Origin: a virus
Strand: one strand, 5' to 3'
Length of the DNA stretch: 64,000 nucleotides
IMG/VR virus record: IMGVR_UViG_3300017963_000192
Location: 124,001 to 188,000 of that record
The position numbers were made by a program, and so were the translations under genes. Of this stretch, positions 1 to 64,000 are shown piece by piece (position 1 is the stretch's first letter; each line of letters starts with the position of its first letter). The notes beneath the pieces are model-generated. The model had not been told where the DNA came from and did no database searches. It worked only from the letters and a program-made list of their open reading frames with translations.

Positions 1-65
1 AAATTTTCTTAATATTTTGATAATCTAGGTCATTTTTTGCCTCCTTAACTTATAAGGTTCAATTT

Positions 66-89
66 ATTATAAAAGTTACAGTTTGTCAA
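66..89 (-). promoter_or_regulatory. Possible leftward promoter
   Basis: On the minus strand a perfect TTGACA box (84-89) is followed by TATAAT (66-71), but only 12 bases separate them, shorter than the normal 16-18. A GGAGG Shine-Dalgarno site lies downstream at 40-44. The boxes are good and the spacing is poor, so this is only a candidate promoter for a gene off the left edge. Confidence 0.3.
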
Positions 90-90
90 T

Positions 91-127
91 AAAAAAACCC
101 TTCTAAAAATAAGGAGGGTTTTTTTAT
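91..127. terminator. Bidirectional intrinsic terminator
   Basis: A hairpin with CCCTTCT/AGGAGGG arms (one T-G wobble) extended by AAA/TTT pairs has T runs on both outer sides, so it can stop transcription in either direction. On the minus strand it closes the unit that contains genes 1475-2101 and 705-1448 and the tRNA-like array. Confidence 0.75.
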
Positions 128-223
128 TGGTTTTCTGTTCAATTCTGCTCAATTCTTATCTCTTCTGTTCAGTTCTCGTCATATCTTTTCAGCTCTTGCC
201 ACCTCACTTCTTTTAACTAATTT

Positions 224-270
224 GACCAGCTAAGTAATGAACTTAGAAAACTTCTTTAAAAGTTCTGGTC
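224..270 (-). ncRNA. tRNA-like structured RNA element 1
   Basis: Read on the minus strand, this 47-nt unit folds as a 6-bp closing stem (GACCAG/CTGGTC), a 5-bp hairpin with loop TTAAAG (AACTT/AAGTT), two unpaired bases, then a 5-bp hairpin with a 7-nt loop (CTAAG-TTCATTA-CTTAG) abutting the closing stem. This resembles the acceptor and T arm of a tRNA with the anticodon arm missing. Elements 2 and 3 have identical geometry and different stem sequences. Function unknown. Confidence 0.65.
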
Positions 271-284
271 TTTTCTACTCTTAA

Positions 285-369
285 CTTCTCAGATCTAAAC
301 TATTCAAATCTCGTCTACTCTTAACTTGCCTGATCTAGTCTGTTCCTATCTTATAACTAATTTGGGCAG
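285..369. repeat. 85-bp imperfect direct repeat, copy A
   Basis: This 85-base stretch matches 582-666 with 6 differences by eye and no gaps. It comprises the spacer between tRNA-like elements plus the first bases of the next element. On the minus strand it is purine-rich. Both copies end with AACTAATTTGGGCAG, which includes a tail conserved beside all four elements. Confidence 0.85.
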
Positions 370-410
370 TTAGGTAACGAACCTAATTAATTTCTTTAAA
401 AATTCTGCCC
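364..410 (-). ncRNA. tRNA-like structured RNA element 2
   Basis: This is a 47-nt minus-strand unit with the same architecture as element 1: closing stem GGGCAG/CTGCCC, hairpin AATTT-TTAAAG-AAATT, two-base linker, then TTAGG-TTCGTTA-CCTAA. All three stems differ from element 1 by compensating base pairs, while the TTAAAG loop and TTCrTTA loop are kept. That covariation is the main reason to believe the fold. Confidence 0.65.
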
Positions 411-518
411 TCCTCTGTTCTGGACAATTCTTTTCTTTCCTATTCTTTACTCATCAAAACTATCCTACTCTACTCATGTCTGCTCTTTTCTTCTCTCCTC
501 TTTCCATTTAACTAATTA

Positions 519-565
519 GGGCAGCCAAGTAATGAACTTGAACAATTCCTTTAAGAATTCTGCCC
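519..565 (-). ncRNA. tRNA-like structured RNA element 3
   Basis: This is the third 47-nt minus-strand unit: closing stem GGGCAG/CTGCCC, hairpin AATTC-TTAAAG-GAATT, two-base linker, then TCAAG-TTCATTA-CTTGG with one T-G wobble. Stem lengths, loop lengths and linker match elements 1 and 2 exactly. The 3' flank on the minus strand carries the conserved AATTAGTT. Confidence 0.65.
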
Positions 566-581
566 TCTTTGCTATTCTTGT

Positions 582-666
582 CTTCTCAGATCTAAACTAT
601 TCAATTCTCGTCTATTCTTAACTTGCCTGATCTAACCTGATCTTATCTTATAACTAATTTGGGCAG
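582..666. repeat. 85-bp imperfect direct repeat, copy B
   Basis: This is the partner of 285-369, with 6 differences in 85 bases by eye. It separates element 3 from element 4. The duplication suggests the array grew by copying a spacer-plus-element unit. Confidence 0.85.
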
Positions 667-721
667 TGGAGGATTAGAACCTCCACTAACAAACCAAAGT
701 TATATTAACCAACCTTTGCCC
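661..721 (-). ncRNA. tRNA-like element 4 (larger, closest to a real tRNA)
   Basis: On the minus strand this 61-nt unit has a GGGCA/TGCCC closing stem, a D-arm-like hairpin (GTT-GGTTAATAT-AAC, with the GG of a D loop) and a 7-bp T-like arm, GTGGAGG-TTCTAAT-CCTCCAC, with a near-canonical T loop. No proper anticodon arm is visible, so it does not look like a functional tRNA. Its 5' end overlaps the last codons and stop of the gene at 705-1448, so it sits in that gene's 3' end. It is followed by the same AATTAGTT tail as the other elements. Confidence 0.6.
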
Positions 722-1448
722 AATTCTTATCTTTGATAACTGGATTAAATGGTTCAATGGTGTCTGATGCAACAATGCCTTTAATTGAATATGTTCCATA
801 TGTTCCAGAATTTTCCGGTCTCCAGGCACCGTATCCAGATAATGCTCCAGCTTTTACTATTATCTCAGTCATTTGTTCTGGACTAATAACGTTTTCATCA
901 AAAGCAACTCTTAAATTTAAAGTCCAATCAGAAAACATTGCTCTGTAAAAAGGCACCAAACTCCCTTTCTTACCACCGAGATTTCCAAGTTCAATGCTTT
1001 TATCGTACTTTTTATATTTAATTGGAATTAAACCTCTCCTTGCTGTAGGAACTACAAAAATAGCCGCCTCTAATGCTTTTTTCATTTTTCTTCCTAGGAG
1101 ATTTTGACCAACATTTACAAACGATTTTTTAAATCCTATTGCAGGTACTCCTACTAAACCTTTTTTTTCATCGAGCCAATGAGCCTTTCCTTTACATTCC
1201 TCATCAGGGTCAACTGCTTTGGTTCTTTTAAGGATTTTATTTTTTTCTTTTTCAAAATCTTCTCTTCGCTCTTTTAAAAGATTTTTTGATTTTGCGTTTT
1301 GAAGAAGCTCTGTTTGCCCTTCAATAACAAACTCAATCCACGAAATAAATCGAGATGGCTCTATAATATTTAGATTATCTTTTACAGAGCCTCCCTTTTT
1401 TTCTGCTTTTTTGCCTAATTCTTGTACACTATCCTTTTTCTTTGGCAT
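705..1448 (-). CDS. Phage protein of unknown function with GYGxWRPE motif
   Basis: A 247-residue protein starting 8 bases after an AGGAGG site. The first 35 residues are lysine-rich and probably disordered. The C-terminal third carries a glycine-rich signature (GYGAWRPENSGTYGTY) after the segment FSDWTLNLRVAFDENVIS. I associate this pattern with an uncharacterised protein family found in other tailed phages, from memory and unverified. It is the last protein gene of its transcript before the tRNA-like RNA array, and its stop lies inside element 4. There are no membrane segments. The role is unknown. Confidence 0.85.
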   Translation of the reverse strand: MPKKKDSVQELGKKAEKKGGSVKDNLNIIEPSRFISWIEFVIEGQTELLQNAKSKNLLKERREDFEKEKNKILKRTKAVDPDEECKGKAHWLDEKKGLVGVPAIGFKKSFVNVGQNLLGRKMKKALEAAIFVVPTARRGLIPIKYKKYDKSIELGNLGGKKGSLVPFYRAMFSDWTLNLRVAFDENVISPEQMTEIIVKAGALSGYGAWRPENSGTYGTYSIKGIVASDTIEPFNPVIKDKNWAKVG

Positions 1449-1474
1449 AATTAATTCCTCCTGCTAATTTAATA

Positions 1475-2101
1475 TTAAATCAAAGGCTCATATTCATTCA
1501 CAATTTCTTGTAAAATACTAATCACCTTTTTTAATCTTTTTTCTATTGCTATAAAATGTAAATTTGCTTCACAATCATTTATAAGTGCTTTAGCTAATTT
1601 AACATATTGTAATGCTTGTTTCTTATCATCTATAATTATATCCGATAAATATTGAATCCTTTTATATTTTTTGTTAGATGTTGTTTTTACTCCATGAGAG
1701 CTATATTGAACAGGTATCTCTTTAAGAGAGTGTTTTATTATTTTATTGGCTGGTGCTTTTATTCTTGGTATAGGAACAAATGTAATAGACCTTTCTAATT
1801 GAGATATTTCTCTTGAAACATAAAGCAAATGCCCTTTCTTTTTATCCATAGTTAGAAGCTTGTGTATTTCTCTAAAATTATTAGAATCATATTGCTTTAT
1901 TAACATCTTTGCTATTTCTTTTGTAGTTTCTGCTCCAGTTTCATTTAAAAATTTGTAATAATCTTCTATACAAAGATTTTCATCAATATTTTTGCTTATC
2001 GCTTTTTTATGAAAAAAACTTTCTTCTTTGAACTTCCAACTTTTAATTTCGATTCCAATGTCATTTAGTTCTTTTTTTATAGACGATGTAAACTTAACCA
2101 T
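1475..2101 (-). CDS. Hypothetical protein, own promoter
   Basis: A 208-residue basic, largely helical protein that I do not recognise. It starts at an ATG preceded by AGGGGA. It does not share the capsid transcript: a tandem hairpin region at 2185-2242 separates them and a consensus promoter lies at 2132-2160. A regulatory or host-takeover role would fit an independently promoted gene beside the capsid cluster, but nothing in the sequence shows a function. It ends 26 bases before the gene at 705-1448, with which it is probably co-transcribed. Confidence 0.85.
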   Translation of the reverse strand: MVKFTSSIKKELNDIGIEIKSWKFKEESFFHKKAISKNIDENLCIEDYYKFLNETGAETTKEIAKMLIKQYDSNNFREIHKLLTMDKKKGHLLYVSREISQLERSITFVPIPRIKAPANKIIKHSLKEIPVQYSSHGVKTTSNKKYKRIQYLSDIIIDDKKQALQYVKLAKALINDCEANLHFIAIEKRLKKVISILQEIVNEYEPLI

Positions 2102-2131
2102 TAATTGTCCCCTAATATAATGTGTACATTA

Positions 2132-2160
2132 AATATACATTACTATTATCCAATAGTCAA
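2132..2160 (-). promoter_or_regulatory. Sigma-70-like promoter with TAATGTA repeat
   Basis: On the minus strand TTGACT (2155-2160), a 17-base spacer and TATATT (2132-2137) form a consensus promoter for the gene at 1475-2101. The block GTAATGTATATTTAATGTA across the -10 is shared with the plus-strand promoter at 6926-6954 and contains a repeated TAATGTA, a possible operator. Confidence 0.8.
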
Positions 2161-2184
2161 GTATTTTTTAAAAAAATTAAAAAC

Positions 2185-2210
2185 CACCTTCTTATAAGAG
2201 GGTGTTTTTT
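2185..2210. terminator. Hairpin terminator (second of tandem pair)
   Basis: A stem built from CACCTTCTT/AAGAGGGTG (one T-G wobble) is followed by seven T on the plus strand and by TTTTT on the minus strand. It lies between the capsid terminator and the next promoter and probably acts as backup insulation. Confidence 0.6.
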
Positions 2211-2213
2211 TAA

Positions 2214-2242
2214 CTAAAAAAACCCCCCTGTTTCCAGAGGGG
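2214..2242 (-). terminator. Intrinsic terminator after the capsid gene
   Basis: On the minus strand CCCCTCTG and CAGGGGGG form an 8-bp stem with one mismatch and a 4-base loop, followed by TTTTTTT. It starts 36 bases after the stop of the capsid gene and closes the main head transcript. Confidence 0.8.
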
Positions 2243-2277
2243 TTTTGTTAAAGACTAAATTATATCGTAGTTAGAAT

Positions 2278-3444
2278 TTATGAACTCATCCAGCCAGGTA
2301 TAGTAGCTGAAGATTTAACAGCACACGCAACCGAACGTGGGTTAACAATTACTTGACTGATTTGCTCAAGGAATAACCATCCATAGGCTGGCTGGTTAAA
2401 CACGAACATATCAGCAGGAAGTACTGTAAGCTCTACCCTTATAGGCATTGCTCCAAGATATCTTCCTTCTGTAACAGCGAAGATAACGCCTTCAGGAACT
2501 GAAACGTTTTCAATTCCAGCTTCGTCAACACCCGCAGTTACGAATATGTTAACGCCCCAAATACTTCCAAAAATACCTGTTAAGAGAAGATCTCTTGAGG
2601 TAATTGGATCGTAATCGATTGCGTTGATGTTTTTCTTCAAGTCACCAAGTTCCGCCCTATTCATAATGAACTTGTCAACAAGTAATCTGTGTCTTTCAAC
2701 TTCGTATTGAAGTGTTTCAAGAACAGATTTGCTTATTGTTGAAGTAACATTAATCTGTGAGTTCTCAAGCGTAGATGCTTGGTAAAGCTCTTTAAGACCA
2801 TTTCTATCTTCTTTCAGCATAATCTGAAAGGTGGTCTTGTCGTGTGTTCTGTCTACGATGTCATACTGTCTTTGTGCTATCTCTGAGATAGTGATGATTG
2901 GTCGTGCAGTTACTAAGAATTCAGGTGGGAAAATCCTGTTTCCTTTAACTACAGTCTCAACTGTCTGACCATCTTCTTGGATAATAAGAGCAGTAACGTT
3001 TACGTCTTTTTCATAGGAGTTAATCTGACCTTGTGCCAGATTGTGAGTCCTATATACCTGTCTGATGAATCCTTCATAGTCTAGTCTATCAAGGATGAGT
3101 GGAATCATCTCTGCTCCAAATCGTAGCCTTTCAGCTTCGTCTGCCGCAAATACAGACTCAACGATTCTTTGCTTTTCTTCTGGAGTGTAAAAAGATTGTG
3201 CTTGTTTTCCTGGTCTCTGATACTGTGCTCGAAGTCCTGCGAACTTCATTTGCTGGTTTATTAAGTCTTGGTGATCATACGCATTAAGATTGCCTTTTGA
3301 GTCAAACATGTCTTCCTTGGATTCTACAAGTCTTCCGGCAGAGTTTTGTCCACCAAAAGATTTAGGGTTTAACAGCCTTTCGTCATATTTCTTTGCTATT
3401 GCAGCAGTTTTGACAGTTTTCTTTTCCATTTTTTCAGCCCACAT
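2278..3444 (-). CDS. Probable major capsid protein
   Basis: A 388-residue protein with AGGAGG six bases before its ATG. Length, position (last gene of the head transcript, directly after a decoration-like gene, with its own terminator) and composition fit a major capsid protein. After a helical N-terminal region of about 110 residues, it shows alternating strands and helices typical of HK97-like shell proteins, including NRIFPPEFLVTARPIITISE and a C-terminal beta-rich part with GRYLGAMPIRVELTVLPADM. The N-terminal 100 residues could be a delta domain removed by the protease; this is inference. I cannot name a specific family, and another abundant structural protein is the alternative. Confidence 0.7.
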   Translation of the reverse strand: MWAEKMEKKTVKTAAIAKKYDERLLNPKSFGGQNSAGRLVESKEDMFDSKGNLNAYDHQDLINQQMKFAGLRAQYQRPGKQAQSFYTPEEKQRIVESVFAADEAERLRFGAEMIPLILDRLDYEGFIRQVYRTHNLAQGQINSYEKDVNVTALIIQEDGQTVETVVKGNRIFPPEFLVTARPIITISEIAQRQYDIVDRTHDKTTFQIMLKEDRNGLKELYQASTLENSQINVTSTISKSVLETLQYEVERHRLLVDKFIMNRAELGDLKKNINAIDYDPITSRDLLLTGIFGSIWGVNIFVTAGVDEAGIENVSVPEGVIFAVTEGRYLGAMPIRVELTVLPADMFVFNQPAYGWLFLEQISQVIVNPRSVACAVKSSATIPGWMSS

Positions 3445-3454
3445 AGTAGCCTCC

Positions 3455-4153
3455 TTATGATAATCTCATTTGAAATTGAAGTTCAGGATCGTTGGCTGAT
3501 GGAACCTTTGTTACGAATCCTATTGTGACACCAGTGCCACCTATAGTTGGAAGACCGTTTGCACTAACTGTAACTGCTGCATTTAATGCCCAAGCAGCGT
3601 CAGTTTCATAAGCCAATGTAGCAATCTCACCAGAACCTTCAATAATCGCAGCACGACCACTACCAAGAGTCTGATCTATTCCTGTTAGATTAGGATCTTG
3701 ATATCTATAGTCAATTAATACAGTTTCAGTTGCACCGATACTTGAACCACCTCCAGCGTGGGTAATTATACCATTAGTTGCATTAACAGTATAGTCAGTA
3801 GTTACGGTGTAAGCGGTTCCATCAGAATCTGTTACTCTAACTGATGCACTTTGGATATTTGCGTTATTCAAAGTTATTGTTGTACCAGAACCTGTAAATG
3901 TTCCACTTTCATCAATCACAGGACGATAGAAACTAGTAGTCTTGTGGCAGAAAAACATACCAATAATTTTAATGTCGGCTGTGTTATCTGCAACTTTAGC
4001 TAGTCCAGTAGTTCCATCAAGAGTTGCAATATAACCTGCAATGAAGTCCGCAGAAGAATCTACGTCTCTCCATCCAGATATTATGTTGCCGCTCAGTTTA
4101 CGAACAGAATTAACAATTCCATTCCTCCCGATTGGGGGCAATACTGTACTCAT
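3455..4153 (-). CDS. Probable head decoration or auxiliary capsid protein
   Basis: A 232-residue beta-rich protein with an AGGAGG site, 10 bases upstream of the capsid gene and surely co-transcribed. The N- and C-terminal parts (about residues 1-75 and 155-232, the latter rich in small residues with AAVTVSANGLPTIGG) resemble small head-decoration proteins. The middle (about 80-150) reads like an inserted Ig-like or strand-rich domain (TITLNNANIQSASVRVTDSD). There is no signal peptide or membrane segment. The pairing of decoration protein and shell protein is a common phage arrangement; the identity is inferred from context and composition. Confidence 0.5.
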   Translation of the reverse strand: MSTVLPPIGRNGIVNSVRKLSGNIISGWRDVDSSADFIAGYIATLDGTTGLAKVADNTADIKIIGMFFCHKTTSFYRPVIDESGTFTGSGTTITLNNANIQSASVRVTDSDGTAYTVTTDYTVNATNGIITHAGGGSSIGATETVLIDYRYQDPNLTGIDQTLGSGRAAIIEGSGEIATLAYETDAAWALNAAVTVSANGLPTIGGTGVTIGFVTKVPSANDPELQFQMRLS

Positions 4154-4178
4154 AATTGCCGTTCCTCCTTACGATTGA

Positions 4179-6212
4179 TTAGTATCCTCGCCTTTCACGG
4201 GATACATCTTCCCAATATTTACGAAATTCCTCTCTTCGATCTTTGCTTGCTTGAGTACCTCTAAGAGGAGCAGTGTCTTTTTCTTCAACACTCGCTGTTT
4301 TATCTCTCGAACTTTCCTCTGAAGATTCCTTTACAGGTTCCTGAGTTCCATCTTTTATTGTATAGTCCTGTACGAACTTTGCAATCTTTGTAAATTCGTG
4401 AATATCTTTTTCCATAAATGTCTCAAAAGCTTCTTTCATAATCAATTTCTGATTATCTTCATAACCATCTATAAATGAATTATGAGCAATAGCTTCAGCA
4501 GCCTCTTTCTCAATACCATACTCGACAAGATTAGTAATCATTGCCTCTTTAAGAGGACAATCAAGTATGCCTTTCAATTGCTGAAGTGATGCCAATTCAA
4601 CAGCGAGCTTTGCTTTATTAACATTGTTTTCAACGCTGTGCTGTCTAATTCTCTCAGCAACTTCTACAGAAACTTTTCCTTTCTGTGCTTTAAGATTAGA
4701 ATCAAGACCATCTGGATGAATAGTTGGAGCTAACTTATCCTTTGCAGGTTGTTGCTTAATCTCCTTATTAATTTCATTAGCTTGATCTTTTGCAGTCTGT
4801 GCGTTAATAGGATCTTGGTTTTGCTTGTTTAAATCCTTAAAAGGATATAGCTGTGCTTCCTTTTTCATTTCTGATAACCTCGTTTTTATTTTGTCGATTA
4901 CATTAGAAGCCGTAATCTCCGAAATTTCATCTTCAGAAGCTTTCTTTTTCTCTTTCTTTTCACTCTTTGATCCTTTCTCTCCTGTTGTTACTTTCATAGC
5001 ATCATCACTCCCCTTTCCTCTAGTAATGTTTCCTGGAGTACCGGCAGTACCTTCTTTTGTCTCCTCATCATCGTCACTTTTTTCTCCGCACTCGTCATCA
5101 TCTTCTTCCGCTTGCTTAACAACCTCAGTTTCTTTACTGGCAACAGCTTCCGGTTTCTTGTCTTCTTCTTTGTCTTCTTTCTTTTCGAAAGGACTCTTTG
5201 ACTTTTCTAAAGTACCTTTGCCTTTGTCCATTTCACCTTCAAGATCATCGAAATCTTTTTTAGGAATACCTGCGTCTCCTTTAAGACCTTCGCCTTTCTC
5301 AAGCCAATCTACAAGCTCTTGAATTGCGTCTTTTAATTTACTTATGATTCCTTCTAATCCGCCACCTGCTGGTTTAATGTCTGCGATTCCACCTGGCTCG
5401 CCCATACCCAGCGCGTCAAGACCAGCTAGTCTTATACGAGTATCATTGTACTTTTTTAAAAGAGCTTCAACTCTTCTTCTAGACGATGATAGTCCCTCGA
5501 CCACACTAGAAACATCAGTAGCTTCTTTGAGTTCTAAAACTCCATCCTTTAGTTGAACTTTTCTCATTAGAACACTCCTTTTAGTATTTTGGTTTGAACT
5601 TTCCTTTGGCGGGTTTACACCCGTTGTATCGTTGTCTGGTTTTTTAGCTAATTGAGTAGGTTGGGGTGTTCCGACCGATTGACTAGTGGGAGGTAGTTGT
5701 GTAGGTTTTCCTACATCAACTCCGACTAACGACTGATCTTCCTTTTCTTCTTCAGGTTTTTTCATTAAAACATCTTTGAATAATTGCTGAACGTCTTCTA
5801 CGTCCCTATAATCAATTAAATCTTGAATTCGATCAGTTCTCCAACCTTCTTCTATTAAAGTATCTAGCAATGAATCTAGATCTTCTATTTCATCTCTTTT
5901 AACTATCTTATTAATATCTTTTCTTAAACTTGACAAAGAGTCATCGTTTAATTGTTCTTCTGGCGATTTTTGAGGAACTGCTCCTGGTACGGGAGGTTTA
6001 GCTCCAGTTCCAGGGGGTGCTCCTACTCCACCTAAAGGAGGTGCTCCAGCTTGACCCGTAGGTTTAACTTGCTTTCCTCCGCCTTGTTGTGCTGGAGGTC
6101 CTAGCTTATTAGGGTCAGGAGGAGTCTTGCTCCCTTCTCCTTGTGTTGGTGTATGTAAAGAGGGCAATTCAGTTAAATTCGGATTACCCGCACTATCCAT
6201 TGTTTCAGGCAT
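4179..6212 (-). CDS. Scaffold-like structural protein with nested internal start
   Basis: A 677-residue low-complexity protein in three parts. Residues 1-75 are Pro/Gly-rich. Residues 85-150 form a charged helical domain. After residue 215 comes an acidic, Lys/Glu-rich region with coiled-coil character and a helical end (about 480-640). The first ATG has only a weak GAGA ribosome site. An in-frame ATG at 5567 has a strong AAGGAG site, so a 463-residue C-terminal product is likely made as well, like the nested scaffold genes known in other phages. Position just upstream of the decoration and capsid genes supports a scaffold or prohead-core role. Function is inferred. Confidence 0.7.
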   Translation of the reverse strand: MPETMDSAGNPNLTELPSLHTPTQGEGSKTPPDPNKLGPPAQQGGGKQVKPTGQAGAPPLGGVGAPPGTGAKPPVPGAVPQKSPEEQLNDDSLSSLRKDINKIVKRDEIEDLDSLLDTLIEEGWRTDRIQDLIDYRDVEDVQQLFKDVLMKKPEEEKEDQSLVGVDVGKPTQLPPTSQSVGTPQPTQLAKKPDNDTTGVNPPKESSNQNTKRSVLMRKVQLKDGVLELKEATDVSSVVEGLSSSRRRVEALLKKYNDTRIRLAGLDALGMGEPGGIADIKPAGGGLEGIISKLKDAIQELVDWLEKGEGLKGDAGIPKKDFDDLEGEMDKGKGTLEKSKSPFEKKEDKEEDKKPEAVASKETEVVKQAEEDDDECGEKSDDDEETKEGTAGTPGNITRGKGSDDAMKVTTGEKGSKSEKKEKKKASEDEISEITASNVIDKIKTRLSEMKKEAQLYPFKDLNKQNQDPINAQTAKDQANEINKEIKQQPAKDKLAPTIHPDGLDSNLKAQKGKVSVEVAERIRQHSVENNVNKAKLAVELASLQQLKGILDCPLKEAMITNLVEYGIEKEAAEAIAHNSFIDGYEDNQKLIMKEAFETFMEKDIHEFTKIAKFVQDYTIKDGTQEPVKESSEESSRDKTASVEEKDTAPLRGTQASKDRREEFRKYWEDVSRERRGY
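5565..5580 (-). promoter_or_regulatory. Internal ribosome site giving a nested product
   Basis: AAGGAG (complement of 5575-5580) lies 7 bases before an in-frame ATG (5565-5567) inside the long scaffold-like gene. The site is stronger than that of the annotated start. The nested product begins MRKVQLKDGVLELKEA. Confidence 0.65.
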
Positions 6213-6337
6213 AAATTATTCTCAATAAAACGCTATTATTTTCGTACTTAAAAAAATAAGAACGGATATCCAAATTTTAAGGATGGAGGGGTAAAAAATT
6301 CCCTTTTTTGTGTAGACAGATATATATTTTTGTGCAA

Positions 6338-6844
6338 TTACATTATTAGAGATTCGAAAAGACTTTTATCTCCTTTATCTTTTTCCGGTTCTTCTCTCTC
6401 TATACTAAGAGGAACTCCGGTTATATCTCCTGATTCTCCTGTTGGAAGTTCTGTTTTTTCTTCTTCAAGTTCCATTTTACCTTTTTCTTTAGGTATTGCT
6501 CTTTCATCGATTGGAGGAAGATCAGTACTTTCTGGAAGTTCTTCGGAAACTTCAGACATGGTTGGATCGGAAACACCTATGTCATTATCTTGTTTGTTAT
6601 AAAATTCATAAAATTCTTCAGGAGTATCAAATTTTAGTTCCATACCTCCTTGTTTTATCCCAAACTTTTTATTAATTTCATAATTAACATAAGCCCATGT
6701 ATATTTAAACTCATCTACGGTAACTTCAGCTTTTTTAGCCCATTCAAAAAAGGCAGTATCTAAATCCATAACACCTTTTGTATTACTTATAAAGTCCCAA
6801 AAGCTCGCTACATGATCTTTTACTTTTTCTTTATTAAGAGCCAT
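6338..6844 (-). CDS. Small acidic head-cluster protein with FW-SN-KGV domain
   Basis: A 168-residue protein with a GGAGG site. Residues 10-65 form a helical domain (FWDFISNTKGVMDLDTAFFE) clearly related to a segment near residue 400 of the long protein at 7632-9413. The remaining 100 residues are acidic, Pro/Glu-rich and probably disordered. The shared domain suggests both bind the same partner inside the prohead. No known function is recognised. An intergenic gap of about 125 bases follows, without a clear terminator. Confidence 0.8.
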   Translation of the reverse strand: MALNKEKVKDHVASFWDFISNTKGVMDLDTAFFEWAKKAEVTVDEFKYTWAYVNYEINKKFGIKQGGMELKFDTPEEFYEFYNKQDNDIGVSDPTMSEVSEELPESTDLPPIDERAIPKEKGKMELEEEKTELPTGESGDITGVPLSIEREEPEKDKGDKSLFESLIM

Positions 6845-6925
6845 ACTGAATCCTCCATTTCCATTTAATAATGTTTAAATATTAATAAAAAACATGGCAA
6901 TTTTAAGGTTTTTTTTAAAAAAGAT

Positions 6926-6954
6926 TTGACTTTTATCAAAAAGTAATGTATATT
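6926..6954 (+). promoter_or_regulatory. Sigma-70-like promoter with TAATGTATA direct repeat
   Basis: TTGACT, a 17-base spacer and TATATT form a consensus promoter facing right, against the surrounding minus-strand cassette. The sequence from 6946 contains TAATGTATA twice, 11 bases apart (one helical turn), overlapping the -10. It shares 19 consecutive bases with the promoter at 2132-2160. Confidence 0.8.
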
Positions 6955-6983
6955 TAATGTATACTAAAAAGAGGTTGGTGTAT

Positions 6984-7640
6984 ATGCATTCAAACTTATC
7001 GTACATAAAAGAGTTCAAGGAAGATAATTTTTATAACATGAATTATTATGATTTAGAATTTTGGAGAGTTTTAGAATATTCTCTTTATCTTTTATATTCA
7101 AGACCTGTTGACCCAGACTTTGGGCAAGCACCAAAAAATTTTAACCCTATTTTAAGATGTGCTGGTATTGGTTTGTTTGATCCTTATATGATTGGTGGTA
7201 GCGAGGCTCGATATTTAGGTGTTGAAGGTTGGAAAGCTTGGCCAGAAAAAAACGGTTTAGAAAGAACCGTATTGTTATTAGAAAAAAATGTTGATGCTAT
7301 AAATAATCCAAACTTTTACAATAAACCTATTGTAGGAGAAACAAAGTATACAAGACACAGCCTATTAATAACAAATCATTTTATGTTTACAAAGGAAGTC
7401 ATTTCAGAAAATGAGATTATAATAAATTTTTGTAATATGAAAACCAAAAAGTTTAAGAGAGTTCACATAAAAAATTTAAGCATAATTAAAGATATGGTTT
7501 TCAACAAACAAAACTATGATGAAAATTTGATAAAATCAAATGTAGTTGATGGTTCTAATCTAGAAATAAAGGATGAAAATGTTAAAGAAATTCTAAAAAG
7601 GTTAGGTTTTTTAGAATCTGAAATAATCTATTTAAAATAA
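6984..7640 (+). CDS. Independently promoted plus-strand insert gene (moron-like)
   Basis: This gene lies backwards within the minus-strand head cassette and overlaps the end of the next gene by 9 bases tail to tail. I place the start at 6984 because transcription from 6926-6954 would begin near or after the earlier in-frame ATG (6957), and AGAGG precedes 6984. The product has 218 residues, is aromatic-rich (NFYNMNYYDLEFWRVLEYSL) and has no membrane segment or motif I recognise. An opposing gene with its own promoter inside a late operon is the usual look of a moron, often carrying lysogenic or anti-defence functions; that is inference. Confidence 0.8.
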   Translation: MHSNLSYIKEFKEDNFYNMNYYDLEFWRVLEYSLYLLYSRPVDPDFGQAPKNFNPILRCAGIGLFDPYMIGGSEARYLGVEGWKAWPEKNGLERTVLLLEKNVDAINNPNFYNKPIVGETKYTRHSLLITNHFMFTKEVISENEIIINFCNMKTKKFKRVHIKNLSIIKDMVFNKQNYDENLIKSNVVDGSNLEIKDENVKEILKRLGFLESEIIYLK

Positions 7641-9413
7641 TGCAACTTCTTCAACAGGTTCAATCTCCTCACCATATGGAGCAACTTCATAAAAATAAGA
7701 TCTTCTGTTTATAGGGTTTCCTCCAACAGAATCTCTTTCATTTATAGTTATTTTTATGTGTCTTGTTTCTCTTGAAGTTGCCAAAACTATTTTTGCAAAT
7801 GAACTCATAGCTTCTTGACCAGCTAATGTTTCTAATGCTTCAGAAACTCTTCTAAAAGCCTCCTCTTCATCGTTTATATACATAAATCTTGACATTACAT
7901 CTTTAACAACGTTATACCCAATATCTGAACCAGTTACCGAAATAAGTCTGCCCCCAACTTTATCCCATTCAATGTAACCTCGTATTGCAGGAAAGCCCTC
8001 TGATTCAATTAAATAATCACCAATCGAATGTCTTTCTTCAGTAGCCTCTTTCTCTCTATCTAATTCAAATGCATCAAGAACATCTTGACCTATTTTATTC
8101 CAAATATCAGTAACTTCTTTTATTGATAAATTCTCTTTTTCTACCCAATCAATAAAAACATCTTCTATTGTAGATACTCCTTTAACGTTGCTTGCGTATT
8201 TCCAAAATTCTTCAGATCTACTTTCTATTTTTTGGATGTATGTCTCTCCTATTTGTAATTCCTCTTCAATCCATTGTTTTGCTGCGGCTTGACATTCGTT
8301 GAGATTTCCCTTATCTTCTAATACCGAATGCATTTTCTTTAGAATTTCTCTCTCATCTTTTATATCTAAATCTTTTGCAATATCTGCTATTGATTTTGCA
8401 CTACCAACAGTTTGAATTTGTCTCGTGAATTCTCCTAATTTATCTATAACATTATCGTGAGATGCCGCTTTAGGCATATCCCCTTCTTCTGGTTCTTTTT
8501 TTGTTTCTTCTGGATTTCCTCCCTCAAGTCCACCTTTTTCTGCCTCTCCTGGTCTTCCTATGTTGGTTTCGGCTATCTCTGCTATTAATTCTGCATCTTC
8601 TTCAGTAACTTGCATACCAGTATTTTGAGAAATTAAATTAGGATCTCTTGAAGTTAATATTTTTCCTGTATCAGAAGTAATATCTTTTAAATCTTCTTCA
8701 GTAAGTACCGTTTCTGCAACTTTGATTCTATCAAAATTTTCGTAACTTATTTTATTATAATTTTCTATAGTATCTTTAAGTTTTTGATACCACCCTCTTA
8801 AAGGATTGGAAATCTCATCAGTTTCGTTTTCGTCAACCATTTGTGCTTTTTCTAACACAAAAGCAACAAACTTCTTTATAATTTCATCAGAGATATACCT
8901 TTTAATAGACTCTTTATCTTCAGTAACACCTTCTGGTGCTGGAGTCTCTGGTACGCTTGAAATGTCACTTTCTAAAACAGCATCCTCTTGAGCCCCCCTA
9001 ACTTTTAGGGGGAGTTCTGGGTTTGTTAGTCTATGTAACAGTTCCCTTATTCTACTTGCTTGTTTTAATAAAACGTTATCTAAAGAAGCCATTGGTTGTT
9101 CTCCTCTTTCCTTTTTAGATTTATAAGTTACATGCAATTGCATCTCATTTTGAAAAGCCCTATCAGTATGGTACTTTTCTTTAAATTGTTTCACAAGTTT
9201 TGACACTTCTTTTTTAGTAGCCAGTTCTATTGTGTCTACTTTAACACCACCCTCATAAATATCAACTAAGTAACCTTTTCCAACTTCAGCACCTGGTCTT
9301 TTTTTCTTAATAAAAATATCAACGCCAGCACCTGGGGTAACTTTTTCTCTACGTTTTGTTTCATCTTGAGAAGTGTCTTCCTCTTCGTGTATGTCTTCTT
9401 TAATTACTGGCAT
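7632..9413 (-). CDS. Large acidic head-associated protein with nested internal start
   Basis: A 593-residue acidic, mostly helical protein. The N-terminal 105 residues include a small beta-rich module (GYLVDIYEGGVKVDTIELAT). The upstream ribosome site is weak, whereas an ATG at 9092 has AGGAG eight bases before it, giving a nested 486-residue product starting MASLDNVLLKQASRIRELL. Around residue 405-455 lies the FWKYASNVKGVSTIEDVF domain shared with the gene at 6338-6844. The C-terminal 110 residues are more globular. Position between the protease-like and scaffold-like genes suggests a prohead core or internal virion protein. Function unknown. Confidence 0.75.
   Translation of the reverse strand: MPVIKEDIHEEEDTSQDETKRREKVTPGAGVDIFIKKKRPGAEVGKGYLVDIYEGGVKVDTIELATKKEVSKLVKQFKEKYHTDRAFQNEMQLHVTYKSKKERGEQPMASLDNVLLKQASRIRELLHRLTNPELPLKVRGAQEDAVLESDISSVPETPAPEGVTEDKESIKRYISDEIIKKFVAFVLEKAQMVDENETDEISNPLRGWYQKLKDTIENYNKISYENFDRIKVAETVLTEEDLKDITSDTGKILTSRDPNLISQNTGMQVTEEDAELIAEIAETNIGRPGEAEKGGLEGGNPEETKKEPEEGDMPKAASHDNVIDKLGEFTRQIQTVGSAKSIADIAKDLDIKDEREILKKMHSVLEDKGNLNECQAAAKQWIEEELQIGETYIQKIESRSEEFWKYASNVKGVSTIEDVFIDWVEKENLSIKEVTDIWNKIGQDVLDAFELDREKEATEERHSIGDYLIESEGFPAIRGYIEWDKVGGRLISVTGSDIGYNVVKDVMSRFMYINDEEEAFRRVSEALETLAGQEAMSSFAKIVLATSRETRHIKITINERDSVGGNPINRRSYFYEVAPYGEEIEPVEEVALF
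9090..9105 (-). promoter_or_regulatory. Internal ribosome site giving a nested product
   Basis: AGGAG (complement of 9101-9105) stands 8 bases before an in-frame ATG (9090-9092). It is much stronger than the site of the full-length start, so the shorter form may be the main product. Confidence 0.65.
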
Positions 9414-9440
9414 TATTACATTTCTTCTAATTTAAGATTC

Positions 9441-10325
9441 TTATGCCACTTTTAAATTTTCTAATCTATATATTAATTGATCAAACTGATTTGATAGTCT
9501 CTTTTTTTCGCTAATTGTACTAGCGTCCTTAATCATTCTATATATTGTGTTCATAAGATATATAACTTCTTGACCTTCTTCTGTATTAGCTACTTTAAGT
9601 AATCTTCCAGGAAGTATATCACTAACAGCATCAATAACGTATGCAGTATTACATGCGGGACTAGAAACTACAGACAATTCATAAAAATCCACACCTTTTA
9701 GTAATTCTGCAACTCTTCTCCCGTTATACCTTCCACCTCTTTGATATGTGAGGTGTGAGCACATATCAGATTCCTTAACAATCTTTTTACCACAACATGT
9801 TGCTATTGAATATTTAATAGAACATCCCATAGAAACAGGAACTCTTGTAGGATATTTTTGAAGAGTTCTAGCAATACTCGGTGCTTTTTTAGAATCCAAA
9901 CCATACAGACACACAACGTGACCATCTTCATAATCCTTAGTCATCATCATAGAATCGAAAAGCAATCCTATAGAATTTTCAAAAGACTGACTCTGGTGAT
10001 CTTTATAAAGAGCGGCAGTTCTAAATGTTTGGTATCTTGGTATCCCTTTTTCTGGGTGAATCTCTTCCAATTCAGTACGATCAAAATAATCAGCATTTTT
10101 ATTAACCTTAGATTCCCAAATACCTTTACCGTATTTACCATAGAAATCGCCAAAGTCTAATGCTCTTGTTGTACCGTAAATATAATCTTCAACAATTGGA
10201 GAAAGCCAATGCGTTCCTCTTTTAGTTTCAATTATTTCAGCTATTTTGTCCTTGTCTTTTTTACTGAACTCTTTGAATTGTTTATAGGTACTCGTTCTTC
10301 CGTAAATTGGTCTTACATTACTCAT
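9441..10325 (-). CDS. Probable prohead maturation protease
   Basis: A 294-residue protein with AGGAG before its ATG. The middle carries VPVSMGCSIKYSIATCCG, then a spaced Cys/His segment (DMCSHL) and VDFYELSVVSSPACNTAYVI. This order (SMGC, CCGK, CxHL, FxExSxVxxPA) matches the pattern I associate with head-maturation serine proteases of large myophages. Candidate catalytic residues are the His in EDGHVV and a Ser in the SMGC or ELSVVSS stretch. It lies between portal-side genes and scaffold-like genes, where a prohead protease is expected. A structural protein sharing the fold but not activity is the alternative. Confidence 0.6.
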   Translation of the reverse strand: MSNVRPIYGRTSTYKQFKEFSKKDKDKIAEIIETKRGTHWLSPIVEDYIYGTTRALDFGDFYGKYGKGIWESKVNKNADYFDRTELEEIHPEKGIPRYQTFRTAALYKDHQSQSFENSIGLLFDSMMMTKDYEDGHVVCLYGLDSKKAPSIARTLQKYPTRVPVSMGCSIKYSIATCCGKKIVKESDMCSHLTYQRGGRYNGRRVAELLKGVDFYELSVVSSPACNTAYVIDAVSDILPGRLLKVANTEEGQEVIYLMNTIYRMIKDASTISEKKRLSNQFDQLIYRLENLKVA

Positions 10326-10339
10326 TGATAATCTCCTAT

Positions 10340-10555
10340 TTAAAGTTCTCCTAGATTTTCTTCCTCTTGATAAATTGCAGCCTCTAAATCATCATCACTT
10401 ATTAACATACTTTTAAGTTCAAGTCCTAAAAGATATTCCTCATCACCTTCTGTTGATTCTAACATTAAATTGTATGCTGCATCTTCTACTAGCTCTGCCG
10501 GAACACTATGTCCAGCACAAATTACCTCATTATGGTCTATAGTTTTCTTAAATAT
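10340..10555 (-). CDS. Short protein without an ATG start, possible frameshift extension
   Basis: The frame is open from 10561 down to the stop at 10340 and reads like real coding sequence (IDHNEVICAGHSVPAELVED, then an acidic tail). It resembles small phage head-cluster proteins of the VPxELxxxA type. No ATG, GTG or TTG occurs near the beginning; the first ATG is halfway in. Either an ATA/ATT start is used, or ribosomes finishing the gene at 10548-11303 shift +1 at its ATT-TAA-G end and continue into this frame. The coordinates use the ATA at 10555 as a placeholder. Confidence 0.5.
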   Translation of the reverse strand: MFKKTIDHNEVICAGHSVPAELVEDAAYNLMLESTEGDEEYLLGLELKSMLISDDDLEAAIYQEEENLGEL

Positions 10556-11303
10556 TATCCATCATTCTTCTTTGTTCTTTAATTTTCTTTTTATCTATAA
10601 GGTGAGATTCACTTATAAAATCTATATCCACATTTAAATGCAAATCATCACCCTCTATTTTAGTTACAATTATTTTAGGAGTTTCAAAATTAGGAACTCC
10701 CTCAATACCTCCAGAGATATCTTCAGCCAAAATCTCTCTAAACAAGTAATCCTCTTCTTCAGTTGAAAAATAAATTGAAATTGCATAGTTAACATCATCT
10801 TCGGTAAGTTCTCTTTCCTCATCAGCACTATAAAGAATATCTTCAACAGCTTTTAATAAAAGAGACAAACTCACTTTACTATCAAATGATGCATCTCCTT
10901 CTGGCATTATATACTCTTGTCCATAATCATCTTCTTCTTTGTAAAAAGATAGATTAACATTAAGGTTTTCGACATTAGTTTTAAATTGGTTAGCAATTTT
11001 TACATCTGGAGAATCTTCAAAAATTGCTGTTTTCAAGAGTTCATTTATCCCATCAATATTCTTTAAATTCATTCTTAAACTCCTTTCTTCAGCTTCTTTT
11101 TCCATCTTTTTTAACTTTGTATAATAATCTGGTATCTCGTAAAGGTGATCGAGTGCTATAAGTTCAGCAACTTCTCTATTATTAGTATGTTCCATTTCAA
11201 CTTCAATACCCATATCTAATTGTTTTTGATCAACCTCGTTCGGAGTTAAATGTTTTCCAATCCCTTCCCAATTATCTGTATTAATTGTTACAGAAAACTT
11301 CAT
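10548..11303 (-). CDS. Hypothetical acidic head-cluster protein with nested start
   Basis: A 251-residue acidic protein with AGGAG before the ATG. Residues 1-77 form one domain. Residue 78 onward begins MNLKNIDGINELLKTA and is preceded by AAAGGAG seven bases upstream, so a 174-residue nested product is likely. This internal N-terminus resembles those of neighbouring small proteins (MEFRKANNINELV, MNFRNAVDINKLL). The rest is mixed alpha/beta without a motif I know. It may be extended by the short frame at 10340-10555. Confidence 0.75.
   Translation of the reverse strand: MKFSVTINTDNWEGIGKHLTPNEVDQKQLDMGIEVEMEHTNNREVAELIALDHLYEIPDYYTKLKKMEKEAEERSLRMNLKNIDGINELLKTAIFEDSPDVKIANQFKTNVENLNVNLSFYKEEDDYGQEYIMPEGDASFDSKVSLSLLLKAVEDILYSADEERELTEDDVNYAISIYFSTEEEDYLFREILAEDISGGIEGVPNFETPKIIVTKIEGDDLHLNVDIDFISESHLIDKKKIKEQRRMMDNI
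11070..11086 (-). promoter_or_regulatory. Internal ribosome site giving a nested product
   Basis: AAAGGAG (complement of 11080-11086) lies 7 bases before an in-frame ATG (11070-11072) whose product begins with the recurring head-cluster N-terminal motif. Confidence 0.65.
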
Positions 11304-11368
11304 GGCAATTCTCCTTTTAACCTTTTAAATTTAAAAAGTAATAAAATTTTGGCTAATTTTAAGTTTGT

Positions 11369-11827
11369 TTAGATAAGTTTTCTTGATTCCAATGCCATTT
11401 TTAAGAACTCCATAAATAACTGTAATGTTTCAGCATCCATCTCTACAAGACACGTTTCTGGTAGGGTTTCTTGCTGTTCTTCTGTTATAAATAAAATGGC
11501 ATTATCAATAATTTGTGATGGGTTTTCTTGCGGTAAAATTTGTTCAAAATCCTCTATACACTCTTCTTCTTGACTACTCAATCCATCAGGATATGTTTTA
11601 TAATATAATCTTTCAGCATCCTCATCAGATATGTTAAAATCATCCATTATTAAATCTTTTATTTGTTGTTTGTCTAATCCTTTTTGCTGTCTAATCCATA
11701 CAATTATTTCTTGTTCTTTTTGTGAGTCAAATCTTTGATAAGCCTGGGGTTTAGCAGGAGAATTTATAATTGAAGGATTGCTCTGCATCATAAAAGCAAA
11801 TTTTCTTTTTATTAATTCTTTATACAT
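11369..11827 (-). CDS. Hypothetical helical protein
   Basis: A 152-residue, glutamine- and glutamate-rich helical protein. It starts two bases beyond the stop of the small zinc-ribbon gene upstream and has no strong ribosome site (AAGGA about 16 bases away), so translation is probably coupled to that gene. There is no recognisable domain. Its place among small proteins downstream of the portal gene suggests a virion or assembly component. Confidence 0.75.
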   Translation of the reverse strand: MYKELIKRKFAFMMQSNPSIINSPAKPQAYQRFDSQKEQEIIVWIRQQKGLDKQQIKDLIMDDFNISDEDAERLYYKTYPDGLSSQEEECIEDFEQILPQENPSQIIDNAILFITEEQQETLPETCLVEMDAETLQLFMEFLKMALESRKLI

Positions 11828-11829
11828 AA

Positions 11830-11976
11830 TTATCTGTTTATTTCCTTAAAAGAAAATTTCTTATCAATTACTGTTACAACAATATTTAAATAATATTCCT
11901 TATTGCATTTAGAACATTTTACAAAATAAGAATCTTCCAATATTAAAAAAGATTCATTTCCACAAGTACATTTCAT
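11830..11976 (-). CDS. Mini zinc-ribbon protein (48 aa)
   Basis: A 48-residue protein with two CxC/CxxC pairs (MKCTCGNES, KCSKCNKEYY) spaced as in a small zinc ribbon. It fits exactly between the stop of 11980-12225 and the start of 11369-11827, which supports it being real despite its size. A weak ribosome site suggests coupled translation. Confidence 0.65.
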   Translation of the reverse strand: MKCTCGNESFLILEDSYFVKCSKCNKEYYLNIVVTVIDKKFSFKEINR

Positions 11977-11979
11977 TTT

Positions 11980-12225
11980 TTATTGCAAAAGAATTCTCTC
12001 TAAATCCTCAATTGCAAGTTCTTCTTTTTCTTCAGCAGCCATAAAATCTTTGCACTTTTGTAAGTATTCACCCATCATTTGTTTTTTCTCATCAATAACG
12101 GCATGTTCCTCTTGTTCCGCACTTTGAAGATCTTGTAAAGCATCCCTTGCTTCCTCAACTTGTTGTTCTGCATCCATTGATTTTCTTACTAGTTCATTTA
12201 TATTATTTGCTTTTCTAAATTCCAT
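11980..12225 (-). CDS. Small coiled-coil protein with MEFRKA N-terminus
   Basis: An 81-residue protein, nearly all charged helix with heptad character (residues 15-80). The start has GAGGTG seven bases upstream. The N-terminus MEFRKANNINELVRKS is one of several closely similar N-termini in this cluster. The second half is Glu-rich. Likely a prohead core or internal component; function is inferred from context. Confidence 0.75.
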   Translation of the reverse strand: MEFRKANNINELVRKSMDAEQQVEEARDALQDLQSAEQEEHAVIDEKKQMMGEYLQKCKDFMAAEEKEELAIEDLERILLQ

Positions 12226-12236
12226 TTTAACACCTC

Positions 12237-12614
12237 TTATATTGTGTATCCTAACAACTTCAAAAAATCATCTCTATAATCCATAATTTTTTGAATGGTT
12301 TCCGCATCTTGTTGCACAGAAAGTTTATTAATTAACCCATTTGCAAATTCATTTATTAATTCTTGAAGTTCTTGCGTAGTCCATTTAAATGCTTGATCTT
12401 CTTTTACCATTTCTTCCATACTTTTAATATTTCTAAACTCCATTTCAAATCCTCCATGTATCTTCATATCCCTTAAATGAGATTTAGCCTCTTCCTCCGT
12501 TTTGTGGGAAGATATTATTTTCCCGTTCTTATGATCTTTTATAACCCAAGGTGCTGATTCACCTTTAGAGTTTTTATGACCTTCTACGTGTTGTATGTAA
12601 CTATACTTGTTCAT
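12237..12614 (-). CDS. Two-domain small protein with nested MEFRN start
   Basis: A 125-residue protein. Residues 1-55 form a small alpha/beta module (GESAPWVIKDHKNGKIISSH, then EEEAKSHLRDMKIHGG) of the kind seen attached to phage head proteins. At residue 58 a new ATG (12443) has GGAGG seven bases upstream and begins MEFRNIKSMEEMVKE, the recurring N-terminal motif. A separate 68-residue product is therefore likely. The full-length start overlaps the upstream gene and has no clear ribosome site. Confidence 0.7.
   Translation of the reverse strand: MNKYSYIQHVEGHKNSKGESAPWVIKDHKNGKIISSHKTEEEAKSHLRDMKIHGGFEMEFRNIKSMEEMVKEDQAFKWTTQELQELINEFANGLINKLSVQQDAETIQKIMDYRDDFLKLLGYTI
12441..12455 (-). promoter_or_regulatory. 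Internal ribosome site giving a nested product
   Basis: GGAGG (complement of 12451-12455) lies 7 bases before an in-frame ATG (12441-12443) that begins a 68-residue product. Confidence 0.7.
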
Positions 12615-13227
12615 CTTTTATTTTAAAATTTATTGTTCCTTTTTCTTTGTCTAAATAAATAAAAGCCTCTTCAATATTTTCGATGTTGTTTTCTTTAGCT
12701 ATTTTTCTCAAAGTTCTTTCAATATTAAAATAATCATCATCACTTAATTTCATTTCGTTTGCATAAACGTTGCGTCTAAAAAAATCAGCTTCTTGTTCCA
12801 TTCCATTTTCCATAAGAAAGTCATATACTTGATGTTTTAATTCAGTATTCCCTTCTGTTTCTCTTTTTACATATGATATATTACCATTAATAAAACTCTC
12901 CGCAAGTTTCATTACAATTCTTTCTTGCATCCCTGATTCTTCAGAAGATTTTCTCTTTTGTGATAATGGTCCTGATTTTCCAGGTCCATGAACTTTTGTT
13001 GGTTCGTCTAAATATTTCTTTGGTATTTTATCTATAATAGTTCTCATGATATACTCCTTTGATTTATTATATTTTTTACCGCTTTCTTCAATAGCTTTTA
13101 TCTGATCTAAAAGTTTTTTAGGAGCACCTTTAGATTTTAGATAACTAATCCATTGTCCAGGGGTTCTCCCTTTCTTTGCAAATTTGTCGTAAAAATTATT
13201 TATCTTCATTTCTCTTGATATTTCCAT
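12601..13227 (-). CDS. Hypothetical protein with GRTPGQWISYLK module
   Basis: I place the start at 13227 because AAAGGAGAG lies just upstream; an earlier in-frame ATG lies inside the previous gene. The 208-residue product opens with a basic helical module (FYDKFAKKGRTPGQWISYLK, then GAPKKLLDQI). A linker with HGPGKSGPL follows, then a helical C-terminal domain. The opening module looks DNA- or protein-binding, but I recognise no family. It is co-transcribed with the portal gene. Confidence 0.75.
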   Translation of the reverse strand: MEISREMKINNFYDKFAKKGRTPGQWISYLKSKGAPKKLLDQIKAIEESGKKYNKSKEYIMRTIIDKIPKKYLDEPTKVHGPGKSGPLSQKRKSSEESGMQERIVMKLAESFINGNISYVKRETEGNTELKHQVYDFLMENGMEQEADFFRRNVYANEMKLSDDDYFNIERTLRKIAKENNIENIEEAFIYLDKEKGTINFKIKDEQV

Positions 13228-13228
13228 A

Positions 13229-13708
13229 TTACTCTCCTTTATGTTTTTCACTATGAAAAACTATTTTTTCTTTTGACTCCTCTTCAAGAGGAAAATCTTC
13301 ATATTTAAATATATCTGGCATATCTTCTGGGACATCAACAGTTTTTTTGTTTGATGCAACATCTAACATCTTTAAAATTTCATCATATATTTTAGGATTT
13401 GGATTTTTTACACCTAAACTTCTGGCTACTTCTTTAAATTTATCTAAATTAATAAAAGGAGATGCCTCTAATTCATTGTTTATAATGTATATATAAGCCT
13501 CTATATCATTTCTCCAATTAGGTAAATGCCCATACAAATTTTCTAGCTTTCCCCAAGTAACATCGTAGTATCGACTATCTGCTTTTCTATCTAATACTTT
13601 GTTTATAAGATTTGACAATCTTATTTCATCTCGTATCCGAGACGCTATGTCTCTTCTTTTTTTAGAAGATAACAATTTATTGATGTCTACAGCATTTCTA
13701 AAATTCAT
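13229..13708 (-). CDS. Small protein with MNFRNAVDI N-terminus
   Basis: The start at 13708 is preferred because GAGG lies nine bases upstream; the stop of the portal gene lies at 13710. The 159-residue product begins MNFRNAVDINKLLSSKKRR, the recurring N-terminal motif of this cluster, followed by a basic helix, a helical middle and an acidic tail (EDMPDIFKYEDFPLEEESKE). No known domain. Probably a head-assembly component made in stoichiometric relation to the portal. Confidence 0.75.
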   Translation of the reverse strand: MNFRNAVDINKLLSSKKRRDIASRIRDEIRLSNLINKVLDRKADSRYYDVTWGKLENLYGHLPNWRNDIEAYIYIINNELEASPFINLDKFKEVARSLGVKNPNPKIYDEILKMLDVASNKKTVDVPEDMPDIFKYEDFPLEEESKEKIVFHSEKHKGE

Positions 13709-13709
13709 A

Positions 13710-16700
13710 TTATAATTCCTCAAACGATTTTTTTAACTCATCATTTAATAGGTGTGGATAGTCAATCCATAATCTTAAATTTTCTACAAATATAAGTACT
13801 TCATCTGTTTCGTGACCGTTAAGACACTTACCATTGACATCCCACAACTTACCTTGTTTTAACTTATAATTAACTTCGGGACTATCCTTGAATTTTTCAC
13901 TTAATTTAAAACCTCTAGGATTATCTGGATCATCAGATATTGGTTCAATTTGATTGAAAACTTTGTATGTACTCATTTCTTCTTGAGATAAATCAAAATT
14001 GCTTTGTTTAAAAGCTTTTCTTATAACTTTTTCATTAGAGTCATTTACAACTGTTATATGTTTAAGTAGACTTTCAGTAAAACTACACTCTTCCATACCA
14101 ACCCAATTAGATATATAGAGATTTTTACCTTGATTAAAGACAGGAATCATTCCTTTCTTTTGAATTTTTTCATAAGAAAGAGTATTCCTAATTAAATTGT
14201 TTTTAGCATCTTTATCCGGTATATCACTATATTTCTTCTCTAGTTTTTCTTTTTGACTTGTCTCCCATTCCTCTAAATCAACAACATCTAACACAAAAAT
14301 TATATTATCATAATCTTTCTTTATAAACTTACCCACTTTATTTAAAAACCTAGAAAGTTGAGGAATATATTCAATAGGACAATCCTTTACATTTATTCCA
14401 GCTATTGAATGTGAACGATGTCTTTGAATATGAGGATCAACATTGTTTCCAAATTCTTCATCATCAAATCCTTCAATACAAGGATACATTATCAAAATTT
14501 CGTTTTTAGCAGAAATTATAGAACCTAGATTTCTACCTTTGCTTAACAATTGTTTAACACCATATCTTAAACCATCATTTTTAACGACATTACTTAATTT
14601 AACAGTATAAACCCCTTGTTCCTGGTACCCTTTTAACTGTCCGTATGCAAAGCAAGTGTTACCAAGATTTCTTAAATGTTTGAAAATTTCAGATTTATCT
14701 AAATTTGAAGATGCAAACATTTTAGTCCATTCCTCAAATTCTCTTGATAGCATTAAATCAGAATAATCTGTTAAATCATCACTATCAGAATAATATTCCT
14801 GATGTATAGGGTAGAATTCAGTAACGCTATATGAATGGAGTTTGCCTTGTTTATATAAATTGGTGAGTATTTTAGAAATATCTTCATTTTCTTGAAGTAT
14901 CCCCTCTTTAAAATCACCATTGCTCTTTTTATCAATCACACTTAATTTATTATTTAAATTAATTAGTAATAATTTAACTTCAGAAGGTATACTAGGTGAT
15001 TCAAGATTTTTGAACCAAGTATCATCATCAACAGGATGAAGATTTTTAGTTATTTCACTATCAAAGTCAGCTTCTTTAACTTTTATTTCTTCTGGACTTG
15101 GTTTAGCTGTTTCAACAGTTCCCTCTTTTCCAATAAATTCTCTTGATTCAGATTCTAAGTCTTCAATATCTTCTTTTGAAATTTCTTCTGTTTCTGCTGT
15201 TTTTTTCTTACCAAGTCCCAACTTGTCTTTAATCTTTGCCGTAACACTACCCGTAGGAGGAGGTGTTCCACCAAGAGGTGAGCCAACACCAGCAGCACTA
15301 CCAACTAATGGATGAATAAAAGCACCAATCTTTTCTTCGAGTTCTTTTTGTTTCTTTTTATTACTTAATTCGTCTTCTAAGCTCATCCCCATTAATTGAA
15401 GAAGTGTTATAGCACTTATAGGTCCTTTACCTTGAGCATAAACATTATTCATAAAAGTCATAAATGCTTGGTCGTCACGCATCATTAATTTTTTATGCCA
15501 TAGTATTTTAGGAACAATGAGACGTTCTTCTAATTCTCTTCCAGATCTACTTACTCTGTATTGTCCAACTAATTCTTTCTTGTCCCTTCTGTACCAATTA
15601 TTTTTCTCTGCCATTATTCTAAAAAATTTATCTTGTATCCAAAGTACTTGAAATAAGTCTCTTTTAGCTTTATACCTTGATAGCTGAACTTGAAGACCAA
15701 CATTTGCTGAATTATATGTTCCTACATTATCAACAAGATAGCTATGGCTGTTTTCAACAGTTAAATTATAAACTTTTTTAGTATTTTTAATCGATTCAAC
15801 AGATTTTACCATTAAATAAACATAATTATCATCAACAAATGCTTTTTGTCCTTTAAATTTATGAGAATCATCAAAGTCAAACGTGCATTCTTCTTCCCAA
15901 ATTAATTTTGCCAAATCAAATGCAAATTTACCATAAATATCGAGTCTAATAATTGGTTTTCTTTTATATTTTGAAGTTAAATTTCTCTTATTGTTATCTT
16001 GTATTGTCCAATTAACTGGAAAACCTATTTGAGCTAATATCAATTCGATTTGATTTGCTAAAATTTTTGAGGTGGTAGTAAAATGAACAGTATGTTGTCC
16101 ATTTCTTTTATTTATTTGATGACAACCATCCCCTCTAAAAATTCCTTTAATCAGTTCTTTCTTTAAATTTAAAGACCAGCCCATCACTTCTTTAGATAAT
16201 TGTTTTTTGTGAGAATATTCTCCAGCGTGTTTCTTAAACCAATTTACTTTATCTTTAACTATATTTTGAGTGATTGATCTTAAATGCAGTGCCCCTTGCT
16301 TGTTAGAAAAACTTGAAATTGGAATTCCTTCTATTGCACAAAGATTTGTTACATCATCTATGTATTTACTTTCATTTTCTCCAAAACATAATCTAATTCC
16401 ATGCAATTCTTTTGTGGTGTGGTGCTTTTCATAACAACCTTCAGCTATAAAATAACCAAGAAGTCTGGCTGATGTTTCTGTAGTATTTGTATCAACTTCT
16501 ACAAAATTTCTTGGAATCATTAAGTAATCCCATTGTTTGATTTCTTCTGCTTTTAATTTCTTAATAGGGTTATAATTTATAGGTAATCCACTTATATATT
16601 TTTTTCTAATTGTTGTCCTTCCTATATCTATTGGATTTAATTTAATTCTTGGTGATTTTCCAATAGAATGAGCGTAGAGTTTGCCCGCATTAACCTCACG

Positions 16701-18068
16701 ACCACATCCACACGCACATTTACGAGGCCATGTCCACACAGACCACTTGTGATTATCAGTACATTTAAACTTCTTTCCTCCCCAAAGGGTTATTTCAATT
16801 ATATTGTTAGGAATCCCCTCGTCCCAATTATCTGTAACTTTTTGTTCCATACCATCTTTATCAATAACAGAATCCCCTACTTCAATATCTTCAACGTTTT
16901 TATATCCTTGAGGAGTTGTGATTTTTGTACCTTTTGTAAAACAAGCATAAGTTGATTCCCCACTTAAAAATTGTTTTCCTACTCCAAGAGCAACCATTTT
17001 CTTCTCTGTAATGTCTGACCACTCTTTTTCAAGTCTCATAACCTTGTCTGCAACAGTAACATATTCAACATTTAAGCCATAATGATAGATTAAACTAAAG
17101 TTTGGGTCGAAAGTTGACTGTTGTAACATTTGAGCCAATGCTCTTTGGTGCGTTTCGTTAGGAATCCACCCCTTGTTAGCGTCACCTAGTTTAAAAATCT
17201 TTAAAGGATAGATAAAGTTGTCAGCAATTGTGATTTGAGCCTCTCTTAATTTGTCTTCGTACATCAAAAGCCTAAAAATTCGGCTTATTATTGAAGTTCC
17301 TCTAACATCATAAGGGTTACTTCTTCTTGCAATGTGTGTAACCTCATCTGGATCAAGTGTTATGTTTTTTCCTGTTAAAACTCTTCTAAAAACGTCTTGT
17401 GGGAGTCTTCCTTTAAGTCTTTGATCTTCGGGTTTTGTTGAATGTACTAAAGATTTAAGTTCATCGTCTGGTATAAGCTCAATTACGCTTTCCTGGTCTG
17501 CAAAAGGAGTGAATCTTACTTCAATAAAATCAGGATTATGAACTATAATATCTTCCCACATTCCAGTTTTACTGTTCCAAGGAGTGTGAATGAAAATTTC
17601 TCCAATTTTCATAAATTCCAAGTCTATTGCGGGTAATTTCGAGAAAAATCCTGTTTTTTCAATACATTCTTGAATATGTGTGTTAATATGAGGGTCATCA
17701 ACTACAATTTCTGCTTTTGAATAAGGTAATTCTGCATGAACATCTAAAACGGCTCCTACTAATTCATCATGATCGTAAAACCATCTACACCATCTATTTA
17801 TTTGCTTTAAAGTTCGTGGTAAATAAATAGCTGTGGTAGTAATCTCTGGATCATAGAATCTTCTGGAAGGATTTCTTAATATATTATTTCCCGCACCGTA
17901 TGCGGCAATTTGATTAAGAAGATTTCCACCACCTAATCCCAAAGATTGAAACTGACCACTCGTTCCTTTCTTAATTCTTTCCCTATCTGTTTCAGCATTA
18001 ATTGTTCTTGGTAACATATCCTGAAAACTTTCAGGTAAAGGAACATTTTCTTGATTGATTGTAGGCAT
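13710..18068 (-). CDS. Portal protein precursor with intein and long C-terminal extension
   Basis: A 1,452-residue precursor with GGAG before its ATG. Residues 1-375 are portal-like: the clip/wing region has WFYDHDELVGAVLDVHAELP and VTHIARRSNPYDVRGTSIIS, ending QFLSGESTYA. An intein occupies 376-786, after which the portal continues SANVGLQVQLSRYKAKRD. Splicing leaves 1,041 residues, about twice a usual portal. After a Pro/Gly linker (about residue 925) comes an extra domain of roughly 450 residues (WFKNLESPSIPSE to the end) that I do not recognise. The portal forms the DNA entry ring of the head. Confidence 0.8.
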   Translation of the reverse strand: MPTINQENVPLPESFQDMLPRTINAETDRERIKKGTSGQFQSLGLGGGNLLNQIAAYGAGNNILRNPSRRFYDPEITTTAIYLPRTLKQINRWCRWFYDHDELVGAVLDVHAELPYSKAEIVVDDPHINTHIQECIEKTGFFSKLPAIDLEFMKIGEIFIHTPWNSKTGMWEDIIVHNPDFIEVRFTPFADQESVIELIPDDELKSLVHSTKPEDQRLKGRLPQDVFRRVLTGKNITLDPDEVTHIARRSNPYDVRGTSIISRIFRLLMYEDKLREAQITIADNFIYPLKIFKLGDANKGWIPNETHQRALAQMLQQSTFDPNFSLIYHYGLNVEYVTVADKVMRLEKEWSDITEKKMVALGVGKQFLSGESTYACFTKGTKITTPQGYKNVEDIEVGDSVIDKDGMEQKVTDNWDEGIPNNIIEITLWGGKKFKCTDNHKWSVWTWPRKCACGCGREVNAGKLYAHSIGKSPRIKLNPIDIGRTTIRKKYISGLPINYNPIKKLKAEEIKQWDYLMIPRNFVEVDTNTTETSARLLGYFIAEGCYEKHHTTKELHGIRLCFGENESKYIDDVTNLCAIEGIPISSFSNKQGALHLRSITQNIVKDKVNWFKKHAGEYSHKKQLSKEVMGWSLNLKKELIKGIFRGDGCHQINKRNGQHTVHFTTTSKILANQIELILAQIGFPVNWTIQDNNKRNLTSKYKRKPIIRLDIYGKFAFDLAKLIWEEECTFDFDDSHKFKGQKAFVDDNYVYLMVKSVESIKNTKKVYNLTVENSHSYLVDNVGTYNSANVGLQVQLSRYKAKRDLFQVLWIQDKFFRIMAEKNNWYRRDKKELVGQYRVSRSGRELEERLIVPKILWHKKLMMRDDQAFMTFMNNVYAQGKGPISAITLLQLMGMSLEDELSNKKKQKELEEKIGAFIHPLVGSAAGVGSPLGGTPPPTGSVTAKIKDKLGLGKKKTAETEEISKEDIEDLESESREFIGKEGTVETAKPSPEEIKVKEADFDSEITKNLHPVDDDTWFKNLESPSIPSEVKLLLINLNNKLSVIDKKSNGDFKEGILQENEDISKILTNLYKQGKLHSYSVTEFYPIHQEYYSDSDDLTDYSDLMLSREFEEWTKMFASSNLDKSEIFKHLRNLGNTCFAYGQLKGYQEQGVYTVKLSNVVKNDGLRYGVKQLLSKGRNLGSIISAKNEILIMYPCIEGFDDEEFGNNVDPHIQRHRSHSIAGINVKDCPIEYIPQLSRFLNKVGKFIKKDYDNIIFVLDVVDLEEWETSQKEKLEKKYSDIPDKDAKNNLIRNTLSYEKIQKKGMIPVFNQGKNLYISNWVGMEECSFTESLLKHITVVNDSNEKVIRKAFKQSNFDLSQEEMSTYKVFNQIEPISDDPDNPRGFKLSEKFKDSPEVNYKLKQGKLWDVNGKCLNGHETDEVLIFVENLRLWIDYPHLLNDELKKSFEEL
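15711..16943 (-). other. Portal intein with LAGLIDADG-type endonuclease
   Basis: A 411-residue intein, residues 376-786 of the precursor. It begins CFTKGTKITTPQGY (block A), has CTDNHKW (block B), two DOD-type motifs (LLGYFIAEGC and LIKGIFRGDGC) and ends HSYLVDNVGTYN before Ser+1. The penultimate residue is Tyr rather than the usual His. It splits the portal after GESTYA, in a segment that is otherwise continuous portal sequence. Confidence 0.9.
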
Positions 18069-18094
18069 TTAAATCTCCGTGTATTTATTTCATC

Positions 18095-19162
18095 TTATCT
18101 TAAAGGTTCTACTACGACTTCTTCTACGCCTTGTGCCTTTTCTTCTTCTGTTATTTCTTCTTCTTCTGGACTTTTGTAATACGTAAATTTAACAAAACCC
18201 AAATCTTTTACCATATTTTCAAAATTATCAACGAAGAATATTACATCTTTTAATCGAATATCATTTCTTTGACCTTTCGATTTTGGTGTAATAAAAGATG
18301 TTCCTGCTGGTTGGAATGCCATATAAACCCAAACACAAGTTCTACACAAATTTTCAACATAATTCCAATAATCTTCTTTTATTCCTGTATAATCTATTGT
18401 CCCATCTTCACGTTTAACATAACCATCAAAAAACCTTTCTGGATGTGTTAAGTACCTATCATTAATAAGTTTATTTAAATGTAAAGCCCTTTCCATTCCT
18501 GATTCTAAAAGTTTTTTAATTCTTTCCATTCTCTCTCTTTGAAGTGGTGTTACTGCCATTATTCCAGGAGATTTAAACTTTTGACCAACCTCTTCTTCTG
18601 TTTTAGCATGGGGACTTCCTGGGGGACTTTTTAATTTCTTGCCTCTCGTTTTTTGTTTCTTTTCTGCTACGTTAATCATCCAGTCTAACATTGGAATTTT
18701 TTGTTCAAGTACCGCAATAGTTTCTAATATTCTACTTCCTAAAGTACCCCTTAATTCTTTTGCACCTTCAGTAATTTCATCAGAAGTTTGATCGCCTACA
18801 ATATCTTTCATCATCTCTTTACACCTGTCAACATAATTTCTGTAATAGGAAAGAGTTTCTTCAACGTAGCGTGTTTTTTCTTCTTTCTCCGCTTTTTCTA
18901 CTCTAGCCTTTAAATCCTCGCTTTCAGCTATGCCTATTCCACCCTGTAACAATATAGGGTCATCCCATATTTTAAAATCTTCTTCAGTTTCTTGAGTTTC
19001 TTGTTGTTGGGTTTCTTCTTCTTGGGTATCTGAAAATTTAAGAATATTACTATTAACAAGTGCATCCTTAATAAGAATATCAAGTTCTTTTTCGGTAATA
19101 ACATCAACGTATGGAAATAACTCTTCTGAAATAATCTCAACAATTAATCTTTCAACATCCAT
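18095..19162 (-). CDS. Hypothetical protein upstream of portal
   Basis: A 355-residue protein with GGAG before its ATG. The first 100 residues are acidic, the middle is helical with a basic Pro-rich linker (KKLKSPPGSPHAK), and the C-terminal 150 residues are globular with aromatic residues (YWNYVENLCRTCVWVYMAFQ). It ends 26 bases before the portal start and is certainly co-transcribed. A terminase, head-completion or portal-assembly partner is possible, but no ATPase or nuclease motif is visible, so I leave it unnamed. Confidence 0.75.
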   Translation of the reverse strand: MDVERLIVEIISEELFPYVDVITEKELDILIKDALVNSNILKFSDTQEEETQQQETQETEEDFKIWDDPILLQGGIGIAESEDLKARVEKAEKEEKTRYVEETLSYYRNYVDRCKEMMKDIVGDQTSDEITEGAKELRGTLGSRILETIAVLEQKIPMLDWMINVAEKKQKTRGKKLKSPPGSPHAKTEEEVGQKFKSPGIMAVTPLQRERMERIKKLLESGMERALHLNKLINDRYLTHPERFFDGYVKREDGTIDYTGIKEDYWNYVENLCRTCVWVYMAFQPAGTSFITPKSKGQRNDIRLKDVIFFVDNFENMVKDLGFVKFTYYKSPEEEEITEEEKAQGVEEVVVEPLR

Positions 19163-19182
19163 ATCAACTCTCCACTATATCA

Positions 19183-19746
19183 TTAATATTCAATAGTTGG
19201 AAGGGGTTCTTCTATACCACCACCTATTCCCTCTTCCATAATCTCAGCAACGCCTTCATCAAAATATTGTTGAATAACATTTTCATTAACATAAAGGACT
19301 TTTCCACTATCTGTTCTAATTCCTATTTTACCATCGTCTCTTGGACCAACTATTTCGTAGAACTGATTTCTTTTAAAATACTTATCTAGTTGAGGATGGG
19401 ATTTTGTATATAAAATCTCATTTTCTAAAACATTTTCTTCAACTTCTGGTTGTAACTGTTTTCTTTCTGGTTCAATAGTTTTAAATCTACCCATTTCTTC
19501 TGGGCTTAAAACATCTTCTGCACCTATACCTTCAATGTCACCATACGTATCCTCTTCTTCAATAACAGCAAACTTTAATGTTCTTCCATCGTTTATGATA
19601 AAAGAAAGAACCACCAAATCATCTTCAACATCTATTGAATAACTTTCAACAACATCATCCAATGCTGATTCACCTATTAAATAAGCTTCCTCTAAATTAT
19701 CTACAGTTAAAATACCACCTTGTGAGTCTATTACTTCACTTTTCAT
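19183..19746 (-). CDS. Hypothetical protein with SH3-like C-terminal segment
   Basis: A 187-residue acidic protein with GGAGG before its ATG. Residues 125-165 (FYEIVGPRDDGKIGIRTDSG and following) read as a small beta-barrel of SH3/KOW type. The N-terminal half is mixed alpha/beta. Function unknown; it sits in the early part of the head transcript. Confidence 0.75.
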   Translation of the reverse strand: MKSEVIDSQGGILTVDNLEEAYLIGESALDDVVESYSIDVEDDLVVLSFIINDGRTLKFAVIEEEDTYGDIEGIGAEDVLSPEEMGRFKTIEPERKQLQPEVEENVLENEILYTKSHPQLDKYFKRNQFYEIVGPRDDGKIGIRTDSGKVLYVNENVIQQYFDEGVAEIMEEGIGGGIEEPLPTIEY

Positions 19747-19762
19747 TACTATCCTCCATAAA

Positions 19763-20092
19763 TTAATCTTCAGTACTTAGCATACTATCTAAAATTTCAG
19801 ACTCTTTATTTAAATGTAATAGTTCAATATCTTGAGCTAACCGAACTATGATATCATCAACAGAATCTTTAGTATTAATTTTACTTACTTTATTAGCATC
19901 AATTTCTCGACACTCACCAAGAATCTCAACTTGCACATACTCTCTATTAATATCTCCTCCCATACCAACAACTCTACCCACAGACGTATTGCTAATGGCA
20001 CGAACTATATCACAATTTTCTCTAGGTGCGTCCAAAACAAAAACTTCATCACCTATACAAATGTCTCTTTCAGAAATATCTCTAATCTTCAT
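19763..20092 (-). CDS. Hypothetical SH3/KOW-like small protein
   Basis: I choose the ATG at 20092 because AAGGGA lies just upstream and it starts 16 bases after the previous stop; a longer in-frame reading would overlap that gene. The 109-residue product begins MKIRDISERDICIGDEVFVL and looks like a small beta-barrel (VFVLDAPRE, VGRVVGMGGDINREYVQVEI), followed by an acidic helical tail. Unknown role. Confidence 0.7.
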   Translation of the reverse strand: MKIRDISERDICIGDEVFVLDAPRENCDIVRAISNTSVGRVVGMGGDINREYVQVEILGECREIDANKVSKINTKDSVDDIIVRLAQDIELLHLNKESEILDSMLSTED

Positions 20093-20108
20093 ATAAATAT
20101 CCCTTAAT

Positions 20109-20462
20109 TTATTTATTTGCTGACTCTTTTTCTTGCTTTCTAAATACCGCAACATCGGGATGATTTTCATAAAAACCTTCAGAAACATCTTTTGATACTC
20201 GAAGTATTACATCAACAGATGTATCTCCCTTTTCGTTATACTTTAACATACACTTTTCAGCCATCTTAACTTGATCACTAGGGAATTTTTCTTTATACAT
20301 ATCCGATGCAACAGTCTCAAAAGGATGTTCAGTTAGAAGACCTCTCTTTCCTATTCCCTTAAAAGATGTTCTAACATATCTTAAAAGGTTATATTCTATA
20401 AGATCTTTTTGAGAAAAAGATACTAAACCTTTACCAGAATTTAATTTTGTTACTTCAGCCAT
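20109..20462 (-). CDS. Hypothetical protein, first gene of the head transcript
   Basis: A 117-residue protein with AAGGAG before its ATG and no recognised domain. It is the first gene of the leftward cassette. Upstream on the minus strand a TATAAT box lies at 20501-20506 without a convincing -35, so the late promoter may need a phage-encoded factor or a different signal. Confidence 0.75.
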   Translation of the reverse strand: MAEVTKLNSGKGLVSFSQKDLIEYNLLRYVRTSFKGIGKRGLLTEHPFETVASDMYKEKFPSDQVKMAEKCMLKYNEKGDTSVDVILRVSKDVSEGFYENHPDVAVFRKQEKESANK

Positions 20463-20580
20463 TTCGCTTCTCCTTATACGAGATTCTTTTTACCTTATAA
20501 ATTATAAGAAGAAATGTTTGAATTTTAAGTGATGATTATTGATTTTAATTAATTAATACATAAAAAATAATGAAGCAAAA

Positions 20581-20614
20581 AAAATCCTTGAGGGGCGACT
20601 CCCAAGGATTTTTT
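20581..20614. terminator. Bidirectional intrinsic terminator
   Basis: AATCCTTG and CAAGGATT pair around a GC-rich interior, with T runs outside on both strands. It closes the leftward Rep-like gene and separates it from the head cassette. Confidence 0.8.
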
Positions 20615-20658
20615 AGAGGATTTAACACCTTCTTATTAAGTCATTTAATAAAAGTAGG

Positions 20659-20675
20659 TTAAGGTTGCACCTTAA
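20659..20675. repeat. Short palindrome
   Basis: TTAAGGT-TGC-ACCTTAA is a perfect inverted repeat with 7-base arms just downstream of the Rep-like gene. It could be a protein site or a small hairpin. Nothing indicates which. Confidence 0.4.
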
Positions 20676-20703
20676 ATAATATATGCTTATTGTCAATAAA
20701 AAT

Positions 20704-21294
20704 TCAAAATGAACTGAATAAAAATTTTTCTTCTTCAAGAATTTTAGGAATGTCTGGTAAATCTACTACAATATCTTTGTATCTTGGATTTTCAATGTTA
20801 TCTTTTATTTTATTAACAACATTCTTCTTGTCTCTAGGATCGATTAACCCTTTATATTCTGAAATCAGATTTAATAATCTCTTTCTTCGTATCAATACTA
20901 TTAAAGTATTCATAAATGTTGAGTCCGGTAATGGGTTTAGGTTGACTTTATATAAATTATTTTTAAATTTTCTTTTAATTCTACTAATTAATCGTACTTT
21001 CTCTAATTCTTCAATTCTTCGTATCTGTGTTCTAATAGATGTTCCTAAAGATTTAGAAATATAATCCAAAGAAACATTAATCTCATCTTTTCCTGTTTTT
21101 GATTGACTAAATTGAGCCATTTCTTTAAGAAAATAGTAAGTTTCCTTTTCTTTAGGAGAAATAATCTTATATCCAAGAAGAACATAAGAGTTCATTTGAC
21201 CTATTTCTATAATAGGGTGCTCCTTTAAAAGGATTTGAAGTCTTTTTAGTTGAGATTCTTTAGACAATAAGAACCATTGATTGTTTTTATCCAT
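20704..21294 (-). CDS. Winged-helix Rep-like DNA-binding protein 1
   Basis: The start at 21294 has CGGAG upstream; an earlier in-frame ATG lacks support. The 196-residue product has a helix-turn-helix core (SLDYISKSLGTSIRTQIRRI, then EELEKVRLISRIKRK) and ends DSTFMNTLIVLIRRKRLLNL. The gene at 45476-46063 is a paralogue over its whole length. Together with the adjacent palindrome array and the divergent RHH and ParB-like genes, this looks like a plasmid-type replication initiator or a repressor; the sequence alone does not decide. A TTGACA box on the minus strand near 21380-21385 may be its -35. Confidence 0.7.
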   Translation of the reverse strand: MDKNNQWFLLSKESQLKRLQILLKEHPIIEIGQMNSYVLLGYKIISPKEKETYYFLKEMAQFSQSKTGKDEINVSLDYISKSLGTSIRTQIRRIEELEKVRLISRIKRKFKNNLYKVNLNPLPDSTFMNTLIVLIRRKRLLNLISEYKGLIDPRDKKNVVNKIKDNIENPRYKDIVVDLPDIPKILEEEKFLFSSF

Positions 21295-21396
21295 AAGACG
21301 CTCCGATATCATCAAAATAGAGAAAAATAGAGAAACTTTAACACACAATATAATAACCTTTTATTAAAAAGGATATTTTGTCAATAAAAAAACAGA

Positions 21397-21580
21397 GTGA
21401 CAGTTCTGTCACCTATGAAGTGACAGTTCTGTCACCTATAGAGTGACAAGGTTGTCACTCTATAGAGTGACAAGGTTGTCACTACAGGCAAAAGTCCCAC
21501 TTTCCCCCGTAGTGACAGTTTTGTCACAAAAATGCCGATTTTTGAAGTCCCACTTTCCCCCGTAGTGACAGAACTGTCAC
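21397..21580. repeat. Array of six 16-bp palindromes (candidate origin or operator cluster)
   Basis: Six palindromes of the form GTGACA-N4-TGTCAC (centre GTTC, AAC-type or TTTT) or GTGACAAGGTTGTCAC start at 21397, 21420, 21443, 21467, 21512 and 21565. The first four are 23-24 bases apart, about two helical turns. The last two are 53 bases apart, inside a direct repeat that also duplicates AAGTCCCACTTTCCCCCGTA. An AT-rich stretch follows. The array lies between the divergent Rep-like and RHH genes, the layout of an iteron origin or multi-site operator. Confidence 0.85.
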
Positions 21581-21705
21581 TCTATTATTATCTGATATAT
21601 AAGAATATTATTAGTTGATATATGCAAAAATTTTTTAGGGGGGAAATTTTAAGATAGGGAAAGAAAAGAAAAAAACCATCTTAAAACTTTCTTATAAAAA
21701 AAAGA

Positions 21706-21734
21706 TTGCAAAAAAACCCGCCCCCTTGTATGTT
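21706..21734 (+). promoter_or_regulatory. Promoter of the RHH-ParB unit with overlapping operator
   Basis: TTGCAA (21706-21711), a 17-base spacer and TATGTT (21729-21734). An inverted repeat TATGTTGT-CCAT-ACGACATA (21729-21748, one mismatch) covers the -10, and TTGTATGT (21726-21733) recurs twice at the second Rep/RHH locus. Autorepression by the RHH protein is the simplest reading. Confidence 0.7.
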
Positions 21735-21780
21735 GTCCATACGACATAGTTATTAAAATAAAGTTTATGGAGGTGAAAAA

Positions 21781-21978
21781 GTGAAAGTAAGTGATTCCTC
21801 TCAAAAGGAATACAAAACAGGGATTCATGTAACTTTGCCATTGTCTCTTGTTGAGAGAATGGACATGTTTTTAATGAACTCTAAAGAGGCTAGTACAAGA
21901 AGTTCGTTACTAGCAGATATATTATCAACATTTTTAGATAATGTTGATAATAAAAATGATGAGATTAAACAATATTAA
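21781..21978 (+). CDS. Ribbon-helix-helix protein 1
   Basis: A 65-residue protein from a GTG start with GGAGG upstream. A short strand (GIHVTLP), a first helix (SLVERMDMFLM) and a second helix (STRSSLLADILSTFL) give the RHH fold of CopG/Arc-type repressors, which bind DNA as dimers. It is first in a unit with a ParB-like gene, as small RHH proteins often are in plasmid partition or copy-control loci. The operator overlapping its promoter suggests self-regulation. Confidence 0.75.
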   Translation: MKVSDSSQKEYKTGIHVTLPLSLVERMDMFLMNSKEASTRSSLLADILSTFLDNVDNKNDEIKQY

Positions 21979-21996
21979 ATTAAAGGAGGTTTAAAG

Positions 21997-22971
21997 ATGG
22001 AAGTGATTAATGTTTCTATTAAAAAAATCAAACCTGATCCAAATCAGCCAAGAAAGAGATTCGATGTTGATGCTCTAGAAAGGTTGAGACTCTCTGTTAA
22101 AGATGTTGGAGTGGAGCACCCAATATTAATAAGGGAGAACGGATCTGGTTACACTATTATTGACGGAGAAAGGAGATGGAAAGTTTCTAATGAATTGAAT
22201 TTAAAAACAATTCCAGGTATAGTTGTAGATACGGACAGTGCTCTCGAAGTACAGTTACGTTCAGATTGTTTGAAAGAGGGTTTAAACGTTGACGAAAAGG
22301 ACAAAGCAATTTATCTGTATTACCAACATTGGAACCCTAAAACAAAAACTATACAAAAAGAAAAAAGTGTGGATACTAGTATCCACCCTAATACATTTAG
22401 AGAAATTTCTCGTAGACTTGGTTTATCTAAAGATAGGGTTTTAATTGCGATAGATAGGTTTGAATTGAAAAATAATGATCCAGAATTTATTGAAGAGGTT
22501 GATAAAAAGTACAACCCAAAAAGCAAAAGCTCTTTTGGTACGGTTGATTCTACTATAGCAATGACAAGGGCTTTAAAAGATAAGCCAAAAGTTAGGAAGG
22601 AGCTAATTAAAGATACACTTGAGAGAAAAAAAACAGGCATTTCTAAAAATGCCGAAGTTAAAGATACTATTAAAAGATTAAAAGATCTTGAGGAGGATGA
22701 TGTTGATACTGCAAAGAAAATTCTTAAAGCGGAAAAGGCTAAAGACATGCCTGATGTTAATGTTGTTTTTAAGCGGTATGTAGATAAATACAATTCTCTA
22801 AACGTTGATTTTATGAGTAAGAACTTTGGTAAAGTTAAGGAACACATTAACGATAGTAATGTCCTAAAATTGATGAGGTTATTTGAAGAGGTTATACAAG
22901 ACGTTACTGGAAGAAAATTCATCTTTAAAGAGGCGGATTCAAATAAAGATAGAATTAAAAAATTAACATGA
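21997..22971 (+). CDS. ParB-like protein 1
   Basis: A 324-residue protein with an AGGAGG site. The N-terminal domain (residues 1-110) has the ParB signature PDPNQPRKRF, HPILIRENG and DGERRW, the last being the CTP-binding GERR motif. A helix-turn-helix region follows (EISRRLGLSKDRVLIAIDRF), then a charged helical C-terminus. Such proteins bind centromere-like sites and act as CTP-dependent DNA clamps. No ParA ATPase gene is visible in the window. The gene at 23690-24607 is a paralogue. Confidence 0.85.
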   Translation: MEVINVSIKKIKPDPNQPRKRFDVDALERLRLSVKDVGVEHPILIRENGSGYTIIDGERRWKVSNELNLKTIPGIVVDTDSALEVQLRSDCLKEGLNVDEKDKAIYLYYQHWNPKTKTIQKEKSVDTSIHPNTFREISRRLGLSKDRVLIAIDRFELKNNDPEFIEEVDKKYNPKSKSSFGTVDSTIAMTRALKDKPKVRKELIKDTLERKKTGISKNAEVKDTIKRLKDLEEDDVDTAKKILKAEKAKDMPDVNVVFKRYVDKYNSLNVDFMSKNFGKVKEHINDSNVLKLMRLFEEVIQDVTGRKFIFKEADSNKDRIKKLT

Positions 22972-22988
22972 TGTAGAGGAGAGATAAT

Positions 22989-23534
22989 ATGAAATACAAA
23001 TTGCTTGATCGTCAGAAAAAGAAAATGCTTGAGACTTGGTATAAAGACATTATTACTGATGAAGAACATAAAATTAAAAAGTGGGAACGTATAGTTGGAT
23101 GTTTTTTTGATGATAGTAGTTATACTTTAAAAGTAGGTGTTGGAGAAAAATCTCTTACAACAGAAAATGTTATGGATGAACTTGATATAAAATCAACCCC
23201 AAAAAACAGGAGATCTACTCAAGTCGATATTAATTATGCAATGAAAAAATTGCGTAGTTTTGGTGCTCCAGCAGGAGGTATTAAAGTTAATAAAAATACT
23301 TATTATTACATTGCAAAGACAGATAATGAAGTTTCTATGTTGCAAGCTAAAAATGAGAAACGTTTGTTAGGGCATTGTAAGACGTATCTATCTTTAATGG
23401 AGCCAGAGAGTTCTACTGACAGAACATACGCTGTTTTGGAGAATTTTATTGATTCTATTGAAAAAGGGTTAAGACAAAAAGAATCCAAACAGAAAAGATT
23501 ACTTACTTTAACAAGTAGAAGATTGTCAAGATAA
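22989..23534 (+). CDS. Hypothetical protein between the two ParB-like genes
   Basis: A 181-residue basic protein with GGAGAG before the ATG. It is mainly helical with a basic C-terminus (KQKRLLTLTSRRLSR) and a possible DNA-binding middle (NYAMKKLRSFGAPAGGIKVN). It is co-transcribed with ParB-like protein 1 and followed by a terminator, so it probably belongs to the same replication or partition module. Not recognised. Confidence 0.75.
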   Translation: MKYKLLDRQKKKMLETWYKDIITDEEHKIKKWERIVGCFFDDSSYTLKVGVGEKSLTTENVMDELDIKSTPKNRRSTQVDINYAMKKLRSFGAPAGGIKVNKNTYYYIAKTDNEVSMLQAKNEKRLLGHCKTYLSLMEPESSTDRTYAVLENFIDSIEKGLRQKESKQKRLLTLTSRRLSR

Positions 23535-23547
23535 TAATTATTAATAA

Positions 23548-23581
23548 AAAACCCGATAATTTAGGTATTATCGGGTTTTTT
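23548..23581 (+). terminator. Intrinsic terminator
   Basis: ACCCGATAAT and ATTATCGGGT form a perfect 10-bp stem with a 6-base loop, followed by a T run. It ends the RHH-ParB unit immediately before the next promoter. Confidence 0.9.
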
Positions 23582-23582
23582 C

Positions 23583-23613
23583 TTGACAAAAATTTAATGC
23601 ATCCTAACATATA
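23583..23613 (+). promoter_or_regulatory. Promoter of the second ParB-like unit
   Basis: A perfect TTGACA (23583-23588) directly follows the terminator. The -10 is AT-rich (ACATAT/CATATA near 23607-23613) at 18-19 bases spacing. A downstream palindrome at 23625-23643 may be an operator. Confidence 0.65.
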
Positions 23614-23624
23614 GTTCTTCAAAT

Positions 23625-23643
23625 CGGACAGTTTCCTTGTCCG
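23625..23643. promoter_or_regulatory. CGGACA palindrome, possible operator
   Basis: CGGACA and TGTCCG are perfect 6-base arms around a 7-base spacer, in the leader of the second ParB-like gene and downstream of its -10. The position fits a repressor or ParB-like binding site. Confidence 0.45.
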
Positions 23644-23689
23644 TAATAGAAAGTACAACTGTGTGTAGTAAAAAATAAAGGAGCAGCTT

Positions 23690-24607
23690 ATGAATGTAGT
23701 CCAAGTTCCTCTCGATGTCATTGGTATTGATGAAAACCAGCCCAGAAAATATTTTGATGAAGATGCCTTAAATAGTCTTAAAGAATCAATCTTAGAAGAA
23801 GGTATAAGAGTTCCTTTATTAATTAGGAAGGAACTCGGATACGAGACAGGTTATTTACTTGTAGATGGTGAAAGAAGATTTAGAGTTGCTGTTGAGTTGG
23901 ATTTAGAAGACGTTCCTTGTATCGTGGAAGAGACTGATGGGACTGATGTTGAAATTTTTGAAACACAATTACGTCTGGACTGTTTGAAAGAGAAACTTTC
24001 TTCTGAAGAATTGGATAATGCACTTCATAAGTATTGGGGTTTGCTAGGGAATCTTTCAGAGGAAGACATACCAATCCCAAAAACAAACCAAGGGGATTGG
24101 AGAATACCTTATATGTCAAAGCGTATAGGAATTTCTTATACTAGAATTAAAATGGCATTAGATAAACAGGATTTTAAAGAGAGAAACAGAGAGTTTCATA
24201 AAAAGATAAAAGATAAAATAGAGAATAGTGGTGAATCTGAAAAAGAGAACAAAAAATATAATAGGATATTGGAAGAAACTAACAGAATAGCTAATTTAAG
24301 AAATAATGATGAAACTCGAAAAGAAATAATAGATGAATACATTAAGGAAAATGTTCCAGACAATACTCATGAGTTAAGAGAGAAGTTAAGAGAAATTAGT
24401 GAGACGGAGCAACCTTCTAGAGAGACAATTGCCAATATTTTAGGAACACCTATTAATACAAATTCAGAACGACATAGACTAGTAAATATTTTAGAAAAGT
24501 TTAATAAAGACTTGGAAAAGGAAAAAGATAATCTTAATGAACAAGATAAAGTAAAATTAATAGAACTTCTAAAAGAGAGTTTAGAAATATTATATAGATT
24601 TCAATAA
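23690..24607 (+). CDS. ParB-like protein 2
   Basis: A 305-residue protein with AAAGGAG before the ATG. It keeps the ParB core: IDENQPRKYF, VPLLIRKE and DGERRFRVAVE, followed by a QLRLDCLKEKL segment shared with ParB-like protein 1 and a helix-turn-helix (MSKRIGISYTRIKMALD). The C-terminal half is Lys/Glu-rich coiled coil. Two diverged copies with separate promoters suggest different DNA sites or roles, such as segregation versus transcription control. Confidence 0.8.
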   Translation: MNVVQVPLDVIGIDENQPRKYFDEDALNSLKESILEEGIRVPLLIRKELGYETGYLLVDGERRFRVAVELDLEDVPCIVEETDGTDVEIFETQLRLDCLKEKLSSEELDNALHKYWGLLGNLSEEDIPIPKTNQGDWRIPYMSKRIGISYTRIKMALDKQDFKERNREFHKKIKDKIENSGESEKENKKYNRILEETNRIANLRNNDETRKEIIDEYIKENVPDNTHELREKLREISETEQPSRETIANILGTPINTNSERHRLVNILEKFNKDLEKEKDNLNEQDKVKLIELLKESLEILYRFQ

Positions 24608-24626
24608 GTTTTAGCAGGAGGACATA

Positions 24627-25178
24627 ATGCCAGATGATAGGTTTAAGATAATACAACCTAAACCTAAATGTGATTTTTTAGAATCTCTTGAAGATGTTAT
24701 GGAAGAAGATATGGCTTTGTCTTTTTACGATTTCTATAGAAACATCATATCTATTGGTGGTACACCCAAAAAACATAAGAAACTTGGTGATTCTTTAACT
24801 AAAAGAAAAATCAAGAATTTGAAATATATAATATCAAATTATGGTTTAGAAAAAACAATTATGGCAATGAAAATTGTCAAAGATAAGATTGAACGTGGTG
24901 AATTACAAAAAAAAGTTTCTTCTCGGTATTTTGAAAAAATCGCATCAAATTTAAAAAATAATAAATATAAAAGCAGACCTCTTTTTAATCGTGAGATAGA
25001 ACATTCAAAAGAAGTTATTCCCATTCCTACTGAAAAAGTTACAGAAGAATATGATTCTAAATATGAAAGATTTAATTGGATGTATGAGTGTCCCAACTGT
25101 AACAAGGAAATTGATCCTTGGGAAAAACAATGTCCAGAATGCAATGTCTTTTTTAACTGGGCGGAGGTTAAAGTTTAA
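24627..25178 (+). CDS. Hypothetical protein with C-terminal zinc ribbon
   Basis: A 183-residue protein with AGGAGG before the ATG. Residues 1-150 are basic and helical. The end holds a zinc ribbon, YECPNCNKEIDPWEKQCPEC, with two CxxC pairs. It is probably a DNA- or RNA-associated accessory of the replication region. It follows ParB-like gene 2 by 19 bases. Confidence 0.75.
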   Translation: MPDDRFKIIQPKPKCDFLESLEDVMEEDMALSFYDFYRNIISIGGTPKKHKKLGDSLTKRKIKNLKYIISNYGLEKTIMAMKIVKDKIERGELQKKVSSRYFEKIASNLKNNKYKSRPLFNREIEHSKEVIPIPTEKVTEEYDSKYERFNWMYECPNCNKEIDPWEKQCPECNVFFNWAEVKV

Positions 25179-25211
25179 ACGACTGTTTTTATTATTTATT
25201 AAAGAGGATTT

Positions 25212-26348
25212 ATGAAAAAAGTATTGTGCTTTTCTGATGTTCATTTAGGGCTTCGCACGTATAGTTATCAAAGAGAATCAGGGTTATTTGATGCCGAAAT
25301 TGAGGCAAGGATAGCTTTAGATGAAGTTTATGAAAAATCTAAAGACTCTGATATTGATATGATTATTTGTGCTGGAGATATTTTTCATACCTCTCATCCA
25401 ACCTCAAAGAATATTGAATTTTTCATTGGTTGGTTAAAGAAAATGGATTCTCTTGGTAAGAGGTTTTATATAATACCAGGAAATCACGATGTTAGTGACC
25501 ATTCTCATTCAATAATTTTTATGAATAAATTAAAATTAAATAATATTTATCTTGTTGACTCAAATACTGAAACAAACGGGGCATCTGCATATTCAAAATT
25601 TGGAGATTGGACTATTCTTTTTGTTCCTTATCTTCCTTACGAGACTTCAAAAGAAAAAGATTTACCCACTTTTAATATGGTTAAGGAATTAATAAGCAAA
25701 CCTTTTGATAAAGTTATACTAGTAACTCACATTCACGAGGCGGAGGCTAAAACTGGTAGTGAAGGAGTTATGTTAGCAAGACGTGTGGCTAATATGAACT
25801 TTGATGAGTTTAATAAAAAGATGATATTATTAACCGGACATATTCATCGACATCAAGTATACACAAAAAAGAAGGGAACTATGGTTGTATATCCAGGATC
25901 ACTTTTTTATAACGATTATTCAGATGTTAATCAAGATAAGGGATATGTATTAATAGATGAATCTGGAAATATTGAGTTTAAAGCACTTCAAAACATCAGA
26001 AAATTTGTATTTTATACAATATCAAAGGACAGAGACGTATTTGAATTCTTTAATGGTTTTAGAATAGGTACGAATAAGGTAGTGTTTTTGAAAATAGAGC
26101 AAGATGATAGAGTGAATGAAAGAGATTTGAGGGAGCTTTTAAAAGAAAAAGGTTGTACTTTAGGTAAAGTCTTTTACAAAAAAGAAGATATTGAAGAAGT
26201 AGATACGGATATTGATTTAGAAGAAAGCGATCCTTTTATAATATTTGATGAAGATATTAAGGAATGGACAGAAAAAGAGGGTAAAAAAGACATTTTAGAG
26301 GACTTTATCGAAATCGGACACCAGTGTTTGGGAGAAGCTATAAAATAA
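25212..26348 (+). CDS. sbcD: SbcD/Mre11-like nuclease subunit
   Basis: A 378-residue metallophosphoesterase with GAGG before the ATG. All metal-binding motifs are present: SDVHLG (residue 7 onward), AGDIFH, GNHD, THIHEAEAK and TGHIHRHQ. The C-terminal 110 residues form the capping region that contacts SbcC. It acts with the SbcC-like ATPase as an exo/endonuclease that processes DNA ends and hairpins, corresponding to gp47 in T4-type phages. Unusually, an ankyrin gene separates it from its partner. Confidence 0.88.
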   Translation: MKKVLCFSDVHLGLRTYSYQRESGLFDAEIEARIALDEVYEKSKDSDIDMIICAGDIFHTSHPTSKNIEFFIGWLKKMDSLGKRFYIIPGNHDVSDHSHSIIFMNKLKLNNIYLVDSNTETNGASAYSKFGDWTILFVPYLPYETSKEKDLPTFNMVKELISKPFDKVILVTHIHEAEAKTGSEGVMLARRVANMNFDEFNKKMILLTGHIHRHQVYTKKKGTMVVYPGSLFYNDYSDVNQDKGYVLIDESGNIEFKALQNIRKFVFYTISKDRDVFEFFNGFRIGTNKVVFLKIEQDDRVNERDLRELLKEKGCTLGKVFYKKEDIEEVDTDIDLEESDPFIIFDEDIKEWTEKEGKKDILEDFIEIGHQCLGEAIK

Positions 26349-26360
26349 AAGGAGAGAATC

Positions 26361-28547
26361 ATGGCGTATTCACCACCAGCAAATCAACAAGAATCTAATG
26401 AGGGTTTAATTGCTGAGATTAAACTTGGTAGTTTAACAGATGTTAATTTATATTTAAATGATGGGACTTATCCAGCAGATCCAGACTCAAGAGATACAGA
26501 CAATAAAACAGCATTAATGGTAAGTGCTGTTAATTCTCATACTGACCAACCAGACATTACAAATGCTTTATTAGGAAAGGGGGCTGACCATTCTCTTACA
26601 GATAGTGTTGAGGGTAGAACAGCAATGCATTGGTCAGCAGTTGGAAACATGGCACAAACAGCAGAGAATTTAGCTGATGGTGGTTACACAACCCTCGACC
26701 AGACTGATAATGATGGTAACACAGAACTTCATGTTTGTTGTATATATGATGGGCACAATGTTGCTGGTTTTCTTTTAGATACAACATATTGGACTAGTCC
26801 ACCAAATCCAGCTAACATTGAATATTCTAATACCGATACTCACACACCTTACTTGGCATGTGCTAAAAACGATTCTCCTAATACTATTCCAGTTTTAGAT
26901 GGAAAAGGTGCAAACGTATCTGCTACGGATACTAATGGATATAATGCAATGATCATTGCTGCCAGAAACAGTTCTGCAAATGTAATCGCCCCTTTAAAGA
27001 CTGCTGGAACAAGTATCACTTTTAAAGATGGGAATGATAGAAATGCTCTTATGCATTGTGGAATGGTTGATTCATCTTCTGCCGTTGTTGCGGCTTTAAT
27101 TTCTGAAGGAATTCCTAAAGATATATATGACAATGCAACAGACAAAAAAACTGCATTAATGTATGCTGCTGAATATGATGCCTCTACTTCAGGTGTAGCA
27201 ATGATTAACAATAATGTTAATCCAGAAACTTTAGGTAATTATAATTTTACGGCATTACTTTGGGCTGCTTATTATGATAGTGGAGATTTCATAACTTCGG
27301 TGAATGGTTTGGTTAATCTCGATGCAGTAGGGTTGGTTAGTTTTTTAAGTCCTACAACAATTTTAAGCACTACTGAATGGGATGCTTTGTGGATTGCAAC
27401 ATATCAAGAATCTGATAATGCTATTCCTTCTTTGATAGATATAGGTATGGATGTTGATGCCGTTGATACAGGTCATCCTACATCTGAAACAATATTGATG
27501 TTTGCTTCAAGAAATATGAAACCGGATTCAATTACAGCTCTCATAGACAAAGATGCAACCTTTAAAAAGAGAGATGATATTGGTAGGATAGCTATGCATT
27601 TTGGACTAGAGACTAGGGATTTACCAACTATTAATGCATTGATAAATCATCCTGATTTAGATCCTAATACAAAAGATTTGAATGGAGTATCATTGCTAAT
27701 GACGGCTGCTGAATATGATTTATCAACAATAATACCAACATTAATAACAAAAGGAGTCGCTCTTTCTACAAAAGACAATTCTGGTAAGACAGCGTTAATG
27801 TACGCATCCAAAGAAGGCAATATAGCATCTGTTACAGCATTAGTAACTGGTGGAGCAAGTTTAGATTCTAGAGATTTTAGTGATAATACTGCACTTCTTA
27901 TTGCAGCAGATATGAATGGAAAAGGTCACAAAGATGTTGTTGAATATTTAATTAATCAAGGAGCTAATGTTAATGCAAGTAATAATAGAAATCAAACGGC
28001 ATTGATGTGGGCAGCTAAGAAAAACTATACAGATACTATAACATTATTGATAAATAACGATGCTGACTATACTAAAATAGATGATAAAGAATGGACTGCT
28101 CTTAAATGGGCTATCGAATGGGGTAGTAGCAATGCTGAAACTTTATTGCGAACTTACATGAATCCTGAAGCAGAGATTCAAGTAAGACAGAGTGAAACTA
28201 TTTACGTTTCTGGAGAATCTGTGTATGATTTTGGTGAAATTGTAGCAGGAAACTCTGGTGAGGCTATCTCATTTAGAATTTTAAATCACGGTACTTCTGA
28301 TCTAGAAATAGAATATGTTTATACTGAGAGTAATGTGTTTGTTATAAATACAACATCTATGGCAACAACGATTGCTCCAAATGGTGAGACATCTTTTACA
28401 ATAACATTTGCTCCACCAATCATAGAAGATCCAGATAGTGTGAGTGCGGCTCAATATAGGGATACTATAAAGATATCTAACAATGATGTAGATGAAGGTA
28501 TGTTTGAGTTTGATGCTTTTGGTACTGCTTTGGAGCCGGAGGCATAA
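26361..28547 (+). CDS. Ankyrin-repeat protein with C-terminal beta-sandwich domain
   Basis: A 728-residue protein with AAAGGAG before the ATG. From about residue 15 to 610 it is built of some 15-18 ankyrin repeats (for example NKTALMVSAVNSH, GKTALMYASKEGNIASVTAL, NQTALMWAAKKNYTDTITLL). Residues about 615-728 form an Ig-like domain of ASPM-SPD2-Hydin type (YDFGEIVAGNSGEAISFRIL, FTITFAPP). No signal peptide or membrane segment. Ankyrins bind proteins. Its place between the two subunit genes of a nuclease suggests it may bind that complex or a host protein, but this is inference. Confidence 0.88.
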   Translation: MAYSPPANQQESNEGLIAEIKLGSLTDVNLYLNDGTYPADPDSRDTDNKTALMVSAVNSHTDQPDITNALLGKGADHSLTDSVEGRTAMHWSAVGNMAQTAENLADGGYTTLDQTDNDGNTELHVCCIYDGHNVAGFLLDTTYWTSPPNPANIEYSNTDTHTPYLACAKNDSPNTIPVLDGKGANVSATDTNGYNAMIIAARNSSANVIAPLKTAGTSITFKDGNDRNALMHCGMVDSSSAVVAALISEGIPKDIYDNATDKKTALMYAAEYDASTSGVAMINNNVNPETLGNYNFTALLWAAYYDSGDFITSVNGLVNLDAVGLVSFLSPTTILSTTEWDALWIATYQESDNAIPSLIDIGMDVDAVDTGHPTSETILMFASRNMKPDSITALIDKDATFKKRDDIGRIAMHFGLETRDLPTINALINHPDLDPNTKDLNGVSLLMTAAEYDLSTIIPTLITKGVALSTKDNSGKTALMYASKEGNIASVTALVTGGASLDSRDFSDNTALLIAADMNGKGHKDVVEYLINQGANVNASNNRNQTALMWAAKKNYTDTITLLINNDADYTKIDDKEWTALKWAIEWGSSNAETLLRTYMNPEAEIQVRQSETIYVSGESVYDFGEIVAGNSGEAISFRILNHGTSDLEIEYVYTESNVFVINTTSMATTIAPNGETSFTITFAPPIIEDPDSVSAAQYRDTIKISNNDVDEGMFEFDAFGTALEPEA

Positions 28548-28550
28548 AAC

Positions 28551-28766
28551 ATGCCTAGTTATAATGAAAGTGTTTCTTGTAAGGGGTGTGGTGCTATTTT
28601 AGTAAAGGAATCTTGTATTTATTGTGGTACAGATAACGATGTTGTTTTTATGAGTATTAAAGAATACCAAGAAAAATTGCATTCTCATCTATTCTTTTGG
28701 GGAAATCCTGCTTTAGGACTTCCAGACACATATTGTGGGAGAAAAATAATATTAAGATGCGAATAA
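28551..28766 (+). CDS. Small zinc-ribbon protein
   Basis: A 71-residue protein with GGAGG upstream. Two Cys pairs (SCKGCG and SCIYCG) form a rubredoxin-like knuckle. It overlaps the start of the SbcC-like gene by 10 bases, suggesting translational coupling. Function unknown. Confidence 0.65.
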   Translation: MPSYNESVSCKGCGAILVKESCIYCGTDNDVVFMSIKEYQEKLHSHLFFWGNPALGLPDTYCGRKIILRCE

Positions 28767-30832
28767 ACAAAATAGAATTAAAAGGACACGGTTCTTATAG
28801 AAATTATACAGAGACAGATGTTCCTCTAGGGATTACTGGTGTTGTAGGTATATGGGATGAAGATCCACAAAGAAGTAATGCGTCTGGAAAATCAACTTTA
28901 GTTATGAGTGTTATTTATGCTCTGTTTGGGGAAGGTGAGTATAATAGGGTAGATGAGTTGGTAAATGATACGCCCATAGACAATGAGATGTTCGTTAAAA
29001 TTAATTTTGATCTTAATGGTAGAAATTATATTATTGAACGTGGTAGAAAAGGCACATCATCATTTTTAGATTTCTTTGAAGAAGGTACTCGTAGAGGAGA
29101 CAACATGAAATCCACTCAACAAGCTATTGTAGATGTGCTTGGAATGGATTATGATATGTTTACATCCTCTGTGTTCTTTGAACAAGGTAATATTGATAAA
29201 TTTATTAACGTTACTCCCGAACAAAGACGACAGTATATTGACAAAGTGCTTGGTTTAGAGGTTTGGAGGAACGCCTCCAAGTTTGCGAGCAAAAAAGCAA
29301 GAGAGCAAGAAACTCTTATAAAGACTACAACAGAAGAAATAGCAGCATTAACGACTAGAATAAAAGAGATAAGTGAAAAACTTACGAATAAAGTTGAAAT
29401 AGAAAAAAGCATAGCTAATAATTCTGAAAAATTAGAGGAAGAGAGGAAAGAGCTTGAAACATTACAACAATCTAAAACTTTAATTTCTACATCAGAGACT
29501 TTAGCAAAACAAATCCAGGTAATAGATGCTAATTTAATTACAAAGAATAGTGAAATTAATGATATTATACGAGATAAAGAAAGGTTTATAAAAAATTTAA
29601 ATGAAAGTGAGAATGCGTTATCAAACTTTGTTGAAGAAGATGAAACCGTTGTTTTGAATATGGAAAAGGAATTAAAAGAATTAAATGATAAAAAAGATGG
29701 ATTCTCTTCTTCTATAAGTGCTGTAAACTCTGACATAACTAAACTTAACACTAATATTAGTAATGTTAAAAACATAAAAAGAAATATCTCCGAAGGGTTA
29801 TGTCCAACATGTCAACAACCAGTATTAAAAGAATATGTTTCTGAACAACATCAACATTATGATAATGAAATTAATGAATATGAATCAAGCCTTAAAGATA
29901 AACAGAAAGAATCTGAAACATTACAATCGCAGTTTCAAGATATTAGGAAAACTTGTTCTGATATGTTTGATAACATTACAGAATTGCGAACTAGAATAAA
30001 TAATAATAAATTACAAAAGCAAATGCTTGAATCTGAAATTCTAAACATTAAAAATCAAATTGATGCGAAGAAATCTCTTGAGAAAAATTACAGAGGAACT
30101 ATTAGGGATTTAGAGATACAGCAAAATGAATTAAAAAATAAACATGTTGACATACAGAGTAAAATACCTCAAGGTGTCGAAGAAAAGATTGAGAATCTTG
30201 AAGAAAGCATTAAAAATATTGAAAAAGACATCTCTTATTGGAATATAAGACTAGGAGAGATGAATCAGTTAGAGGCTGATAAAGAAAATCTTGAAAAAGA
30301 TTTAAATGTTAAGAAAGCTGACTTAAATAATGCGAGAAAAGTATTATATATTTATAATGCCTTAACAACGAGATTTTTGTATATCGCAAAAAAGAAATTT
30401 GATAAGTCAATTATTGATATACAAAACGTATCTAATGATATCATACATCAAATACTCCCAGAGATTTCTGTGGATATTTATGTAGACGATTCTAAAGCTA
30501 AAAAGTTAATAATAGGGTTTAATGTAGATAATAAACCTAGAAGTTATAAGAGATTATCTGGTGGTCAACAAACGATAGTAAATATTGGTTTGCGTCTTGG
30601 TTTTTCTAAAGTTATTAAGAAAAGAGCTAAAACTAATATAGGGTTTGTTGTTTTAGATGAGCCTTTTGGAGTGTTGGATGAGTATAGTAAAACTCTTGTA
30701 AGAAGGATGCTCACTTTAATGTTGGATTGGTTTGAGCAAGTTATTGCTATTTCTCATGTTGATAGTATTAAGGAATTCCCTAATATAATTACTGTTAGGT
30801 TCTCTCCAGAGAAGATTAGTTATATTAATTAA
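28757..30832 (+). CDS. sbcC: SbcC/Rad50-like ATPase subunit
   Basis: A 691-residue SMC-type ATPase. I start it at 28757 (MRINKIELKGHGSY) because this is the usual N-terminus of the family, although a longer in-frame reading exists. Walker A is RSNASGKSTL, followed by a long coiled coil with a zinc hook CPTCQQ (residues 349-354), then the signature LSGGQQ and Walker B VVLDEPFGVLD. Near AISHV is the D/H loop. It partners SbcD in end-processing, corresponding to T4 gp46. The length is close to short phage versions of the family. Confidence 0.9.
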   Translation: MRINKIELKGHGSYRNYTETDVPLGITGVVGIWDEDPQRSNASGKSTLVMSVIYALFGEGEYNRVDELVNDTPIDNEMFVKINFDLNGRNYIIERGRKGTSSFLDFFEEGTRRGDNMKSTQQAIVDVLGMDYDMFTSSVFFEQGNIDKFINVTPEQRRQYIDKVLGLEVWRNASKFASKKAREQETLIKTTTEEIAALTTRIKEISEKLTNKVEIEKSIANNSEKLEEERKELETLQQSKTLISTSETLAKQIQVIDANLITKNSEINDIIRDKERFIKNLNESENALSNFVEEDETVVLNMEKELKELNDKKDGFSSSISAVNSDITKLNTNISNVKNIKRNISEGLCPTCQQPVLKEYVSEQHQHYDNEINEYESSLKDKQKESETLQSQFQDIRKTCSDMFDNITELRTRINNNKLQKQMLESEILNIKNQIDAKKSLEKNYRGTIRDLEIQQNELKNKHVDIQSKIPQGVEEKIENLEESIKNIEKDISYWNIRLGEMNQLEADKENLEKDLNVKKADLNNARKVLYIYNALTTRFLYIAKKKFDKSIIDIQNVSNDIIHQILPEISVDIYVDDSKAKKLIIGFNVDNKPRSYKRLSGGQQTIVNIGLRLGFSKVIKKRAKTNIGFVVLDEPFGVLDEYSKTLVRRMLTLMLDWFEQVIAISHVDSIKEFPNIITVRFSPEKISYIN

Positions 30833-30842
30833 GTAGGTGAAG

Positions 30843-31001
30843 ATGAAAGTTCAAAAAATGAGAGTAGTGTTTTGTCCTTTTTGCGGGCATCCACAATATG
30901 CTTTTGTTAAAGATGATGATGAAATAGGGGAAGTTACTTGTGAAGATTGTAAAAAAGAATACAATCCTAAAGATTATGTAGATACTCCAGCACCCTATTA
31001 A
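30843..31001 (+). CDS. Mini zinc-ribbon protein (52 aa)
   Basis: A 52-residue protein, ATG preceded by TAGGTGA. FCPFCGHPQ and TCEDCKKEY give two CxxC pairs separated by about 20 residues, a standard zinc ribbon. It is followed by a hairpin at 31015-31038. Its role is unknown; it may be an RNA-polymerase- or nucleic-acid-binding peptide. Confidence 0.7.
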   Translation: MKVQKMRVVFCPFCGHPQYAFVKDDDEIGEVTCEDCKKEYNPKDYVDTPAPY

Positions 31002-31014
31002 GTTTATAATTAGT

Positions 31015-31038
31015 TAGCAAGATTTTTATGTCTTGCTA
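31015..31038 (+). terminator. Hairpin, possible weak terminator
   Basis: TAGCAAGA and TCTTGCTA form a perfect 8-bp stem with an 8-base loop, followed by TCTTTATTTAT. The tail is T-rich but interrupted, so termination may be partial. Confidence 0.5.
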
Positions 31039-31060
31039 TCTTTATTTATAGGAGATGAAT

Positions 31061-32518
31061 ATGATATTAAATAAAGTTTATGAAGAATTCGTAGAAACAA
31101 CAGGATTAACAGATAGTATGTACAAAACAGTCTTTGTTCAAATAGGAGACGTTTTGAGTTTAATTAACAACGTTACTTGGATGAGTTTAGTTTATAGTAT
31201 CGGAGATAGTTCTTATCCAACAGATTTTATGGGTAAAGCTCCAACACCTTTATATGTTGTGGAGATAGCCCAAAATCTTTTTGAAAAATCTTACACATTC
31301 CCAGAAAGTAGTAAAGTTGAATTGGATGTTAGATTTAAAGGAAAGTTTTTAAAAGTTACTTGCGAAGGTGATAAGGTTAATATTCCTCAAGAATTGGGGT
31401 ATGTAAAACATTATTCACTATTTCCTTTTTTTCTTATTACTAAAAAAGTTTATGATATTTTTGAGGAATTTGATAGTCTGTTTTCTTTTGTAAACAGATT
31501 TAAAACAAAAGTCAAATCTATTTACGCTCCATTAGAACAGAATTTTGAAAAGACAATAGTTAAAAAGTCAATTGATAGTGGGAATGTCACAAATTCTGGA
31601 GTTGCTTCAAGATTAGGTTTAGTAGAAAATATGAAGAAAAATAGAGATGATTTATTAAAGAGAACCGAAAAATTGAGAAATGATAGGGAAAAGCTTGTTC
31701 AAGATAAAAATAATATTTCTCAAATATTAAAAAAGAAAGAGGGTTTGTTTTTTGAAAAATCAAATCTCGATAAAGAGTACGAATTATTACAAGAAAGTTA
31801 TGATAAAGATAAGAAGAAGTTTGATAAGGTGGTGGATATTCTTGCTACAATAGATTCTGAATTATTATCTCAAAATAATTCAGAAACTCCAAACAATACT
31901 GAAATAATATATCTCAAGGAGAAGAAAGATGCTTTTACGGGAGAAAAGATAGCATTAGAGAATTCTTTAAATGATACACATTCATTAAAAGAGTCTTTAT
32001 TGGTAAGAATTAATTCTCTTAAAAACGACATTACTAACGGTGGTGATTATAATGCTACCGATGTTGGTGTTATGGAGAGTAAAATTGCAGCTGTTGATAA
32101 AGAAAGGGATGAGATATATGGTGCATTAGTTACATTGGAGAATGAGATAAAACAACAGAGTGCATCTGCCTCTAATGAAAGCAAACAAATAGAGATGAGT
32201 AAAGAGACTCCAATGCCGTCTGGAATTGATTCTATTTCTAGAAAGAATATAGTAGAACATTTATCTAGTCCTTTACAGCCAACATCTGTTACAACTGTAA
32301 TGAACTATTTAAGATATTATTTTGCGTATCATACAACTAAAATAGCGACACAATTAAGTACTGTTCATTCTAATGTTGATCAAATAGCGTTACAATCTCT
32401 TGCTTGTAAGCTTACTTTGGTTAGACATTTTGGAGTGTACTATAACAATGTGTTCTCTGCTGTTAATTTCGTTGATGATAGGGTAGGACACGTAACATTG
32501 GTAGATGTTAAAGCATAA
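31061..32518 (+). CDS. Hypothetical coiled-coil protein
   Basis: I choose the second ATG (31061), six bases after GGAG. The 485-residue product has a globular N-terminal domain (about 1-170), a long charged coiled coil (about 190-370) and a C-terminal helical domain (about 400-485). No known motif. It is co-transcribed with the small genes that follow and its stop overlaps the next start codon. Confidence 0.75.
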   Translation: MILNKVYEEFVETTGLTDSMYKTVFVQIGDVLSLINNVTWMSLVYSIGDSSYPTDFMGKAPTPLYVVEIAQNLFEKSYTFPESSKVELDVRFKGKFLKVTCEGDKVNIPQELGYVKHYSLFPFFLITKKVYDIFEEFDSLFSFVNRFKTKVKSIYAPLEQNFEKTIVKKSIDSGNVTNSGVASRLGLVENMKKNRDDLLKRTEKLRNDREKLVQDKNNISQILKKKEGLFFEKSNLDKEYELLQESYDKDKKKFDKVVDILATIDSELLSQNNSETPNNTEIIYLKEKKDAFTGEKIALENSLNDTHSLKESLLVRINSLKNDITNGGDYNATDVGVMESKIAAVDKERDEIYGALVTLENEIKQQSASASNESKQIEMSKETPMPSGIDSISRKNIVEHLSSPLQPTSVTTVMNYLRYYFAYHTTKIATQLSTVHSNVDQIALQSLACKLTLVRHFGVYYNNVFSAVNFVDDRVGHVTLVDVKA

Positions 32519-32919
32519 TGCGTCCTTTTTTAGATTGGCTCTTTAGAAGGAAGGGTCGTGTCGCTAAAAAGTTTTTAGATGATGTAAAGATGATGAATAG
32601 TCTATCAAATGAGATTAAGACGAAGCAAGAGAGATTGGATACGCTTGAATACCATACTTTGTTAGAGAAAAAAGAAGAATTTTATTTGTCATTATCTAAT
32701 TTTTTAGAATTAATGGAAATCTCTAACCTTGGTATGCAAGAAATCCTAAAGAGGTGTAAACACGTTTCAGAGCTTGATGGTAAGTCTTGTTCTGTAATAG
32801 AAATACACGCTGTTTTAGAAGATAATCACATAGTTCTTTGTCCTGACGTTAAAGAATGTGATAAACATAAAGGTATGGATAGTGAAAAGATGAAAATAGC
32901 AATGATTAGGAGAAAATGA
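32518..32919 (+). CDS. Hypothetical small coiled-coil protein
   Basis: A 133-residue protein whose ATG overlaps the stop of the previous gene (TAATG), so translation is coupled. It has a basic N-terminus (MRPFLDWLFRRKGR), a coiled coil, and a Cys/His-containing C-terminal part (CKHVSELDGKSC, CPDVKECDKH) that could bind a metal. Unknown function. Confidence 0.7.
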   Translation: MRPFLDWLFRRKGRVAKKFLDDVKMMNSLSNEIKTKQERLDTLEYHTLLEKKEEFYLSLSNFLELMEISNLGMQEILKRCKHVSELDGKSCSVIEIHAVLEDNHIVLCPDVKECDKHKGMDSEKMKIAMIRRK

Positions 32920-32920
32920 A

Positions 32921-33226
32921 ATGGATAAATTAATAGTTTATTTTTTCAGCACTATTTTTGCGATTGGTCTTGTTATTGTAACAGTTATTTGGGAAGGTTT
33001 TGCTATTTATAAATTGTGGGAGTGGTTTATAGTTTCCACTTTTGGATTACCTGTGATATCCATTCCAATAGCAATTGGAATTAGCCTTTTTGTTAATGTA
33101 GTTAATTATAAATCCCCTTCTATTGGAGAGAGTGACAAAAAGAGTTTGAAAAAATTTGGTATAAAACAATTATCAATTGGGTTTTCATTGTTAATAGGAT
33201 ATGTTGTTAAGACGTACTTTATGTAA
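32921..33226 (+). CDS. Small membrane protein
   Basis: A 101-residue protein with two to three hydrophobic helices (about residues 4-30, 35-58 and 78-98) and a basic cytoplasmic loop (KKSLKKFGIK). It could be a holin-like or superinfection-type membrane protein, but there is no diagnostic feature. Confidence 0.7.
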   Translation: MDKLIVYFFSTIFAIGLVIVTVIWEGFAIYKLWEWFIVSTFGLPVISIPIAIGISLFVNVVNYKSPSIGESDKKSLKKFGIKQLSIGFSLLIGYVVKTYFM

Positions 33227-33236
33227 AGGATTATAA

Positions 33237-34049
33237 ATGAATCAAGATAATCAAAACGAAATAATAATTAATTCTGACACAGGAGAACCTGAAACGTCTA
33301 CTGAATTAGTTCCAGTAGAAACTCCTACTACATCAATTCAAGAAGAAGATACCGCAACCTATGGAAGAGTTTTAAAAAGAAGTACTATATGTACTGTTTG
33401 CAATCATCCACAATATAGAGAAATAAATCTTATGCGTGCTCGTGACCATATGCCTTTAGACGAAATATCAAGACTTATGTTGGTATCTGTGGATGCATTA
33501 AGAATACATTTTAAGAATCATTATATGATTTCTGAATCTAATAGCAGAATTATTGCTTTAAGAGAAGACGCAAGCCCAGAAGCAAATGAGCTTGTTAGAA
33601 AAATCTTTGATAAAGAGATTGATTTATTTTCTGGTGCTCAAAGTGTTTTAGAATCTAAAGCCGAAAGGTTAAATGCGATTAGAAGTAGGATGCAACTATT
33701 AACCGATAGGCAAGAGATAGATGCGTTGGATGATATAGAGACTGCTGAATTTATTAGTTTGAATAAACTAGCAGAGGAAACAGAAAATTCTGTATTAAAA
33801 GCTTATCAAATAATCGATAAAAAGCTTTTTCCTATGAAGAAAGAGGAATTGTCCAATGCTATCCTTCAGTATAAATTAAATATTTTAAGTAAGATGCTTG
33901 ACCAGATTCAAATAGTCTTTCTTGAGTTTGAGAGTAACGCACAGTTTAAACCACTAATCGATGAATTAAGGAGGGCATTAGCATCGAGATTTAATCAAAT
34001 TGAAGATGAGATTCTTAAATCTGGTGGCATTATGCAACAAAATCAATAA
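33237..34049 (+). CDS. HTH/Cys-motif protein, possible small terminase-like
   Basis: A 270-residue protein with AAAGGA before the ATG. After an acidic, Thr-rich N-terminus comes STICTVCNHPQYREINL, then a helix-turn-helix-like segment LDEISRLMLVSVDALRIHFK. This combination is seen in phage DNA-binding proteins including some small terminase subunits. The rest (about 110-270) is helical and coiled-coil. No large terminase is in the window to support the idea, so the name is tentative. Confidence 0.55.
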   Translation: MNQDNQNEIIINSDTGEPETSTELVPVETPTTSIQEEDTATYGRVLKRSTICTVCNHPQYREINLMRARDHMPLDEISRLMLVSVDALRIHFKNHYMISESNSRIIALREDASPEANELVRKIFDKEIDLFSGAQSVLESKAERLNAIRSRMQLLTDRQEIDALDDIETAEFISLNKLAEETENSVLKAYQIIDKKLFPMKKEELSNAILQYKLNILSKMLDQIQIVFLEFESNAQFKPLIDELRRALASRFNQIEDEILKSGGIMQQNQ

Positions 34050-34073
34050 AGGATGTGTGAGGTATTTATTATA

Positions 34074-35081
34074 ATGGCTACACAAGTTACATGCAATAAT
34101 TGTGGTAAGGATTTTAACGTTACACCATCAAGATTTGAGACGAGAGATTTTTTCTTTTGTTGTAAAAAATGTGAGGGAGAATACAGAAAAGTAGAACCTA
34201 ATATGAAATGTCCTATTTGTGATAAATCTTTTCATATAAAACCTTATAGAATAAAACGTTTATCAAATGGGGAAGAGGTTTGCTGTTCTAAAGAATGTTC
34301 TAATATCCATAAAATGGAAAGGATGCTTGGGGAAAATAATCATCAATATGGTTTAAAAGGTGAATTAAACTCAAGTTTTAAAAAAGATTTTAAATTTTCT
34401 AGATATGGATATTTATTGGTAAGATATGTAGATCATCCTTTTAGGGGTAAAGATGATTTTATTCTTTTTCACAGAATTATTATGGAAGAATTTTTGAAAA
34501 ATAATTATCCCGATAGTCCCTATTTAGTTACAGTTGAAGGTTTTGGCGAACTTTTATTTTTGGACAAAAGCATTGTAGTTCATCACAAGAATGAAAATAA
34601 ATTAGATAATAGAATTTCAAATCTTAAATGTATGTTTAAAGGAGAACATACTAGTTATCATAATGTAATTGGTAAAAAGAAAAAAGTAGCTACAACCCCT
34701 CTTGTTAAAATGGATTTAGATGATGCTGCTCAAGATATAATGAGTAATGAGAACGTAACGATTCCTCCTAAAGATTCTAAATTAATAAAAACAAACCTTT
34801 TTATAGCAATCCCTAAAAATCATGTTGGTCTTATATGGTCGAGAAGCGGAATGTCTGTTAAAAACAAAATTGAAGTTGGTGCTGGTTGTATAGATTCGGG
34901 ATATAGGGGTGAAGTTAAAGTTCATTTATACAATTATGGAAACAATTATTTTAAAGTTAATAAGGGGGATAGGATAGCACAGTTATTAACAATACCTATT
35001 AATCCTTATGAATATGAAGAAGTAGATGATCTAGATGAAACTAAAAGAGGTTCTGGAGGTTTTGGACATTCTGGAACATAA
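34074..35081 (+). CDS. HNH endonuclease fused to dUTPase
   Basis: Residues 1-205 form a zinc-finger plus HNH endonuclease: Cys pairs at the start (CNNCGKDF, CCKKCEGEY, CPICDKSF, CSKECSN) and the HNH core IVVHHKNENKLDNRISNL. Residues about 215-335 are a trimeric-type dUTPase with motif I (DAAQDI), II (SRSGMS), III (GAGCIDSGYRGEV), IV (KGDRIAQL) and V (RGSGGFGHSGT). No intein junctions flank the HNH part, so it is a permanent fusion. dUTPase removes dUTP and supplies dUMP. Two starts are possible (34053 or 34074). Confidence 0.85.
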   Translation: MATQVTCNNCGKDFNVTPSRFETRDFFFCCKKCEGEYRKVEPNMKCPICDKSFHIKPYRIKRLSNGEEVCCSKECSNIHKMERMLGENNHQYGLKGELNSSFKKDFKFSRYGYLLVRYVDHPFRGKDDFILFHRIIMEEFLKNNYPDSPYLVTVEGFGELLFLDKSIVVHHKNENKLDNRISNLKCMFKGEHTSYHNVIGKKKKVATTPLVKMDLDDAAQDIMSNENVTIPPKDSKLIKTNLFIAIPKNHVGLIWSRSGMSVKNKIEVGAGCIDSGYRGEVKVHLYNYGNNYFKVNKGDRIAQLLTIPINPYEYEEVDDLDETKRGSGGFGHSGT

Positions 35082-35109
35082 AAATAATTCTTAAAGGAGA
35101 AAAATTATT

Positions 35110-35298
35110 ATGCAACAGGTTATCACTAAAACTAAAAATTATGAAAGGGGTGTTATTGTAAATTCAGATATTATAAAAGAAAAATGCCCAGTCAATCCGA
35201 AACACCAATTAAGTACCAATATTATGGGTGAACTTGTTTGTTCTGTATGTTTTTTAACATTAAAAGATTTAAAAAAAATGATGGAGGTAGACAAGTAA
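35110..35298 (+). CDS. Small protein with Cys/His motif
   Basis: A 62-residue protein with AAAGGAG upstream. KCPVNPKHQLS and LVCSVCF resemble a partial zinc ribbon (C, H, CxxC). Its last base is the first base of the next start codon. Function unknown. Confidence 0.65.
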   Translation: MQQVITKTKNYERGVIVNSDIIKEKCPVNPKHQLSTNIMGELVCSVCFLTLKDLKKMMEVDK

Positions 35299-35561
35299 TG
35301 TATGAGACAGATCAACATTTAAATAACATATATGATAATTGTAATCAAATTATAGATTTTTTAGATGAAATAAATAGTTCTGAAAGGAAAGACAATATAG
35401 CATATTATACTGTTCGTGCAGCAGAATGCCTAGGAAACATTAGGAGTATTGTTTCAATGTTGTGTACAAACGTTGTAGAGAAGTCCGACAAACTAATTGC
35501 TTTGGAAAATCAATTAAATACGGCACACGATATTCTTGATGATATTGAAATGGAGGGATGA
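35298..35561 (+). CDS. Small helical protein
   Basis: The start at 35298 overlaps the stop of the previous gene (TAATG) and GGAGG lies upstream. The 87-residue acidic helical product (MYETDQHLNNIYDNCNQIID) has no known domain. Confidence 0.65.
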   Translation: MYETDQHLNNIYDNCNQIIDFLDEINSSERKDNIAYYTVRAAECLGNIRSIVSMLCTNVVEKSDKLIALENQLNTAHDILDDIEMEG

Positions 35562-35749
35562 TTATGTGTAATAATAAAAAAGTGAAGGAAGGGGCATATG
35601 TCCCTCCTTGTAGTTTTTTCTTTTGTTTTTTGGGAGATGATAAAAGAATAAAAGAATCTGATTTAGATAAGATATGGTTGGATTCAATAAGAGATAGTAT
35701 AGAATATGAAAAGGAAATAATTGAAAATGAATTATCTACATTTTTTTAA
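35558..35749 (+). CDS. Small protein upstream of RNR
   Basis: A 63-residue protein, start overlapping the previous stop and preceded by GGAGGG. It has a Cys/Phe-rich segment (PPCSFFFCFLGDD) and an acidic helical tail. It precedes the ribonucleotide reductase gene by 13 bases and may be a cofactor of it, without evidence. Confidence 0.6.
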   Translation: MIMCNNKKVKEGAYVPPCSFFFCFLGDDKRIKESDLDKIWLDSIRDSIEYEKEIIENELSTFF

Positions 35750-35762
35750 AGGAGACATATAA

Positions 35763-38700
35763 ATGAATAAGAATGTTTTCAAAACAGCATTTCAAGAGTT
35801 TATATTCGTTAGAACTTATTCTAGATGGTTAGATAAAGAAAACAGAAGAGAGACTTGGGAAGAAGCAGTAGATCGTTATTGTACATATATGAAAGAAAAG
35901 CATGGAGATAAAATATCAGATAAAGAATATAAGGATGTGCATGATTCCATTTTAAATATGGAAGTAATGCCATCAATGAGAGCTATGTGGGTTGCAGGGA
36001 AAGCTTTAGACATTGAAAACTTTTCTGGTTACAATTGTTTGGGAGAAGATACTGAATTTGTTACAGATAAGGGTGTCAAATCTTTCAGAGATTTTAAAGA
36101 CGGTGATAAGATTGTTGTTTTAACTCATAAAAACAATTGGAAGAAAGCTGTAGTTAAAAACTTCGGAAAGCAGAAACTAAACAAGATTACGTATGGTCTT
36201 GGAGGAAGAGGATTAGACAACATTGTCTATGCTACAGAGGATCACAGGTGGTTTTTGAATGATTCTGAAGAAGTTGTTACAGAAATAAAAGAAAAAGATA
36301 ATCTTTTAAAAAGTTGTTACAGAAAAACTTTTGATTTTGATTCTGCAACTCCAGAAGAAAAAACATATTGGTGTTATGGTTTTGTTTATGGAGATGGGAC
36401 TAAAATAAAAAGAAATGGAGAATATAAGCATAGTTTGGTAAGATTATTAGGTGATAAAAAAATATATTTAAATCGTTTTGAAGAAGTTGGTTTTAAAACG
36501 TCTGTGTCGGACAGTATAGATGGGGGTTGTTATGCTTATACTGGAGAATATTTAAAAACGTTACCTAAAATTGAAAAAGAGCCTTTGGGGAAAATAGAGG
36601 CTTTTGTAGACGGTCTTCTTTGTGCAGATGGAGGTAGAAAATATGTAAAAGACAATTTCTATTTTTGCAACATTCAGCAATCTGGAGAGGAGGGTATTAG
36701 TTTTATAAGAAAAGCTTTTCCTATGTGTGGTTATTTTATTGTTAGAGAGGATGATTATACTGGTGAGACTACTAATTATGGAGAAAGAAATAAAACAATA
36801 AGATTTTCTTTTAACAATCCTTACGCTACAGAGTACAATTCGTTGTATACTGTAAGAAAAATTGATGTTAGTTATAAAGAAGAGGATGTTTGGTGTCTTG
36901 TTGTTGAAGATGATAAAAGTTTTGTTTTGAAGAATGGATTAGTCACAGGAAATTGTGCTTTTACAACAATACAAAATCTAAAGGATTTTGCTGAAATACT
37001 TTATATTTTAATGAATGGTACTGGTGTTGGTTTTTCTGTAGAAAGAAAGTTTGTTAATAACCTTCCTTTAATACAGGAAGTAAATACCAACGAGGCAAAA
37101 GAAATGATAACCTTTGCAGATAGTAAATTGGGGTGGGCTAAAGGTTATGAAAAAGTTTTGAATTGTTTATGGAACGGAATTGACTTTGAGTGTGATTACA
37201 GCAAGATTCGACCAAGGGGTTCTCGATTAAAAACATTTGGTGGACGAGCTTGTCTTACAGGCAATACTGTTGTATACAAAGATAGGAAGAAAAGTAGAGG
37301 TTGCAACGAGATTACTATTAAAGATCTTTATGATATGAAGGTTTCAGGTAAAAGAAAACATTTTTCTGAAAGCAATCAACCTGGACCATCCCATTTTAAT
37401 AAGGTAAAATTGCGTTCTTTAGACGAAGAATCTGGAGTATTTTTTAGAAATCAATTAATAGATGTTGTTGACAATGGTGTTGCTCCTATATTTGAAATAG
37501 TAACTGAAAGTGGTTATAAAATCAAAGCAACTTCTAATCACAGATTTATGAAAGATACAGGAGAATGGTGTTATGTATCTGATTTTTCAAACGGAGATTT
37601 GATTGCTATTAATGGTTCTAAAGAAAAGAAGACAGGTGTTTGCATTGATTGTGGTATATTTGTTAGTAGGAGAGCTATAAGATGCAGATCTTGTGCCAAT
37701 AAAAATCAACAAAAAAATGATTGTTTGCCCACAACTGTTAGACAAAGAAAAGAATGTCAAAAAGATAAAAAAGATTTTTGTGAATTGTGTAAACACAATG
37801 GTTCAGTTAGTAAACTTCAAGTTCACCACAAAGACGGAAATCCTTATAACAATAAAAAAGAGAACAAGCAAACTTTATGTGAAAAATGCCACAGAAAAGA
37901 AGATGCTAGACGAACTACTTTTGGTAATCCTTACTCTCATAGATATTTATCTTATGATAAAATAGTTTCTGTTGACTATGTAGGTAAAGAGCAGGTTTAT
38001 GATTTGGTTATGGAGGCTCCTAACCATAATTTCGTAGCTAACGGGTTTGTTTCACACAACAGTGGTCCAGAACCTCTTAAAAATCTTGTTGATTTCACCA
38101 CAGATATAGTTGAACAAAATAGGGGTTATAGAATTCAACCTATAGACGCACACGATATTTGCTGTAAAATAGCAGAAATTGTTGTGGTTGGAGGAACTCG
38201 CAGAAGTGCTTTGTTAAGTTTATCTGATTTAACTGATAATCAAATGGCTCACGCTAAATCTGGAGAATTTTGGAATACAGCACCACAAAGGTCAATGTCA
38301 AATAACAGCGTTTCTTATACAAGAAAACCTGATATGGTTTCATTTTTGGATGAATGGAAAAATCTTTATAAGTCAAAGAGTGGGGAACGAGGGTTTTTTA
38401 ATAGAGTTGCTACTCAAAAAAAAGCTAGTGAGAATGATAGGAGAGATGGTTCTAAAGTTATTGGAACTAATCCTTCATTGAGAAAAGGAACAAAAATAAT
38501 AACAACGGATGGTCTTTTAAACATAGAAGATTTAGAAGGTAAAGAATTTGATATTATTAATCTTAATGGAAAAGTGAGTAAAGCTAAATGTTGGTTATCT
38601 GGTAAAAGCAAAAAATTATACCGAGTTAAATTTGTTGGAGGACACGAATATTATTGTACTGCTGAACACAAGTGGCCTGTTTATGAAGATGGTGAATATT

Positions 38701-41573
38701 TTAAAAAAGAAACCACAGAAATTTTTTCTAATGACTGGATTGCTGTAAATAAAAACGATGCTTTACCTTTTGGGAATCAAGGTAATTACTATGATGGTTT
38801 TTTTATTGGATGGATTTATGGAGATGGTGCTGTAGGTAATAGATCTACTGGTGAAAGAATCACTTCTTTATGTGTTTCTGAAGAAGCATTTAAAATGGGT
38901 ATTGGAGATATTCTTTTAGAAAAGTTGCATATGATAACAGGCGGAAAGCAAAAGTGGATTGATAGAACAGTCGATAAATCAACTTATGAAATGACTATTA
39001 CCAATAAAAAATTAGATGATTATCTTGATTCTTTTGAAGTTAAAAGGAAAGAACACGGTTTACCAAAATTTATTTTTAATAAAGCTAGTGAAGATTTTAG
39101 GAAAGGTTTTCTTGATGGTATTTTATCGAGTGATGGACATATTGAACAATCAACAAAAAATTCATATAGGTTAACCTTTATATCGAGTCATAAAAAAATA
39201 GCAGAGGACATATCAACTCTTTTTGGTATGTATGGTATAAAAAATTCTATTATGTTTAAACAAACTACAGCATCTTTTCCTAACGGAAGAGATTATGATA
39301 GGTTATATAATAGATATACTGTTCGTGTCTCAGATATTCATTCGATGCAACATTTATCTAGTTTACTTTCTTTAAAAAACACTAAAAATGATGAGAGATT
39401 AAGTAGTGTTCAAAACATAGAACCTCGTCATACAATAAACAAAAATAATATTAAAGTTATTAGTGTTGAAGAGACAGATTTGTTTGAAGATGTTTGGGAT
39501 GTTTCTGTTTTTGATGATACTCATTGTTTTCAATTAACTCAATGTGTTACTGGAAACTGTGGCGAAGTCCTCCTTCGGGACAAATCTCTCTGCAATTTAA
39601 CAGAAGTTGTTATTAAGCCAGAAGATAATTTTGATTCTCTTAAAAGAAAGATAAAAATAGCAACTATGCTAGGTACGTGGCAAGCAGCACTTACAAATTT
39701 TAAATTTGGTAGTAAAAAATGGAAAGAGAATTGTGACGAAGAAGCATTGTTAGGAGTATCCTTGACTGGTGCTAGAGATCACAAAATATTGGGAACAGTA
39801 AATGATACTGCAAAGAAATGGATAGCGGATTTAAAGCACATAGCTATTGCGACCAATAAGAAAATTGCACCAAAGATTGGAATTAATAGAGCCGCCGCAA
39901 TTACCTGTATAAAACCATCTGGATGTTTGTCTGTAGATTCTTTAATTACTACAAACGAAGGTATTTTAGAATTACAAGAAATAGGAGATGTTGTTGGAGA
40001 TGCTTGGCAAGATCATAAAATTTATGTTGAGCAAGAGAATTCCGCAGAACTATCAACTAAATTTCATGTTAATGGAGAAAGTCCTACTAAACTTATTCAT
40101 ATGAGTTCAGGAGTTGTGTTGGAATCTACTTTAAATCACAAATTTAGGGTTATGGAAAAAGGCGAGTATGTTTGGAAAGAGGCGAGGGATATAATAAACG
40201 GGGATTGTCTTCCTTATAAAATTGGGGGGTATGCGGGAGGTTCTTACCAAGAGTTAACAAAAGTTTCTCCTCCGTATTGTAATGTTAAAGAAATATTACA
40301 ACCAGAGAAATTAGAAGAAGATTTAGCATACGTTCTTGGACTGTATGCTGGAGATGGTAGTACTCATAAAAAAGGCATACGTATAGCAGGACATATTGAT
40401 AAGAAAGAAAGTTTGTATAAAGCATCAGAAATTATTAAAAGATTTTTTAATATAGATTGTATTATTTATGAAAGAACATCTGGAAATAATGCTGATTTGT
40501 ATGCAAATTCTACTTTTTTATTATCTTTTTTAAGAGCTAATGATTTAGTTAAAAATAAAACAGAACATGTTGAGATTCCATTGGTTATTAGAAAATCTCC
40601 TGCTTCAGTAATAAAAGCATTTGTAGACGGTTTGTTTGATGCAGATGGTTGTGAGTCTTCTAGTGGATACAAAATATTATGTACTGTGTCTGAAAAGTTA
40701 GCAAAACAACTACCTGTAGTTTTAAGATGTCTTGGATATGCTTGTTCTTGTAAATTAATGCCTCCAACGAAATCTTCATTAGGTAATAGGATGAGGTATA
40801 GAATTACAATTGTGAGAGGAAGAGATGGGGAATACAACAAAAGTGGTCTTGGAAAATACTATAAAATGTTGGATGATTTCAATATGAAAAATTTCATACC
40901 AGATATTGTTGAGTATGTTGAAGATAGTCATAGTAACACAGCAGATTTGGAAGTTCCTAATAATAATACATATATTGCCAATTCTTATGTTAGTCATAAT
41001 ACTGTATCCTTATTAGTTGATTGTTCACCAGGGGCACATACTCGGCAAACAAGCACGGGATATTATATAAGGAGAGTTAGAATATCAGCTACTGACCCAC
41101 TATGTTCATTGTTAAGGGAACAAGGTATTCCAGCACTTCCAGAAGTTGGGCAATCAAAAGATAATTGCAGTACATTTGTTTTAGAATTCCCTTGCAAAGC
41201 ACCAAAAGGGGCTAAAACAAAATATGGAGAAACAGCAAAAGAACAATTAGAATATTGGAAGATGTATAGAGATTTTTATTGTGAACACAACCCATCAATA
41301 ACAATTTCTGTTAAAGAGGATGAGTGGTTAGATACAGCAGCGTGGGTTTATAAAAATTTTGATAATATTGGAGGATTGACTTTTTTGCCATCTAGCGATC
41401 ATGTATATCAACTAGCTCCTTATGAGGATATTGATAGAGAAGAATATGAAAAAAGATTAAAAGATTTTCCTAAAAATATAGATTTTAGTGTATTATCAAA
41501 ATATGAAAAAGAAGATGCAACGGAAGGTGCTAGAGAGTTTGCTTGTTCTGGAGACAAGTGCGAATTAGTCTAA
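35763..41573 (+). CDS. nrdJ: Class II (B12-dependent) ribonucleoside-triphosphate reductase with four inteins
   Basis: A 1,936-residue precursor that splices to 640 residues. The extein reads as monomeric adenosylcobalamin-type reductase: MPSMRAMWVAGKALD, FSGYN+CAF, GTGVGFSVERKFV, GGTRRSALLSLSD, GTNP+CGEVLL, CNLTEVV, IKPSG+TVSLL, and a C-terminal redox pair CSGDKC. By family knowledge the Cys in NCAF, NPCGE and CNL are the active-site cysteines. It makes dNTPs for phage replication without oxygen dependence. Inteins occupy residues 92-397, 497-766, 905-1265 and 1388-1746, so no activity is expected until at least the first and third are removed. Confidence 0.92.
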   Translation: MNKNVFKTAFQEFIFVRTYSRWLDKENRRETWEEAVDRYCTYMKEKHGDKISDKEYKDVHDSILNMEVMPSMRAMWVAGKALDIENFSGYNCLGEDTEFVTDKGVKSFRDFKDGDKIVVLTHKNNWKKAVVKNFGKQKLNKITYGLGGRGLDNIVYATEDHRWFLNDSEEVVTEIKEKDNLLKSCYRKTFDFDSATPEEKTYWCYGFVYGDGTKIKRNGEYKHSLVRLLGDKKIYLNRFEEVGFKTSVSDSIDGGCYAYTGEYLKTLPKIEKEPLGKIEAFVDGLLCADGGRKYVKDNFYFCNIQQSGEEGISFIRKAFPMCGYFIVREDDYTGETTNYGERNKTIRFSFNNPYATEYNSLYTVRKIDVSYKEEDVWCLVVEDDKSFVLKNGLVTGNCAFTTIQNLKDFAEILYILMNGTGVGFSVERKFVNNLPLIQEVNTNEAKEMITFADSKLGWAKGYEKVLNCLWNGIDFECDYSKIRPRGSRLKTFGGRACLTGNTVVYKDRKKSRGCNEITIKDLYDMKVSGKRKHFSESNQPGPSHFNKVKLRSLDEESGVFFRNQLIDVVDNGVAPIFEIVTESGYKIKATSNHRFMKDTGEWCYVSDFSNGDLIAINGSKEKKTGVCIDCGIFVSRRAIRCRSCANKNQQKNDCLPTTVRQRKECQKDKKDFCELCKHNGSVSKLQVHHKDGNPYNNKKENKQTLCEKCHRKEDARRTTFGNPYSHRYLSYDKIVSVDYVGKEQVYDLVMEAPNHNFVANGFVSHNSGPEPLKNLVDFTTDIVEQNRGYRIQPIDAHDICCKIAEIVVVGGTRRSALLSLSDLTDNQMAHAKSGEFWNTAPQRSMSNNSVSYTRKPDMVSFLDEWKNLYKSKSGERGFFNRVATQKKASENDRRDGSKVIGTNPSLRKGTKIITTDGLLNIEDLEGKEFDIINLNGKVSKAKCWLSGKSKKLYRVKFVGGHEYYCTAEHKWPVYEDGEYFKKETTEIFSNDWIAVNKNDALPFGNQGNYYDGFFIGWIYGDGAVGNRSTGERITSLCVSEEAFKMGIGDILLEKLHMITGGKQKWIDRTVDKSTYEMTITNKKLDDYLDSFEVKRKEHGLPKFIFNKASEDFRKGFLDGILSSDGHIEQSTKNSYRLTFISSHKKIAEDISTLFGMYGIKNSIMFKQTTASFPNGRDYDRLYNRYTVRVSDIHSMQHLSSLLSLKNTKNDERLSSVQNIEPRHTINKNNIKVISVEETDLFEDVWDVSVFDDTHCFQLTQCVTGNCGEVLLRDKSLCNLTEVVIKPEDNFDSLKRKIKIATMLGTWQAALTNFKFGSKKWKENCDEEALLGVSLTGARDHKILGTVNDTAKKWIADLKHIAIATNKKIAPKIGINRAAAITCIKPSGCLSVDSLITTNEGILELQEIGDVVGDAWQDHKIYVEQENSAELSTKFHVNGESPTKLIHMSSGVVLESTLNHKFRVMEKGEYVWKEARDIINGDCLPYKIGGYAGGSYQELTKVSPPYCNVKEILQPEKLEEDLAYVLGLYAGDGSTHKKGIRIAGHIDKKESLYKASEIIKRFFNIDCIIYERTSGNNADLYANSTFLLSFLRANDLVKNKTEHVEIPLVIRKSPASVIKAFVDGLFDADGCESSSGYKILCTVSEKLAKQLPVVLRCLGYACSCKLMPPTKSSLGNRMRYRITIVRGRDGEYNKSGLGKYYKMLDDFNMKNFIPDIVEYVEDSHSNTADLEVPNNNTYIANSYVSHNTVSLLVDCSPGAHTRQTSTGYYIRRVRISATDPLCSLLREQGIPALPEVGQSKDNCSTFVLEFPCKAPKGAKTKYGETAKEQLEYWKMYRDFYCEHNPSITISVKEDEWLDTAAWVYKNFDNIGGLTFLPSSDHVYQLAPYEDIDREEYEKRLKDFPKNIDFSVLSKYEKEDATEGAREFACSGDKCELV
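36036..36953 (+). other. RNR intein 1 (LAGLIDADG type)
   Basis: 306 residues (92-397) starting CLGEDTEFVTDKGV, with block B ATEDH, DOD motifs GFVYGDGT and FVDGLLCADGG, and an end of FVLKNGLVTGN before Cys+1. The penultimate residue is Gly instead of His. It separates FSGYN from CAF, so Cys+1 becomes the conserved active-site-pair cysteine. Confidence 0.92.
37251..38060 (+). other. RNR intein 2 (HNH type)
   Basis: 270 residues (497-766) starting CLTGNTVVY and ending HNFVANGFVSHN before Ser+1, with block B ATSNH. In place of LAGLIDADG it carries a zinc ribbon (CIDCG, CRSCANK) and an HNH nuclease core (CELCKHNG, LQVHHKDGNPYNNKKENKQT, CEKCHRK). It separates FGGRA from SGPEPL. Confidence 0.92.
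38475..39557 (+). other. RNR intein 3 (LAGLIDADG type, Ser1)
   Basis: 361 residues (905-1265) starting SLRKGTKIITTDGL with serine in place of Cys1, block B CTAEH, DOD motifs FIGWIYGDGA and FLDGILSSDGH, ending CFQLTQCVTGN with penultimate Gly before Cys+1. It interrupts GTNP-CGEVLL, so Cys+1 is the predicted thiyl-radical cysteine. Confidence 0.92.
39924..41000 (+). other. RNR intein 4 (LAGLIDADG type)
   Basis: 359 residues (1388-1746) starting CLSVDSLITTNEGI, block B STLNH, DOD motifs VLGLYAGDGS and FVDGLFDADGC, ending NTYIANSYVSHN before Thr+1. It interrupts the conserved IKPSG-TVSLL loop that binds substrate phosphate in this family. Confidence 0.92.
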
Positions 41574-41585
41574 AGGAGAATTAAT

Positions 41586-42266
41586 ATGAAACAATTATTG
41601 GATTTAACTAATGTTTCTACTAAAAGATGTTTTATAGTTGGAGAACTTAATGGTAATTATGATATTCTTATGAGGATGTTGTATGAACAAAGATTCTCTC
41701 ACAACGATACTCTTATTGTTACTGGTGATTTTTTTAATGTAGATTATATTAAATCGATAGATGCTACTGTCTTTTTAAGGAATTCTATGAATTGTTATTC
41801 TGTAAAGGGTAGCAAAGAAATCAGGCTATTGGAAAATCTGGAAAATCAAGACAAAGTTGAAGATGTTCATAACAAATTACAGGGAAAACTGAAAGAGCCA
41901 TTAGTTGAATTCATAAAAGAACTCCCTTTAATAATTAAGATTAGGGATTATTATATCATTAATGCTGGTGTTGATCCCTCAAAAACATTAGATGAACAGG
42001 ATTTGGAGGTGTTTTATAGTATAGGAGAGTATGATAAAGATAGTCGTTTCTATCAATATCCTAATCCAGAGGGATCTTCTTGGTATAATACACCATATTT
42101 AGTAGAGGGAAAGCATGTTAAGATATGTTTCAGTAAGATTTATCTAGATGATATTGAAGTTCCGGCAGGATATAATTTAGGCACTAATTCTCAAGTTCAG
42201 CCATTACTGAGGACTTTAATTCTTGATAAAACACAAGAAATTCCAGTTATTATTAAGACAAAGTAG
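41586..42266 (+). CDS. PPP-phosphatase-like protein lacking catalytic residues
   Basis: A 226-residue protein with AAAGGAG upstream. Its layout follows the PPP phosphatase family (compare lambda phosphatase): VVGDLHGCY becomes IVGELNGNY, GDLVDRG becomes GDFFNVD, RGNHE becomes KGSKE, and ELPLII then the HAD strand appears as ELPLIIKIRDYYIINAGVDP. The metal-binding Asp-His, Arg and Asn-His residues are gone, leaving one GD. It is therefore probably a pseudo-phosphatase that binds rather than cleaves. Alternative: a fast-diverging phosphoesterase using other residues. Confidence 0.65.
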   Translation: MKQLLDLTNVSTKRCFIVGELNGNYDILMRMLYEQRFSHNDTLIVTGDFFNVDYIKSIDATVFLRNSMNCYSVKGSKEIRLLENLENQDKVEDVHNKLQGKLKEPLVEFIKELPLIIKIRDYYIINAGVDPSKTLDEQDLEVFYSIGEYDKDSRFYQYPNPEGSSWYNTPYLVEGKHVKICFSKIYLDDIEVPAGYNLGTNSQVQPLLRTLILDKTQEIPVIIKTK

Positions 42267-42329
42267 ACTTAACATTTAAGAAATAATTCTTATATTTTAT
42301 TTGTATAATGAATTAGGAGGACTTTTAGA

Positions 42330-42779
42330 ATGAATAGAAAAAATTGGAACAGTTCAGATATGGAATATATTGTACCATTATACAGAATGGCTATGTCAAG
42401 AGTTCCTAATGAGAAAATAGCAGATTGGTTGGCTGTAAATGGAATGAGATATTCAAATCAACTAGTTAAAAGGACTTTGAGGATGGCTGCAAGGGAAGAT
42501 TTAATAGATTATCTCATCAAGGAAGAAGAAATAAACCTTGGTGATGATATTAAATCAAGAATGACTGCAAGGATAGGAAAGGTTATAGGTATTAGACCAG
42601 ATGGTGATACTATTGAAGTTAAATGGGAAACGGGTGGAAGACAACTTCTATCAAAAGAAAGCGTTTTCAAATTAAGGACTAAAGAAATTGTTGAAACTAA
42701 AGACTTTTCAAAAGTTTGTACTCCAAAGGATGACACATATAAGAAAATGGAAGAACAAAATATTTACCCAAAAGGATAA
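42330..42779 (+). CDS. Hypothetical protein with SH3/KOW-like C-terminal part
   Basis: A 149-residue protein with AGGAGG before the ATG. The N-terminal 75 residues are helical and basic (possible HTH: NEKIADWLAVNGMRYSNQLV). Residues 80-120 (ARIGKVIGIRPDGDTIEVKW and following) look like a small Tudor/KOW barrel. The spacer upstream (42267-42329) holds a TATAAT-like box near 42304. Nucleic-acid binding is plausible. Confidence 0.7.
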   Translation: MNRKNWNSSDMEYIVPLYRMAMSRVPNEKIADWLAVNGMRYSNQLVKRTLRMAAREDLIDYLIKEEEINLGDDIKSRMTARIGKVIGIRPDGDTIEVKWETGGRQLLSKESVFKLRTKEIVETKDFSKVCTPKDDTYKKMEEQNIYPKG

Positions 42780-42784
42780 AAATA

Positions 42785-42913
42785 ATGAGACCTGATTTAA
42801 AGGATATGCAAAGTGCTGAAATTTATAGAAGGCTTGATGAAAGATTAAAAAAGAAAAAAGAAAAAGAGATTAAAGAATCTCAAGATACTCAATCAAAAGA
42901 AAATGAAGATTAA
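42785..42913 (+). CDS. Small charged peptide (42 aa)
   Basis: A 42-residue peptide starting MRPDLKDMQSAEIYRRLDER, then a Lys/Glu-rich helix. It starts five bases after the previous stop in a densely packed operon, which is the main reason to accept it. Function unknown. Confidence 0.5.
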   Translation: MRPDLKDMQSAEIYRRLDERLKKKKEKEIKESQDTQSKENED

Positions 42914-42943
42914 ACCTATTAAAATTTAAAGGAGATATATGAT

Positions 42944-43105
42944 ATGGAAAGATTAGATGAAAACAGCACTAAATTTAAGGTTCAGAAACTTATTGAAGGT
43001 ATGATAACGAGAGTTTTCAATGGTTCTGTTCCAGAAACTACATTAATCCCCGTTGTGGAGGAAATTGACAAACTCTATAAAGAGGGGAAAGAAAATATAA
43101 CATAA
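42944..43105 (+). CDS. Small helical protein (53 aa)
   Basis: A 53-residue protein, ATG preceded by AAAGGAG with nine bases spacing. MERLDENSTKFKVQKLIEGM begins a helical peptide. It lies between packed genes and has a good ribosome site, so it is probably real. Function unknown. Confidence 0.6.
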   Translation: MERLDENSTKFKVQKLIEGMITRVFNGSVPETTLIPVVEEIDKLYKEGKENIT

Positions 43106-43115
43106 GAACATAGGA

Positions 43116-44051
43116 ATGAGCATATTAGATTATCAGCACGACACATTGTCTCCAAGAATTTGGAGATCAACTGGAGAGTTACGACAAGGTGTTCAGGAAT
43201 TTATATTTGATTCTTTAAAAGCTTTTTTTGAGCATGAAGATATTACTGGTTGGGAAGAGTTTGTTAAAAGAATCTACATAGGTAGCAGTCTCGCTACCTA
43301 TTTTTATACTGAAACATCTGATTTAGATGTTAAAGTCATAGTAGATGTTGATTCATTCAGAGAAAACAATAAAAGAATGGAAAGTCTCTTTGATGATGAT
43401 ATCTTAGAATACTTGATAGATGCTGGACGAAAGAGTTACTGGTTAACCGCTATGGTTCCAGGGACTTTACATGTCCTAGACTTTTATTTTTATTCTACAA
43501 CTGAAGCTAAAGAAATAAACCTATTAAAATATGATAGTCTATATGATGTTATTGAAAACAAGTGGATAAAAGAACCTAAAAAATTAATAGGAGGGTTATC
43601 TCCTATTGCTGTTTTAAATTTTGCTAAAGAAAAAGCACAGCCATATCTAGATAGTCTAACTTTAAACATAGCTAAAACAAAGAGAGACACTATTGATTTA
43701 ATGGTCCTCATAGATTATCTAAAAACTTTGGATGGTGATGATTTAAGTAGTTATGCAATGGCTGTTGTAGAAAGTTTAGATGTGGTTAACAATGATATTG
43801 AAGAATTAATTGAAGATCGTGATATCATAAGGAATTTAAGACACACGACTTTTGAAAAGAAAGAACTACGTTCAGAATTAGAAAAAATAATGGGTTCAAT
43901 TAACTACTCAGATGAGAATCTTATTTTTAAAGTTCTTCAGCGTTATGGTTATATGAGAATTTTATCGGAGATAAAAGAATTATTTAGAGATAAGCACATA
44001 TCTCTAGAAGAAATACCTGAACTTGCAGAAATTTTAAACATAAGGGAGTAA
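43116..44051 (+). CDS. Nucleotidyltransferase-fold protein
   Basis: A 311-residue protein. Residues 55-80 contain YIGSSLATYFYTETSDLDVK, the GS...DxD signature of the Pol-beta nucleotidyltransferase superfamily, and a third acidic residue comes in HVLDFYFYS. The C-terminal half is helical. Members add nucleotides to RNA, small molecules or proteins. The target here is unknown. The motif is intact, so activity is expected. It is followed one base later by the next gene. Confidence 0.65.
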   Translation: MSILDYQHDTLSPRIWRSTGELRQGVQEFIFDSLKAFFEHEDITGWEEFVKRIYIGSSLATYFYTETSDLDVKVIVDVDSFRENNKRMESLFDDDILEYLIDAGRKSYWLTAMVPGTLHVLDFYFYSTTEAKEINLLKYDSLYDVIENKWIKEPKKLIGGLSPIAVLNFAKEKAQPYLDSLTLNIAKTKRDTIDLMVLIDYLKTLDGDDLSSYAMAVVESLDVVNNDIEELIEDRDIIRNLRHTTFEKKELRSELEKIMGSINYSDENLIFKVLQRYGYMRILSEIKELFRDKHISLEEIPELAEILNIRE

Positions 44052-44052
44052 C

Positions 44053-45333
44053 ATGGAAAAGCAAGCAGGGAAAATTCTAGATTTCTTTAAATCTTTTTTT
44101 AGTAACAAGATTGAAGATATTGGTACGGAGCCTTCTTTGACAGAAGAAGAACAAGCCAAAGAAAAAGAACTTGAAGTAGAAACCACTCAGGAAAAGATAG
44201 ACGAAAGGGAAGAGCAAGGAATTCCAGAAGAACAACCCCCAATAGATAACGAAGTTTTAATTGATGATATTGAAGAAGAAACAGGAGAAGTTGAAAAACA
44301 TCCTTATAAGATAATCTTACCTCCAGAACTAGAAGCACGATTAGGTGATCCCGCAGTAGATCACTCATATTCAGCTTTAAAATATTTAGAGAGTCTCGGA
44401 TACAAGACGTTTCGTTTTGTTGTAAATCCAGCATCTTCTCACAAATCCGATATTTGTGATGAGATAGCGAAAAAGAATCCTTGGGAACTTACACCACATC
44501 TACAAAATGCTGTAGCAGAGGCCAATGCAAAAGGATATCCTGTTGCTCCGATATTTTTTTTGACTCATGTCAACTCTTGGGGTTATTTGTGGGTACATGC
44601 ACCTACAAGTATTGACCAGATTCCTAATAATGCCCCTGGAATTCATATGTATGATGACCAAGAAGATATTGATTATGATAAGGATCAATTATTAACTTTT
44701 TTGGAGGATGTTATTGTTGATAGATATACGTTAGCACCAGACATGTTTGAAACGATTACACCAGTAGGTGAACTACACAAAGAACTGTTTGAAGAGGAAG
44801 GTCCCTTTAGTTTTGAAACAGTTGAACCTACTGGAGAAAAAAGTACAAGGTTTTTTTCCAATAAAAATAAAGTAAAATATGGGGAATATAATAATGACGA
44901 AACAGTTAAGCATTCTGGAGATGTTCCAACAAGATGTTTTTCCAATAATGACATAATAAAAAAATCTGATTCTAATTGGATAGAATCAGTTAAGCCTATT
45001 AAAACTAGGAAGAACACATTTATAAGAAACGAAATAGGATTGGTTCAACTTATTCCTAAAGGCAGTATAGGAATTCAGATTGGTATTTATAATGATATTG
45101 CTAAAATATTCTTTTCTGATTTAGAAAGAGCGATATTAGTACCTAAAAATAGTGTAAAAATTGTAGAATTAAAAGAATCTGATAAAAATGAAGTTGACAG
45201 AGGAATGTTTGTGTCTATAGATGGAGACTTAGCATTGGCAATGGGAATGATGGATGAGAATCTTCTTGTCTATGAGCCAGAATATGAAGATTATGTAGGT
45301 ACAGATGAATGGCGGCTATTAGAGATCGTTTAA
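44053..45333 (+). CDS. Hypothetical protein, acidic N-terminus
   Basis: A 426-residue protein with AGGGAG before the ATG. Residues 30-90 are acidic and disordered. Residues 95-225 form a globular domain (FRFVVNPASSHKSDICDEIA, then FFLTHVNSWGYLWVHAPTS) with conserved-looking Cys and His that might be catalytic or metal-binding. The end (about 325-426) is beta-rich. Paired with the nucleotidyltransferase gene. Not recognised. Confidence 0.75.
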   Translation: MEKQAGKILDFFKSFFSNKIEDIGTEPSLTEEEQAKEKELEVETTQEKIDEREEQGIPEEQPPIDNEVLIDDIEEETGEVEKHPYKIILPPELEARLGDPAVDHSYSALKYLESLGYKTFRFVVNPASSHKSDICDEIAKKNPWELTPHLQNAVAEANAKGYPVAPIFFLTHVNSWGYLWVHAPTSIDQIPNNAPGIHMYDDQEDIDYDKDQLLTFLEDVIVDRYTLAPDMFETITPVGELHKELFEEEGPFSFETVEPTGEKSTRFFSNKNKVKYGEYNNDETVKHSGDVPTRCFSNNDIIKKSDSNWIESVKPIKTRKNTFIRNEIGLVQLIPKGSIGIQIGIYNDIAKIFFSDLERAILVPKNSVKIVELKESDKNEVDRGMFVSIDGDLALAMGMMDENLLVYEPEYEDYVGTDEWRLLEIV

Positions 45334-45482
45334 GAAAGATACTCGAACAGGATTTAATATTAGAATTTAAAGATCACAACGCCCTAGAAAACCAAGAGAA
45401 ATGGAACGCCACCCTAAAAATTATTAAAACCAAAATTGAAAGTGTTATAGACAAGATAGAAGATGTTTATAAATCTCAATGA
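45309..45482 (+). CDS. Small helical protein (57 aa)
   Basis: A 57-residue protein starting MAAIRDRLRKILEQDLILEF inside the end of the previous gene and ending 7 bases into the convergent Rep-like gene 2. The coding pattern and overlap suggest translational coupling. Function unknown. Confidence 0.6.
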   Translation: MAAIRDRLRKILEQDLILEFKDHNALENQEKWNATLKIIKTKIESVIDKIEDVYKSQ

Positions 45483-46063
45483 AACTTTGAATTGAACGAA
45501 GCTATTGTCATAATTAAATCCTCATTGTCAATGAATTCTTCCAAAGAAGATAAGTTTTGATGTGTTGATCCTTTTCTAACATATTCTTTTATTTGCAACA
45601 TTTGATTTATCCTTGTAAAAGGATTATTGCAAGTTTTGTGCATATAAAGAAGATCTCCTAACCGTTTTCTTTTTAGCAATTTAATTATTGTATTTAAGAA
45701 TGTTGAGTCTGGGAATGGCGGGGTATAAATATAATACCCTCCGTTCGGTATTCTTTTTAGTAATTTATATTTTTCAAGACGTTTTATACGGTATTCTTGA
45801 GATGTTTCGGTAGTACCTAATGCCTCTGATAGAAAGTTTAAACTAGGATTACATATAGGATTTTTATGTTTCCTTACTTGAATGTCTGATAAATCTTTTA
45901 AAATATAATAAGTTTCTTTATCCTGGGCAGATAAAACTTTATATCCGAATCTAATATACATTATGGGATTAACGGGATTACCAATATTAAGTTCTTCGAG
46001 AACAGTATCAATCCTAGATTGCCCACCATTTGATGTAATCAAATACCAATCTTTATCTTTCAT
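45476..46063 (-). CDS. Winged-helix Rep-like DNA-binding protein 2
   Basis: A 195-residue paralogue of the protein at 20704-21294, aligning over its length: FGYKVLSAQDKETYYILKDL (compare LGYKIISPKEKETYYFLKEM) and PDSTFLNTIIKLLKRKRL (compare PDSTFMNTLIVLIRRKRL). It has the same helix-turn-helix region (LNFLSEALGTTETSQEYRIK). Unlike most genes here it lacks a Shine-Dalgarno site, and TTGTATGT (46073-46080) stands just upstream. It is divergent from a second RHH gene, repeating the layout of the first locus. Likely role: replication initiation or lysis/lysogeny-type control. Confidence 0.7.
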   Translation of the reverse strand: MKDKDWYLITSNGGQSRIDTVLEELNIGNPVNPIMYIRFGYKVLSAQDKETYYILKDLSDIQVRKHKNPICNPSLNFLSEALGTTETSQEYRIKRLEKYKLLKRIPNGGYYIYTPPFPDSTFLNTIIKLLKRKRLGDLLYMHKTCNNPFTRINQMLQIKEYVRKGSTHQNLSSLEEFIDNEDLIMTIASFNSKFH

Positions 46064-46183
46064 GCCATAGTGTTGTATGTTATTTTATTTTGTAAGAAAA
46101 ACCTAATATCTTTTTAATGCAGAAATAAAGCAACAAAAATTTTTAAAATTAATATTTTTTTATTGTATTTTATTTTGTTTAAT

Positions 46184-46205
46184 ATATTGTTGTCACATAC
46201 AATAT
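46184..46205. promoter_or_regulatory. ATATTGT palindrome, candidate RHH operator
   Basis: ATATTGT and ACAATAT are perfect 7-base arms around an 8-base spacer, directly before the RHH gene. The right half contains TTGTATGT on the minus strand, a word also present at 46073-46080 and in the promoter of the first RHH gene. The TTGTCAC half-site of the origin-like palindromes is also here. Confidence 0.55.
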
Positions 46206-46225
46206 GATTGGAGGATATGAAATTA

Positions 46226-46396
46226 ATGGGAAGAAAGAAAATAAATCCTGCGAGCAAGGCGGTAGTTGCTTCTTTTTCAGTAAGCCCACAACATGTTAAG
46301 ATGATAGATGCCCTTGTAAAAAAAGAGAAGAAAGGTAAGTCAGTTTTAATTCAGAATTTAATAGAAAAAGAATACACCAAAAAAATAGGTAAATAG
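46226..46396 (+). CDS. Ribbon-helix-helix-like protein 2
   Basis: I use the ATG at 46226, 11 bases after GGAGG; ATG 46217 is too close to that site. The 56-residue product has a basic arm (MGRKKINPASK), a strand (AVVASFSV), a first helix (PQHVKMIDALVKKE) and a second (GKSVLIQNLIEKEY), fitting an RHH repressor. It probably regulates its own divergent promoter region, as suggested for RHH protein 1. Confidence 0.65.
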   Translation: MGRKKINPASKAVVASFSVSPQHVKMIDALVKKEKKGKSVLIQNLIEKEYTKKIGK

Positions 46397-46398
46397 CA

Positions 46399-46986
46399 AT
46401 GCCGAGAACACTTGTTGACGAAAATAACATAAGTCCAAATACTTTTACTAATACAATGGAAGAAGTGTTTGGTAGATTTGAAGAAATGTATAAGCAGTTT
46501 CAAGAAGGTTTTTCTTATGATGAGTTTAGTAGTGTCAAAGTTCTTTTTGATACGAATATGGTTCGTTTAGATGATGTTACTGACATAGAGATAATAATAG
46601 ATGAGATAAACAAAGTTTCTGGAAGAATATTTATGTATGGTGCTTTATATGAATCGCAACAAAGAGTTCTACATCAATTAGAGGATGAGTATGAAATATG
46701 GTTTGCTGAAAAGTATGTCATCGTGGATTCAAACCCAGAACCAGCAGAAGATACTACAGAAGTAGGGAAAAAGATTAAAAAAAAGAAACAACGAACCGAA
46801 ACACAAAAAGAACAATTAATAATTGTTGCTTATGGTGATGAGTATTCCGCATTTAAAGAAAGAATTAGGAACGAAACTAGAAGATTAGGTTTAGTTAAAA
46901 GAGTTGTTAATAGCCTCGATAGTTATTCCTACAAGCTTCATAGTATTTTAAACTACAGACAAATAGCATTACAAAAAGGATTATAA
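46399..46986 (+). CDS. Hypothetical protein
   Basis: A 195-residue protein starting two bases after the RHH stop, so co-translated with it. It is helical with a basic insert (KKIKKKKQRTETQKEQ) in the middle. No recognised motif. Its counterpart in the first locus would be the position of ParB-like protein 1, but no ParB signature is seen. Confidence 0.75.
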   Translation: MPRTLVDENNISPNTFTNTMEEVFGRFEEMYKQFQEGFSYDEFSSVKVLFDTNMVRLDDVTDIEIIIDEINKVSGRIFMYGALYESQQRVLHQLEDEYEIWFAEKYVIVDSNPEPAEDTTEVGKKIKKKKQRTETQKEQLIIVAYGDEYSAFKERIRNETRRLGLVKRVVNSLDSYSYKLHSILNYRQIALQKGL

Positions 46987-47012
46987 AATTAATAATTTTT
47001 TTAAAAAAATTG

Positions 47013-47041
47013 TTGACTTTTTTATGTCTCTTATATACATT
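47013..47041 (+). promoter_or_regulatory. Sigma-70-like promoter
   Basis: TTGACT (47013-47018), 17 bases, TACATT (47036-47041). An inverted repeat ATACATT-GAGTTT-AATGTAT overlaps and follows the -10 and shares TTTAATGTAT with the promoters at 2132 and 6926. It would drive the membrane/cell-envelope gene group at 47.1-50 kb. The rest of 46987-47141 is AT-rich without other features I can support. Confidence 0.6.
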
Positions 47042-47141
47042 GAGTTTAATGTATGATGTGTGTATAAATTAAAAAAATTTAATTTTATCATTAAAATTTT
47101 TAATTATTTAATTAATATTTATTAGTTATATGAGGGATTAG

Positions 47142-47282
47142 ATGATTACGTGGATATTTATAGCGTGTGGCATACTTTTCCTAATTACGATAATAAGGAT
47201 TATCGTCTCTGTCAAAGTTATTACAAAAGATCCTGATGATTTACAGGTTCGATTAGACGTAAAACAAAAGATGATGAAATAA
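47142..47282 (+). CDS. Single-pass membrane peptide (46 aa)
   Basis: MITWIFIACGILFLITIIRI and following residues form one transmembrane helix with a short charged tail. GAGGGATTAG precedes the ATG. Short membrane peptides of this kind are common in phage accessory regions. Role unknown. Confidence 0.6.
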   Translation: MITWIFIACGILFLITIIRIIVSVKVITKDPDDLQVRLDVKQKMMK

Positions 47283-47333
47283 TATGAATAAGATGATGCC
47301 TATTTTTAAGAATAAAAATGACAGAGGGAAATT

Positions 47334-47525
47334 ATGGAACTTAATGTTGAAGAGGCATCAAGAAAAATTTGTCCCATGTCTTTTTCTGTTTACGTTTTAG
47401 AAGATTCTGATTATAAAGAGAGTGTTTATTCTATGTGTAAATCAGAAAAGTGTATGGCATGGTCGTGGACAAAGGAAGAGGAAAAGAAAGGTTATTGTAA
47501 ATTCATAATTAATAAAATTGGATAG
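47334..47525 (+). CDS. Small cysteine-rich protein
   Basis: A 63-residue protein with GAGGG upstream. The pattern KICPMS, then SEKCMAWSW and KGYC matches a small Cys-rich type (CPM...KCMAW...GxC) I recall from many phages and that has no established function. It may bind a metal. Confidence 0.65.
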   Translation: MELNVEEASRKICPMSFSVYVLEDSDYKESVYSMCKSEKCMAWSWTKEEEKKGYCKFIINKIG

Positions 47526-47535
47526 GAGATTAACT

Positions 47536-47757
47536 ATGGCTGAATTACTTAAATTTTGGAAGATTCAAACATATAGTCCTGATGAGTTTTTTAAAAAAGT
47601 TTGCAATGCTGAAGATGAGAAAATTATATCGAGAAAGCAAGGAAAGAGTCTTATTAATCTTTTTTCAAGATTAAAGAGTAAGACAAGTAATAATCTGTCA
47701 AAGAAGGATAATAAATGTATCGATACTGTCTTTGAATTTTTGGAAATCGTGTTTTAA
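47536..47757 (+). CDS. Hypothetical small basic protein
   Basis: The start at 47536 is preferred because AGGAG lies seven bases upstream. The 73-residue product (MAELLKFWKIQTYSPDEFFK) is basic and helical. No recognised domain. Confidence 0.65.
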   Translation: MAELLKFWKIQTYSPDEFFKKVCNAEDEKIISRKQGKSLINLFSRLKSKTSNNLSKKDNKCIDTVFEFLEIVF

Positions 47758-47772
47758 ACATTGAGTTTTATT

Positions 47773-48459
47773 ATGAACGCAGTAAAATTAAACACTACAG
47801 CAGTTAATAATTATTCTAAAAGACCTTTTAGAATAATTTTATTTTTAAGAAGTTTTTTTTGTGTTTTTAATTTTCTTTTTATCAAATTACGGAATAATTT
47901 ATTTGGATATTCTAGTAATTGTAAACATATTAATAAAACTTCTTTTAGACCAGTTGCTGACATAGAAGAAAGAAAAACAAATATTTATGATTTTAATAAG
48001 ATTAAAAAAAATAGAAAGAAACATAAAAGAATAAAAACATCTAAACGATATAAAAAGTCCCACCTAAAATTTAAATTACCGTCCATAGGATTACCTTCTA
48101 TTAACTTCCCTAAAATAAATTGGGACGTATTTATTCCATTTTTGAAAATTGTTTTTAAATATCTTTTTATATTATCGTTGTGCTTTTCTATAGTATTTGG
48201 ATTTTTATGGTTATTTACATCAGAGATACTAGATATACTTAAAACAGAACAAGATTTGACTAGAAAAAAAGTAATTAGGTCAATAGTACTTGAAGAAGTT
48301 ACTCCAGAGAGAGCAAGAGTTGAAAGTTTTTCAAACAGATTAATAGAAGTAGAAGAGGCTTTGAATTTAAAAAAGAATCCACAACTTAAACCGAAAAAGA
48401 AGAAAAAGAGAAAATATCGAGTTATGAACAGTAAAAAAGTAAAATACATTATAAGGTAA
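47773..48459 (+). CDS. Membrane protein with basic flanks
   Basis: A 228-residue protein from the ATG at 47773. A hydrophobic segment near residue 20-45 may be a first membrane helix, and a strong one (FKYLFILSLCFSIVFGFLWL) lies near residue 125-155. The C-terminus ends in a Lys-rich tail (KPKKKKKRKYR). It is paired with the membrane-anchored NlpC/P60-like protein that follows, suggesting a cell-envelope function such as lysis or exclusion. Confidence 0.65.
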   Translation: MNAVKLNTTAVNNYSKRPFRIILFLRSFFCVFNFLFIKLRNNLFGYSSNCKHINKTSFRPVADIEERKTNIYDFNKIKKNRKKHKRIKTSKRYKKSHLKFKLPSIGLPSINFPKINWDVFIPFLKIVFKYLFILSLCFSIVFGFLWLFTSEILDILKTEQDLTRKKVIRSIVLEEVTPERARVESFSNRLIEVEEALNLKKNPQLKPKKKKKRKYRVMNSKKVKYIIR

Positions 48460-48465
48460 TTTATT

Positions 48466-49116
48466 ATGATTAAGAAAAAGGATGTATCAAAAGTTGTTAA
48501 AGATAGGAGAACCCATTATCATTTACCAAAAGCTCATTTTAGAGTTTTATTAGGAATTGTTATAGCCTTGTTTGTAACATCTTTTGTATCTACCACTATA
48601 ATAGTTGTGTCGAGAAATGAATCTATTGATTCAAATTCTTATTTAGGCAGATTGAAAAAAGCAAAAGAAAAATATGAATATTTTACTGAGAAATTAACAA
48701 CTCTTGAATTGCTTAATTATTGGACAAATAATTATGTAGATGTCGAATATAAAAAAAATGGAAACATTAAATTTAAGGAAGCTGATTGTGTATCAGCAGT
48801 ATACCATTGTTTGGAACATTATGGATATTTAAGAAGCATTCTTAATGTTAATAGTATGGTAAGAGAACTGAAAAGGACAAAATCGAAAAGAATCTCAAAC
48901 AAAAAAGAATTACGACCTGGAAATCTTTTGTTTCTTAATGAACATGTTGCCCTTGTAGCTGGACTAACTCCTTCAGGATTAATTATTTACATTGATGTTA
49001 ATGGTAAGAATATGGGGTTTGGGATTAACACTATAAAGTTTGATTCTAAAAGAATCGAAGGAATTTATAAAATGTCATTCGAGATGTGGGCTGGAGATTT
49101 AATAAATCAAGTGTAG
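48466..49116 (+). CDS. Membrane-anchored NlpC/P60-like cysteine peptidase
   Basis: A 216-residue protein with one N-terminal membrane helix (about 28-50, VLLGIVIALFVTSFVSTTII) after a basic cytoplasmic tail. The outside domain has the catalytic Cys in KEADCVSAVYHCLEHYGY, then RPGNLLFLNEHVALVAGLTP with the His, matching the order of NlpC/P60 cell-wall peptidases. It would cut peptide cross-links of peptidoglycan or modify cell-envelope lipids or peptides. Alternative: an enzymatically weak relative. It is co-transcribed with another membrane protein. Confidence 0.6.
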   Translation: MIKKKDVSKVVKDRRTHYHLPKAHFRVLLGIVIALFVTSFVSTTIIVVSRNESIDSNSYLGRLKKAKEKYEYFTEKLTTLELLNYWTNNYVDVEYKKNGNIKFKEADCVSAVYHCLEHYGYLRSILNVNSMVRELKRTKSKRISNKKELRPGNLLFLNEHVALVAGLTPSGLIIYIDVNGKNMGFGINTIKFDSKRIEGIYKMSFEMWAGDLINQV

Positions 49117-49124
49117 GCACATAT

Positions 49125-49484
49125 ATGGTATTTCCTAAATTAGATGAATTTTATATTAATCTTTCCTACATTATTCAGTACATTGTGTATTATGGATATA
49201 CTATCAATGAAAGAGGATACAAGAAAAAATTCGGTAAAGAATTGGATTACCTTGTAAACCTAGAAATTATAGAAAAATATGAATTAGTATTATATAAAAC
49301 CCCCAAGTTGATAATGTGTGATGTATCTTTTACGGTTAAATCTAATAAAAAATATAAAACTTACGAGGTCAGATTAGACTTAACTAAAAATATGCATAAT
49401 GGTGTCTCGCTTTTACATAATAATAATGTATATTTTTTTGATGTATTTTGTATAAGCTATGGAAAAGATAGCGGATTATTGTAA
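49125..49484 (+). CDS. Hypothetical protein
   Basis: A 119-residue protein from the ATG at 49125, nine bases after the previous stop. It looks globular and aromatic-rich (MVFPKLDEFYINLSYIIQYI). No strong ribosome site and no recognised domain. Confidence 0.6.
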   Translation: MVFPKLDEFYINLSYIIQYIVYYGYTINERGYKKKFGKELDYLVNLEIIEKYELVLYKTPKLIMCDVSFTVKSNKKYKTYEVRLDLTKNMHNGVSLLHNNNVYFFDVFCISYGKDSGLL

Positions 49485-49504
49485 AGGAAGACGTATATTA
49501 AAAT

Positions 49505-49687
49505 ATGGGAAATCTCATAAAATTTTGTATTGAATGTGGTACTTGGACAAATCAGATTGAAGTTAAGCCTAATAAATTCAAATGTTTGGGATGTAAGAAA
49601 ACAAGCCACATTTTCAATCCCATCTTCAATTCAGAAGAACTGCAAAAAATAAAAAATAGATTGACAAAAAAATTAGTTGAAGAATAA
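49505..49687 (+). CDS. Small zinc-ribbon protein
   Basis: A 60-residue protein with FCIECGTWTN and FKCLGCKKTS, two CxxC pairs 20 residues apart. It ends with a basic helix. Several such mini zinc ribbons occur in this window. Confidence 0.65.
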   Translation: MGNLIKFCIECGTWTNQIEVKPNKFKCLGCKKTSHIFNPIFNSEELQKIKNRLTKKLVEE

Positions 49688-49721
49688 AAAAGTTGTTGAA
49701 AAGTTAAGGGCGATATTAAGA

Positions 49722-49985
49722 ATGATTAATCAAGAAAATCGTAAAGATGAAATTGAGAAAACTTTAATTGGCATAATTTCAAAATGTTTGTGTATAGATG
49801 GGTCGGAGATAGCACCAGAATCAAACCTCTTTAACGATTTAAGTATTGACGATTTAGATTTTATAGAAATTTTAACAACAATTGAAGGGCTTCTGAACAT
49901 AGAGATATCAGAATCGGAATCTGATGTCTTTTCAAGTGTTCAGAGCTTATTAGATTGTGTTGAAAATAAATTACAAGAAAATTAA
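49722..49985 (+). CDS. Acyl-carrier-protein-like protein without the serine
   Basis: I start at the ATG 49722 (87 residues), which gives the usual ACP length. The fold signature is clear: LFNDLSIDDLDFIEILTTIE aligns with the FxEDLGADSLDTVELVMALE region of E. coli ACP, followed by NIEISESESDVFSSVQSLLD. The attachment serine of the DSL motif is Asp here, so no phosphopantetheine arm can be added. It may act as a decoy or binding partner of ACP-using enzymes. A longer in-frame reading from a TTG at 49677 is possible. Confidence 0.65.
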   Translation: MINQENRKDEIEKTLIGIISKCLCIDGSEIAPESNLFNDLSIDDLDFIEILTTIEGLLNIEISESESDVFSSVQSLLDCVENKLQEN

Positions 49986-50066
49986 CGTGTGTGTTAAAGT
50001 AGGAGTATAAGAAGACAAAGGTGGGGAATTCGTTTGTAAGAATAGGAGAAACTTTGGACTGATTTT

Positions 50067-50095
50067 TTGACATAGTACTACAATAACATTATTGC
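50067..50095 (+). promoter_or_regulatory. Sigma-70-like promoter for the replication block
   Basis: TTGACA, a 17-base spacer and TATTGC. It lies in the 205-base gap before the SSB-like gene, the first of the replication block. The gap also contains several AATCAATAAAA repeats (near 50128-50170) downstream of the promoter. Confidence 0.6.
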
Positions 50096-50190
50096 ACGTA
50101 ATTTTAAATGCCTTTTTAGTTCAATAAAAATCAATAAAATCTAAAAAGCTCATTTAATAATCAATAAAAAACCAATGGAGGTATTTTAAA

Positions 50191-51432
50191 ATGATTTATG
50201 CATTAGAAACTTATTTTGGTGAACTGGATGAATCTGGTTCGTCAGGAGACTACGCAGTAGAAAAAACTATTACTTCGGACTCTAACGGAAACCCGATTAA
50301 CAACGTTTTAAGGATTGTAAATCCCGATTCAGTATTCAAGTATTGGAGATCTTGGCCAGCTTGTGATGATGGAGAAGTTCGTCCTTTTATAATTGCGAAT
50401 GATTATGAGGGTGACGGAATTCTTGCCAAGCTTTTAGGGGATTATCATCCTTTTAAATGGTTTGTTGGGGGTATTCTAGAATCAACGAAAGATGAGAATA
50501 ATCAGAAAAAGTATATTTATGAAGAGACTGACCCTGAACTTATACTTCAAATAGCTTACAACAATGATAGATCTGGTGGTTCTGGGCATTGGAGACCTCG
50601 AAAAGAGTACGCTTTTAATATTATTGACAGACAGCCTGAATCAAAAGGAGAGCATGTAGGTCAAAACTGGTGTGCTGTTAACTCTCATACTAAATTATTA
50701 AGAATGCCATCAACCGCTTTGGAACAGTTAAAAGCTGTTTATGAAGCTAATGGTAAAGTTGATGAATATGATATTAATTATACAAAGCAAGGCAAAGGCA
50801 GAAACACAAAACACTACATTCAAAGAGCTGGAGAAAAATTACCTAATATCGTAATAGGGTATCTCACACAAGAAGAAAAAACATATCAAACCTATGATTT
50901 AAAAGAAGAGTGTAAACTCTCATCTGCACAATACATATTAAAGTATCTAGCAAATACCATACAAAGAGTAGACGGTGTTTTGGGTACAAGTTATTATCAA
51001 GAACTACAAAAACAGGCTGAAATTGAAAAAGCCGAATGGAACGCCCAAAAACAGGATGCTGCTCCAGTTAATGTTGCGACAACATCTCCTCCGCCTACAA
51101 CAACGCCTTCCCCTACTGTGGTTCAACATACTCCACCACAGCAACAAACTCAACCACCAAGTACGGAGCAGGTTCAACAACCTCAAGCGATTCCAACACC
51201 GCAAGAACAGACTCCTCCAGCAGCACCTGTGAGGAGTAGGGTTCCAATTGCTTCTGACGAGAAAACGATAGATTGTCCGTTCTGTAAAAAGAGCATACCA
51301 GAGTCTTCAGAAACTTGTCCTGAATGCAATAACAAGTTAATGGAACCCTGTGATAAATGTAAGACTCCTTTTAGTATTCTCGAAACAACGTGTCCTAATC
51401 CAGACTGTAAAGCACAGTATAAGGTTGGTTAA
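50191..51432 (+). CDS. Single-strand DNA-binding-like protein with C-terminal zinc ribbons
   Basis: A 413-residue protein, first gene of the replication block, with GGAGG before the ATG. Residues 30-270 resemble phage SSB proteins: EYAFNIIDRQ, WCAVNSHTKLLRMPSTALEQ and a basic GKGRNTKHYI segment. A Pro/Gln/Thr linker follows (about 290-345), then two zinc-ribbon units (CPFCKKSIPESSETCPEC and PCDKCKTPF...CPNPDC). A flexible acidic tail is usual in SSBs; here zinc ribbons replace it. SSB would coat single strands at the fork. The family call is by pattern and moderately sure. Confidence 0.5.
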   Translation: MIYALETYFGELDESGSSGDYAVEKTITSDSNGNPINNVLRIVNPDSVFKYWRSWPACDDGEVRPFIIANDYEGDGILAKLLGDYHPFKWFVGGILESTKDENNQKKYIYEETDPELILQIAYNNDRSGGSGHWRPRKEYAFNIIDRQPESKGEHVGQNWCAVNSHTKLLRMPSTALEQLKAVYEANGKVDEYDINYTKQGKGRNTKHYIQRAGEKLPNIVIGYLTQEEKTYQTYDLKEECKLSSAQYILKYLANTIQRVDGVLGTSYYQELQKQAEIEKAEWNAQKQDAAPVNVATTSPPPTTTPSPTVVQHTPPQQQTQPPSTEQVQQPQAIPTPQEQTPPAAPVRSRVPIASDEKTIDCPFCKKSIPESSETCPECNNKLMEPCDKCKTPFSILETTCPNPDCKAQYKVG

Positions 51433-51987
51433 ATGTATTTGGGATTGGATTTGTCATTATCGGGTAGTGGTGTTGTTGTAATTGATTCCAGTTACAGCAT
51501 TATTCACAAAGAACTTCTCTCTACACCAATGAAGGGTGTAGAGAGATTGTTCTTTCTCGAAGAGAAATTTGTGAATTCGATTTCTAAATATATTAGAGAT
51601 TTAAAATTAGTGTGTATAGAATCTCCAGCCTATGGGGTTTCAGAAGGAAATCTTTTTAGTTTAGGTCAATGGGGCGGAATAGTAGAATTAAATCTTTTTA
51701 AGTTAGGATTGAAATTTATTTATGCAAGTCCAACACAATTAAAGAAATATGTACTAGGTTCTGGAAAAGGACAAAAAACATTAATGCTATTAAAAACTTT
51801 TCAACAATTTAATGAAGAATTTGATGATGATAATATTTGTGATGCTTATTCCTTATCAAGGATTGCCCATGATTATCATTTTAAATATGAATTGAATAAA
51901 GATATTAAAACTAAAAAATATCAATTGGAAGTATTAAAAAGTATACACAAGAGTTTGACAGAGAAAGATGATGGAACTGTTATATGA
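51433..51987 (+). CDS. RuvC-like Holliday junction resolvase
   Basis: A 184-residue protein starting one base after the SSB-like gene. The RuvC catalytic residues are in place: Asp in LGLDLSLSG, Glu in VCIESPAYG, and the Asp pair in DDDNICDAYSLSRIA. A basic region SPTQLKKYVLGSGKGQK also matches the family. It would resolve branched DNA before packaging or during recombination. The start of the Dam-type gene overlaps its end. Confidence 0.85.
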   Translation: MYLGLDLSLSGSGVVVIDSSYSIIHKELLSTPMKGVERLFFLEEKFVNSISKYIRDLKLVCIESPAYGVSEGNLFSLGQWGGIVELNLFKLGLKFIYASPTQLKKYVLGSGKGQKTLMLLKTFQQFNEEFDDDNICDAYSLSRIAHDYHFKYELNKDIKTKKYQLEVLKSIHKSLTEKDDGTVI

Positions 51988-52541
51988 GTAAAGCATTTTC
52001 TCATGATAGGGTGAACACGGGAAAAGAGGAATGGTTAACTCCTCCAGAAATAATAAAAGTACTGGGGGAGTTTGATTTGGATCCTTGTGCTCCTATAACC
52101 CGTCCTTGGGATATGGCAAAGAATCATTATACTATTAATGATCATGGATTGTTACAGAAATGGGAGGGGAGAATTTGGCTTAATCCTCCCTATGGTAACA
52201 AAACACATGATTGGTTGTTAAAATTAGCAAATCATGGCAATGGTATTGCTTTGACATTTGCTAGAACAGAAACGCTTATGTTTTTTGATTGTGTTTGGGA
52301 TAAAGCAGACGCTGTTTTCTTTTTTAAGGGAAGATTAAAGTTTTATCATAGAGATGGAAGTGAGGGAGATACTGCCGGAGCACCGAGCATTTTAATAGCA
52401 TATGGTTTTGATAATGTAGTATCTCTTAAAAATAGTGGGTTAAATGGTAAGTTCATTTTATTAAATGAAGAATATAAAGTTAAATTAAAAGAAAATGAAA
52501 TTAAAGACAATATAGTTGAAGAAGTTTCATTATTTAATTAA
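51984..52541 (+). CDS. Phage Dam-type DNA N6-adenine methyltransferase
   Basis: A 185-residue protein whose ATG overlaps the previous stop. It shows EEWLTPPEIIKVLGEFDLDP at the N-terminus, the catalytic motif NPPYG, and the AGAPSILIAYG end typical of the short phage adenine methyltransferase family. It transfers methyl from S-adenosylmethionine to adenine in DNA, probably protecting phage DNA from host restriction. Confidence 0.88.
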   Translation: MSKAFSHDRVNTGKEEWLTPPEIIKVLGEFDLDPCAPITRPWDMAKNHYTINDHGLLQKWEGRIWLNPPYGNKTHDWLLKLANHGNGIALTFARTETLMFFDCVWDKADAVFFFKGRLKFYHRDGSEGDTAGAPSILIAYGFDNVVSLKNSGLNGKFILLNEEYKVKLKENEIKDNIVEEVSLFN

Positions 52542-52553
52542 GGAGGGAGTCAG

Positions 52554-52775
52554 ATGTTAGATAAGCTTAAAGAAATTTTTGGAGATATGTCTAAGTGGAT
52601 TCTTTTAGGCATAGTAGGAATTGCTGTAATACTAGGTATAGTTCTTTTTGTTTTTATAATTAAAAACATTAAGATTGTTATCATATGTGGTGTTATAGCA
52701 TTGGTAGTTGGAGTTGTTGGTTATATTCTCTATATGAAATTTAAACCTAAAGCTTCAGAATTATTAATATTTTAA
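52554..52775 (+). CDS. Two-helix membrane protein
   Basis: A 73-residue protein with AGGAGG before the ATG. Two strongly hydrophobic helices (about 15-40 and 43-66) with a charged N-terminus (MLDKLKEIFGD). It could be holin-like, but no lysin is adjacent. Confidence 0.65.
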   Translation: MLDKLKEIFGDMSKWILLGIVGIAVILGIVLFVFIIKNIKIVIICGVIALVVGVVGYILYMKFKPKASELLIF

Positions 52776-52776
52776 A

Positions 52777-52805
52777 TATGGGAGAGGTTAAATCTCTCCC
52801 ATATA
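52777..52805. repeat. Perfect 11-bp inverted repeat
   Basis: ATATGGGAGAG and CTCTCCCATAT flank a 7-base loop. No T run follows on either side, so it is not a typical terminator. It lies in the leader of the methyltransferase fragment gene and could be an mRNA processing or operator site. Confidence 0.6.
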
Positions 52806-52815
52806 TTAATTTGAA

Positions 52816-53277
52816 ATGAATTTTGAACCGCCTGTTGGATATAGGGTGTTAATTATAAGGACTTTAGAAAGAGGTCACGAAATTAAGTATTATCAAGATG
52901 GGAAAGTATTTACATTAGAAAAAGCATTAGAAATAGTTAAGGTAGCAATCCCTATGTTAACTCCAAACAGAGAAGAGAAAAGACAAAACGGTAGACGTTT
53001 CAAAGAAGACGGTGAAGAAATGTTTACTTTAACTGCTCAAGATCAGCATGGAGTGATGGTTAAGGATGAAGCTATTCCTAAAAGAAGAATAAGAAGACTT
53101 ACCCCTAAAGAATGTGAACGTTTGATGGGATTGGAAGATGATTGGACGAGATGGGGTATTGATGAAGATGGTAATGAATATGAAGTCTCGGATACACAAC
53201 GCTATCGGATGGCTGGAAATGGTGTTGTAGTAGACGTTGTAAGAGAGATTATAAGGAGATTGGTTAATGCAAGTTGA
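52816..53277 (+). CDS. C-terminal fragment of a cytosine-C5 DNA methyltransferase
   Basis: A 153-residue protein. Residues 55-153 match the last part of phage C5 methyltransferases: KRQNGRRFKEDGEEMFTLTA, then RRLTPKECERLMGLEDDW and SDTQRYRMAGNGVVVDVV (motifs IX and X). The S-adenosylmethionine site and the catalytic PC loop are absent. The first 50 residues are unrelated to that family. Either it is a decayed gene or a retained module, for example a DNA-binding or competitor domain. The reading frame is intact, and it overlaps the polymerase gene start by 11 bases. Confidence 0.7.
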   Translation: MNFEPPVGYRVLIIRTLERGHEIKYYQDGKVFTLEKALEIVKVAIPMLTPNREEKRQNGRRFKEDGEEMFTLTAQDQHGVMVKDEAIPKRRIRRLTPKECERLMGLEDDWTRWGIDEDGNEYEVSDTQRYRMAGNGVVVDVVREIIRRLVNAS

Positions 53278-56200
53278 AGAAATAAGAGCCATACCTCAAG
53301 GAATCAGAACTCGACCTCAGATGTTGGACAAGGTTTTTGATAACAAGTTCTGTAAAAAATGTAAGCTCTATCAATGTGCAAAGAATCCTTATATAGAAGG
53401 AAGGGGCAATAAGAATGCTAAATTATTAATTATAGGTGAAGCTCCTGGAAAAAATGAAGATGAGATGGGACAAGTTTTTGTAGGAAGTTCTGGAAAGACT
53501 TTGCAGGAAAGGCTTAATAGATATGATATTGATTATTATATAACCAACGCTGTAAAATGTTTAGACGGTAAATCCTTAGTAAAAACAAAAGAAGGTAATA
53601 AGCGGATTAATTGGATAGTAAAAAACAAATGGGATGGTGAAGTTCTTTCTATTAATAAAGATGGTGAGTTTGTCTGGAAAAATATTTATGGTTGGCACAG
53701 AAGTCTCATTAATAATAGAGACATATATAAAATATCAATAATAGATGGTAAAAACAATCCAAATGGAAAACCTAACATTTTAGTAACAGAAGATCATATT
53801 ATTATTACTGAAAGAGGTGAGGTTTTAGCAAAAGATCTTGTTTCTGGAAAGGATAAAATTGCTACTGGAACTCCTTATTTTGGAGGACATAGATCAGAAC
53901 AATTAATTATTGGATCATTGATGGGGGATGCGTTTGTTTCAAATAGAAATTATTTAGAAGAAAGACATTCTCTGAAACAAAGAGAATACCTACTTTTAAA
54001 AACCAAATTGTTGGAATATTGGAAACCCTCTATAAGTAAAGGAACTATTAGAAACAACAAAAAATCTTATTCTTATATTGGGTATAGGATTTCAAGTACA
54101 TTATTTTTTAAACAATTAAGGAAACAGTTTTATAAAAACGGGAAAAAAATTTTTCCCGAACATTATGTAAATAGATTAAATATTTTTGGACTAGCTATAA
54201 TTTTTATGGATGATGGCTACGGTAGATATTATGATAATAATAAGCATTCGAGAAGTGAGGACACGTTTCAAGTTGAAATTGCATTAGGAAAGATTGATGA
54301 AAAATCAGCCAAAAACATTGTGAACAGGTTTAAAGAATTAGGGTATGATGTATATGTTACAAATAAAGATATTTATAGATTAAGATTTAAATATAAAAAG
54401 GCTTATAAATTCTTAAAGGATATTGCAAAATATGTTCCCCATAGTATGAGGTATAAGTTGCCCGAATCTTTGAGAGATTATCCTTTTATGGAAAGTGCTT
54501 ACAAACCAGAAAAAACAAAGACATACTATTCTGAAATAAATGTTTCAAAAGTGGATTATTCAAAATTATCTAATTCAAAATCGGTTTATTGTATTGATGT
54601 AAAAGATACTCATAACTTTGTAACACCTTCTGGAGTTGTTCATAATTGTAGACCTACAGATGCTCAATCTAAAAATAGAACTCCTAGACCTGTTGAGATT
54701 AAATGTTGTCTTCCTTTTACAATGAAAATAATAGAAGAAATAAAGCCTAAAGTTATATTAACATTAGGAAGAATACCGATGTCTCAAATACTTGGATTGA
54801 ATTTAAGTATGAAGATTATGAGAGGGCATACCTATTACCATCCAGAATTAAATGTTACAATAATTCCCACATACCACCCTGCATATTTAGGGAGAGTTAA
54901 CGATGCTTTATATTACAAACAATTCGAAAATGATTTATTAATTGCTAATAATTTAGCGTATGCTCCGGCAAAAAGAATATTACCACCGTCACCAATTTCT
55001 ATGAAAGATCCAATAGAAATAAAGGAGTATTTAGAATCATTATTAAACGTTGATGCTATTGCAATAGACTTAGAAACAAGTGGGACTGATCATATTAATG
55101 ATAAAATAACTGATATATCTTTTTGTGCTAAAGCTGGTGAGGGTGTTCACATATCTTGGGATGATATAATACCTCATTTTGAATTATTGAGTGAGGTAAT
55201 GATGTCAGATGCTGTTAAGGTTGGTCAGAACTTTACTTTTGATATAAAGTTTTTAAGAATGGCTGGAGTAGATGTTAACAATTATTCTTTTGATACCTTA
55301 CTAGCAGAACATATGTTAACAATGAGTTATGAAAAGAAAGAAGTGAGTGGTTTGTATAAATTGAAGAACATGGCATGGAAAGGAACTCCTATGGGAGGTT
55401 ACGAAGAAGTTCTTGGCTCTGGAGGAATCAAAAAAGCGGTTAAAAAGAAAGAGAAAAAGAAAGATGAAGATGTTTTTCAAGGAAATTTATTTGAAAATCC
55501 TAATGAAAAAAAGAATGAAGAGCTAGAAAAATTTGCAAACGTTATAGATGTTATTAGAAAGAAAAAGTTAGAGGATTCTGGATTAGAACCTTTAGAATAT
55601 TATTCAGCAATGGATGCGGACGTTACATTTAGACTTTTTCAAAGACAGAAACCTTTGATTGATAAAGATTTCTCTTTTCCTTTTTATGAAATAGTAATGC
55701 CGTTATCATGGACATTAATGAGAGTAGAGGAAAATGGTATTAGGTTAAATTCGGATTATATGAATTCTATTAAGATTGATAATCTAGAAAATATGGAAAG
55801 ATGTAAACAAGAATTATTTAATCTGGCAGGGAAAGAATTTAATTTAAACTCTACTGATGATTTAAAAGATTTAATATTTAATAAGTTAAAGATAACACCT
55901 AGTGATGAATTTAAAACCAAACCAAGCAAAACCTATCCTGATGGGCAGTACTCAACCGATGAAAAAGCAATAGCGTATTATAGCTCGAAAAATCCAGCAT
56001 TGAATTTTTTGATTGAATACAGAAAACTTTACAAAGAGAACTCTACTTATATAGACGGCTTTAAAAAATTTATGCAAGAAGATACTTGGAGAGTCCATCC
56101 TAATTATTTACAACACTCAACTGCTACTGGAAGATTGAGTTGTATTTCGGAAGGGACGAAAATAACGATGGTTGGAGAAGAAAGAAATATAGAAAATGTT

Positions 56201-59050
56201 AAAGTTGGTGATTTAGTTTATTGTTATGATGAAAAAGGCGAATTGAAAATATCAAAAGTTACGAATGTTTTTAATAATGGCATTCAAGATTGTATTAAAT
56301 TAAAATGGCAAAGTAGTGGTTCTGGAGATATTGGAGAATTAGTATTAACACCAAATCATTTAGTAAAACACAAATATAAAGGGTGGATTCGTGCTGATTC
56401 ATTAAATCGATATGATAAGATTTTTCATTTAAGAAAGTCCTTACAGAAAAATGGTAGAATTAGATTATATGGGACTAACAAGTTTATGAAATTTGAGGAG
56501 CAAGTTATAAAGGAAGAATATTTTAAAGCTCCATCTAGTTTATTAATTCATCATAAAGATGAAAATCCGTCAAATAATAAAATTTCAAATTTTGAAATTT
56601 TATCTAATTCAAAACATTCAAAATTACACTCTATAAAATTGGTAAAAGAGGGAAGAATTAAATGGGATCATTTAGATAAGTATAGAGATAAGATAAAACG
56701 AAGAACTGGTAAAAACCATTATTATTGGAAAGAATTTAATAAAGAAGATCTTATCCAAATGTTAGAAAATGCTAATGGAGTGATATCTAATTTAAAGATT
56801 GACAAAGAAACATTTAGAAATAAATGCAAATTAGTTGGTTTTGATTATAAAAAATATAAATATTTTTATTCTAAAAAAGTTGGATATCTTGATGAGAAAA
56901 AAATTGTTAATGTTTTATATAAATTTGAAAAAGAATCCAATTCATTTGATAAATGTGCAAGGTACTTAGGAATAGGTAGATCTAAACTTAAAGAGTTATG
57001 TGACTATTACGGTATTTCTACAAATCATATGATTTTATCTGTAACACCTTTTGGAAAATGCAAAGTATATGATCTAGAAGTAGAAGAACACCACAATTTC
57101 ATTGCTAATGAAATTTGTGTTCATAATTGTCTTTCCCCACCTATTCAAACCATCCCTAGAAAGAACAAGATTAGAAACATGATTGTTCCCAGAGATGGAG
57201 GAAAGCTTGTTGTTGCAGACTTATCTCAAATAGAATTAAGAATCTTGGCAATGATTAGTGGTGATCAAAGAATGATAAACGCTTTTGAAAGTGGTGTTGA
57301 TTTTCATACTGCAACAGCTTGCAGTATGTTTAGAATAAATCCTAATGAATTTGATAAAAATAATTCTAAACATAATGAATTTAGAAGTGTTGCAAAATGT
57401 GTTCATCCATCATCTTTAATTATTTATAATCTTGAAATAAAAAGAATGTGTGATATTGTTAAGAATAGTAAAGAAGATTCTTTTGAAAAAATACAAGGAC
57501 ATATTTGGAACGGTAAAAATATTGTTGATTTAAAAAACACATATAAATCTAACAAAGGTAAGAGAATATTAATTTCTGCTCACAAGTCTATTTTAGTGTG
57601 TTCTGAAAATCATCAAGTACAGTTAAAAGATGGTTCGTTAAAAAAGGCAAAAGATATTAAAGAGAAAGATGTTTTATGTGATGTATCCTTTCCTGATTTA
57701 GTGTCAATGCCACAAAGTATTAAGATAAATCCTTTTAATGGAGAAGATGAACAAGGATTAACATTATGGTTAGATGAAAAATGGGCATATTTAGCTGGCG
57801 TATATACAGGAGATGGGTGCTATGCTGAAAAACATATTAGTATTTCTACTGGAAGTGAAAGCAAACACGAAGATTGGAAGGATGTTTTAATAAAAGCTTT
57901 TGATGATGTCGGAATTTATGCTAAAAAAAGAGATTCTCATTTTGATAAAAAAAGAAATAGAAATAGTAAAAGTAGTTCTGTGTACGTTGGTTCAACTAGA
58001 ACAAGAAGATTTTTTGATAAACTTGAACTGACAAAAGAGGGTGAAGGAAAAACATTAAGAGTTCCTCTGTGGGTGTTAAATAATTATGATAATTGTTGGG
58101 CATTCCTTGGTGGATTATTGGATACTGATGGAACAGTTACAACTGATCCATTAAGTAGAACATTGTCTATTACAACAAAGTCTTGGGAGTTAATGCAGGA
58201 TTTAACAGTATTGTTAAACAGATTAGGAATTGAATACGGAATAGAAAATACTTTCAATAAAACATATAAAAGATATTATTTTAGAGTGCAGATTTATGCA
58301 CGAAATACTGAAGAGATTTTTAATAGAAAGATAATGCGTTGTCCATACAAAGTTGAAAGATTAAAGAAAAAAGTAGAGACCCTTAAAAACAGAAGAAGAT
58401 CTAACCATAACAAAGATAATTTTGTTAAAAGAATTGAAGTATTAGATGAGGGAGATTTATTTGATATTGAAGTTGATTCTAAAGATCATCTTTATTGGGT
58501 AAATGGTATAGTAACTCACAACACAATAAACTTCGGAATAGCTTACGGAAGAGGTGCTTATTCTATCGTTGTTGAGTTAAGAGACTTCTATGGTATTGAT
58601 ATTACTCAAGATGAGGCAAGTAACTTTATTAACACTTTTTATGGGACGTATAAAGATGTTAAAAGATGGATGATAGAGACAGTTAATTTTGCAAGAACTT
58701 ATGGATATGTTGAAACAATTTATGGTAGAAAGAGATTTTTACCTATGATACATAGTTCTAATACAGAAGATAAAGCGAAAGCAGAGAGACAGGCAGTTAA
58801 TACTATGATTCAATCTTCTGCATCAGACGTGAACAACATTGCACTTATTAGAATAGGGAAATGGTTGGACGATAGCAATAAAAAATCTATGCTAATCGGA
58901 TGTGTTCACGATAGTATTTTAGTAGATAGCCCAGAGGATGAGGTTGAAGAAGTTTCTGAAAAACTTGTGGAGTGTATGACTAAAGATGTACCACGAATAA
59001 CTATTCCGCTTAAAGCGGATTTAGATATATTAGACAAATGGGAGAAATGA
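53267..59050 (+). CDS. Uracil-DNA glycosylase/family A DNA polymerase fusion with three inteins
   Basis: A 1,927-residue precursor that splices to 860 residues. Extein residues 1-230 form a family 4 (iron-sulphur) uracil-DNA glycosylase: FCKKCKLYQC, IIGEAPGKNEDEMGQ, YITNAVK+CRPTD, and the TYHPAYL motif. Then comes a 3'-5' exonuclease (AIDLETSG, GQNFTFDIKF, YYSAMDAD) and a Pol I domain (motif A VVADLSQIELR, motif B KTINFGIAYG, motif C CVHDSILVD). Motif C has Ser where Pol I has Glu (HDE). Inteins occupy residues 98-460, 959-1287 and 1378-1752. Replicative polymerase is the likely role. Confidence 0.92.
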   Translation: MQVEEIRAIPQGIRTRPQMLDKVFDNKFCKKCKLYQCAKNPYIEGRGNKNAKLLIIGEAPGKNEDEMGQVFVGSSGKTLQERLNRYDIDYYITNAVKCLDGKSLVKTKEGNKRINWIVKNKWDGEVLSINKDGEFVWKNIYGWHRSLINNRDIYKISIIDGKNNPNGKPNILVTEDHIIITERGEVLAKDLVSGKDKIATGTPYFGGHRSEQLIIGSLMGDAFVSNRNYLEERHSLKQREYLLLKTKLLEYWKPSISKGTIRNNKKSYSYIGYRISSTLFFKQLRKQFYKNGKKIFPEHYVNRLNIFGLAIIFMDDGYGRYYDNNKHSRSEDTFQVEIALGKIDEKSAKNIVNRFKELGYDVYVTNKDIYRLRFKYKKAYKFLKDIAKYVPHSMRYKLPESLRDYPFMESAYKPEKTKTYYSEINVSKVDYSKLSNSKSVYCIDVKDTHNFVTPSGVVHNCRPTDAQSKNRTPRPVEIKCCLPFTMKIIEEIKPKVILTLGRIPMSQILGLNLSMKIMRGHTYYHPELNVTIIPTYHPAYLGRVNDALYYKQFENDLLIANNLAYAPAKRILPPSPISMKDPIEIKEYLESLLNVDAIAIDLETSGTDHINDKITDISFCAKAGEGVHISWDDIIPHFELLSEVMMSDAVKVGQNFTFDIKFLRMAGVDVNNYSFDTLLAEHMLTMSYEKKEVSGLYKLKNMAWKGTPMGGYEEVLGSGGIKKAVKKKEKKKDEDVFQGNLFENPNEKKNEELEKFANVIDVIRKKKLEDSGLEPLEYYSAMDADVTFRLFQRQKPLIDKDFSFPFYEIVMPLSWTLMRVEENGIRLNSDYMNSIKIDNLENMERCKQELFNLAGKEFNLNSTDDLKDLIFNKLKITPSDEFKTKPSKTYPDGQYSTDEKAIAYYSSKNPALNFLIEYRKLYKENSTYIDGFKKFMQEDTWRVHPNYLQHSTATGRLSCISEGTKITMVGEERNIENVKVGDLVYCYDEKGELKISKVTNVFNNGIQDCIKLKWQSSGSGDIGELVLTPNHLVKHKYKGWIRADSLNRYDKIFHLRKSLQKNGRIRLYGTNKFMKFEEQVIKEEYFKAPSSLLIHHKDENPSNNKISNFEILSNSKHSKLHSIKLVKEGRIKWDHLDKYRDKIKRRTGKNHYYWKEFNKEDLIQMLENANGVISNLKIDKETFRNKCKLVGFDYKKYKYFYSKKVGYLDEKKIVNVLYKFEKESNSFDKCARYLGIGRSKLKELCDYYGISTNHMILSVTPFGKCKVYDLEVEEHHNFIANEICVHNCLSPPIQTIPRKNKIRNMIVPRDGGKLVVADLSQIELRILAMISGDQRMINAFESGVDFHTATACSMFRINPNEFDKNNSKHNEFRSVAKCVHPSSLIIYNLEIKRMCDIVKNSKEDSFEKIQGHIWNGKNIVDLKNTYKSNKGKRILISAHKSILVCSENHQVQLKDGSLKKAKDIKEKDVLCDVSFPDLVSMPQSIKINPFNGEDEQGLTLWLDEKWAYLAGVYTGDGCYAEKHISISTGSESKHEDWKDVLIKAFDDVGIYAKKRDSHFDKKRNRNSKSSSVYVGSTRTRRFFDKLELTKEGEGKTLRVPLWVLNNYDNCWAFLGGLLDTDGTVTTDPLSRTLSITTKSWELMQDLTVLLNRLGIEYGIENTFNKTYKRYYFRVQIYARNTEEIFNRKIMRCPYKVERLKKKVETLKNRRRSNHNKDNFVKRIEVLDEGDLFDIEVDSKDHLYWVNGIVTHNTINFGIAYGRGAYSIVVELRDFYGIDITQDEASNFINTFYGTYKDVKRWMIETVNFARTYGYVETIYGRKRFLPMIHSSNTEDKAKAERQAVNTMIQSSASDVNNIALIRIGKWLDDSNKKSMLIGCVHDSILVDSPEDEVEEVSEKLVECMTKDVPRITIPLKADLDILDKWEK
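53558..54646 (+). other. UDG-Pol intein A (LAGLIDADG type)
   Basis: 363 residues (98-460) starting CLDGKSLVKTKEGN, block B VTEDH, DOD-type motifs IIGSLMGDAF and FMDDGYG, ending NFVTPSGVVHN before Cys+1. It interrupts TNAVK-CRPTD of the glycosylase. By family knowledge the Cys restored on splicing is an iron-sulphur cluster ligand. Confidence 0.92.
56141..57127 (+). other. UDG-Pol intein B (HNH type)
   Basis: 329 residues (959-1287) starting CISEGTKITMVGEE, block B LTPNH, ending HNFIANEICVHN before Cys+1. It carries an HNH-like nuclease core (LIHHKDENPSNNKISNFEIL) and helical DNA-binding repeats (YLGIGRSKLKELCDYYGI). It interrupts the TATGRLS-CLSPPIQTIP segment of the polymerase. Confidence 0.9.
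57398..58522 (+). other. UDG-Pol intein C (LAGLIDADG type)
   Basis: 375 residues (1378-1752) starting CVHPSSLIIYN, block B CSENH, DOD motifs LAGVYTGDGC and FLGGLLDTDGT, ending YWVNGIVTHN before Thr+1. It interrupts motif B of the polymerase (VAK-TINFGIAYG), directly after the nucleotide-binding Lys. Confidence 0.92.
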
Positions 59051-59051
59051 T

Positions 59052-60164
59052 ATGGAAATAACATTAGATAAAATGAAATTAAGTACTACATTGTCGTTTT
59101 TGGACAAGGTAATCAAGAAAAAAGATGTAAGTGAGGTTTATAAAAATTGCCAGTTTAAATTTGAAAATAATTCTCTTACTTTGTATGCTTGTGGTGGACA
59201 GTATGTAGTTAAATCTAGTTATGGTAGAATTGGTGCTACGAACATGAGTTGCCTTGTTGAATATGATGCATTAAATAAATTGATTCCTCTTTTGGATAAT
59301 GATGAAATAATATTTAAGTTCAATTCGGATAATATGGTCATCTTTGATGGTGGAAACGAGTATACTTTTCAATATTTTGTGGAAGGTGATTTTGCTAATA
59401 TAATCGATAGTTTGAGTTTGCAAGTGAGTAGTGAGCCTATAGTTGTAATAGATGTTAGTGAACTTGAGAAAATAAATAAATTTGTATATCCTTGTATAGA
59501 TACTACAAAAAATGCAACTCTTTGTGGGGTTTTTTATGATGGTAATTTTGTTACTACTGATATAAAAAGTTGTGCAATTTATCATTACGATGAAAAAGAG
59601 AGTGATGATACTATATTTATACCAAAGGATGGCTTTGATATTATTAGCACTTTATCTGAAAAGGATTTAACATTTTCTTTTCATCATTCGGAAAACATAG
59701 TAATAGCACAATCTGAAAATGTTTCTTATTTAATTCCTTTAATGTCTGCGAAGTTCCCTAGCTATAAACCTCTTGTTGAGCATGTGAGTAAATATAAAAA
59801 CCAAGTAAGGATTGATAAAGGAAAATTTGTAAAATCTTGTAGTAAACTCCTTGCATTCTCAACGTCTATGTTTAGTGCTGTTAATAAAGCAGATTTTGAA
59901 ATTAATGATATAATTAATATGAAAGCTGGCTCTGATAGAAAAAGAGCTATAGAAGAATTGGCTCCTATAGAATCTAATAGTAACGGGAAAGTAGGATTTT
60001 CTGTTAATGTAGCTCAACTTTTGAGTCAGGTTTCTAAAATAGATGAATCAGAAATAACACTTAAATATGAAGAGGGATCTAAAAACCCTCTATATTTTTA
60101 TGGAGATGAAAACAAAATGTACCTTACTACGTTACTAGTTGGAGGAGAAGAGAATGGAGAATGA
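59052..60164 (+). CDS. DNA polymerase sliding clamp (DnaN-like)
   Basis: A 370-residue protein starting one base after the polymerase stop. It has the DnaN length and layout with three repeated clamp domains: GVFYDGNFVTTDIKSCAIYH (second domain start), a conserved FPSYKPLV segment between domains two and three, and a C-terminal MYLTTLLVGG strand. It would encircle DNA and tether the polymerase encoded by the gene just upstream. Sequence is diverged from bacterial DnaN but the three landmarks agree. Confidence 0.78.
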   Translation: MEITLDKMKLSTTLSFLDKVIKKKDVSEVYKNCQFKFENNSLTLYACGGQYVVKSSYGRIGATNMSCLVEYDALNKLIPLLDNDEIIFKFNSDNMVIFDGGNEYTFQYFVEGDFANIIDSLSLQVSSEPIVVIDVSELEKINKFVYPCIDTTKNATLCGVFYDGNFVTTDIKSCAIYHYDEKESDDTIFIPKDGFDIISTLSEKDLTFSFHHSENIVIAQSENVSYLIPLMSAKFPSYKPLVEHVSKYKNQVRIDKGKFVKSCSKLLAFSTSMFSAVNKADFEINDIINMKAGSDRKRAIEELAPIESNSNGKVGFSVNVAQLLSQVSKIDESEITLKYEEGSKNPLYFYGDENKMYLTTLLVGGEENGE

Positions 60165-61506
60165 TTTACCAGATGTAATAAAAGAAATTAACAAAAGCAA
60201 AAAAGCAACAAAGATAACAACACTGACAAAAGCTAAAGCGGCTCGACTTAAAAAAATGTTTTCTGGTTCTGTATCTGTAGATGCTATTTCAAATGGTGGT
60301 TATGCTTATCGAAGAATACATCTGTCTTTTGGTTCAAAGAGTGCTGGAAAGAATGCTCTCCTTTATCAAATGATGGCATATAATCAAAGACTTTGTAGAG
60401 ATTGTGGTGGAATTAGAGCAATTTATTGGGGAGTTAAAGAAGATAGACATTCACTTTTTATGAAATACGTATTAAAAATACCTCAATGTTTGTGTGGAGG
60501 TCAAGGAAAAATATTCTTAATTCTTGATTATGAAAAATCAATTGATGTTGAGGAACCTAGAAAGGTAGAGGTTGTAGAATGTTTTGACAGGACTACTGGA
60601 GAACAGGTTTCTGATGTAGAATATGAAGATGCTAATGATAAATACAAAAAGCTATGTGCTAAAGAAAAACTCACAGAGAAACAACAAAAAACACTTGAAG
60701 ATTTAGAAGTTTGGTTAGATAAGCTTGATGTTAAAAAGCAAATCATTGAACAATTGTCTACTGCTGATTATCTTGTTGCGTGTGGGGTTCTTATTGATGA
60801 ACTTCTAATTGCTGACCCAGAAGATACCGAAGAAGGTATTGAACATTGTAGAAAGATAATTAAAGAAAGAGGTGTTGACGGGATTATCTGGGATTCAATT
60901 CAAGCAGCAATACCTAAATGGGTTAAAGAGAGAGATGCCGAAGCTGATACAATGGGTAAAGAGGCAAAGCAAAACGCATTATTAATGCGTCATATCTGTA
61001 GTTCCTTTGCAGCAAGAGATTTAGAAGATGAGATGGAAGCATATAAACCAGGTTTCTTCTTGACAAGTCAAATGAGAAGTTCTATGAGTATGTATGAGCA
61101 AGATAGCTATTCTGGAGGACATGGAATAAAACATCATATAAGTTTTGCTTTAGAGCACAAACGTAATAAATTTTTAAAAGAAGATGGAACTGAAGCGTCT
61201 TTTAAAGAACAATTCTACGGGCAAGAAATAAGATTACGTGCAGAAAAGAATAAGTTTGGTCCTCCTGGAGATATGTATACTGTCGATTATTATTTCAGAG
61301 AATCTGAGCATCATAGTGTTGGAGAGATTGATCATACAAAAGAGATAGTTAATTTAGGTATTTCTAAGGGACTTATTGAAAGGGCTGGAGCATATTATAA
61401 AACTAAGGGAGAGTCATTTCAGGGGATGGCAAGACTTACAGAATTCTTTAGAGAGAATCCTGAATTTGTAGGAAACTTGTATGAAGATATACAAGAGAAA
61501 TTATAA
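60154..61506 (+). CDS. RecA-like ATPase with altered P-loop
   Basis: I start at 60154 (MENDLPDVIKEINKSK), where GGAGGAG precedes; a longer in-frame reading lies inside the clamp gene. The 450-residue protein has a RecA-type core: P-loop region HLSFGSKSAGKNALL, Walker B GIIWDSIQAAIP, and a Cys-containing insert near the first strand (CRDCGG, CLCGGQG). The P-loop ends GKN instead of GKS/GKT. A helical, acidic insert (about 135-200) is unusual. Likely a UvsX/RecA-type recombinase or its relative. ATPase activity is uncertain. Confidence 0.75.
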   Translation: MENDLPDVIKEINKSKKATKITTLTKAKAARLKKMFSGSVSVDAISNGGYAYRRIHLSFGSKSAGKNALLYQMMAYNQRLCRDCGGIRAIYWGVKEDRHSLFMKYVLKIPQCLCGGQGKIFLILDYEKSIDVEEPRKVEVVECFDRTTGEQVSDVEYEDANDKYKKLCAKEKLTEKQQKTLEDLEVWLDKLDVKKQIIEQLSTADYLVACGVLIDELLIADPEDTEEGIEHCRKIIKERGVDGIIWDSIQAAIPKWVKERDAEADTMGKEAKQNALLMRHICSSFAARDLEDEMEAYKPGFFLTSQMRSSMSMYEQDSYSGGHGIKHHISFALEHKRNKFLKEDGTEASFKEQFYGQEIRLRAEKNKFGPPGDMYTVDYYFRESEHHSVGEIDHTKEIVNLGISKGLIERAGAYYKTKGESFQGMARLTEFFRENPEFVGNLYEDIQEKL

Positions 61507-61985
61507 TGGATAACAAAAAGAGGTCAAAGAAACGAGAGAATAAAGGAGCATCAAATATAGGTGGAAGAAGTCACCCTAATTCTGGAGCAGTTTGGTATAG
61601 AAAAGGAGATTACTCTAACGAGAATTTCTTAATAGAAGATAAATATACTGATGCTGACTATTACTCTCTTTCTTTATCTGTTTTAAATACTGTCGAAAAA
61701 CATGCTAATAAGGTTGGTAAAATACCTGTAGTAAGCATAGGTTTTGAGTCGTATAAGAAAGATTACGCAGTTTTAAGAGAGTGTGATTGCTCTCATATTG
61801 TAGATGAAGATATAGAAATTATTGAAACCGATAAGAAAAGCAAGAGAATCTACTGTGAAGAACTACAAAAAAAATATGTAAATTGCGAAAATATTTTTCT
61901 TTTTAAAGTTAAACTACGTGATAGATTTTATTATATTTTAATGCTAAATGACTTTGAAGATAACATAGATAAATTTTTTTGTTAG
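61506..61985 (+). CDS. PD-(D/E)XK nuclease-like protein
   Basis: A 159-residue protein whose ATG overlaps the previous stop. The order GGRSHPNSGAVWYRKGDYSN then FLIEDKYT fits the nuclease core GD-Xn-ExK (here Asp in KGDY and IEDK). The basic N-terminus (KKRSKKRENKG) suits DNA binding. It may be a second junction or end nuclease beside the recombinase. The match is by motif only. Confidence 0.65.
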   Translation: MDNKKRSKKRENKGASNIGGRSHPNSGAVWYRKGDYSNENFLIEDKYTDADYYSLSLSVLNTVEKHANKVGKIPVVSIGFESYKKDYAVLRECDCSHIVDEDIEIIETDKKSKRIYCEELQKKYVNCENIFLFKVKLRDRFYYILMLNDFEDNIDKFFC

Positions 61986-61994
61986 GAGAGATTC

Positions 61995-62696
61995 ATGGCT
62001 AAATGTCCAGAATGTAATGGATCAGGTTTCATACTAAAGAAAGATAAATACGATGAAGATGTTTGGTCTCCTTGTGAATGCAGAAAGAAAAGAGAAGCAG
62101 AAGTTTCTACAGAGATTAAATTTACAGAGGCTAACATTAGAAAATCATTACGAAGATATACTTTTGAAGACTACCTTAAATACCCGTTTAAAAGAAAAGA
62201 CAAATTACATAACGCCCCACAAATAAAAGAATTTCAAAATTATTTAGAGAATCCTTCTGATTTTCTTGATAATTATTCTGTGTTATGGATTTGGGGAACT
62301 GATGCTAATGCTGGTCACACAACCCTAGCATCAATTTTAGGCATTAAATTACTTGAGTTTGGATATAAAGTTAGATTTTTGGAGATACAACACTTGATAG
62401 AAGCCTTTACAAAGTTTGATGAAAAAGAAGTATTTTTTACAGAACTTAAAAAATTTGATATTTATATTATTAATGATGCGTTTGATGTTGATAGGGGTCA
62501 TGTCGGAGGAAAATATTCTCAGGTTCATTTATACCAATTTATTAATGATGCATTAATTGATGGAAAACATTTTATAATGACATCAAACAGGTTAGTTCGT
62601 GACATAGACAAAGGTGATTTAAAAGATTTCGAACAATCGAAAATAATAATATCAAGGTCAGTCAAACAATTAGAGTTTAGAGGTTCTATAGATTGA
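61995..62696 (+). CDS. DnaC-like helicase loader with altered Walker A
   Basis: A 233-residue AAA+ protein with GGAGAG before the ATG. An N-terminal zinc ribbon (AKCPECNGSGF and SPCECRKKRE) precedes the ATPase domain. The P-loop reads WIWGTDANAGHTTLA, in which His stands where the nucleotide-binding Lys belongs. Walker B is FDIYIINDAFDV, and a sensor-like FIMTSNR follows. It immediately precedes the DnaB-like helicase gene block, the normal place for a loader. Its ATPase activity should be weak or absent, if the alignment is right. Confidence 0.75.
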   Translation: MAKCPECNGSGFILKKDKYDEDVWSPCECRKKREAEVSTEIKFTEANIRKSLRRYTFEDYLKYPFKRKDKLHNAPQIKEFQNYLENPSDFLDNYSVLWIWGTDANAGHTTLASILGIKLLEFGYKVRFLEIQHLIEAFTKFDEKEVFFTELKKFDIYIINDAFDVDRGHVGGKYSQVHLYQFINDALIDGKHFIMTSNRLVRDIDKGDLKDFEQSKIIISRSVKQLEFRGSID

Positions 62697-63013
62697 GTAA
62701 AAAAAGGAAGGGAGAAGACAGTAATTTTGAAAAATCTGTAGATGGATTATCAGCAGAAACTATAGCAACATTAAGATGGAAAGCAAATGAGTTAGGCTGT
62801 AGTGTTGGTGAACTCGTGGCAGAAATATTTTTCGGTTACATTTGTGAAATGGAAGAAGCAATGTTAAGATTTTTTAAAAGGGCTTTAGAACAAAAATATA
62901 AAGAAAGTGATATTAAAGATGTTGCAATGTTTACTTTTGGAGCAGACAAGGAAGATGTTGAATTTTTGTTTATGAAAGCTAAAAAAGAAGAATCTAAAAA
63001 AAAGAAAAAGTAG
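62693..63013 (+). CDS. Hypothetical small protein
   Basis: A 106-residue protein whose TTG start overlaps the stop of the loader gene (ATTGAG), with GAGG upstream. It is basic at both ends and helical (LRWKANELGCSVGELVAEIF). It probably belongs with the loader and helicase. No recognised family. Confidence 0.65.
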   Translation: MSKKRKGEDSNFEKSVDGLSAETIATLRWKANELGCSVGELVAEIFFGYICEMEEAMLRFFKRALEQKYKESDIKDVAMFTFGADKEDVEFLFMKAKKEESKKKKK

Positions 63014-63022
63014 GTGGTAGTT

Positions 63023-63244
63023 ATGGCTTATGCGTGTAGTATGAGAGTCGCAGGCATAGAGTTCGATATTTATAATGGGGAAAGAGTAAGTCCTACTTTA
63101 ACAAAGTGGGATTATTACGTAACCCCAAGATTGGCTATGCAAATTGACAAGTGGCGCATACAGAATTCTGTTGATAAAATATCTACAAAAGAGCAGATGG
63201 AGTTTTTAATCAGTCAAGGCTTTATAAAAAAATATAGTGAATAA
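63023..63244 (+). CDS. Hypothetical small protein
   Basis: The ATG at 63023 has GGTGG upstream and is preferred over a GTG at 63014. The 73-residue product (MAYACSMRVAGIEFDIYNGE) has no recognised domain. Confidence 0.65.
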   Translation: MAYACSMRVAGIEFDIYNGERVSPTLTKWDYYVTPRLAMQIDKWRIQNSVDKISTKEQMEFLISQGFIKKYSE

Positions 63245-63260
63245 GTAGGAGATTCATGTA

Positions 63261-64000
63261 ATGGCGAATCCTTTAAAAGATATCGGAGGAATACCTGTAA
63301 ATGAAGATAATGAAGCTTTAATCATTACCAATGCTATTAAGAACAAAAAGAACAGAGAAATATTTGTTCGACACATTGATTATAGGTTATTCAGAAGAAA
63401 AGAATTTCAAACAATGGCGTTTGCTATTCAAGCTATTGAAACCTCAAATATGGAAATGAATACTGATGCTATTATTTTGAAATCTAAAACTTGTCCTATT
63501 AAAAAAATAGTTGATTTTGAATTTATAGAAACACTTAAAGAAAATTTTCCTGAAGTGCCGGAGTCAAATTTTATAGAACATCTTGTAACACTTCGTACTG
63601 ATAGTGTCAAAGCTCAAGCATTTGATTTGGTTCATAAGTCTCTTATTAGATCCTTTATGAATCCTCAAGCTGGAATAAAGGATCTCGAAGTTAGGGTACA
63701 GGCATTACAAGATTTAATAACATCTGGATACTCTTCAACAGAATGCCAGTTTCTTACTATGAAAGAGGCTGTAGCTGAATATGTATATGATAAAGAGCAT
63801 GGGGTAAGGAGTAGAACTACTGGTTTCAGACAATTAGACGAAAAACTTATTCAAGGCTTGAAAGAGGAATGGATTTCAATTATTGCAGGTCTGGCGAACA
63901 TGGGGAAGACACATACTTTAAACACTCCTATAATAATGTATGATGGGAGTATTAAAATGATTCAAGATATTGAAGTTGGGGATTTGTTGATGGGCGTTGA
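63261..64000 (+). CDS. DnaB-like replicative helicase, partial, with intein
   Basis: The first 246 codons of a gene that runs off the right edge; AGGAG lies upstream of the ATG. Residues 1-180 form the helical N-terminal domain. The RecA-like part starts with TTGFRQLDEKLIQGLKEEWI and the P-loop IAGLANMGKT (about residues 208-217), typical of DnaB. Immediately after it the sequence turns into an intein. DnaB unwinds DNA at the replication fork and would pair with the loader encoded upstream. Confidence 0.85.
   Translation, partial: MANPLKDIGGIPVNEDNEALIITNAIKNKKNREIFVRHIDYRLFRRKEFQTMAFAIQAIETSNMEMNTDAIILKSKTCPIKKIVDFEFIETLKENFPEVPESNFIEHLVTLRTDSVKAQAFDLVHKSLIRSFMNPQAGIKDLEVRVQALQDLITSGYSSTECQFLTMKEAVAEYVYDKEHGVRSRTTGFRQLDEKLIQGLKEEWISIIAGLANMGKTHTLNTPIIMYDGSIKMIQDIEVGDLLMGV
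63915..64000 (+). other. Start of an intein in the helicase P-loop (partial)
   Basis: After MGKTH the sequence reads TLNTPIIMYDGSIKMIQDIE then VGDLLMGV, a block A of intein type. The usual Cys or Ser at position 1 is not present (His or Thr stands there), recalling class 3-type inteins (xLxTPIxxxDG) that use an internal Cys. The exact junction cannot be fixed because the window ends. Confidence 0.75.

Follow-up and report, generated by a model that had tools for sequence, protein, structure and literature searches.

The window analysed here, a 64,000-nt stretch of a viral genome (IMG/VR record IMGVR_UViG_3300017963_000192, positions 124,001 to 188,000), begins with tRNA-like folds repeated along the minus strand. 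The locus raises the question of what these folds are for and what the spacers between them encode. The preferred reading, with a probability of about 0.72, is that the window carries a jumbo-phage VIPR-type system, the guide array of which is punctuated by tRNA-like elements and processed by RNase P and tRNase Z. The fold and covariation of the units, the pentamer code, the Vipr homology, the RAMP fold, the order of the parts and the recurrence of tRNA-like punctuation were computed here. The parts of the locus are listed in Table 1.

Table 1. Parts of the window locus, in order along the minus strand.
Feature	Positions	Strand	Evidence
Candidate accessory (vap-like) gene, 208 aa	1475..2101	minus	42% identical homologue directly upstream of vipr in G001/L286
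vipr, RAMP/Cas7-like, 247 aa, divergent phrog_4652 member	705..1448	minus	profile, BLASTP, structure
U4, acceptor-like stem, D-like arm and T-like arm, between vipr mRNA and first guide	659..721	minus	fold, sub-threshold tRNA covariance model
vr1, putative guide RNA (vrRNA), 17 WGA/NN pentamers after AATTAGTTA leader	566..660	minus	G 17/17, period-5 scan
U3, 47-nt tRNA-like separator	519..565	minus	fold, covariation, model R1 (63.8 bits)
vr2, putative guide RNA, 19 pentamers	411..518	minus	G 19/19
U2, 47-nt tRNA-like separator	364..410	minus	fold, covariation, model R1
vr3, putative guide RNA, 16 pentamers, diverged vr1 duplicate	271..363	minus	G 16/16, 90% identical spacer copy
U1, 47-nt tRNA-like separator	224..270	minus	fold, covariation, model R1
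vr4, putative guide RNA, 17 pentamers	130..223	minus	G 16/17
Terminator-like hairpin and T-run ending the array	87..129	minus	18-nt arms, 94% complementary

Structure and conservation of the units

The first-pass annotation described three 47-nt minus-strand units of one shape, and the sequence, coordinates and fold were as it had claimed. U1-U3 are each composed of a 6-bp closing stem, a 5-bp hairpin with a TTAAAG loop, a 2-nt linker and a 5-bp T-like arm, the 7-nt loop of which reads TTCATTA or TTCGTTA. This shape was the minimum-energy structure of each unit (z -2.9 to -3.3), with the predicted hairpin loops closing by one further pair. All pair cells were formed (48/48), and both sides had changed in 7 of the 16 pairs, whereas control structures slid by 1-3 columns gave 0-1 such pairs. 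The compensating stem changes that the annotation had reported are therefore real. The unit starts, i.e., 224, 364, 519 and 661, are spaced by 140-155 nt, and all four units are followed by (A/T)AATTAGTTA, in agreement with the recurrence and common following sequence first noticed.

The fourth unit was likewise found with its D- and T-like arms and without an anticodon arm. Its fold gave a z of -3.5, and its match to the Rfam tRNA model was sub-threshold (19.4 bits, cut-off 29). U4 spans the vipr stop codon (705-707). This overlap was missed in the first description of the array, as was the 5-nt period of the spacers, although the units themselves were given correctly. The acceptor and T stems form a helix of 11-12 bp in U1-U3 and about 14 bp in U4. 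In U1-U3, the acceptor stem is stacked on the T-arm and the T-loop has TTC, in keeping with the geometry of a tRNA-like RNase P/Z substrate, for which about 12 bp in total are expected. No tRNA was detected by ARAGORN within the window, no cloverleaf with an anticodon arm was recognised in the units by Rfam or ARAGORN, and no CCA is encoded in them.

The same shape was found in a related phage. Vipr is also encoded by two phages with capsid proteins related to that of the window phage, and in a phage of 252,876 bp (G001, locus L286) three units of the window shape alternate with two guides of about 11 pentamers each. The vipr frame of L286 has an in-frame TAA, and its C-terminal part shares 56% identity with the window Vipr; the neighbour gene is also homologous (Table 1). 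This cassette lies about 94 kb into the genome and the capsid gene near 229 kb, so the arrangement of cassette and capsid gene is not that of the window phage. Over the six units of the two phages, 98.9% of pair cells were formed, with compensatory changes in 11 of 15 pairs. The claim of a maintained RNA was thereby upheld, i.e., the fold is kept with compensatory changes both within the array and in the related phage. A covariance model of the six units (R1) was searched against both whole genomes and recovered these units only, other matches scoring about 15 bits, which is the chance level. Because R1 was built from the six units, their own scores follow from that construction, and what is informative is the absence of other copies in either genome. 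In another related phage of 236 kb (L287, G008:C1, about 105 kb), a short Vipr is accompanied by intergenic pentamer stretches of the GTT/NN type, a guide consensus unlike that of the window phage, and tRNA-like units are absent.

The tRNA likeness of the units, and the real tRNAs elsewhere in the phage, would also agree with decayed, functionless tRNA genes left between repeats. The annotation had proposed to recognise such decay by a tRNA search and by the stems in relatives; ARAGORN gave no tRNA in the window, and the stems are kept in the related phage. Compensatory changes maintain these stems, the shape recurs there with different guides, and the elements stand at guide borders. Decay is therefore very improbable.

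Other tRNA genes of this phage were observed outside the array. A tRNA with a CTA anticodon, named tRNA-Pyl by ARAGORN, is located downstream of the array at a distance of about 600 nt (L007 11400-11473, minus; genome 123400-123473). This tRNA and ATGACCTAG had hinted at stop-codon recoding, which was rejected on ordinary stop usage, with TAG ending 23 of 122 long ORFs. In the tRNA cluster of the phage, tRNA-like genes or split tRNAs carrying long insertions, which may be introns, were seen at L002 (about 3714-3766, minus) and L001 (about 16840-17000, minus), and one of them is without an anticodon arm.

Guides and the vipr gene

The spacers between units consist of 16-19 tandem pentamers in a strict 5-nt period. 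Pentamer position 5 is G in 68 of 69 cases, and the phase of this G with respect to the units is constant. A predominates at position 1 and A or T at position 4, and positions 2-3 take all bases (hypervariable NN), which gives the guide consensus WGA/NN or AGA/NN. These period-5 runs far exceed those in Markov sequence matched in dinucleotide composition, and only one weaker coding stretch elsewhere in the phage is comparable. Most differences between vr1 and vr3 fall on NN bases, six on the first base and none on the second. Read as NNx codons, the differences are conservative (p ~0.01, one comparison), a pattern in the sequences that fits guides tracking a coding target and lends indirect support to DNA recognition by NN with a one-base skip.

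Guide targets were searched with exact 11-NN patterns. None was found in viral_contigs for the four guides (vr1 and vr3 as one pattern), nor in genome_contigs for vr1/vr3 and vr2. No target was found in the phage's own genome and two related phages; the top related-phage score, 26/36 bases for vr3 in G008 where shuffled sequence reached at most 24, is unconvincing given the many tests.

The product of 705-1448 was assigned to phrog_4652 (E 3e-15) and aligned with a homologue at locus L107 in BLASTP (5e-12). The profile of the aligned family matched PDB 36pp, 'SUSP1 Vipr protein', with E 3e-66. No Pfam or NCBIfam match was obtained for this product, and a defence-library search with 69 family members gave nothing above weak noise. 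The AlphaFold models of the window Vipr and of a homologue had mean pLDDT of 74 and 95, and the best PDB matches of both in Foldseek were Cmr, Csm and type VII CRISPR RAMP subunits. In the Vipr tree, the window protein is on a long branch. Since the gene just upstream of the array falls in phrog_4652, which includes the Vipr solved as PDB 36pp, the window locus is a divergent VIPR system with an AGA/NN code. The product of 1475..2101 had no Pfam match, and no known vap matched it.

Members of phrog_4652 are found in Felix-O1-like, Pseudomonas, Gordonia, Mycobacterium, Vibrio and Listonella phages and in Bradyrhizobium and Azospirillum plasmids. At every locus read except one, a period-5 G array adjoins the phrog_4652 gene on the same strand. 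Of 102 loci flanked by 1 kb or more on each side, 99 had a same-strand period-5 array within 1.5 kb of vipr; the 1.5 kb and 11-of-12 thresholds were set by the analyst, and these counts are not independent events because many loci are related. Related loci were gathered with a back-translated protein motif. In loci picked by the protein motif only, array coverage was 0.083 near vipr and 0.0011 beyond 2.5 kb. No hammerhead ribozyme was found in the examined loci by a crude pattern, which is weak evidence.

The spacing of the pentamers is also that of host TRAP sites, i.e., (G/U)AG every 5 nt. The array could accordingly be an RNA sponge or decoy, in which the pentamers mimic TRAP sites or, as the first-pass annotation suggested, the units bait tRNA-cutting defences. 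However, the gene that accompanies the arrays across phages is vipr, over hosts including E. coli, Gordonia and Vibrio and with a varying consensus (GGYNN, AGCNN, GTTNN, AGANN), and a search of the window phage for a TRAP gene gave none. The host TRAP sponge was rejected on these grounds. The bait proposal is likewise unsupported, as the units are without an anticodon arm and, within the searched sequence, were met nowhere but in Vipr arrays. As a whole, a sponge or decoy is scarcely more probable than tRNA decay, and guide arrays of a VIPR system remain the preferred reading of the pentamers.

Several observations were made in the same surveys. A scan of IMG/VR for AG every 5 nt was tried as a finder of Vipr arrays and rejected, as it gave mostly coding repeats or simple repeats and Vipr arrays in a minority. 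By eye, L111, L064, L114, L095 and others had AG every 5 nt inside ORFs coding SIGKDSIGK-like repeats. Palindromic iteron-like repeats precede these stretches, the ORFs may be replication-initiator genes with an origin inside them, and the stretches look unrelated to Vipr arrays. In phiHSIC (L150) and LittleE (L148), the vipr cassette is on the strand opposite the surrounding structural genes, in a moron-like manner. In Gordonia phage UmaThurman (L151), a pentamer array at 3068-3403 underlies almost all of annotated gene 40 (3095-3418), which is probably not a protein gene.

A second form of tRNA-like unit

An acceptor plus T-arm scan near the arrays gave 57 matches on the array strand and 0 on the opposite strand. 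This second form is mostly 40-42 nt long and has a 5-7 bp acceptor, a 9-11 nt linker with a near-invariant GG, and a 5-7 bp T stem with a TTC loop, GTTC being invariant. The 29 aligned units formed an 11-13 bp helix with the TTC loop and had 77 compensatory cells; only the variety of pair types counts as evidence in this set because the units were picked for complete pairing. A model of the second form gave matches in 23 of 78 other Vipr loci, in every case on the strand of vipr and the array; the loci with a named host come from phages of Gordonia and Mycobacterium. As the window units were not matched by this model, the two forms are separate. No tRNA-like unit in the scanned loci had an Rfam match at cut-off. 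The earlier remark that no described family has this exact shape thus stands as to Rfam, whereas the surrounding system had already been described in the VIPR preprint.

On the Vipr tree, the label 'tRNA-like' needs 9 changes, of which at least 6 are forced by well-supported branches. The number of origins of the tRNA-like punctuation is unsure because the window Vipr is a long branch. In polycistronic tRNA-gRNA, which is an engineered array, flanking tRNAs free the guides through RNase P and tRNase Z. It is fairly probable that a natural counterpart exists here, i.e., that tRNA mimics between VIPR guides hand maturation to host RNase P and RNase Z and have arisen separately in at least 2-3 Vipr lineages.

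Proposed processing and comparison with known systems

Small substrates made of an acceptor stem and a T-arm are acted on by RNase P and tRNase Z. In Haloferax, crRNA flanked by engineered t-elements was released via the same two enzymes (PMC7521656). The host tRNA enzymes are proposed as array cutters because of this mini-substrate activity and the t-element release. The units mark junctions, since one lies between vipr and vr1 and the others separate successive guides, and the last guide, vr4, is followed by the terminator-like hairpin and no unit. The hairpin is symmetrical and may be active on both strands. Given that the spacers are VIPR guides and that the units occupy the borders between vipr mRNA and guides, release of the guides by RNase P and tRNase Z is the best explanation and is predicted here. 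Counting against this reading are the negative target searches for the four guides, the departure of the units from full tRNAs (no anticodon arm, no encoded CCA, and a helix of 11-12 bp in U1-U3 but about 14 bp in U4), the last guide without a unit behind it, the in-frame TAA in the vipr frame of L286 and the long branch of the window Vipr.

We infer one common minus-strand transcript, which would run through the vap-like gene, vipr, U4, vr1, U3, vr2, U2, vr3, U1, vr4 and the terminator. Host RNase P would cut on the 5' side and tRNase Z on the 3' side of the acceptor/T-arm mimics, setting free the vipr mRNA together with four guide RNAs that each begin with AATTAGTTA. Vipr subunits would then coat the pentamers. 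The NN dinucleotides may pair with the DNA of a competing element, one base being skipped, and repress it, provided that the same rule holds for a divergent AGA/NN system. The function of the guides, the rule of the skipped base and the repression are carried over by analogy from relatives presented in the main text of the preprint (bioRxiv 2026.04.26.720920). There, VIPR consists of a RAMP-like Vipr in complex with guide RNAs built of GGY/NN pentamers (PMC13142463, bioRxiv 2026.04.26.720920), NN pairs with DNA with one base skipped, and competing phages are repressed (PMC13142463).

The units could instead be retained on the guide RNA, where they would form a structural handle or cap bound by Vipr or the accessory protein, with the tRNA likeness serving stability or loading, in the manner of a crRNA handle or of the structured 3' tail that the main text gives for SUSP1 vrRNAs (PMC13142463). 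The short sequence AATTAGWTA, conserved after each unit in the window phage and its relative, would also speak for such a handle, as does that tail. However, no unit stands 3' of the last guide and U4 overlaps the vipr stop codon, which point to junctions and no single fixed end, and features used by tRNA enzymes are kept, i.e., TTC in the T-loop and the acceptor stacked on the T stem. A retained handle is thus unlikely, though it deserves more weight than decay or a decoy, and cutting by RNase P and tRNase Z is preferred.

VIPR is a proposed forerunner of CRISPR, and its guide maturation has been studied for few types only. The tRNA-like punctuation, if true, would mean guide maturation without a dedicated nuclease in several phage lineages. 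The units also give a covariance-model handle for finding further VIPR arrays, and the locus is an example of a guide consensus shifted to AGA/NN, in a jumbo phage with AT-rich DNA.

Compared with the VIPR systems in the main text of the preprint, e.g., that of Escherichia phage SUSP1, the window locus shares the phrog_4652 RAMP protein, pentamers with a fixed G and hypervariable NN, several guides adjoining the gene, and a two-gene cassette in a phage. It differs in its code (AGA/NN against GGY/NN), in guide length (16-19 against 9-16 pentamers), in guides split by tRNA-like units, and in a neighbour gene unmatched to known vap. The array forms in the main text are tandem with a 3' tail, staggered, hammerhead-interspersed and single (PMC13142463); tRNA-like arrays and the word tRNA are absent from that main text, and the supplement may list such a type.

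The predicted fold of the window Vipr is shared with class 1 CRISPR RAMPs (Cas7, Csm3, Cmr), but the window is without CRISPR repeats and spacers, no cas gene was recognised adjoining the array, and the guide period is 5 nt. The units vary in sequence while their fold is kept, and the guides are periodic and not unique contiguous spacers, unlike a CRISPR array. With tRNA genes (RF00005) and viral tRNA-like structures, the units share the acceptor stem and the T-arm with a TTC loop, and the second form also the GG linker; they differ from tRNA genes (RF00005) in being without an anticodon arm and in having no Rfam match at cut-off. The engineered t-element guides of Haloferax (PMC7521656) are alike in the tRNA-like folds flanking a guide, whereas the window units are natural, many per array, and a shortened acceptor/T-arm mimic for which cutting is predicted.

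Follow-up and report, generated by a model that had tools for sequence, protein, structure and literature searches.

Four inteins in one predicted class II ribonucleotide reductase gene of a phage, one of them from a viral lineage with a class 3-like signature

Four inteins in a single ribonucleotide reductase (RNR) gene have been described in Trichodesmium (PMC1635734), where the gene lies on a cyanobacterial chromosome, and the gene that we analyse here likewise holds four (inteins 1 to 4) but belongs to a phage. Among viral class II RNRs, one frame (L130) has four insertion points and four others (L125, L126, L128 and L129) have three each, with sites 1 and/or 3 and/or 4 in common with our gene. 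The L130 frame shows three splicing stretches with Pfam and terminates in an apparent half intein; its fourth intein is interrupted after the first half by a GIY-YIG-like ORF and the second half is not seen before the end of the contig. Other viral inteins at site 4 are also split around endonuclease-like ORFs, whereas here all four are whole and lie in one frame. Among the loci examined, site 2 is occupied elsewhere in L137 only. The initial annotation had called four inteins in one phage gene extreme, and so it is, but with Trichodesmium and L130 beside it the gene is an extreme rather than a unique case of a known phenomenon.

The GTNP^C or GTNPC^S site, where intein 3 lies, also houses inteins in MW202615, Thermus phage G20c, Nodularia phages, SPbeta bnrdE and L022/L023. 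The best relatives of intein 3 are same-site inteins in the class II RNR of MW202615 (41% identity) and in another RNR type (L032, 30%), both with Ser1 and a Gly-Asn end as in intein 3. The intein of L022/L023, which we take to be the split NrdJ-1, lies one residue downstream, after the cysteine and with Ser+1, while intein 3 precedes the cysteine.

Intein 1 has to be compared with class 3 inteins, which are defined by a W-C-T triplet, start splicing by attack of the block F cysteine and normally lack a nucleophile at position 1. MP-Be DnaB, Msm DnaB-1 and Bvi IcmO carry this triplet at B:12, F:4 and G:5, as does intein 1 (W72, C287 and T304), which unlike them keeps Cys1, a TxxH block B, a Gly-Asn end and Cys+1. 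Inteins of mixed class 1 and class 3 character were reportedly noted by Tori and Perler in 2011. The closest named relatives of intein 1 are inteins in the class III NrdD of Klebsiella phage FBKp34, Morganella phage MP1 and Vibrio phage V6Aob (36-39% identity), which have the same motifs at the same homologous cysteine, directly preceding the equivalent of C79 of T4 NrdD, in a host protein of the other RNR class.

The window analysed is 64,000 nucleotides long and covers bases 124001-188000 of a virus record of 217,703 bases, whose portal, major head and replication genes are of phage type. Its RNR gene is a single uninterrupted ORF of 1,936 codons with its stop at 41571-41573 (Table 1), in which Pfam recognised four Intein_splicing stretches (E = 8.4e-38) and LAGLIDADG_3. 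Motif boundaries place the inteins at residues 92-397, 497-766, 905-1265 and 1388-1746, that is 306, 270, 361 and 359 residues or 1,296 in all, leaving an extein of 640. These figures of the initial annotation proved exact to the residue by ORF, motif boundaries, Pfam and empty sites in relatives. RNA introns in the gene were considered and rejected, as no Rfam family reached threshold in the window, which thus shows no known intron type.

Table 1. Coordinates of the RNR precursor and its parts in the window
Feature	Position	Strand	Evidence
Class II (B12) ribonucleotide reductase precursor with inteins (predicted), 1,936 aa	35763..41573	+	ORF, motifs, Pfam, NCBIfam, 1L1L alignment
Extein segment 1, extein aa 1-91, FSGYN end	35763..36035	+	Motif boundary, empty site in L139
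Intein 1, 306 aa, Cys1 with W72/C287/T304, penultimate Gly, LAGLIDADG domain	36036..36953	+	Motifs, family alignment, model
Intein 1 block F:4 Cys287, candidate first nucleophile	36894..36896	+	Invariant, 69/69 distinct relatives
Intein 1 Cys+1, RNR cysteine aligned with L. leichmannii C119	36954..36956	+	Allelic class III NrdD site, T4 NrdD C79
Extein segment 2	36954..37250	+	Motif boundaries
Intein 2, 270 aa, class 1 type, HNH-type endonuclease region	37251..38060	+	Motifs; same-site allele in L137, 48% identity
Intein 2 best HNH match	about 37779-37907	+	Pfam
Extein segment 3	38061..38474	+	Motif boundaries
Intein 3, 361 aa, Ser1, block F Asp, Gly-Asn end, LAGLIDADG endonuclease	38475..39557	+	Motifs, alignment, Pfam
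Intein 3 Cys+1, RNR cysteine aligned with L. leichmannii C408	39558..39560	+	1L1L alignment
Extein segment 4, with C419-equivalent cysteine at 39591-39593	39558..39923	+	Motifs, 1L1L alignment
Intein 4, 359 aa, class 1 type, LAGLIDADG endonuclease	39924..41000	+	Sole one of the four common to syntenic relative
Extein segment 5, C-terminal CSGDKC pair (cysteines 41544-41546 and 41559-41561)	41001..41570	+	Motifs, 1L1L alignment

A syntenic relative (L139, a virus record of 252,876 bases), whose RNR is 68% identical over the extein, reads uninterrupted through sites 1 to 3 (FYN-CAFTT, GGRA-SGPGP and GVNP-CGEVLL) and carries intein 4 at KPSG^ with 70% identity to ours. The predicted boundaries are thus fixed independently by empty sites in relatives, and these empty alleles should indicate the expected spliced product. 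Between the two genes, dN/dS was 0.125 in the extein and 0.17 in intein 4, whose splicing and endonuclease halves gave similar values; because dS between the two phages is 1.4-2.0, near saturation, these figures are rough, and they indicate purifying selection on both the extein and intein 4. The same relative bears on the origin of the contig, which comes from IMG/VR and may be a fragment, as no end repeats were found in the record. That assembly joined inteins of different phages into one metagenomic contig is nevertheless extremely improbable: every intein is in frame and at the site that its own relatives use, an independent record shows synteny over intein 4 and the genes beside it, and the G+C content of the inteins (0.29-0.32) can be set against 0.34 for the extein.

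Next, we considered which enzyme the spliced extein would form. The best NCBIfam model was TIGR02505 (RTPR, the monomeric adenosylcobalamin RNR), with 286 bits for the extein and 332.5 and 317.2 bits for two intein-free phage relatives; it is the top-scoring model for all three, and all stay below its curated cut-off of 340.05. In the RTPR of L. leichmannii, C408 is the thiyl-radical cysteine, and C119 and C419 form the redox pair. Alignment with this enzyme (1L1L) pairs extein C92, C329 and C340 with C119, C408 and C419, respectively, and its C-terminal cysteine pair is kept as CSGDKC. Inteins 1 and 3 directly precede the C119 and C408 equivalents, so that the same cysteines double as the +1 splicing residues. 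Both the assignment to class II and the placement of two inteins at catalytic cysteines, as first proposed from the sequence, are supported by these results.

The initial annotation had also named failure of splicing, with an alternative RNR encoded elsewhere, as what would make this a dead gene. Searches of the 217.7-kb record gave no match to the class I beta subunit (PF00268), to class III NrdD (PF13597) or to a second class I/II large subunit (PF02867), the last being a weak negative for another intein-interrupted copy, since PF02867 misses the intein-broken RNR itself. The missing PF00268 and PF13597 matches fit with adenosylcobalamin dependence of the predicted enzyme. A non-functional RNR, in which the four inteins no longer all splice, would accord with a frame that is two-thirds intein and could be tolerated if another RNR existed. 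We consider this very unlikely, given that the record searches for a class I beta subunit and a class III RNR were negative, that the frame is open with motifs and catalytic residues complete, and that selection is purifying. With splice motifs and catalytic cysteines intact, the gene looks alive, and chance resemblance is excluded by the independent homologies of the inteins and of the predicted enzyme.

All four inteins have blocks A, B (TxxH), F and G, a C-terminal Asn and Cys, Ser or Thr at +1, and in each Pfam recognised the splicing domain; scored singly against the Intein_splicing cut-off of 35.8 bits, inteins 2 and 3 reach it and inteins 1 and 4 fall slightly under. The features of class 1 (Cys1 or Ser1, TxxH and Asp at F:4) were found in inteins 2, 3 and 4, whose splice nucleophiles are Cys1, Ser1 and Cys1 and whose +1 residues are Ser, Cys and Thr, respectively. 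Three LAGLIDADG endonucleases and one HNH had been proposed, and this count agrees with our analysis. LAGLIDADG_3 scores over its cut-off in inteins 3 and 4, and intein 2 has an HNH-type endonuclease with the HNH models under their Pfam cut-offs. The LAGLIDADG domain of intein 1, which Pfam does not recognise, is indicated by its motif residues Asp 120 and 198, kept in 67 of 69 relatives, and by a modelled fold (mean pLDDT 90.9, from a 33-sequence alignment) whose closest PDB match was PI-SceI, with I-DmoI also matched.

That the inteins arrived independently had been deduced from their differing endonuclease types, which by themselves would not demonstrate it; the conclusion is better supported by the relatives at each site and by the syntenic record that, of these four, holds intein 4 only. 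The closest relatives of inteins 1 to 3 are same-site inteins of other RNRs, site 4 is also occupied in other viral RNRs (several of the inteins there being the split ones mentioned above), and the closest relative of an intein is never another intein of the same gene. Taken together, the sequence comparisons support four separate invasions. A duplication linking inteins 1 and 3, which both end in Gly-Asn before Cys, was rejected, as they match each other with 21.9 bits but score 184 and 261 bits with their respective best relatives. Intein 2 has, besides the same-site RNR allele in L137 (48%), relatives of its type in two portal-protein genes (HNH inteins at L136 1734-2546 and L138 1-684) with the same RNR-like A^SGP flank, and more distant ones in thymidylate synthases. 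A jump of this type between unrelated genes with a common short flank is possible.

To describe the family of intein 1, we scanned viral contigs, which gave no match with the single sequence and 99 loci with a family alignment; 80 were kept, and together with phage records they yielded 69 distinct full-length inteins. All 69 have His B:10, Trp B:12, Cys F:4, Thr G:5, Gly G:6 and Asn G:7, the +1 residue is Cys in each of 75 loci tallied, and position 1 is Cys in 67 and Pro in two. The two patterns by which relatives had been retrieved covered part of block F and part of block G, and we rejected the idea that the W-C-T conservation is an artefact of these patterns, because the whole signature is kept in 19 members from one pattern alone and in 18 from the other alone, and likewise in relatives found without patterns. 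Interrupted at N^C, the host genes are for the most part class II RNRs, with class III RNRs among the rest; the class is uncertain for the low-scoring L119 and L121. A midpoint-rooted tree, weakly supported in places, groups class III hosts apart from class II hosts, with the clades nested one within the other, a pattern implying that the host class has changed once or more. A pattern scan of 84,980 bacterial and archaeal genomes gave three relatives only, two in NrdD and one (L134 3001-3840) at GTNN^C in a GMC-type oxidoreductase of a Proteobacteria MAG, which has W-C-T; the family is thus not confined to RNRs. A viral RNR (L129) has a member of about 140 residues without endonuclease, adjoining an intein split around a GIY-YIG-like ORF.

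While these results define the signature, they leave two ways in which intein 1 may begin to splice. On balance, we favour a start at block F Cys287, by the class 3 route. This would be consistent with the invariant W-C-T and with the two Pro1 members (L103 and L123), whose RNR frames, of 966 and 953 codons, are intact and which both encode the Pro by CCA, a codon two or more base changes away from Cys, so that Cys1 looks dispensable. On the other hand, Cys1 could be the starting nucleophile with Cys287 merely assisting, which would make all four inteins class 1; Cys1 in intein 1 and most of its family and the TxxH of block B, where class 3 inteins are reported to have DxxH (PMC12245125), argue for it, and Cys at F:4 also occurs outside class 3, being the second most common residue there in inteins generally (PMC4031507). 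This second reading is possible but in our judgement rather doubtful, because W-C-T is invariant where Cys1 has been lost from two intact frames. Since intein 1 has Cys1, we do not file it as class 3, only as an intein that probably works like one, and a 2020 census of 1,701 class 3 inteins, which required the absence of Cys1, would have left out most of its family. More tentatively still, the family may be a widespread viral lineage with a dual signature (Cys1, W-C-T and Cys+1) that specialises in one active-site position, the homologous cysteine of class II and III RNRs, and moves between enzyme classes of very low sequence similarity, and which would splice via block F and keep Cys1 as a dispensable relic or redox partner.

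In the mechanism that we propose, and that we regard as very likely in its general form, the precursor would lose four inteins, each a separate mobile element, and yield a working 640-residue adenosylcobalamin-type RNR. From intact motifs, empty sites, same-site alleles in other viruses and purifying selection, we infer splicing, cutting and RNR activity. Each endonuclease would cut intein-less RNR genes at the conserved active-site codon stretch, and repair of the cut would then copy the intein into the site. Inteins 2, 3 and 4 would take the class 1 route; in intein 1, Cys287 would attack the upstream junction, the chain would be transferred to Cys+1, and cyclisation of Asn306 would free it. 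After excision, the Cys+1 residues of inteins 1 and 3 would act as redox and radical cysteines, respectively, of an enzyme inactive until all inteins have left. The need for the inteins to exit, together with the loss of an essential residue if one is removed imprecisely, would help to explain their persistence.

Splicing could also be conditional, with redox state controlling the excision of inteins 1 and 3 and so coupling RNR activation to the thiol state of the cell. The catalytic and +1 cysteines do coincide with RNR redox cysteines, and in a class 3 DnaB intein oxidation at the block F Cys causes reversible inhibition (PMC6195587). However, the residues that the initial annotation had cited as hints of conditional splicing are what these families normally carry: Ser1 is a usual nucleophile of class 1 inteins (PMC7664689, PMC4031507), and the Gly-Asn end is the norm in the intein 1 family, while a phage intein with penultimate Gly splices completely and is slowed by a change to His (PMC5050341). 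Moreover, the syntenic relative lives without inteins 1 to 3, and its lineage thus does not depend on regulation by them. We hold redox control to be unlikely and retain the mechanism set out above.

The whole record carries 12 inteins, a load that the initial annotation had overlooked, as it had the class 3 signature of intein 1. Besides the four in the RNR, three lie in a fusion of family-4 uracil-DNA glycosylase and DNA polymerase I (window 53267-59050, plus strand; inteins at 53558-54646, 56141-57127 and 57398-58522), which in the syntenic relative is one intein-free frame of 868 residues. The portal gene (13710-18068, minus strand) holds a LAGLIDADG intein of 411 residues (15711-16943) with a Tyr-Asn end before Ser+1; an intein of the relative, in a 1,438-residue frame, probably belongs to this same gene. 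The DnaB intein (window 63912 to the end; L031 1250-3793) lies inside the P-loop (GKT^H...HN^S), with apparently His, not a nucleophile, at position 1, and a block F Cys was not seen in its sequence. Outside the window, single inteins interrupt a DUF5662 protein (L029), an 859-residue protein of unknown family (L030) and a radical-SAM protein (L044). Additionally, a dUTPase frame (34053-35081, plus strand) has an HNH-endonuclease-like N-terminal half fused in frame, which may be a domain fusion, an insertion or an unrecognised intervening element. In the relative, the same two profile searches found two intein-bearing genes, a lower bound because neither profile had picked up the DnaB intein of the record analysed here.

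These results describe a real, heavily invaded and probably functional phage RNR, an essential gene in which four separate mobile elements have accumulated, every one of them at a conserved stretch of the active site. With its relative, which lacks three of the inteins, the gene offers a natural comparison of the states before and after invasion, in which homing and the cost of inteins could be tested, and the 12 inteins here against the two intein-bearing genes found in the relative make a useful pair for asking why the loads of related phages differ so strongly. The family of intein 1, large and little described, probably splices by an unusual route, and this lineage would be worth biochemical study.
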